Source of the DNA: a virus
Length of the DNA: 22,531 bases
Strand: one strand, 5' to 3'
IMG/VR virus record: IMGVR_UViG_3300027971_000240
Span: 1-22,531 of that record
Part shown: positions 1 to 22,531 of the stretch, in pieces
Position numbering within the stretch: the first letter of the stretch is position 1
Layout: the number at the start of each line of letters is the position of its first letter
The notes under the pieces: model-generated
Database searches by the model: none
Seen by the model: the letters and a program-made list of their open reading frames with translations, nothing else
What the model was told of the DNA's origin: nothing
Made by a program: the position numbers and the translations under genes

Positions 1-849
1 ACTAGAGGCATTATTGATGTTGGGACAAAAGTCACAAACCCAATTATTGACGGCGCTGATTTTGTTGGTATAGCTGCATCTGGCGCAAACTATTGCATTT
101 ATTTGCATGGGTCTATAACTGGTGTTCCAACGGTTCGCAACATAAATGCAGAAAGTGTGTCGTGTGCAATTTTATATTGCGGCGTAAAAGCTGACATTGA
201 TAGTATTTACGGAAATTTTGTCACTGCTACGGATGCAATTACTCTAGACCAAAATTATTCTAGCATTAAAAATGTTCAACTAAGCAATTGCACAGATCGT
301 TCAATTTACGTTAGTGGCACAAATGTGGAACTTGATGGAATCCACTTGGTTAATTGCGGTCAAGCAAATTCAAGGGCAATCCAATTTCAAGCGGCAAGCG
401 CAATTGTTAAAAATGTAAGCATATTGTTTACAGGGGCAAGACCAGCTAATTTTGTTGGAATTCTTTTTAATAGCGGCGCGCCACGATTTATCAGTAATGT
501 ACTTGCCAAAGCTGCATCATCTGACTTTAACGCATCAAGCGTTATGACATTTTCATCAGGCCCATCTGGCGCATCTATTCGCAATGTAAGCCCTAGCCCT
601 TTTGGTGTGTCGCAAACATGGAATCCAGCAAGCATTGCAAATGGTGCATCTGAAAGTTTGGCAGTAACAGTTACAGGGGCAACTTTTGGGATGGTTTGTA
701 GTGCTGTTCTAGGTATCAGCACATCAGGGCTAACCTTGACCGCACAAGTAAGTGCGGCGGATACCATTACCGCAACGCTGACAAACAACACTGGTGGGGC
801 GGTTGATTTGGCATCATCTACGCTAACCGTATATGCAGAGTTGTATTGA
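1..849 (+). CDS. Tailspike / right-handed beta-helix protein, 3' part (5' end outside window)
   Basis: The frame is open from the first base to the TAA at 847-849, so this is the C-terminal 282 residues of a longer protein; the true start lies upstream. The sequence is a run of short beta strands with repeated Asn/Asp/Gly turns (IDG, NVQLSNCT, VELDGIHLVNC, VKNVSILFTG), the pattern of pectate-lyase-like right-handed beta-helices found in phage tailspikes that bind or cleave surface polysaccharide. The last roughly 75 residues (from WNPASIANGASESL) form a separate beta-rich Ala/Thr-rich C-terminal domain like those ending many phage fibres, probably for trimerisation. No catalytic residues can be assigned. 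The gene is visibly more A+T-rich than all later genes, fitting exchange of host-range modules. Its position directly before the scaffold differs from P22, where the tailspike is at the far end of the late operon. The class is likely; the precise activity is unknown. Confidence 0.7.
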   Translation, partial: TRGIIDVGTKVTNPIIDGADFVGIAASGANYCIYLHGSITGVPTVRNINAESVSCAILYCGVKADIDSIYGNFVTATDAITLDQNYSSIKNVQLSNCTDRSIYVSGTNVELDGIHLVNCGQANSRAIQFQAASAIVKNVSILFTGARPANFVGILFNSGAPRFISNVLAKAASSDFNASSVMTFSSGPSGASIRNVSPSPFGVSQTWNPASIANGASESLAVTVTGATFGMVCSAVLGISTSGLTLTAQVSAADTITATLTNNTGGAVDLASSTLTVYAELY

Positions 850-864
850 AAACGACAACACCAC

Positions 865-889
865 TTGACAAAATTCCAGCATAATGCTG
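865..889 (+). promoter_or_regulatory. TTGACA hexamer and perfect 13-bp palindrome upstream of scaffold gene
   Basis: The 89-bp gap between the tailspike and scaffold genes holds a consensus -35 hexamer TTGACA at 865-870 and a perfect palindrome CAGCATAATGCTG at 877-889. No good -10 lies 16-18 bp after the hexamer (the bases there read about TGACAA), so a standard promoter is not proven. The palindrome could be an operator or a promoter element. This is the largest gap in the left half of the window and the natural place for control of the scaffold/coat genes. Confidence 0.3.
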
Positions 890-938
890 ACAAACCCTTA
901 CCGGCGAGGTTCACCGGGGAATCTTAGGATTCATTGAA

Positions 939-1721
939 ATGACTGAAGAAGTCCAACAAAACCTAGCGGAAGTAGACTCCGCGCCAGCAACGGATGTGAC
1001 GGCCACTCCTGAGACTGTTGAAAGTACGCCGGTAGTCGCTGATGAGCAGAAAGAACCTTCTAGGGTTTTTACCCAAGAAGAACTGGATGCAGCCATCGGC
1101 AAACGCCTTGCAAGAGAGCAACGTAAGTGGGAACGAGAACAAGCGCAACGATCTGCGGAAACGCAAATTGTAAAAGCGCCGGCCACCACGTCTGTTGACC
1201 AGTTTGAAAGCCCTGAAGCCTATGCGGAAGCATTGGCCTATCAGAAGGCAGAAGAGCTGATCGCCAAGCGTGACCAAGCCAGGCAGCAGTCGCAGGTTCT
1301 TGAGAGCTACCACGATCTTGAGGAAGAAGCGCGGAGTAAGTATGACGATTTTGAACAAGTCGCCTACAACCCCAAACTTCCAGTCACGAACGTGATGGCT
1401 GAAACGATTCAGTCTTCGGAGATTGGCCCTGAGTTAGCGTACTACCTCGGGTCTAACCCTAAAGAAGCGGAACGTATCTCACGCATGACGCCCTTGAGCC
1501 AGGCAAAAGAGATTGGGAAAATTGAGGCCAAATTGGTTTCAGCGCCCCCGGTCAAGAAAACGACATCCGCGCCCGCACCGATTTCGCCCGTGACGGCTCG
1601 CTCCTCTGGAGCGCCGGCTTATGACACGACAGACCCACGGTCAACCAAGACCATGAGTGCCTCAGAGTGGATTGACGCCGAAAGAGCCCGACAGATGAAA
1701 AAATTGCAGGCAAACCGCTAA
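939..1721 (+). CDS. Capsid scaffolding protein
   Basis: 260 aa, lying immediately before the coat gene, the conserved place of phage scaffolds. The protein is highly charged and low in hydrophobic residues: an acidic N-terminus rich in Glu, Thr and Val (about 1-45), then FTQEELDAAIGKRLAREQRK at about 45-65, a motif that recurs in scaffolding proteins of many phages, a Glu/Gln/Arg-rich helical middle (about 60-190), and a basic C-terminal end with RARQMKKLQANR, the position used by P22-type scaffolds to bind coat. It would direct procapsid assembly and leave before or during DNA packaging. The start ATG at 939 has a modest TAGGA-like site upstream. It is 20 bp from the coat gene and presumably cotranscribed. 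Role from position and composition; no catalytic motif is expected. Confidence 0.82.
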   Translation: MTEEVQQNLAEVDSAPATDVTATPETVESTPVVADEQKEPSRVFTQEELDAAIGKRLAREQRKWEREQAQRSAETQIVKAPATTSVDQFESPEAYAEALAYQKAEELIAKRDQARQQSQVLESYHDLEEEARSKYDDFEQVAYNPKLPVTNVMAETIQSSEIGPELAYYLGSNPKEAERISRMTPLSQAKEIGKIEAKLVSAPPVKKTTSAPAPISPVTARSSGAPAYDTTDPRSTKTMSASEWIDAERARQMKKLQANR

Positions 1722-1741
1722 ATTTTTAAAGGATTTTTTCC

Positions 1742-2941
1742 ATGGCTAACAGTATCTTAACCATCGACATGATCACGCGCAAAGCGCTTGAGATTCTCGA
1801 AAACAACCTGGTGATCACCAGAAACGTGAACCGTCAGTACGACGACAGCTTTGCTGTTGAAGGTGCCAAGATTGGTTCGACCCTGCGTATTCGCCTGCCT
1901 GACCGCGCTCTGGTCACTGACGGTGCCGCTTTGCAAGTTCAAGACGACAACGAGCAGTTCACCACTTTGACCGTGGCCAGCCAAAAGCACATCGGTGTCA
2001 ACTTCACATCTGCTGAATTGACCATGCAATTGGATGACTTTGCAGAGCGTGTGTTGAAGCCACGTATCAGCCAGTTGGCCAGCTCCATTGACGCTGACGT
2101 TGCCAATGCTTACAAGAGCATCGGTAACACCGTTGGCACGCCGGGTACCACTCCTTCGACTTCTTTGGTGCTGTTGCAAGCCCAGCAGAAGCTGAACGAG
2201 AACGCCGCTGTGATGAACCCCCGTTATGCCACCGTCAACCCCGCAGCTAACGCTGGTTTGGTCGAAGGCATGAAAGGTCTGTTCAACCCCACCGATACCG
2301 TGTCACGCCAGTTTAAAAACGGCATGATGGGCATGGGTGTGTTGGGCTTTGACGAAGTCAACATGTCTCAGTCCATCAAGCAGCACACCACCGGAACCCG
2401 CGTTGCCACTGGCGCCACCACTGGTGCTGCGGTAACAACTGAAGGTTCTTCTACCCTCACGTTGACGGTTGGCTCGGGTGAAACCATCACCGTTGGTGAC
2501 GTGTTCACGATTGCTGGTGTTTACGCTGTAAACCCGCAAACCCGTGAATCCACTGGTTCGTTGTTCCAGTTTGTGGCTTTGGCGTCTTCGACCACCACCA
2601 CCACTGCTACCGTGACCGTGGCTGCCATGTACTCAGCAACTCACGCTCTGGCCACCATGTTGACTTTGCCTGCTAACTCCGCAGCCGTGGTGTTTGTGGG
2701 CGCTGCTTCAACCCAGTACCCCCAGAACTTGGTCTATCACAAAGACGCCATCACGTTCGCTACCGCTGACTTGTTGCTGCCCCAAGGCGTAGACATGGCT
2801 GCGCGTGCCGTCCACAATGGCATCAGCTTGCGTGTGGTTCGCCAGTACGATATTAACAACGACCGGATGCCGTGTCGTATTGATGTCTTGTACGGTTTTT
2901 CCACCATTCGTCCACAGATGGCTTGCCGCATCTGGGGTTAA
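1742..2941 (+). CDS. Major capsid (coat) protein, P22 gp5 type
   Basis: 399 aa. The N-terminal stretch with TRKALEILENNLVITRNVNR, then GSTLRIRLPDR and QKHIGVNFTSAELTM, is the typical opening of P22-like HK97-fold coat proteins; P22 gp5 is 430 aa, so the length is close. Residues about 216-325 are Thr/Val/Gly-rich beta sequence (GETITVGDVFTIAGVYAVNP) matching the position and character of the inserted I-domain of P22 coat. The C-terminal HK97 core resumes at about 328 and ends with a conserved-looking FSTIRPQMACRIWG. The ATG follows an AAAGGA site with a T-rich spacer. It lies between scaffold and small structural genes, and the copy number needed makes it the most expressed virion gene. Codon choice here looks more selected and G+C-richer than in the tailspike. 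High confidence. Confidence 0.95.
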   Translation: MANSILTIDMITRKALEILENNLVITRNVNRQYDDSFAVEGAKIGSTLRIRLPDRALVTDGAALQVQDDNEQFTTLTVASQKHIGVNFTSAELTMQLDDFAERVLKPRISQLASSIDADVANAYKSIGNTVGTPGTTPSTSLVLLQAQQKLNENAAVMNPRYATVNPAANAGLVEGMKGLFNPTDTVSRQFKNGMMGMGVLGFDEVNMSQSIKQHTTGTRVATGATTGAAVTTEGSSTLTLTVGSGETITVGDVFTIAGVYAVNPQTRESTGSLFQFVALASSTTTTTATVTVAAMYSATHALATMLTLPANSAAVVFVGAASTQYPQNLVYHKDAITFATADLLLPQGVDMAARAVHNGISLRVVRQYDINNDRMPCRIDVLYGFSTIRPQMACRIWG

Positions 2942-2967
2942 TTAATTAATTTTGAAGGAAATTTATC

Positions 2968-3390
2968 ATGGCTCTCCCTAATTCTGGCGGTGGATACCAA
3001 TTCACCGATGGCAACACCAACGAAATCGTTATGGGCGTTCAAGCAGCGCCCCAGACGGCAACTACTACGGTAACTCTGACTGCTGCGCAAATTACCGGCG
3101 GCATCTTGGTTGGCACGGCAGGCACAGGCGCGGTAACATATACGATGCCTACGGCAACAGCAATTGACGCAGTGTTTACCAATGCAAAAGTCAACAGCAC
3201 GTTTGAACTGACTGTCATCAACTTGGGCACTTCGTCTGGGGTGATTACGATGGCTGTTGGCACCGGCATTACTGCGGTTGGCAACTTGCTTGTCGCTATT
3301 ACTGGCAGTGCAGCCGGTGTTGGTGGCGCAGCGCAGTTCCTGTTCCGCAAGACGGACACTGCTGCGTACACTGTGTACCGCGTGGCCTAA
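2968..3390 (+). CDS. Small beta-rich structural protein, possible capsid decoration
   Basis: 140 aa, rich in Ala, Thr, Val and Gly, with alternating hydrophobic strands (TATTTVTLTAAQITGGILVG, GVITMAVGTGITAVGNLL) and no signal peptide, membrane segment or catalytic motif. The ATG has a good GAAGGAAA site 7 bases upstream. It sits directly after coat and ends 8 bases before a strong terminator, so it is the last gene of the scaffold-coat transcript. Position and composition suggest a virion surface or head-associated protein such as a decoration protein, but I do not recognise a named family. The CDS is well supported; the role is inference. Confidence 0.72.
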   Translation: MALPNSGGGYQFTDGNTNEIVMGVQAAPQTATTTVTLTAAQITGGILVGTAGTGAVTYTMPTATAIDAVFTNAKVNSTFELTVINLGTSSGVITMAVGTGITAVGNLLVAITGSAAGVGGAAQFLFRKTDTAAYTVYRVA

Positions 3391-3398
3391 ACCTAAAT

Positions 3399-3422
3399 GG
3401 GGGGCTTTGGCCCCCCTTTTTT
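3399..3422 (+). terminator. Rho-independent terminator after coat-gene block
   Basis: A 7-bp G+C stem (G6C pairing with GC6, 3399-3405 and 3410-3416) with a TTTG loop is followed directly by T6 (3417-3422). This is a textbook intrinsic terminator. It ends the scaffold/coat/2968 transcript. Because the next gene has no obvious promoter in the 13 bases that follow, it probably works partially, lowering expression of downstream genes relative to coat. Confidence 0.88.
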
Positions 3423-3435
3423 AAAGGAAAAAATC

Positions 3436-3876
3436 ATGGCAAATACCAAATCAATTGGTGTCGCTTTTGAGGATCAAGACCTCAAAAGTTCAGCAACAAT
3501 TTATGCTTTAGCCGGGACGGGTCAAATTGGGTATAACACTGGAAGTTCCACAACGGCGCCTTCAACTGTTACTCAAGCTACTAGCAAATCTACCGGCGTG
3601 ACCATTAACGCATCTGTGGGTCAAATTGTGACCAACAACGCGGCACTGGCGGCGGGGGTTGAAGTGGCATTTGTGGTTACCAACAACCAAGTTTCTGCAT
3701 ACGACATCCCAGTAATTGCTATTGCAAGCGGTGCAGCAACGGCGGGAACTTACTTGGTTTCTGTGGTGACAGTAGCCGCGGGGTCGTTTACCATTGCAAT
3801 CACCAACGCAAGCGCTGGTTCATTGTCGGAGGCATTGACCTTTAATTTTGGCTTAATTCACGTTGCGCAAACTTAA
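3436..3876 (+). CDS. Small beta-rich structural protein, unknown
   Basis: 146 aa starting MANTKSIGVAFEDQ. The frame is open further 5', but the earlier possible start at 3397 lies inside the terminator hairpin, whereas ATG 3436 has an AAAGGA site 7 bases before it, so 3436 is chosen. The protein is rich in Ala, Thr, Val and Asn with many predicted beta strands and no cysteines, membrane segments or enzyme motifs. It resembles the preceding 140-aa protein in composition, and both could be head or tail surface proteins. It is bracketed by two intrinsic terminators, making it a transcriptionally insulated single gene within the virion operon. Function not recognised. Confidence 0.72.
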   Translation: MANTKSIGVAFEDQDLKSSATIYALAGTGQIGYNTGSSTTAPSTVTQATSKSTGVTINASVGQIVTNNAALAAGVEVAFVVTNNQVSAYDIPVIAIASGAATAGTYLVSVVTVAAGSFTIAITNASAGSLSEALTFNFGLIHVAQT

Positions 3877-3882
3877 CCAACC

Positions 3883-3908
3883 AGGGGGCTAATCACCCCC
3901 TTCTTTTT
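3883..3908 (+). terminator. Rho-independent terminator
   Basis: AGGGGG at 3883-3888 pairs with CCCCCT at 3896-3901 around a 7-base loop, and is followed by TCTTTTT to 3908. It ends transcription of the 3436 gene. The next gene begins on the very next base (ATG at 3909), so the hairpin also occupies its ribosome-binding region. Confidence 0.8.
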
Positions 3909-4106
3909 ATGCCAGTTATTTACATGTCGCATGAAGTCCACGGCGCCAAAGTTGCAACGATGGAACTTGAAGCTGTAGCAGACGAACAAAATGGTTGGAC
4001 ACGCTATACTCTTGACACGCCAATTGATGTTGAAGAGGCGGCTCCACAGGAAGTAAAACGTAGACGTGGCCGTCCAACTGTTGAGGCGGTCGAACAAGGA
4101 GCGTAA
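3909..4106 (+). CDS. Small conserved-type phage protein, unknown
   Basis: 65 aa, beginning MPVIYMSHEVHGAKVATMEL. The pattern of an MSH-x-VHG-x-KVA start followed by acidic residues, NGWTRYT, and a basic KRRRGRP tail near residue 50 looks like a small hypothetical protein common between coat and gp4-type genes in betaproteobacterial phages; that is from memory, not a search. The KRRRGRP stretch resembles an AT-hook core, so weak DNA contact is possible. The ATG follows a terminator with no Shine-Dalgarno site; an alternative in-frame Met is residue 6 (3924). It ends 2 bases before the gp4-like gene and so is probably translationally linked to it. Function unknown. Confidence 0.68.
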   Translation: MPVIYMSHEVHGAKVATMELEAVADEQNGWTRYTLDTPIDVEEAAPQEVKRRRGRPTVEAVEQGA

Positions 4107-4108
4107 AG

Positions 4109-4825
4109 ATGGCCACCTACTCTGCTGCCGATCAGATCAACCGGGCGCTGCGGCTGCTGGGCGTGCTGGCCGAAGGCGAAACACCAGCGGCATCAGTGTC
4201 TCAAGACGCTTTGATGGCGCTCAATCAGATGATCGACTCTTGGAACACTGAGCGTCTGGCTGTGTTCAGTACCCAAGATCAGGTGTTTACTTGGCCTGCT
4301 GGATTCATCAATCGCACCCTTGGCCCAACAGGTAACTTTGTAGGTAACCGGCCCATATTGTTGGACGACGCTACTTATTACCGCGACGCAAGCACTAACG
4401 TGTCGTTTGGCATAAAAATGATCAACCAGCAACAATACGATGGTATTGCTGTTAAGACGGTGACGTCCACGTACCCGCAAGTTTTGTTTATCAACATGAC
4501 TTACCCTGATGTTGATATGTACATCTACCCCAAGCCCACACGGGATTTGGAATGGCACTTTATTTCGGTTGAAGAACTGACCCAGCCCGCAAATTTAGCA
4601 ACAAACATTTTGTTCCCGCCGGGGTATCTACGTGCTTTCACGTACAACTTGGCCATGGAATTTGCACCTGAGTTTGGCGTTGAACCCAGCCCCCAAGTGC
4701 AACGCATTGCAATGACCAGCAAGCGTAATTTGAAGCGCATCAACAACCCCGATGACATCATGTCGATGCCTTACGCTATCGTGGCTAACCGCCAGCGCTT
4801 TAACATCTATGCCGGCAATTACTAA
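4109..4825 (+). CDS. Packaged-DNA stabilisation / tail accessory factor, P22 gp4-like
   Basis: 238 aa; the opening SAADQINRALRLLGVLAEGE followed by ALMALNQMIDSWNTERL and FSTQDQVFTWPAG is the signature of the P22 gp4 tail accessory family, in which helical proteins bind below the portal and close the DNA channel after packaging. P22 gp4 is 166 aa; the extra length here is a C-terminal region with Tyr/Pro-rich segments (TYPDVDMYIYPKP) and a basic helix (TSKRNLKRINNPDD). A strong AAGGAG site lies 7 bases before ATG 4109. Its stop codon overlaps the start of the gp10-like gene by one base (TAATG), matching the P22 order 4-10 and a joint structural role. High confidence in family. Confidence 0.87.
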   Translation: MATYSAADQINRALRLLGVLAEGETPAASVSQDALMALNQMIDSWNTERLAVFSTQDQVFTWPAGFINRTLGPTGNFVGNRPILLDDATYYRDASTNVSFGIKMINQQQYDGIAVKTVTSTYPQVLFINMTYPDVDMYIYPKPTRDLEWHFISVEELTQPANLATNILFPPGYLRAFTYNLAMEFAPEFGVEPSPQVQRIAMTSKRNLKRINNPDDIMSMPYAIVANRQRFNIYAGNY

Positions 4826-6363
4826 TGAAAACGCCTATCCTTGGCTCGACCTACGTGGCCCGCAGCGTCAACGCTGCGGATGCCCGCATGGTCAATCTGT
4901 TTCCAGAGGTTGTCCCCGAAGGCGGTAAAGAACCGGCGTTCTTGCAACGCTGCCCAGGCATGACGCTTTTGTCAACCGTAGGCGTTGGCCCCGTTCGTGG
5001 CTTGTGGGCGTTCTCCTCAAATGATGGTGTGGGTTTTGTGGTGTCGGGCACCCAGCTTTACAAGATCAACAATGCCTACACGCCCACGCTAATTGGCACT
5101 GTGGAGGGTTCTGGGCCCGTTAGCATGGCCGACAACGGCACGCAACTATTCATTGCTTGCAACGGCCCCAGCTACATATACAACAACACTACCGGCGGCT
5201 TTGGTCAGATCACCGACCCAGATTTCCCCGGCGCTGTAACGGTCTGCTATCTGGACGGCTATTTTGTGTTCAACGAGCCCAACAGCCAAAAGATGTGGGT
5301 CACCGCGCTTTTGGACGGCACGTCCATTAACCCGCTTGAGTTTGCCAGCACCGAAGGTTCGCCTGACGGCTTGCTGGCCGTGGTGTCCAACTTCCGCGAG
5401 GTTTGGGCTTTTGGCACAAACAGCATTGAGGTTTGGTACGACTCAGGCGCCACAGACTTCCCCCTACAACGCATCCAAGGCGCGTTTAACGAGCTTGGAT
5501 GTGCCGCCCCTTACTCAGTGGCCAAGATGGACAACGGGTTGTTCTGGCTAGGCCGGGATCGCCGGGGCCAAGGTATTGTCTACCGGGCCAACGGTTACCA
5601 AGGCCAACGCATTTCAACCCATGCGGTCGAATGGCACATCCAGCAGTACACCGACATGTCGGACGCCATTGCGTACACTTATCAACAGGATGGCCACAGC
5701 TTCTATGTGCTAATCTTTCCCACGGCCAACACCACTTGGGTATACGACGCCTCCACCCAAGCATGGCATGAACGTGCGGGCTTTGTAGCCGGCGCGTTTA
5801 CCCGGCATCGTAGCAATTGCCAAATGGCATTCAACAACAAAATTGTTGTTGGCGACTTTGAAAACGGCAACATCTACGCCTTTGACCTTGACGTGTACGC
5901 CGACAATGGCCAGATTCAAAAATGGCTGCGCACTTGGCGAGCGCTGCCCACGGGCACAAACAACCTCAAACGCACGGCCCACCACAGCTTGCAATTGGAT
6001 TGCGAAACAGGCGTTGGCTTAAATGGTTTTGTAGTGCCAGAAACCATTTATTTGATGACCGAAATTGATAATTATTTAATTACCGAAAGCGGTAATTATT
6101 TGATTGCAGATCAAGAAGCTGCCGCAACCCAAGGCTCAAACCCAGAGGTCATGCTTCGTTGGTCAGATGATGGCGGGCACACTTGGTCAAATGAGCATTG
6201 GTCGCCGCTTGGTAAAATTGGTGCGTATGGCCACCGGACGTTTTGGCGGCGGCTGGGCATGACGCTCAAGCTGCGAGATCGCGTCTATGAATTGTCCATG
6301 ACTGATCCGGTCAAAGTGGCCATTATGGGGGCTGAGTTGCTTTTGAGCCCAACAAATGCTTAA
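4825..6363 (+). CDS. Packaged-DNA stabilisation / tail hub protein, P22 gp10-like
   Basis: 512 aa (P22 gp10 is 472 aa). The start PILGSTYVARSVNAADARMV followed by NLFPEVVPEG and FLQRCPGM is characteristic of the gp10 family, which forms a ring between the gp4 adaptor and the tail needle/spikes. The body shows beta-propeller-like repeats with Gly/Asp turns and aromatic residues (VRGLWAF, YFVFNEPNSQKMWVTAL, FREVWAFGTNSIEVWYDSG). A three-copy 8-residue repeat occurs at 409-432. Residues about 440-490 (MLRWSDDGGHTWS, GHRTFWRRLGM) are a conserved-looking C-terminal unit with a BNR/Asp-box-like SDDGGHTW. Translation is probably coupled to the gp4-like gene through TAATG. The next gene starts 8 bases inside its 3' end. 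Confidence 0.88.
   Translation: MKTPILGSTYVARSVNAADARMVNLFPEVVPEGGKEPAFLQRCPGMTLLSTVGVGPVRGLWAFSSNDGVGFVVSGTQLYKINNAYTPTLIGTVEGSGPVSMADNGTQLFIACNGPSYIYNNTTGGFGQITDPDFPGAVTVCYLDGYFVFNEPNSQKMWVTALLDGTSINPLEFASTEGSPDGLLAVVSNFREVWAFGTNSIEVWYDSGATDFPLQRIQGAFNELGCAAPYSVAKMDNGLFWLGRDRRGQGIVYRANGYQGQRISTHAVEWHIQQYTDMSDAIAYTYQQDGHSFYVLIFPTANTTWVYDASTQAWHERAGFVAGAFTRHRSNCQMAFNNKIVVGDFENGNIYAFDLDVYADNGQIQKWLRTWRALPTGTNNLKRTAHHSLQLDCETGVGLNGFVVPETIYLMTEIDNYLITESGNYLIADQEAAATQGSNPEVMLRWSDDGGHTWSNEHWSPLGKIGAYGHRTFWRRLGMTLKLRDRVYELSMTDPVKVAIMGAELLLSPTNA
6049..6120 (+). repeat. Three 24-bp tandem repeats inside the gp10-like gene
   Basis: Three in-frame 24-bp units at 6049-6072, 6073-6096 and 6097-6120 encode YLMTEIDN, YLITESGN and YLIADQEA. 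The first two are close copies; the third keeps only the first half. The stretch is clearly A+T-richer than the flanking gene. Similar TE-[DS]-G-N-type octapeptide repeats occur in many phage structural proteins (from memory). It probably forms a short repeated beta hairpin or linker. Confidence 0.75.
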
Positions 6364-7030
6364 CGTCACCCCAATTACACCTCCCAGGGTGCCGTTGATC
6401 GACCCGCGCACAGGGTTGATTGACCGGGCTTGGTATTTGTTTTTTCTTTCGCTTTTCCAAGTGGCAGAAAATGTGCCCGATCCTATTGGCCCAAGTTCCG
6501 AATCATTGATTGCGTCCTATGACGCCGCGCTTCTTGCAGTCAATCAGGAACTGCAAACGCTGCCGCCTGTCGTTACCTTACCCGTTCCTGACGTATTGAC
6601 CGACTGCTGTTCGGCTTTGGTGTCCCAGATTGCCGAGATGCAAAAGCAGATAGAAGGGTTGCAATCGCAGCCCATTCTCGACATTGGTGCTGTCAGTGCA
6701 ACTATTGCGGCGCTGGCAACTGTGCCGGTGACTGTAGTGGCAGATTTTACAGTGGGCGCCAGCAACTGGTACATCAACAATAAGTCAAGCTCAACCTGTA
6801 CAGTCACCTTACCAACTGCATCTGCATTCCCTGGTAGGTATTTGACCTTTCAGAATTATCAAGCCCAGACACTTGTGTCAGCGTCCAGCAACGTCGTCCC
6901 CCAAGCTGGTGGCGCAGCGGGCACCGCAATCCTCTTGGCAGTTGCAGGCAATTGGGCGACAATGGTGTCTGACGGCACCAATTGGGTCATCATGCAAGCT
7001 GCCGCTAACAATTGCCTTTTACTGGAGTAA
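6356..7030 (+). CDS. Tail needle or short fibre-type protein (gp26 position)
   Basis: 224 aa. The N-terminus PPRVPLIDPRTGLIDRAWYL then FFLSLFQ is a motif seen at the start of many phage tail-associated proteins, likely an attachment segment. Residues about 75-105 (CCSALVSQIAEMQKQIEGLQ) form a heptad-like coiled coil, suggesting a trimer. The last 95 residues are a beta-rich domain (SSTCTVTLPTASAFPGRY, then TNWVIMQ), like C-terminal knob domains of fibres. In P22 the needle gp26 follows gp10 and has coiled-coil rods, so by position and architecture this may be the needle/plug; sequence identity to gp26 is not evident. It overlaps the gp10-like gene by 8 bp and has no strong own ribosome site, so coupling is likely. 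Role is inference. Confidence 0.66.
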   Translation: MLNVTPITPPRVPLIDPRTGLIDRAWYLFFLSLFQVAENVPDPIGPSSESLIASYDAALLAVNQELQTLPPVVTLPVPDVLTDCCSALVSQIAEMQKQIEGLQSQPILDIGAVSATIAALATVPVTVVADFTVGASNWYINNKSSSTCTVTLPTASAFPGRYLTFQNYQAQTLVSASSNVVPQAGGAAGTAILLAVAGNWATMVSDGTNWVIMQAAANNCLLLE

Positions 7031-7033
7031 CCC

Positions 7034-7369
7034 ATGACAGTCACCGTCAAAGTCCTTGTACCGGCCAAAATTGTCGAGGCCAGCCAAACCACCCAGTACA
7101 CCGCTACTGGCGTCACGGCCATCATCGACAAATTCACCGCAACCAACTACAGCGCAACTGCTGCAACCATCAGCGTCAACTTGGTCACTGTGGCCGGGTC
7201 TGCGGGCAATCTGAACTTGATCACCAAGACCAAGACGCTTCAACCCTCTGAGGTCTATACTTTCCCCGAGCTGGTGGGCCAAGTGCTGGGTGTGGGCGAC
7301 TTCATCAGCACCATTGCAGGCACTGCCACTTCTATCAACATGCGCGTCAGTGGCCGTGAAGTAACTTAA
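7034..7369 (+). CDS. Small beta-rich virion protein, unknown
   Basis: 111 aa, Thr/Val/Ala-rich with regular short strands (MTVTVKVLVPAKIVEASQTT, KFTATNYSATAATISVNLVT) that suggest an immunoglobulin-like beta sandwich. No signal peptide, cysteine or catalytic motif. ATG 7034 lies 3 bases after the stop of the previous gene with TGGAG 8 bases upstream. It is placed between the needle-like gene and the ejection genes, where P22 carries gene 14, but no similarity to gp14 (an assembly factor) is visible. It may be a tail or fibre-associated subunit. Function not recognised. Confidence 0.68.
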   Translation: MTVTVKVLVPAKIVEASQTTQYTATGVTAIIDKFTATNYSATAATISVNLVTVAGSAGNLNLITKTKTLQPSEVYTFPELVGQVLGVGDFISTIAGTATSINMRVSGREVT

Positions 7370-7379
7370 GGAGAGCAGC

Positions 7380-8498
7380 ATGGGATTTTTTCAAGACCTA
7401 ATAACAAACCCCATAGGCACTGTATCTGATACAGCAACCAAATTTGTTCAAAATCCAGCGGGAACATTGGACGATTATTGGAAGACCGGCGGCGGCGACG
7501 CAGCTAAAGCAGCAGCTATAGCTGCGGCGATTTACTACGGCGGGCCAGCCGCAATGCAGTATTTTGGTAGCGCTGGAGCGGGTGCTGGAGCCGCAGATTT
7601 AGCGGCCTCTTATGGCGCGGGCGGTGGAGGTGTAGGTGCGGGGACTGCGGCAGGTATAGGTGGAGGCATGGGTGCTGCAGATTTGGCCGCTGCTTATGGC
7701 GCAGGCGGGGGTGGTGTGGGCGCAGGAACGGCGGCAGGTATAGGCGGAAGTATGGCCGGCGCGGGCGGTGTCAATGCTCTAACTGGCGCTGGAATGGGGT
7801 CTAGTTGGATGCTGCCTGCGGCTATATTGGGCAGTTCTTTGTATGGGGCTAACGCAGCCCAACAAGCAGGTAGCGCACAAGCCGCCGCCGCAAGCCGTGC
7901 GGCTGATTTACAGTACCAACAATTTAGGGATACAGCCGCGCTGCAAGAGCCATTTCGCCAAGCTGGCGTTCGTGCGCTGCCTCAGCTTGAAGCGCAGCGC
8001 AATATGATGCCTGGAGCGTTTACTGGCACGGTTGATCTGACTCAAGACCCAGGCTATGCGTTTCGATTGTCCGAAGGCCAGAAGGCGCTGGATCGAAGCG
8101 CGGCTGCTAGGGGCGGCTTAATCTCAGGCGGGGCGCTGAAGGCCGCGCAACGGTTCGGTCAAGACCTAGGCAGCCAAGAATATCAAAACGCCTACAACCG
8201 AGCGTTGACGGGCTACAACGCCGACGTGGCGCGTGAAGCCACCGGCTACAACCGTCTGGCGGCTTTGGCGGGCTATGGCCAAACGGCCACGGGTCAAATT
8301 GGCGCTGCTGGGCAGAACATGGCGTCCAACGTGGGCAACCTGATGACATCAGGCGCAGCCGCAAATGCTGCGGGTTCAGTGGGAAGCGCCAACGCTTTGA
8401 CCGGTGGTTTGGGTTCATATTTGAACTATGCCGGCCAACAAGATATGTTAAATGCTTACAACGCAAGAACTGCAATGAGATCAACGTATACCGGATAA
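7380..8498 (+). CDS. DNA transfer / ejection protein, P22 gp7-type
   Basis: 372 aa. The N-terminal 110 residues are extremely Ala/Gly-rich with a hydrophobic stretch (AAKAAAIAAAIYYGGPAAMQ) and a perfect-length tandem repeat, followed by SSWMLPAAILGSSLYGANAA, another likely membrane-active helix (about 139-158). The C-terminal half has the typical pattern of phage ejection proteins: QFRDTAALQEPFRQAG, LTQDPGYAFRLSEGQKALDR (about 220-239), AARGGLISGGALKA, FGQDLGSQEYQNAYNRALTG and several GYN/GYG repeats. Such proteins travel in the virion and help form the trans-envelope DNA channel. A strong AAGGAG site precedes ATG 7380. It is the first of three consecutive ejection-type genes, as in P22 7-20-16. 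P22 gp7 is processed at its N-terminus; I see no defined cleavage site here. Confidence 0.82.
   Translation: MGFFQDLITNPIGTVSDTATKFVQNPAGTLDDYWKTGGGDAAKAAAIAAAIYYGGPAAMQYFGSAGAGAGAADLAASYGAGGGGVGAGTAAGIGGGMGAADLAAAYGAGGGGVGAGTAAGIGGSMAGAGGVNALTGAGMGSSWMLPAAILGSSLYGANAAQQAGSAQAAAASRAADLQYQQFRDTAALQEPFRQAGVRALPQLEAQRNMMPGAFTGTVDLTQDPGYAFRLSEGQKALDRSAAARGGLISGGALKAAQRFGQDLGSQEYQNAYNRALTGYNADVAREATGYNRLAALAGYGQTATGQIGAAGQNMASNVGNLMTSGAAANAAGSVGSANALTGGLGSYLNYAGQQDMLNAYNARTAMRSTYTG
7587..7754 (+). repeat. Two 84-bp tandem repeats in the gp7-like gene
   Basis: Copy 1 is 7587-7670 and copy 2 is 7671-7754; each encodes 28 residues beginning GAADLAA and ending in Met, with two amino-acid differences. 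By my manual count the DNA copies differ at about 17 positions, nearly all silent third-codon changes. The glycine/alanine repeat is thus old or its silent sites have been shuffled while the protein is held constant. Confidence 0.88.
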
Positions 8499-8507
8499 GG
8501 AATAAAT

Positions 8508-9932
8508 ATGGCACTCGATCCTTCTATCGCATTGGGTATTCGGCCTCTTGAAGTGCCAAACCAATTGGCGCAGTACGCTCAGATGGCGCAAGTTGAAGGC
8601 GCGCAACGTCAAAATGAAGTTGCCCAAATGCAATTGGAGCAGTTAAAACAAGACCGCGTGGAAATGCTGGCTTTTCAAAAACATCTGGCGGACAGCGGGG
8701 ATAACCCCGACTTAAAAAAGTTTGCCCTTATGTTGCTCAAATCGCCTAAGCATTACGACAAAGGCGCGGAAATGCTGCAAAAAATCCAAGAGCAAGAAAA
8801 ATTTGAGACCATAGGGCGTAAGTTATATCCTGAGTATTTTGACGCTGTACCTGCGGCTGCTGGGGCGGCCCCTCCCGTTGCTGGCACCATGTTTATGGCT
8901 GCACCAACAGCAAGACCGTCAGGGGCGCTAGGTTCTGGCACCTTTGGCATGATGCCTGAGCCAGTCAATAACTTAGCTCCCGCGCCTGCCGCGCCAAGCA
9001 ACGCTTTAGTTGCGCCCGCCGGCAAAACGCCAGACCAACTGCGCAAAGAAATTATGTTGTTTGGCAGGGCAAACACTACCGGCGCCAAGAACATGGCGGA
9101 CATGCTTAAGGCGCAATTGACGGAATCGTTAAAAGCCCACGTTTTAGCACCTAACGCAACTTTACTTGTTGGTGGTGTACCCACGTATCAAGCCCCAGCT
9201 GCGCCGCCAACTCAAACCGATTTGAGGAAAAATTTTGAGTTTGCAAAAACACCTGAAGGTGGCAATTACAGAGGCTCGTTTGCCGACTTTAAGGCTATCT
9301 CAACGCCTAAAACAAGTGTCATCGTTAGTACAGAAAAAAAATACGGTGAACAATTTGCCGGCAAAATTGCAGACAGCGATAGCAATAAATTAGGCGCGGC
9401 AGAAAAGGCACCTCAATTGGCTGAAAGTGCAAATCGGATTATTAATTTGGTTAGCCAAGGCAATCTATTTACTGGGCCTATTGCAGATGTCAAGTTGAAT
9501 ATTGCACGTGCTTTGAATGTTGTAGGCGCAAGCAACGACGAAAAAATTGCCAACACTGAAGCGCTTATCGCTGCTACAGGCCAGAGCACGCTTGATGCAA
9601 TTAAGGGCGCAGGTTTAGGCACAGGCCAAGGATTTACAGATAAAGACCTTAAATTCTTGCAAGGGATTGCAGGCGGCGCAATCACGTACACCCCACAAAC
9701 CCTTACTGAGTTAGCTACGCTACAGCATCGAGTTGCAACTCGTAGCGTAGAAAATTGGAACCGCCGGTTTAAAGAAATACCTAAATCGGCAACGGAGGGT
9801 TTAGGGATTAAAGCCGTGCCCGACGTGCCGGCGTTGTCCTCTGGCGCAATATTTGCGGTGAACCCTACGACCGGCGCTCGTATTCAGTCTACTGATGGCG
9901 GCAACACATGGAAACCAGCAGGAGCTAAATAA
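8508..9932 (+). CDS. Internal virion / ejection protein (gp20 position)
   Basis: 474 aa. The N-terminal 100 residues are Gln-rich amphipathic helix (QLAQYAQMAQVEGAQRQNEV), common in ejected internal proteins, then an Ala/Pro-rich linker at about 115-175. The middle is helical, with an Asn/Ala-rich segment (AESANRIINLVSQGNLFTGP) followed by small-residue helices (GAGLGTGQGFTDKDLKFLQG, about 366-385) which resemble structural proteins of other phages from memory. The final residues include STDGGNTWKPAG, a BNR/Asp-box-like turn. No catalytic motif is evident. ATG 8508 has AAGGA 7 bases upstream. The stop overlaps the next start (TAATG at 9930-9934), so both are probably made together. By position it equals P22 gp20; sequence does not prove it. 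Confidence 0.68.
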   Translation: MALDPSIALGIRPLEVPNQLAQYAQMAQVEGAQRQNEVAQMQLEQLKQDRVEMLAFQKHLADSGDNPDLKKFALMLLKSPKHYDKGAEMLQKIQEQEKFETIGRKLYPEYFDAVPAAAGAAPPVAGTMFMAAPTARPSGALGSGTFGMMPEPVNNLAPAPAAPSNALVAPAGKTPDQLRKEIMLFGRANTTGAKNMADMLKAQLTESLKAHVLAPNATLLVGGVPTYQAPAAPPTQTDLRKNFEFAKTPEGGNYRGSFADFKAISTPKTSVIVSTEKKYGEQFAGKIADSDSNKLGAAEKAPQLAESANRIINLVSQGNLFTGPIADVKLNIARALNVVGASNDEKIANTEALIAATGQSTLDAIKGAGLGTGQGFTDKDLKFLQGIAGGAITYTPQTLTELATLQHRVATRSVENWNRRFKEIPKSATEGLGIKAVPDVPALSSGAIFAVNPTTGARIQSTDGGNTWKPAGAK

Positions 9933-11875
9933 TGGCGTTACCACCTGGATTTGAACTTGAGCAAGCCGCGCCGCCGCAACAACCTGCGGGCATGAAATTG
10001 CCGCCAGGGTTTCAAATGGAATCTGGTGGTGGTGGCATGCCCGGCCCACGCCGCGCTTGGTCTGACGTGCCCGGCGAAGCGTTAGCTAACATTGGGCCAA
10101 GCGCGGTAAATTTTTACAAAGGTTTGGTGACCGCTATTACCAACCCAGTACAAACTGCAACAGGCATCCTTGACATTGGCGCAGGCGCTTTGCAAAACGT
10201 ATTGCCTAAAAGTGTTGTTGATTTGGTCAATCAGATAGACACCAATCCTGACGCAGCCAAACGTGCAATTGAAACTGCAAACGCCGTTGGCGGTATGTTT
10301 AAAGAACGGTATGGCAGCGTAGAAGGGTTAAAGAACACGTTGGCGACTGACCCTGTGGGCGCAGCATCTGATCTATCTACGTTGCTGACTGGCGGCGCGG
10401 GCGTACTTAAAGGCTACGCGCGCGTTGCAGGTTCAACACTTGCAAAAGTAAAGGGGTTACCCCAAAGCGCGGCAAACAACGCAATAGCTAAATTTGACAG
10501 ACTTGTTGTTGCGCCTTTAGAAACTGCGGCTACGTATACCAATCCCTTGGCGCCCGTTACTACGGCGGCAGGGTATGGCTTGGCGTTAGGCGCTAAAGGC
10601 GCAGGCAACGTGATTGACGCTTTGGGCGGCCAACGCGCTGCGGCGCGAGCAGGCAACATCGTTCGCAACGCGCTAACTGAAGAAGGCAGAACACCACAAA
10701 ACCTAGCCGCCGCTCGAAATGCGTTGGCCGCTGCGCCGCCAGGCATGACTGTGCGCCAAGCGTTGGCTGATGTAACTTCGCCGCAAGTGCAATATCTTGG
10801 CCAATCGGTCGAAGCTAAAACTGCACCTGGACGTGCGTTGGCCGTAGAAACCGCGCAAGAGGCAGATCGTATGGCGCGTTTGCGAGCCGCCACGCCTGAT
10901 TTGCAAACCGCAGAGGCAATGCGTGCAAACGTAAGCGGGCCGTTGTACACGGCAGCTACGCAACCAGGTATGGCAATCAATGTTGCGCCTTTGACGCAAC
11001 AGATTGATACGCTGCTTGCCGCCAACCCAGGCAACGCAAAGTTGGTGTCTGCGTTGAATCAAGTGAAAACTGGTTTGGAAAGCAGTGCTGACGCGCAGCA
11101 AGTGTCTTCAGTTTTGGACAACTTAAAAGATTTGATTGCATCCAAAGACAATAAATTTATTGTCAAGAATTTAATTGGCGTCAAAAGTACGATTGAACAA
11201 GCGCTGCCGGGGTATCAAAAAGCGCAGCAAGTGTTTGCCGCTGCATCGCCACCAGTTAACCAAGCCAAAGTCTTGGGTGCAATGCAAAATGTTCTTGAAC
11301 AACCGTTGGGCGTAGGCGAACGAGCCGGCCCGTTTATGACTGCGTTAGGCCGTGGTGAATCAGCGTTGCTCAAAAAATCTACCGGCGCAGCTCGGTATGA
11401 TGATCTTAGTCAAGTGTTGTCGCCACAACAAATGAACGTGGTTAAAGGCGTTGAGTCTGAATTAAAACGCAACGCTGAAGTTGTGCGCCAAACTCAAGCC
11501 GGCGCAGAGGCCATGAAAATAATTTTGGACGCTAATCAATCCAAGTTTCGCTTGCCTAGTTTTTTGGATGTCAAGGTCACATTGACCAATCAAATGCTTG
11601 ACATTCTTAAAGACAAGATGAGCGCCAACGTAATGAAAGAGTTGGAAAAAGGATTTCAATCAGCCAAGAGTTTTGAAGACCTTATGAACAAGGTGCCTGC
11701 GTCTGAGCGCTTAGATGTGCTGCGGGCGTTGGGCCAAGCGCACAATCAATTGAGCCCCGCCAAGTTAAACGTCTACACACAAGTTCAAAACGCTTTGGCT
11801 CCAACGCAAGAAAATCGCAATGCATTAGCCCCGCCGTACTTTGAAGTTCGCGGTGTCGGATCAACAGGCAAATGA
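9932..11875 (+). CDS. Large internal virion / ejection protein (gp16 position)
   Basis: 647 aa, the largest virion protein in the window. The N-terminus holds two copies of an LPPGF-x-x-E motif (residues 3-10 and 23-30), a short peptide often seen at the start of phage internal proteins, then a Gly/Pro linker. Residues about 40-270 are Ala/Gly/Val-rich with hydrophobic helices (AVNFYKGLVTAITNPVQTAT, VTTAAGYGLALGAKGAGNVI), and residues about 290-600 are long charged helices with frequent Gln and Lys. This architecture fits a protein ejected with DNA that inserts in or crosses the host envelope. No lysozyme-type catalytic motif was seen, so transglycosylase activity is not claimed. An AGGAG site precedes the start, and the 3' end overlaps the next gene by ATGA. 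Confidence 0.7.
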   Translation: MALPPGFELEQAAPPQQPAGMKLPPGFQMESGGGGMPGPRRAWSDVPGEALANIGPSAVNFYKGLVTAITNPVQTATGILDIGAGALQNVLPKSVVDLVNQIDTNPDAAKRAIETANAVGGMFKERYGSVEGLKNTLATDPVGAASDLSTLLTGGAGVLKGYARVAGSTLAKVKGLPQSAANNAIAKFDRLVVAPLETAATYTNPLAPVTTAAGYGLALGAKGAGNVIDALGGQRAAARAGNIVRNALTEEGRTPQNLAAARNALAAAPPGMTVRQALADVTSPQVQYLGQSVEAKTAPGRALAVETAQEADRMARLRAATPDLQTAEAMRANVSGPLYTAATQPGMAINVAPLTQQIDTLLAANPGNAKLVSALNQVKTGLESSADAQQVSSVLDNLKDLIASKDNKFIVKNLIGVKSTIEQALPGYQKAQQVFAAASPPVNQAKVLGAMQNVLEQPLGVGERAGPFMTALGRGESALLKKSTGAARYDDLSQVLSPQQMNVVKGVESELKRNAEVVRQTQAGAEAMKIILDANQSKFRLPSFLDVKVTLTNQMLDILKDKMSANVMKELEKGFQSAKSFEDLMNKVPASERLDVLRALGQAHNQLSPAKLNVYTQVQNALAPTQENRNALAPPYFEVRGVGSTGK

Positions 11876-12096
11876 TGGACTACCAAGTACTCTTCAACAT
11901 CGCCGTGGCCATTGCTGGATTCTTCGGCGGGTGGACGCTCAACCGCATCTACATTGCCATCGACCGGCTGGACGGCGACGTGCGCAACATGCCGCACGAT
12001 TACGTGAGCCGCGACGACTACAAGGCCGACATCCGCGACATCCGCGAGATGCTGGGCAAAATTTTCGACAAGCTCGACAACAAGGCTGACAAATGA
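11872..12096 (+). CDS. Small membrane-anchored protein with charged tail
   Basis: 74 aa. Residues about 5-24 (QVLFNIAVAIAGFFGGWTLN) form one transmembrane helix; the remainder (IDRLDGDVRNMPHDYVSRDD then a KADIRDIREMLGKIFDKL helix) is charged and helical, possibly a coiled coil. Similar small proteins commonly sit at the start of lysis cassettes in betaproteobacterial phages (recalled, not searched). It starts with ATGATG, the first ATG overlapping the stop of the ejection gene; either Met (11872 or 11875) could be used. It ends in an ATGA overlap with the next gene. Could be a holin partner, antiholin or superinfection-related protein; function unknown. Confidence 0.7.
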   Translation: MMDYQVLFNIAVAIAGFFGGWTLNRIYIAIDRLDGDVRNMPHDYVSRDDYKADIRDIREMLGKIFDKLDNKADK

Positions 12097-12434
12097 GCGA
12101 GGAGAAAATTCAAGCCATGGAAAGCAAGAGCGCTCTAATTGAGAAGATTACGTTTGCCTTGTTGCCTCTGTTGTTCTCTTGTGTAGTCTACCTGATGTCG
12201 GCGCTGTCTAATCTGGCCCATGAGGTGACCATCCTCAACAGCAAGATTAGCTTGGTGGTGACCAGCGACAACCGACAAGCAGTTAACTCTGGCGCCGAAC
12301 TGGCGCGTGAGAAGCTACGCCAAGACTTGGAAAAAGAAATCCAAAAGAACCGCGATGACATCCAAGTCAACCGAATGCACATTGCCATCCTTGAAGAAAA
12401 GATGCACACCGTCAACCGCGTAAAGGAAAAGTAA
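12093..12434 (+). CDS. Single-pass membrane protein with coiled coil, possible lysis accessory
   Basis: 113 aa. After a charged 15-residue N-terminus, residues about 17-42 (IEKITFALLPLLFSCVVYLM and following) form a membrane helix, followed by a long charged helix (GAELAREKLRQDLEKEIQKN, DDIQVNRMHIAILEEKM) with heptad-like spacing. The N-in, C-periplasmic rod layout resembles an inner-membrane spanin or Rz-like protein, but no embedded Rz1 lipobox was found, so that is only a possibility; it may instead help the holin. Overlaps the previous gene (ATGA) and the holin gene (TAATG), placing it firmly in the lysis cassette. Confidence 0.68.
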   Translation: MSEEKIQAMESKSALIEKITFALLPLLFSCVVYLMSALSNLAHEVTILNSKISLVVTSDNRQAVNSGAELAREKLRQDLEKEIQKNRDDIQVNRMHIAILEEKMHTVNRVKEK

Positions 12435-12940
12435 TGCTGACTCTGTTCTCATCACTTATCAGCTTCCTGATGGGCGGTCTGCCCAAAATTCTTGAGCTAT
12501 TTCAAGACCGCGCCGACAAGAAGCATGAGCTGGCGCTGGCCGCCATGCAGACTGAACGGGAACTAACCCTCAAGAAAGCTGGCTTGGAAGCGCAAGAGCG
12601 CATTGAGCACATCCAGACCGAGCAGATACAGATCAACGCCGAGGTCACCAATGCCCAGACGGCCATGCAAGAGCGCCAAGCGCTTTACGCGCATGATGTG
12701 GCGCTGGGCCAAGGGGCAAGCACCTGGGTGATCAACATGCGCGCTGCGACCCGCTCAGTGATCACCTACGGCATGTTCATCATGTTTATGTTCGTTGAGG
12801 TGTTTGGCTTTTATTACGCCTGGCACACAGACGTGGAATTCACCGTGGCGCTCGACCAACTGTGGGACGATGAGACCCAGATCATCTGGTCTTGCATTGT
12901 GTCGTTCTGGTTTGGCGGCCAAGCATTCAAATCAAAATGA
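12434..12940 (+). CDS. Holin, 3TM gene-transfer-agent-type family
   Basis: 168 aa. A hydrophobic N-terminus (MLTLFSSLISFLMGGLPKIL) is followed by a long charged, Gln/Glu-rich helix (about 28-92), then two membrane helices: about 107-130 (SVITYGMFIMFMFVEVFGFY) and about 150-164 (IIWSCIVSFWFGGQAF). This layout of an N-terminal hydrophobic segment, coiled coil, and paired C-terminal membrane helices ending in FWFGG-x-AF is what I associate with the GTA-type 3TM holins. It would make inner-membrane lesions that release or activate the endolysin. It lies directly before the lysozyme, whose ATG overlaps its stop (ATGA at 12937-12940), so the pair is translationally coupled. Confidence 0.8.
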   Translation: MLTLFSSLISFLMGGLPKILELFQDRADKKHELALAAMQTERELTLKKAGLEAQERIEHIQTEQIQINAEVTNAQTAMQERQALYAHDVALGQGASTWVINMRAATRSVITYGMFIMFMFVEVFGFYYAWHTDVEFTVALDQLWDDETQIIWSCIVSFWFGGQAFKSK

Positions 12941-13416
12941 ACGTCAGCGCCAAGGCTGTTGAGATGATCCAGCACCATGAGGGCATCAGGTACAAGGCGT
13001 ACCGGTGCCCGGCAAAACTTTGGACAGTAGGAGTCGGACATGTACTTTACCCAGATCAAGCAAAGCTACCAATCGATCAAAGAGATGCTTATTCGCTTCG
13101 CCCAGAAGACAATCGCACGTTTTCAAAAGACGAAGTAGATGGAATTCTCAGAAACGATCTCCAGCGCTTTGAGCGCGGTGTGGAGCAACTTATCCCTGTC
13201 GCCCTTACCCAAGGCCAATTCGATGCTTGCGTCAGCTTTGCTTTCAATGTTGGTTTGGGAACGCTACAGCGCAGCACCTTCCGTCAAAAGGTTATTCGCG
13301 GGGAAAAAGACGCGGCCATAGCGTCGTTGTTGCAATACTGCAAAGCCGGCGGCAAAGTGCTCAAAGGGCTTGAAAACCGCCGCAAAGACGAAGCCGCGCT
13401 ATTCCTCCATCCATAA
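12937..13416 (+). CDS. Endolysin: T4-type lysozyme (muramidase)
   Basis: 159 aa from ATG 12937, chosen because it overlaps the holin stop by ATGA; an open frame further upstream would run inside the holin gene. The catalytic arrangement E-8aa-C-5aa-T is visible as E15, C24 and T30, within HHEGIRYKAYRCPAKLWTVG followed by VGH. This matches the glycoside hydrolase 24 pattern, where the middle residue is Asp in T4 and Cys in part of the family. Later family blocks are LTQGQFDACVSFAFNVG (about 89-105) and GLENRRKDEAALF near the end. There is no signal peptide or SAR anchor, so it should be cytoplasmic and depend on the holin. Its last 18 bases overlap a minus-strand gene. Confidence 0.93.
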   Translation: MNVSAKAVEMIQHHEGIRYKAYRCPAKLWTVGVGHVLYPDQAKLPIDQRDAYSLRPEDNRTFSKDEVDGILRNDLQRFERGVEQLIPVALTQGQFDACVSFAFNVGLGTLQRSTFRQKVIRGEKDAAIASLLQYCKAGGKVLKGLENRRKDEAALFLHP

Positions 13417-13494
13417 AATGATTTGAATAAACACCCATCCAACTGCAATTGAAATAGCGGCACCCAAGCACAGGATTAGAAACAATCCGATCAC
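13399..13494 (-). CDS. 31-aa membrane miniprotein, tail-to-tail with lysozyme gene
   Basis: A GTG start at 13494-13492 overlaps the stop of the upstream 50-aa gene (GTGA), and the frame ends with TAG at 13401-13399. The product is almost entirely one membrane helix (IGLFLILCLGAAISIAVGWV then FIQIIL) ending in WMEE. Composition, the overlapping start typical of this operon, and a continuous hydrophobic helix argue that it is real despite its size. It is the last gene of the minus operon; its final 18 bases are antisense to the lysozyme 3' end. Function is unknown; tiny membrane proteins in phages can be lysis modulators or toxins, but nothing here decides it. It could be a chance frame. Confidence 0.5.
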   Translation of the reverse strand: MIGLFLILCLGAAISIAVGWVFIQIILWMEE

Positions 13495-13643
13495 ATCACA
13501 CCCCGCATTTCCCAACCGGCCAAGAAGTAATTCCAGCGCCCTTGCATAGCGGGGTTGGTGTACTTGTCGCCGGTCATGGCCAAGTCAGCGTCGGTGTAAC
13601 CCTTTGATGACATCAGGGCGTGAAATACTTTACGTGCTTTCAT
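13491..13643 (-). CDS. 50-aa protein, unknown
   Basis: The ATG at 13643 is preferred over the longer open frame starting at 13796, because the longer version only overlaps the adjacent 120-aa gene and its extra N-terminus looks like out-of-frame sequence. The protein starts MKARKVFHALMSSKGYTDAD and contains NPAMQGRWNYFLAGWEMRGV, a Trp-rich C-terminal block that I recall as recurring in small phage proteins. It overlaps the upstream gene by 14 bp, a spacing repeated several times in this operon. No known domain or catalytic motif. Function unknown. Confidence 0.68.
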   Translation of the reverse strand: MKARKVFHALMSSKGYTDADLAMTGDKYTNPAMQGRWNYFLAGWEMRGVM

Positions 13644-13992
13644 TTTTCTTCTCCAGTTCGCGCCAAGCCTCTTCCTCAGCGTCGTCAATTTGCTTTTTGC
13701 GCCAGCCCGATTGCTCTGTGCGCTGTGGTGGGGTGGCTTGAGCAACAATTTCGACTGAATCCCAAATGGCTTGCCGCAAGACCAAGCGTTCCTCATGCGT
13801 CAAGGTGACAGCAATTACATCTTTCCACGCCACAGGCTCTTTCTCTGGCTGTGCCAAAGCTTCTTTGATGGCGGTGATGGCTTCAGAGCGGTTCTTTTTA
13901 GCTATTTCAGGTCTGTGCATAGCGGGCCATTCAAATGTATAGTCCGACTCCAACGCCTCAAGCGCCAGCTTCATTGCTTCTTTGTCAGTCAT
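13630..13992 (-). CDS. 120-aa conserved-type phage protein, unknown
   Basis: Starts MTDKEAMKLALEALE and continues with RSEAITAIKEALAQPEKEP, a two-helix pattern common to hypothetical proteins in phage early regions; the second half is acidic and helical (QIDDAEEEAWRELEKKN). GGGAGA lies 8 bases upstream of ATG 13992. It overlaps its upstream neighbour by ATGA and its downstream neighbour by 14 bp. The alternating Ala/Leu helices suggest a small soluble helical protein, perhaps a partner of a host or phage protein. No enzyme motif was found; function unknown. Confidence 0.75.
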   Translation of the reverse strand: MTDKEAMKLALEALESDYTFEWPAMHRPEIAKKNRSEAITAIKEALAQPEKEPVAWKDVIAVTLTHEERLVLRQAIWDSVEIVAQATPPQRTEQSGWRKKQIDDAEEEAWRELEKKNEST

Positions 13993-14138
13993 TTCAACAT
14001 CTCCCTATATGCGTTAATCGCGGTTTTTAAATCGTTTTGCAACTGCTGGATGCGATCGTCTTGCTCTTGCATCTTGGCGTAGGCTTCAGCAGCAAACTTG
14101 GCCAGGTTCTCCTGACTCCATGTGTCAAACGCTGGCAT
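13989..14138 (-). CDS. 49-aa coiled-coil protein, unknown
   Basis: ATG at 14138-14136 is preceded by AGGAG 7 bases away, and the TGA at 13991-13989 overlaps the next start as ATGA. The product begins MPAFDTWSQENLAKFAAEAY and continues as one helix (KMQEQDDRIQQLQNDLK) with leucine/isoleucine heptad spacing, ending AYREMLK. The good ribosome site, overlap pattern and ordered heptads support a real gene. It is likely a small oligomeric coiled coil. No function can be assigned. Confidence 0.72.
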   Translation of the reverse strand: MPAFDTWSQENLAKFAAEAYAKMQEQDDRIQQLQNDLKTAINAYREMLK

Positions 14139-14283
14139 TGCGTTGCTCCTTCAAACTTTTGGAAAGCTGCTGGCGCAACCACACAACGCCGCCCAAGCGC
14201 TTCCACTCGGCGTAATGCGCCGGGATCAACCGGGCGCTGACTGTGATGGCCACAGACGTCATCTCACTCTTCGGTCTGGGCAT
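14125..14283 (-). CDS. 52-aa basic protein, possible ribbon-helix-helix
   Basis: ATG at 14283-14281 with GGTGAG upstream; TGA at 14127-14125, overlapping the next gene by 14 bp. The sequence starts MPRPKSEMTSVAITVSARLI and then HYAEWKRLGGVVWLRQQL. A short beta strand (about 11-17) followed by two helices (about 21-30 and 33-46) and a basic N-terminus resembles a small ribbon-helix-helix DNA-binding fold, so a transcription regulator is a reasonable but unproven idea. It starts 3 bases after the stop of the upstream 64-aa gene and belongs to the same transcript. Confidence 0.66.
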   Translation of the reverse strand: MPRPKSEMTSVAITVSARLIPAHYAEWKRLGGVVWLRQQLSKSLKEQRNASV

Positions 14284-14286
14284 GGC

Positions 14287-14481
14287 TCACCTCACCCGCC
14301 GCAAGGGCTCAATCACCTTCTCAGGTGGGGGCGGGGGCAAGCCCGCGCTAGGCGGCGTCCAGCCCTGCTTGCGCCAGGTCGCTTGCACGTCAGATCCTCG
14401 GCTGGGTTTGAATTTAGCGTTTGTCACTAAAAGACTTGGCATCACAATTTTGGTGCCTGGGGGTGGTGTCCAATGGTTCAT
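14287..14481 (-). CDS. 64-aa proline-rich protein, unknown
   Basis: Begins MNHWTPPPGTKIVMPSLLVT followed by NAKFKPSRGSDVQATWRKQG and a Pro-rich end (PPSAGLPPPPPEKVIEPLRR). The middle GSDVQATWRK-x-GW block looks like a conserved phage hypothetical family from memory. No cysteines or membrane segment. Its ATG overlaps the stop of the 63-aa gene by ATGA (14478-14481). The proline-rich tails suggest an extended peptide that binds another protein. Function unknown. Confidence 0.7.
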   Translation of the reverse strand: MNHWTPPPGTKIVMPSLLVTNAKFKPSRGSDVQATWRKQGWTPPSAGLPPPPPEKVIEPLRRVR

Positions 14482-14669
14482 GGTCGTCTTGCCTCCTGTA
14501 GGATTTCAATCCGCTCGCGGGATGCCCGCAAGGCCGTGTAGCGCTGGTGCAGTCGCTCCAGCACAGACACTCGTTTGCCAGACTCACGTTCATGGGTCAG
14601 CATCTCCAGAACCTTGGCCTCATCCAAGGTTTTGAGTTCAGCGTTTAGTTTTCGCCAAGTGATTTCCAA
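14478..14669 (-). CDS. 63-aa charged helical protein, TTG start
   Basis: The start is TTG at 14669-14667, supported by GGAGA 7 bases upstream; no ATG lies near. The product is strongly helical and charged (EITWRKLNAELKTLDEAKVL, ERLHQRYTALRASRERIEIL), probably a helical hairpin or coiled coil. It overlaps the upstream 55-aa gene by 32 bp in another frame, and the downstream gene by ATGA. The unusual start may lower its translation. Function unknown. Confidence 0.7.
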   Translation of the reverse strand: MEITWRKLNAELKTLDEAKVLEMLTHERESGKRVSVLERLHQRYTALRASRERIEILQEARRP

Positions 14670-14805
14670 TTTTTGTCTCCAGTTTAGCTATCAAGTCAAT
14701 GTGGTGCTGTAACGTGCGCGCAGCGGCGTTAGCGTCTTTGCGGTGAATTTTCACTATAGATCGCGCCGCTTTGAGTTGCGCTTTCCACAGGTCTAGTCTG
14801 GTCAT
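14638..14805 (-). CDS. 55-aa basic helical protein, unknown
   Basis: ATG at 14805-14803 overlaps the helicase stop (ATGA), with GGAGG 8 bases upstream inside the helicase gene; TGA at 14640-14638. Product starts MTRLDLWKAQLKAARSIVKI and continues HRKDANAAARTLQHHIDLIA, a basic amphipathic helix pair ending KTKR. The strong ribosome site and coupling to the helicase support expression. The net positive charge fits nucleic-acid contact, but no family is recognised. Its 3' end overlaps the next gene by 32 bp in a different frame, an unusually long overlap for this operon. Confidence 0.66.
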   Translation of the reverse strand: MTRLDLWKAQLKAARSIVKIHRKDANAAARTLQHHIDLIAKLETKIGNHLAKTKR

Positions 14806-16139
14806 TTAAGTTCCTCCATTGCAATATCCGACACCGCCCGCTTGTCATGCAAGGCAGCAAAAATTTTCTCGTCAACCGTTTTGTTGGTCAGCATCACGTA
14901 GCACCACACAGCGTGTGCTTGGCCTGAGCGGTGCAAACGACCAATGGTTTGTTCGTACAACTCCAAACTCCACGGCAGGGACAGAAACACCATGTGACAC
15001 CCACCAAACTGGAGGTTGAGCCCGTGGCCGGCTGACTTTGGATGGACGGCCAGTAGCCTGACTTGTCCTGCATTCCATCGCTCGATGGCTCGGTCGTCGT
15101 CAAGGGTTGTGACGTTGAACCGGCGCTTGAGTTCGGCAAGCTCTTCTTGGTACTGGTAAACAATGATGGTATTTGCGTGTTGGTTCTCATCAAGCAACTC
15201 CTCCAAGCGATCAAATTTGTGCGGGCTAAACCAGACCGCAGTTGTAGTAGAGTCAAACTTGCCGGGTACGTCAGACGCTGTTTTGCGTGTGTCGTAAACG
15301 AACCCGCTGGCCATTTGTTGCAACTTGCCGGTCACCACGCCCGCATTTATCGCAGTGACGTCCAGCGCTTGAAAGTCCTTCTTCATCTTTTCGTAGGGCT
15401 TGCGGTCGCTCAGGTCGCAGCGCACCTCGACGACGTGCAACGGGGGCAGCTTGTCTTTGTACTCGCCCGGTTCCAATACAAACGTCGCTGGCTTGATCTT
15501 GTCCATGACCTTGGCCAGTGAGCCGACCCGTGGCGCCCACTCGCCAAACTCCTTGTTGATCAGCACGAAATACTGCTGCATGAACGCGCCCTTGGCGCGG
15601 CCAAGCAAGCTCTGGTCAACGATCTTGCACTGGCCGAAGACGTCCTCCAAGCCGTTGCTGGTGAAGCTGCCGGTCAAGCCCCAGCGAATGGGCACGTCTT
15701 TGATGATCTTGTCGAACGCCTTGAAGCGCGCGCCTGATGGGTTCTTTAATTTTGTGAGCTCATCAAACACCAGCCCGTCCACCGGCAGGCCGTCGCCGGT
15801 AACGTCGCAAACGCCGGCCAGCCATTGCAAGTTGTCGTAGTTGATGACGATCACATTGGCGTCGCTGCTGAACACATCGTTGCGCTGCTTAGGCGTGCCG
15901 ACCGCAATGGCCAGCTTCAGGTTCTTGCTCCACTTGGGCGCTTCGATAGGCCACACGTCGGTGCAGACGCGCTTGGGCGCCACAACCAACCAACGCTTGA
16001 CGTGGCCGTCTTTGATCATGGCGTCCATGGCGGTGAGCGTGATCGCTGTTTTGCCAGCACCGACCGGAGCCAGCACCATGGCGCGGTCGTGCTCGTACAA
16101 AAAGTCAGCGGCCTGCTCTTGATAGGGCCTAAGCTGCAT
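14802..16139 (-). CDS. SNF2-type (SF2) DNA helicase/translocase
   Basis: 445 aa, a compact phage SNF2-family ATPase with both RecA-like domains and no accessory domain. Visible motifs: LRPYQEQA (3-10), Walker A APVGAGKT (24-31, K30), motif Ia VVAPKRV (52-58), motif II FDEL (125-128, D126 and E127, where the classical box is DEAH), motif III LTGSF (155-159), motif V SAGHGLNLQ (369-377) and motif VI QTIGRLHRSGQ (397-407) with its arginine fingers. It would use ATP to translocate on duplex DNA, probably in replication or recombination. In phages this gene regularly accompanies VRR-NUC, PolA, DUF2800 and primase genes; the same set is found here on both sides of the divergent promoter. It overlaps the gene before by 11 bp and the gene after by 4 bp. 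Confidence 0.93.
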   Translation of the reverse strand: MQLRPYQEQAADFLYEHDRAMVLAPVGAGKTAITLTAMDAMIKDGHVKRWLVVAPKRVCTDVWPIEAPKWSKNLKLAIAVGTPKQRNDVFSSDANVIVINYDNLQWLAGVCDVTGDGLPVDGLVFDELTKLKNPSGARFKAFDKIIKDVPIRWGLTGSFTSNGLEDVFGQCKIVDQSLLGRAKGAFMQQYFVLINKEFGEWAPRVGSLAKVMDKIKPATFVLEPGEYKDKLPPLHVVEVRCDLSDRKPYEKMKKDFQALDVTAINAGVVTGKLQQMASGFVYDTRKTASDVPGKFDSTTTAVWFSPHKFDRLEELLDENQHANTIIVYQYQEELAELKRRFNVTTLDDDRAIERWNAGQVRLLAVHPKSAGHGLNLQFGGCHMVFLSLPWSLELYEQTIGRLHRSGQAHAVWCYVMLTNKTVDEKIFAALHDKRAVSDIAMEELK

Positions 16140-16323
16140 TGTTCCACTCAGCGGCGATTTGTTTCGCGTGCTGTTCGTCTGTCACCACCGCGCCAGGCTT
16201 GTCCGGGAACGTCAACACGTTCAAACCATTGCGGTTCATCACGCCCCACCAACCCATATCGCCACCAAGGCTTTCGGCACGGTAAGGCGGGAACGCAAAA
16301 TACTTAGCGGGTAATCCATCCAT
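16129..16323 (-). CDS. 64-aa protein between nuclease and helicase, unknown
   Basis: The start at 16323 (MDGLPAKYFAFPPYRAESLG) is preferred to one 30 bases further upstream because AAGGAG lies 7 bases before it. The protein has aromatic and glycine-rich stretches (GGDMGWWGVMNRNGLNVLTF) and a helical C-terminus (TDEQHAKQIAAEWNNAA). No cysteine pairs or nuclease motifs. It overlaps the VRR-NUC gene by 20 bp and the helicase by 11 bp, so all three should be produced together; it could be a small partner of either enzyme. Function unknown. Confidence 0.7.
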   Translation of the reverse strand: MDGLPAKYFAFPPYRAESLGGDMGWWGVMNRNGLNVLTFPDKPGAVVTDEQHAKQIAAEWNNAA

Positions 16324-16573
16324 CAATCTGCTCCTTAGTCCACAAACACGCATAGCGCTGGTTCAGCAGTGCCATGTCCGACATAAAAATTTTTTGCAAG
16401 GGCGACAACCTGCCACCCTTGGTCTTCAACTCCACGAACCATGTCGTGCCATCTGGCAGGCAGGCGATCCGGTCAGCCACACCTTTGCGCCCTGGGCTGG
16501 TGAACTTCCACGTCTTGCCGCCCCTGCGCTCCACAGTCCAGACGAAGTATTTTTCGATTTCTTTTTCAAGCAT
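16304..16573 (-). CDS. VRR-NUC domain endonuclease
   Basis: 89 aa, the size of stand-alone phage VRR-NUC proteins. Motif residues in order: E3/E6 in the first helix, PGRKGVADRI (28-36 region, D34 as the metal ligand), WFVELKTKGG (45-54, E48 and K50) and LSPLQ (Q60). These form the PD-(D/E)XK-type active site used for Holliday-junction-like or structured DNA cleavage. First gene of the minus operon. No Shine-Dalgarno site precedes ATG 16573, and a promoter -10 ends only 7 bases upstream, so its transcript is likely leaderless. It is paired with the SNF2 helicase two genes downstream, a recurrent phage replication pairing. Confidence 0.92.
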   Translation of the reverse strand: MLEKEIEKYFVWTVERRGGKTWKFTSPGRKGVADRIACLPDGTTWFVELKTKGGRLSPLQKIFMSDMALLNQRYACLWTKEQIDGWITR

Positions 16574-16580
16574 GTCAAAA

Positions 16581-16591
16581 AGTTTAGCACA
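16581..16591 (-). promoter_or_regulatory. Extended -10 promoter for the minus operon
   Basis: On the minus strand the element reads TGTGCTAAACT, an extended -10 (TGn plus TAAACT). The ATG of the VRR-NUC gene follows after only TTTTGAC (7 bases), so transcription would begin on or next to the ATG. No consensus -35 lies 17 bases upstream (that position reads TAGCAC and is part of the opposite promoter), as expected for extended -10 promoters. Confidence 0.55.
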
Positions 16592-16602
16592 CTTTTATTT
16601 TT

Positions 16603-16613
16603 TGTGCTACAGT
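16603..16613 (+). promoter_or_regulatory. Extended -10 promoter for the replication operon
   Basis: The element reads TGTGCTACAGT: TGn followed by TACAGT at 16608-16613. It is the near mirror image of the minus-strand element at 16581-16591 (9 of 11 bases the same), forming a perfect TAGCACA/TGTGCTA inverted repeat with an 11-base A+T-rich centre. Transcription would start near 16620, giving a leader of about 27 bases to ATG 16647 with an AAAGGA site. The inverted repeat could also be an operator. Confidence 0.55.
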
Positions 16614-16646
16614 CAAGGCTCATCAACTTAACTAAAGGACATTTCA

Positions 16647-16937
16647 ATGAAACATCTTCTCTTGACTTTGTTGGCTGCCGCCTCTGTGGCGCACGCCGAC
16701 AATTTTGCCGAAACCGACAACCAGGCGGGCGGCAAGATCACCATCATGACTGACGTGTGTGAGGCTGACAAAGCACAGTCCCGCGCTTACTTCTACACCC
16801 GTGACGGGCTGACTGAAGAAGGCTGCTGGAAGTACGATGCTGAAACAATCGTCATCGTCTGGGAACGCCAGGGCAAGCGCCGCTATCCCATCAACATGTT
16901 CTCGCTCATGGGCGGGTATCGTAAATTTAAAGGTTGA
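16647..16937 (+). CDS. Secreted small protein with signal peptide, unknown
   Basis: 96 aa. The N-terminus MKHLLLTLLAAASVAHA is a clear Sec signal peptide with a likely cut after AHA (residue 17), leaving about 79 residues in the periplasm. The mature part has two cysteines (in MTDVCEADK and EEGCWKYD) that could form a disulfide, and beta-strand-like segments (AETIVIVWERQGKRRYPINM). The layout resembles small exported hypothetical proteins of phages and bacteria. As first gene of the early operon it may act on the envelope, for example in superinfection exclusion, but that is speculation. AAAGGA lies 8 bases before ATG 16647. Confidence 0.76.
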   Translation: MKHLLLTLLAAASVAHADNFAETDNQAGGKITIMTDVCEADKAQSRAYFYTRDGLTEEGCWKYDAETIVIVWERQGKRRYPINMFSLMGGYRKFKG

Positions 16938-16942
16938 ATCAA

Positions 16943-17101
16943 ATGGAACTGAAAATCACCACCAAAGAAGCAGAACAAATTCTGCTGGAATGGGCGCAAG
17001 CCAGATTCCCAGATGCCTTCAATTCAGTAGAAATCAAAACCTACACTTACAGCGGCGAAATCAAATTCACTAAAGAGGAAACACAAGATGCAGCACAGTA
17101 A
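16943..17101 (+). CDS. 52-aa acidic protein, unknown
   Basis: ATG 16943 follows the previous stop by 5 bases; TAA at 17099-17101 lies 14 bp inside the next gene. The protein begins MELKITTKEAEQILLEWAQA and has a second half of beta character (FNSVEIKTYTYSGEIKFT) ending in Glu/Gln-rich residues. The helix-then-two-strands pattern and the 14-bp overlap match other small genes here. The ribosome site is weak (AGGTTGAATCAA upstream), suggesting coupling to the previous gene. Function unknown. Confidence 0.66.
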   Translation: MELKITTKEAEQILLEWAQARFPDAFNSVEIKTYTYSGEIKFTKEETQDAAQ

Positions 17102-18209
17102 CATTGTTGGCGGCTCGACTGCCAAGCGCGTCATCAACTGCCCAGGCTCAGTGGCCTTGGTGCAAAAGATGCCGCCCCAGCCCAGCAACAAATACGCCGA
17201 TGAGGGCACGCTGTTGCACAACGTCATCGCTGAGATCGTGATGAGCGACAACCCGCCCGAGCACTACTTGGGCACCAAGTACGAAGACCAAATGCTCACG
17301 CAAGAGTTGATCGATAACAAGCTCAAAGTGGCCATGGCCGCGCTTGATGAGATTGACCCAACCAAGGAGATGGAAATTGAAGCTGAAACTCGCGTTGGCT
17401 TTGGCGATCTACTGCCTGGTGTGTTTGGGTCTACTGACCTTATCGGACGTATCAGAAACCGTGCAATTGTTCTTGATTGGAAGTTTGGTGATGGTGTTGC
17501 TGTGGAAGTAGAAGAGAACCCGCAGCTCATGTTCTACGCCGCCGCAGCCATGCGCACTGAAGCCGCCAAATGGGCGTTTGAAGGCGTTGATGAGATCGAG
17601 TGCGTGATCGTGCAGCCGCCACAGGTCAAGCGCTGGGTGACCACACCTAAGCGCATCGCTGAGTTTGAATTGCAGTTGGTGCAAGCCGTCAAGCTGGCGC
17701 AAAAGCCAGACGCTGAACTCAAGACCGGCGACCACTGCCGCTGGTGCGCAGCCAAGCCCATTTGCCCACAGATGACCGGCGCTGTTGACCGGGCGTTGAA
17801 GACGCAGATTGAGTCAATTGATGCGCCGGCACTTGGCGCGTACTTGGCCAACGCTGACATGCTAGAAGATTGGATTAAAGATTTGCGTGCGCTGGCGCAC
17901 CAAATCCTTGACAGCGGGGCGTCAGTTCCAGGGTATAAACTTGTGGCCAAGCGTGGCACACGTCAGTGGCTGGACAACGAGAAGGCCGCTAACGCATTGC
18001 TTAATATGGGCTTCTCACCCTACAAAGAACCCGAGGTCATTTCTCCAGCGCAAGCGGAGAAGGAACTCAAAAAGAGCAAGTTGGCGCTGCCCGACGATCT
18101 CGTCGTGTCAGTGTCATCAGGCACCACCATAGCGCCGGAGAGCGATCCCCGGCCTGCGGTGATTCAAATCGGGAAGCAGTTAACTGCAGCCCTTTCTAAA
18201 ATCAACTAA
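17088..18209 (+). CDS. DUF2800-type RecB/Cas4-like nuclease, probable Fe-S protein
   Basis: 373 aa. Order of motifs: GGSTAKRVINCPGS with C18; EGTLLHNVIAE (39-49) with H44; GVFGSTDLIG (111-120) with D117; IVLDWKFGDG (127-136) with D130 and K132; ENPQLMFYA (143-151) with Q146 and Y150. This is the RecB-family PD-(D/E)XK nuclease series. A C-terminal cluster GDHCRWCAAKPICPQM supplies C217, C220 and C226; with C18 it gives the one-plus-three cysteine arrangement that binds a 4Fe-4S cluster in Cas4/AddB-type nucleases. It would process DNA ends in replication or recombination. GAGGAA precedes ATG 17088. Membership of DUF2800 is inferred from motifs and from the usual neighbours (SSB-like gene, PolA, primase, SNF2, VRR-NUC). 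Confidence 0.87.
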   Translation: MQHSNIVGGSTAKRVINCPGSVALVQKMPPQPSNKYADEGTLLHNVIAEIVMSDNPPEHYLGTKYEDQMLTQELIDNKLKVAMAALDEIDPTKEMEIEAETRVGFGDLLPGVFGSTDLIGRIRNRAIVLDWKFGDGVAVEVEENPQLMFYAAAAMRTEAAKWAFEGVDEIECVIVQPPQVKRWVTTPKRIAEFELQLVQAVKLAQKPDAELKTGDHCRWCAAKPICPQMTGAVDRALKTQIESIDAPALGAYLANADMLEDWIKDLRALAHQILDSGASVPGYKLVAKRGTRQWLDNEKAANALLNMGFSPYKEPEVISPAQAEKELKKSKLALPDDLVVSVSSGTTIAPESDPRPAVIQIGKQLTAALSKIN

Positions 18210-18217
18210 GGACTATC

Positions 18218-18847
18218 ATGTCAAATTTAGTAGCGTTCTCTCAAGCGGGCTTGCCCGCAGTCTCCACCCTCTCAACCGCTTTGCGCGCGATCCAAGCAGA
18301 CGTGGGCCCAGCCGGCACAGTCATCCTCAAGATGGACAAGACTGGCCACTGGGTCTTCGGTGCCGATCAGACCGAAGTGGAAGACGACTCCACCTGGGCC
18401 ATCAATCCTTTCTCTTTTGTCCACGGCTTCATTGCCTGGGGCGATGGTGAAGTGCTGGCCGAGAAGATGGCGTCGGTGTCCCAACCGTTGCCCGAGCTTG
18501 ATGAAGCGCCCCCAGGTGCTAAAAAAGGCTGGGAGACACAAGTGGGCATGAGCCTCAAGTGCATCAGCGGTGAAGACAAGGGCATGGAAGCGCGGTACAC
18601 CACCACGTCAGTGGGCGGCAAACGCGCTGTGCAGACCTTGGCTGTAGCGTTGGCAGAGCAGGTCGAAAAAGACCAAGCAAAACCAGTGGCAATTGTGAAA
18701 CTCAAAAAGGATCACTACGCCCACAAGAGCTACGGCAAAATCTACACCCCGGTGTTTGAGGTGCAAGAGTGGGTCAGCATGGACGGTGAGCCTGAGGTCG
18801 CCGTTGAAGCACCCGCGCCAGCAGGTCGTCGTCGTCGGTCGGCATAA
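18218..18847 (+). CDS. Protein in the DUF2815 / ssDNA-binding slot, unknown family
   Basis: 209 aa. Located between the DUF2800 nuclease and polymerase, where comparable phages carry a DUF2815 single-stranded-DNA-binding protein. The protein has strand-rich segments (GTVILKMDKTGHWVFGAD, GWETQVGMSLKCISGEDKG), conserved-looking WAINPFSFVHGFIAWGDGE (about 67-85), and KLKKDHYAHKSYGKIYTPVF (about 167-186), all compatible with an OB-like fold. Its tail is basic (GRRRRSA) rather than the acidic tip of bacterial SSB. AAGGA lies 6 bases before the start. The family is not recognised by sequence; the role is inferred from position. The frame remains open for 37 codons beyond its TAA. Confidence 0.72.
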   Translation: MSNLVAFSQAGLPAVSTLSTALRAIQADVGPAGTVILKMDKTGHWVFGADQTEVEDDSTWAINPFSFVHGFIAWGDGEVLAEKMASVSQPLPELDEAPPGAKKGWETQVGMSLKCISGEDKGMEARYTTTSVGGKRAVQTLAVALAEQVEKDQAKPVAIVKLKKDHYAHKSYGKIYTPVFEVQEWVSMDGEPEVAVEAPAPAGRRRRSA

Positions 18848-18961
18848 TTAACCCTGGGGGGGGTTGTTAAGACAGCGTTCGAGGATGGCGACGCGCAGGA
18901 TTTTCTGGCTTTCTCCTGCGCCTTGTTGAAGCCCAAATTGAGACCCCCACCTACACAGTAG
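18848..18961 (+). other. 37-codon open stretch in frame with, and after, the stop of the 18218 gene
   Basis: The longest gene-free stretch in the window (18848-18968). After the TAA at 18845-18847 the same frame continues open to TAG at 18959-18961. Past a G8 tract (18856-18863) it reads VVKTAFEDGDAQDFLAFSCA then LLKPKLRPPPTQ, which looks like genuine protein. It has no ATG, GTG or TTG start and no ribosome site. It could be a decayed small gene, a stop-codon read-through extension, or a small gene whose start was lost through a homopolymer error at the G8 tract. Not called as a CDS. Confidence 0.35.
18893..18921 (+). other. 8-bp perfect hairpin in the intergenic stretch
   Basis: GCGCAGGA at 18893-18900 pairs perfectly with TCCTGCGC at 18914-18921 around a 13-base loop rich in T and C. 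No T run follows, so it is not a standard intrinsic terminator. It may slow RNA decay or affect expression between the SSB-slot gene and the polymerase block, or may be chance inside former coding sequence. Confidence 0.4.
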
Positions 18962-18968
18962 AGTAAAA

Positions 18969-19103
18969 ATGGACAAATGTAACTACTGCGGCGCAGTGGA
19001 ATCTGAGGTAGCAATCCTGTTCCGCTGCATATGCGCGAATTGCTATTCAGCCGCGCCGTTTGAACTTAGACGAAAAATAATTGAAGACGCGGCGGCCAAA
19101 TGA
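18969..19103 (+). CDS. 44-aa zinc-ribbon miniprotein
   Basis: ATG 18969 to TGA 19101-19103, overlapping the polymerase start as ATGA. The sequence begins MDKCNYCGAVESEVAILFRC, then ICANCY, giving C4, C7, C20, C22 and C25: two CxxC pairs about 15 residues apart, the spacing of a small zinc ribbon, followed by a charged helix (PFELRRKIIEDAAAK). It probably binds zinc and may contact the polymerase or nucleic acid. The ribosome site is weak (AGAG). The coupled junction with the polymerase and the ordered cysteines support a real gene; function unknown. Confidence 0.72.
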   Translation: MDKCNYCGAVESEVAILFRCICANCYSAAPFELRRKIIEDAAAK

Positions 19104-21010
19104 CACTCTGGGTAGACTTTGAAACCCGTAGCGCCTGCGACCTAAAAGCCGCAGGCGTTTACAACTACGCTCAAGATGCAAGTACCGAAGTGCTGTGCAT
19201 GTCTTACGCTTTTGATGACGAAGACGTCCAGACATGGCTGCCTGACCAACCCTTTCCCGCTGAAGTGTTAAATTACAAAGGTGTAATTTACGCCCACAAC
19301 GCCGCTTTTGAGCGCCTAATTTTTTGGTATGTGTTGCAGATCAACTTTGATCTGGAACAGTTCTACTGCACCGCCACCCAGGCCCGCGCCAACTGCGCGC
19401 CGGGTAGCCTTGAGGACGTGGGGCGCTTTGCTGGCGCGTCTATGAAGAAAGACCATCGCGGCTCGCAATTAATCCGCTTGCTGTGCATACCGCCATTTCG
19501 CAACGACCCTGAGCTCATGGCCGAGATGGTGGCTTATTGCGAACAAGACGTCCGCGCCATGCGCTCGATCAGCAAGGCGCTGCGGCCACTGTCTGCGGAC
19601 GAACTGCTGGACTACCACGTCAACGAGCGCATCAACGACCGGGGCGTCTTGGTCGATGTGCCCTTGTGCAAGGCGGCCATCAAGTACGCCAGCGATGAGC
19701 TCATTGAAATCGAGCAGATCGTGGCCGAGGTCACCGAAGGCGCTATCACCAGCGTGCGCAGCCCCAAGATGCGCCAGTGGGTGATCGAGCGCGTGGGCCC
19801 GCAAGCCCTCAAGCTCATGGAGACCTACAAAGACGGCGAGATGAAATATTCGATTGACAAAACTGTCAGGGCCAATTTACTAAACTGTGAGGATGTCCCA
19901 CCTTATGTTCAAGAAGTCATCCAGTGCGCCGACGACCTTTGGGCGTCGTCGGTTGCGAAGTTCAGCCGCCTTGCAAGCCTGGCAGATGTCGAGGACAACC
20001 GAGTACGAGGCGCGTTTGTATTCGCAGGCGGCAGCGCCACAGGCAGAGCCAGCAGCTATGGAGCCCAGGTTCACAATTTCACTCGCAAGTGCGCCGAATC
20101 GCCCGAAGACGTTAGAACTGCAATGGTCAGAGGCCATTCAATTGTTCCTCGATTTGGAAAGCGCGTTACTGATGTCCTCAAGGGGATGCTCAGGCCCGCA
20201 CTGATCCCCGCCAAGGGTAAGTCCTTGGTCGTGGCCGATTGGGCGGCGATAGAGGCCCGTGCCAACCCCTGGCTCTCAGGCCGAGGTGAAAACAAACTGG
20301 AATTATTTCGCACGGGCGAAGACGTATATAAAGTCAATGCCGCCGCGACTTTTGGCGTACCTTACGCAGAGATTACAAAAGACCAACGCCAGATTGGCAA
20401 GGTGCAAGAGCTCGCCTGCGGTTTTGCCGGTGGCGTGGGCGCCTTCGCTGCCATGGGCCGCGCCTATGGCGTGCAGCTCACCGAGTTTGAATCTAAGCGC
20501 ATGGTAGACGCATGGCGCAGGGCAAACCCGTGGTCGGTGCCTTACTGGCAAAACCTTGAAGAAGCCTACACCCGCGCCATGCGCAACAAGGGCCATGAGT
20601 TTAGCGCGGGCCGGGTCACCTATATGTTCGACGGCCAGCATCTCTGGTACGCTCTGCCCTCCGCGCGAGTGCTCTGCTATCCATTTGCCAAGCTGGACGC
20701 CGATGGTGTGACCTACGCCAAGGCCGCTTGGAAACCAGCAGCAGACGCAAAAGAATGGCCGCGTGCAAGGCTTTGGAAAGGCTTGGCGTGTGAGAATATC
20801 ACGCAAGCCACCGCCAATGATTTGCTGCGCCATACGCTGCGCCAGCTTGATGACGTGGTGCTCCACGTCCATGACGAGGTGGTCATTGAGACCGACCGGC
20901 CGGAGGAAATGGCCGTGCGGTTAAAAGAGGTGATGTGTACGCCACCACCATGGGCCAAGGGCTTGCCCCTTGACGCAGAGGTAAACATAATGGAAAGGTA
21001 CGGAAAATGA
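19100..21010 (+). CDS. Family A DNA polymerase with 3'-5' exonuclease
   Basis: 636 aa. Exonuclease domain: DFETRS (D6, E8), YAHNAAFER (64-72, with N67) and YCEQD (146-150, D150), the DEDD-type proofreading set. Polymerase domain: TGRASS (314-319), motif A VVADWAAIEARANPWL (377-392; D380, E385), motif B RQIGKVQELACGFAGG (430-445; R430, K434, F442) and motif C LHVHDEVVIE (588-597; H591-D592-E593). It lacks a 5'-3' exonuclease, as usual for phage PolA proteins. At the site matching E. coli F762 a Leu (L438) is seen and F442 takes the Y766 place, by my motif alignment. It would be the phage replicase. The ATG overlaps the zinc-ribbon stop, and the TGA overlaps the next start. Confidence 0.96.
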   Translation: MTLWVDFETRSACDLKAAGVYNYAQDASTEVLCMSYAFDDEDVQTWLPDQPFPAEVLNYKGVIYAHNAAFERLIFWYVLQINFDLEQFYCTATQARANCAPGSLEDVGRFAGASMKKDHRGSQLIRLLCIPPFRNDPELMAEMVAYCEQDVRAMRSISKALRPLSADELLDYHVNERINDRGVLVDVPLCKAAIKYASDELIEIEQIVAEVTEGAITSVRSPKMRQWVIERVGPQALKLMETYKDGEMKYSIDKTVRANLLNCEDVPPYVQEVIQCADDLWASSVAKFSRLASLADVEDNRVRGAFVFAGGSATGRASSYGAQVHNFTRKCAESPEDVRTAMVRGHSIVPRFGKRVTDVLKGMLRPALIPAKGKSLVVADWAAIEARANPWLSGRGENKLELFRTGEDVYKVNAAATFGVPYAEITKDQRQIGKVQELACGFAGGVGAFAAMGRAYGVQLTEFESKRMVDAWRRANPWSVPYWQNLEEAYTRAMRNKGHEFSAGRVTYMFDGQHLWYALPSARVLCYPFAKLDADGVTYAKAAWKPAADAKEWPRARLWKGLACENITQATANDLLRHTLRQLDDVVLHVHDEVVIETDRPEEMAVRLKEVMCTPPPWAKGLPLDAEVNIMERYGK

Positions 21011-21347
21011 ACGACCCAAAGTACAAATTCGGCGACACTGATCGCCTTTATCACCGGGGGGGGAATACTTCATCGACGAAAACGAGCCCGTCATGGTGCT
21101 ACGGGGCAAGGACGTGACGTGTCTGGCTGCGGTTTGCGCATATGTGCAAGCGTTGCTTGACATGAGCGAAAACGAAGTGGTCAATAGTCACTTGGACTCA
21201 AGCCTAGAACGCCTGCGGGTGTTTTATGAGTATCAGACCACCAGTGGAGTGGCAGGCGTGGGTTGCTCCCAAAAGCATCATTCAGGATCAGAGCAATATA
21301 TTGCAAAGACCGAAGCGCTTTTGCGTGAGCTTCGCATAATCAGTTAA
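21007..21347 (+). pseudogene. 113-aa small gene interrupted at a G8 tract (frameshift, slippage or sequencing error)
   Basis: The ATG at 21007 overlaps the polymerase stop (ATGA) and encodes MNDPKYKFGDTDRLYHRGG, then the frame runs out shortly after a G8 tract at 21056-21063. Going back one base at that tract restores EYFIDENEPVMVLRGKDVTC and continues without a break to TAA 21345-21347. EYFIDENEPVMVLRGKD joined to a long helical part, then TTSGVAGVGCSQKHHSGSEQ, looks like one intact protein of 113 residues; nine G's would restore it. Options are a sequencing error in the homopolymer, a true mutation, or -1 ribosomal slippage on the G run. If broken, a shorter product from ATG 21093 (84 aa) could still be made. 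Function unknown. Confidence 0.7.
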
Positions 21348-21353
21348 ATAAAA

Positions 21354-21373
21354 AGCCCGCTGGCAGGCGGGCT
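21354..21373 (+). terminator. Strong hairpin between the interrupted gene and primase (attenuator or terminator)
   Basis: AGCCCGC at 21354-21360 pairs with GCGGGCT at 21367-21373 around the loop TGGCAG. It is preceded by AAAA and followed by CTTAAAGG, so the T tract is poor for plus-strand termination; on the minus strand the hairpin is followed by T's. It lies 17 bases before the primase start and may partly attenuate transcription or process the mRNA. Confidence 0.55.
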
Positions 21374-21390
21374 CTTAAAGGAGAGACATT

Positions 21391-22531
21391 TTGGAATTTC
21401 TGGATTTTATTACAAAACTCGCCCCAAGTGGCGAGACGGCGCTAATTGTCAGACAAAAACCACAGTTAAAGGACGGCGAGATACAACTCCACGCCGATGG
21501 GGCCGTCAAGTGTACGTGGCCGGCATTCCTGCCCGCCAAGGGCACGCGCGAGGGTCAGGCGTGGTACGCCAACACGGCCAGCTTTATCATTGACCGATTT
21601 GCCGAGGGCCGGGTGTCAGCGTCGGCGGCCAACTGCGAATACATCCTGGTGATGATGCTGGACGACATCGGCACCAAGTCCAAGACCCCGCCGCTTGACC
21701 CGACTTGGATTATGGAGACCTCTCCCGGTTCATTTCAGTGGGGCTACGCCTTCAGCGACCAGCCGACCAAAGCCGAGTTCAGCGCGGCCATCAAGGCCAT
21801 CGCCGAGGCGGGCTACACCGACCCCGGCGCCTGCAACCCGGTGCGCAACTTCCGACTGCCTGGGTCGGTCAACCTCAAGCCTGGCCGCGATAACTTTGCC
21901 GCCCGCCTGGTGGAGTTTGATTCAAACAGAGAATACACACTAGGTGACATTTGCGCCGCCTTGGGTGTCACACCAGTGGAGCCCGACTCGCTCACCCTGC
22001 GCCCGATCCGCATCTCAGACGACGGCGCGGACGATGTGATGGCGTGGCTCAGTGGCCAAGGTCTGCTGCTCTCCAAACCCAATGGCGAGGGCTGGGCAGG
22101 TGTGATCTGCCCCAATGGTGCCGAGCACACCGATGGCAACCCAGAGGGGCGCTACATGCCCGCCAACCGGGCGTATTGTTGCCTGCACTCGCATTGCGTT
22201 GACTTCGATTCCCGCGCCTTTCTGACGTGGGTCGCCGACCAAGGTGGCCCCGCTCACACCCCCGGCTTGCGCGAGGAACTGCTGACCCAGGCCATGGAGT
22301 CAGCTTTGAGTAAGTTAGCACCGACCGCTGAATACCCCGATGAGGCCGCTCGCGTCATCGCCGAGGTGGAGCGCAAAGAGTTGGGCCGCATTGAGAAAAA
22401 CGAATGGTTTGAGCGCTTTGCTTACGTCCAGACCGATGACGCTTTTTTCGACATGACCGACCGCCGGGAGGTGTCGCGCAACACCTTCAACGCCCTGTAC
22501 CGGCACATCGACTGCAAGTCGATTCACAACG
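21391..22531 (+). CDS. Primase (AEP/VirE-type primase-helicase), 5' part, runs off window
   Basis: At least 380 residues, open to the window end. The TTG at 21391 is taken as start because AAGGAG lies 7 bases before it and no ATG is near. Motifs: LDDIGTK (90-96; D91 and D92, probable metal-binding pair of an archaeo-eukaryotic-type primase), ETSPGSFQWGY (109-119), RNFRLPGSVN (152-161), and a zinc-binding-like set ICPNGAEHT (239-247; C240, H246) with CCLHSHC (263-269; C264, C269). This series is what I know from phage primases that carry a D5/VirE-type helicase at the C-terminus, which would lie beyond the window. It would make primers and probably unwind DNA for the PolA upstream. Translation may be limited by the TTG start and the hairpin before it. 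Confidence 0.85.
   Translation, partial: MEFLDFITKLAPSGETALIVRQKPQLKDGEIQLHADGAVKCTWPAFLPAKGTREGQAWYANTASFIIDRFAEGRVSASAANCEYILVMMLDDIGTKSKTPPLDPTWIMETSPGSFQWGYAFSDQPTKAEFSAAIKAIAEAGYTDPGACNPVRNFRLPGSVNLKPGRDNFAARLVEFDSNREYTLGDICAALGVTPVEPDSLTLRPIRISDDGADDVMAWLSGQGLLLSKPNGEGWAGVICPNGAEHTDGNPEGRYMPANRAYCCLHSHCVDFDSRAFLTWVADQGGPAHTPGLREELLTQAMESALSKLAPTAEYPDEAARVIAEVERKELGRIEKNEWFERFAYVQTDDAFFDMTDRREVSRNTFNALYRHIDCKSIHN

Follow-up and report, generated by a model that had tools for sequence, protein, structure and literature searches.

What is the role of a 33-bp site with mirror-image arms that lies at the point where two sets of phage replication genes diverge: is it a pair of promoters, a switch between the two sets, an operator, or an origin? 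The site occupies positions 16581–16613 of a stretch of viral DNA of 22,531 nucleotides (IMG/VR record IMGVR_UViG_3300027971_000240), and "the window" hereafter denotes that whole stretch at its full length. Profile matches broadly uphold the gene names given in an initial annotation of this DNA (SNF2, VRR-NUC-like endonuclease, PolA and primase-like), and the genes flanking the site are the following:

14802–16139, minus strand: SNF2-type helicase of the leftward operon (PF00176, 43.5 bits)
Minus strand, listed between the endonuclease and the SNF2 helicase: 74-aa ORF among the leftward genes
16304–16573, minus strand: 89-aa VRR-NUC-like endonuclease, the first leftward gene, predicted to be leaderless (PHROG 93, E 3e-25)
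16647–16937, plus strand: 96-aa protein with a signal-peptide-like N-terminus, the first rightward gene, in an exchangeable slot
17088–18209, plus strand: DUF2800/PD-(D/E)XK exonuclease (PF10926, 202 bits; PHROG 69, exonuclease)
Plus strand, listed between the DUF2800 exonuclease and PolA: 209-aa protein among the rightward genes
19100–21010, plus strand: family A DNA polymerase (PolA) of the rightward operon (PF00476; PHROG 17)
Plus strand, listed after PolA: 84-aa ORF among the rightward genes
Plus strand, running off the end of the window: primase-like ORF (PHROG 4861, E 3e-7; RepB_primase just below cut-off)

The 89-aa endonuclease scores 19.5 bits against the Pfam VRR_NUC profile, under the cut-off of 23.8, and the 96-aa protein that opens the replication operon has no Pfam or PHROG match. 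Further to the right, a GC-rich hairpin (GCCCGCTGGCAGGCGGGC, window positions ~21350–21385) lies just ahead of the primase-like ORF and is kept in relatives; read on the minus strand, it has T residues after it and resembles a terminator. Matches in genome contigs come from three metagenome-assembled genomes, one each of Betaproteobacteria, Rhodoferax and Burkholderiales, and hence the host is probably a Burkholderiales bacterium.

Two outward-facing extended −10 elements in reciprocal overlap

The predicted elements of the site and of its immediate flanks are arranged as follows:

16574–16580, minus strand: gap of 7 nt from the leftward −10 to the start codon
16581–16591, minus strand: leftward extended −10, TGTGCTAAACT (TRTGn at 16591–16587, hexamer TAAACT at 16586–16581), the VRR-NUC/SNF2 promoter
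16584–16589, plus strand: weak −35 of the rightward promoter, TTAGCA, with an 18-bp spacer, read from the sequence inside the leftward extended −10
16592–16602: AT-rich center of 11 bp between the arms, part of the spacer in both promoters
16603–16613, plus strand: rightward extended −10, TGTGCTACAGT (TRTGn at 16603–16607, hexamer TACAGT at 16608–16613), the DUF2800/PolA promoter
16614–16646, plus strand: predicted rightward start (~16618–16622) and 5′ leader, with a ribosome-binding site (RBS), AAAGGA, at 16636–16641

The two outward-facing 11-mers described in the initial annotation proved exact in coordinates and letters, with identity at 9/11 positions. Its further statement that each −10 occupies the −35 zone of the other promoter is likewise confirmed, which makes this an overlap of the pLS20 type discussed below. 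The consensus for extended −10 σ70 promoters is TRTGn followed by a TA...T hexamer, and on each strand of the site a TG stands one base upstream of such a hexamer. By comparison, the −35 elements are poor: TTAGCA, 18 bp upstream of TACAGT, agrees with TTGACA at 4/6 positions, and the leftward candidate that can be read, GTAGCA, at 3/6. Hence, both promoters would be of the extended −10 kind. A stock σ70 scan of the window did not report the pair, whose −35s are too weak for that scan.

The pattern TGTGCTANANT, which was drawn up after the site was seen, has two matches in the window against 0.13 expected, a number that 1/100 shuffles reached. A divergent TRTGNTANNNT pair 0–40 bp apart arose in 0/300 first-order Markov genomes and in 0/20,000 Markov spacers of the same composition. 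The comparative evidence for the promoter pair, to which we now turn, is much stronger than these chance figures.

Conservation of the site among relatives

When the nuclease, the DUF2800 protein and the helicase served as protein queries, each yielded 80 loci, many of them on shared contigs; to these we added one phage record, three genome loci and the loci from a DNA pattern scan. One locus-gathering step dropped four loci for short upstream sequence and four in which the match began after residue 3; 10 loci were left out for having less than 90 bp upstream. Merging of identical nuclease-plus-upstream sequences resulted in 165 distinct loci with at least 90 bp upstream. The pattern scan, in which an 11-bp center was demanded, hit at least 116 places. 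Among the matches listed, 110/116 lie directly upstream of the nuclease gene at three standard distances, two (L313 and L341) have another gene between the site and the nuclease, and four are without a detectable nuclease; of these last, L338 and L353 bear this site close to where the stored sequence stops, and L268 and L345 appear to be fortuitous matches to the pattern.

The type-A core, the pattern for which demands TG and TA...T in both arms, is present in 130/165 distinct loci, with the pattern-scan part of this count taken among the matches listed. Because the pattern-scan loci were selected on the 11-bp center, we also give the count for the protein-search loci of virus and phage records, which leaves out both these and the genome loci: here, the core is found in 86/119 distinct loci. 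The remaining 33/119 comprise 29 loci labelled type B, two type-A variants (L046 and L156) and two gene-inserted loci (L078 and L211). Thus, the possibility that close relatives keeping both operons had lost the repeat, on which the initial annotation would have foundered, was mostly answered in its favor, and most loci without the type-A core carry a different overlapping promoter pair.

Sequence divergence at silent sites provides a yardstick for this retention. We compared 82 loci with 81 distinct nuclease genes, excluding pairs with fewer than 15 comparable fourfold sites. In pairs with a mean nuclease fourfold-site identity of 17% (121 pairs) or 29% (397 pairs), the type-A left arm is 91–94% identical, the right arm 90–92%, and the gap from the −10 to the ATG 97–100%. 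As the arms are conserved where the fourfold sites have diverged, the pair is likely to be functional rather than a product of chance, and its conservation points to more than recent ancestry alone. It is true that many of the relatives are close and that the counts are not independent; but the arms remain alike even in pairs with saturated fourfold sites, and the first genes and center sequences differ. We therefore find it exceedingly improbable that the site results from a coincidental resemblance or merely reflects recent common descent.

Tolerated variation and match searches favor promoters over an operator or an origin

All 128 type-A loci with an 11-bp center reduce to 49 distinct 33-mers. 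In these, the minus arm takes two forms only, TGTGCTAAACT (41) and TGTGTTAAACT (8), which differ only at n, and the plus arm has TG and TA...T in 49/49 and TRTG in 47/49; given that the defining pattern demands TG and TA...T in both arms, these constancies are partly built in and it is the free positions that are informative. The plus arm varies at −17, −16 (the R), −13 (the n) and the inner hexamer positions across the 49 distinct sites, and its invariant columns in the 44 distinct site-plus-flank sequences from protein-search loci are the TG, the TA and the last T. The minus arm shows stricter conservation than an extended −10 would call for: its R is always G and its inner hexamer is fixed. 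The columns of TTAGCA (16584–16589) are also invariant in the protein-search loci except for 16587. Within this element, the A at 16586 (plus strand), which is kept in 49/49 distinct type-A sites and also demanded by the pattern, gives the minus hexamer its first T and spoils the TTG of the plus −35. This base may reflect a compromise made in favor of the minus −10, the TRTGn then carrying the plus promoter.

The center is less conserved in base sequence than the arms. Its length is 11 bp in 128/130 type-A loci, many of them pattern-selected for 11 bp, and 6 bp in two; among the type-A loci from protein searches it is 11 bp in 84/86. By eye, the variants L046 and L156 have centers of 12 bp and 1 bp, respectively. 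Such a near-fixed length is more than independent extended −10s require, and could hint at a protein lying across both arms or at use of the −35. In L077 the center GAAAATAAAAC corresponds exactly to the common type-A center GTTTTATTTTC in reverse complement, as if flipped once, and deep relatives such as L295 have an A-rich center too.

These patterns bear on the proposal, made in the initial annotation, that the inverted repeat TAGCACA-N11-TGTGCTA is an operator, which would be bound by a dimeric regulator. The inverted arms, the nearly fixed 11-bp center and the nearly invariant left arm are all in keeping with it. However, the pairs 16587/16607 and 16590/16604 match in 26/49 and 38/49 distinct sites, respectively; none of the 11 arm pairs has a Watson–Crick-compensated change in the 49 distinct 33-mers; neither of the two double changes at 16587/16607 yields a base pair; and the changes sit at positions that an extended −10 leaves free. 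The 6-, 12- and 1-bp centers of some relatives, the type-B loci without the repeat and the lack of an HTH_3 family match in 21 records also speak against an operator. Both arms are kept across relatives, but they vary independently. The extended −10-type variation and the absence of compensated arm changes together favor overlapping divergent σ70-type promoters, and an operator appears quite improbable to us.

A further possibility is that a replication origin or DnaA-type site marks the divergence point. The DnaA box consensus is TTATnCACA, which the TTTAnCACA of the site resembles, the free position of the site coincides with the n of the box, and the GC skew changes sign at ~16.5 kb. Yet the site fails TTATNCACA even at one mismatch, the one-mismatch matches to TTATNCACA in the window number 9 against 15 expected, i.e., fewer than by chance, and the coding strand switches at the same point as the skew. 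We regard this reading as very improbable.

Two other candidates were rejected. In whole records, TRTGNTANANT is rare outside the site, where it matches both arms in 14/20 records and the minus arm alone in two more; its third recurrent match lies on the antisense strand, over the initial codons of the primase gene, which argues against a phage-wide promoter family. As for an RNA element, there is no Rfam match in 14500–22531, and both predicted transcripts begin outside the repeat.

An alternative architecture with a predicted shared −35

Type-B relatives keep the plus −10 and are missing the minus extended −10. Their middle is TTGCACAA, TTGTACAA or TTGACAA, which can be read as a −35 in either direction, and type B thus appears to share a palindromic −35 between its divergent promoters. 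As −35 elements, the TTGACAA forms score 5/6 on the minus strand (TTGTCA) and 6/6 on the plus strand (TTGACA); the TTGCACAA forms are weak, with 3/6 on the minus strand, and most type-B minus −35s score 3/6 only. A near-consensus minus −10 (TATACT, TATATT or TATTAT) lies 6–8 nt before the same ATG in 29/29 type-B loci, a range that is partly built in because the −10 was taken as the best hexamer 5–9 nt upstream; L162 is counted as type B though its leftward −10 is ambiguous. The type-B-like loci L078 and L211 have an AAAGGA-type site ahead of their inserted gene.

On an SNF2 tree of 138/165 loci (the 27 without a near-full SNF2 being left out), the labels A and B need five changes; as its root is unsure, we make no call on which type is older. 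Type B (e.g., L080 and L071) has ~16 bp more than type A in the segment that separates the nuclease ATG from the shared −35, and several type-B loci have CATGT twice there, 16 bp apart. Deletion or duplication between these short repeats could interconvert the two types.

A predicted leaderless nuclease message and exchangeable neighbors

At σ70 promoters, transcription starts about 7 nt past the hexamer. In 127/130 type-A loci an ATG lies exactly 7 nt past the minus −10; these include 12 loci with a different N-terminal extension of the nuclease, as well as L313, in which an inserted gene begins at that same, putatively leaderless, ATG. The three exceptions (L106, L159 and L341) have a different inserted gene with its own RBS at a normal distance after the same −10. 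A gap of 7 nt has no room for a leader with an RBS, and none is present ahead of the nuclease ATG. Given this fixed distance, the nuclease mRNA should be leaderless across type A, with the leftward RNA starting at or within ~2 nt of the ATG; this prediction is absent from the initial annotation.

On the other side, the rightward start codon is 28–37 nt after the −10 in 127/130 type-A loci, i.e., those with a callable rightward start and RBS, the three without a callable start being dropped. The rightward RNA would carry a ~25-nt leader with an RBS. This 5′ leader (CTCAATCAACTAAAGGAGAGT in many relatives) is well conserved, and leaders like it (ATCAACAACAGGAG) are found ahead of genes inserted to the left, as in L341.

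The genes behind the promoters are exchanged. Twelve first-gene families (blastp, E 1e-4) stand behind the plus promoter in 127 type-A loci, and the family of the window's 96-aa protein accounts for 8/127. On the leftward side, genes are inserted downstream of the promoter in six loci (L106, L159, L313, L341, L078 and L211), none of which has anything between the two promoters. These loci serve as natural controls for where the leftward promoter lies, and L338 probably also has a gene inserted between this promoter and the nuclease.

A shared start point or a switch

Based on the above comparisons, we consider it quite likely that the 33-bp site acts as a compact early promoter for both directions, with two outward-facing extended −10s that would be recognized by the σ70-type RNA polymerase of the host. 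With each −10 lying in the weak −35 zone of the other, the TRTGn motif, and not the −35, would position the polymerase at each promoter. The predicted start sites are 45–49 bp apart, and given the general size of the RNA polymerase footprint, a polymerase on one promoter would cover the other, so that the two should not be occupied together. Mutual occlusion would follow from this geometry, as judged from the distance. The overlap could then hold the two replication operons in an approximate ratio instead of making a two-state switch.

We found no T7-type RNA polymerase (phage T7 control, 1e-109), HTH_3 regulator (controls positive in 14/14) or integrase (PF00589, with working controls) in 21 records including the window, of which MW202483.1 is annotated as complete and the others are uncultivated and of uncertain completeness, the window itself being a 22.5-kb fragment. 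A lysogeny switch was rejected on the grounds that neither integrase nor HTH_3 is found in these records. Together with the literature precedents, these absences lead us to favor a constitutive, ratio-setting shared promoter.

The initial annotation had instead proposed a direct switch between the two operons. In the form that needs RNA polymerase only, the overlap would exist to make the two replication operons alternate during infection: the geometry would force mutual exclusion, and the promoters overlap in both types A and B and are never separated in classifiable loci despite the exchange of flanking genes. Nevertheless, no regulator of the HTH_3 family turned up in the 21 records to throw such a switch, and systems with known overlaps behave otherwise: five E. 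coli bidirectional promoters compete little at basal strength, and strongly only with one direction strengthened or activated (PMC12825309), and both pLS20 Pc/Pr (PMC4207663) and EcoRV (PMC5333194) switch through a regulator. Moreover, both operons look like replication genes, which would have no obvious reason to alternate. A toggle of this kind thus seems unlikely, and the site probably serves as a compact start point common to both operons, and not as a novel type of switch. One might go further and suppose that selection keeps the promoters interlocked for its own sake, by two solutions and through swaps of the flanks, with occlusion alone balancing the operons without a regulator and the nuclease message leaderless throughout; we offer this tentatively, as a conceivable but doubtful extension of the shared-promoter reading.

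Comparison with known systems

In phage lambda, cI, transcribed from PRM, is a phage gene with its start codon at the transcription start, as predicted here for the nuclease. Unlike the present pair, the divergent promoters of lambda are further apart and under the control of CI and Cro at operators. A limited search of the open-licence literature, covering titles and the openings of abstracts, found no description of this site, and the nearest counterparts of its geometry come from other systems.

In the Bacillus plasmid pLS20, the promoters Pc and Pr have the same reciprocal coincidence of −10 and −35 in the assignment favored by the authors, Pc has an extended −10, and RNA polymerase sits on Pc or Pr only (PMC4207663). 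Unlike here, however, that system pairs a strong promoter with a very weak one and works with a DNA loop and the regulator RcoLS20, and Pc is located 461 bp upstream of its gene (PMC4207663). In the phage site, both −10s are extended and nearly symmetrical, one transcript is predicted to be leaderless, and no HTH_3 regulator was found in the 21 records. The bidirectional promoters of E. coli and Salmonella similarly use a near-symmetric sequence to drive divergent transcription and are defined by starts 7–25 bp apart and reciprocally overlapping −10s (PMC12825309, PMC10268837); the phage site falls outside that definition, with predicted starts 45–49 bp apart and an overlap of −10 with −35. 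In the EcoRV and CfrBI restriction–modification systems, too, the divergent core promoters partly overlap, such that polymerase cannot bind both; unlike here, EcoRV is under C protein control and its C transcript is not leaderless (PMC5333194).

In light of the reciprocal geometry of pLS20 Pc/Pr and the overlapping divergent core promoters of EcoRV, the initial annotation overstated the case in calling the arrangement unusual. The geometry has precedents; the novelty resides in the depth of its conservation, the predicted leaderless partner and the alternative with a shared −35. With two architectures, spacing variants, an inverted center and swapped neighbors, these loci constitute a natural test bed for asking whether selection favors overlapping divergent promoters or whether genome compactness merely brings the overlap about. 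They also predict that the nuclease message is leaderless in a large group of uncultivated phages.
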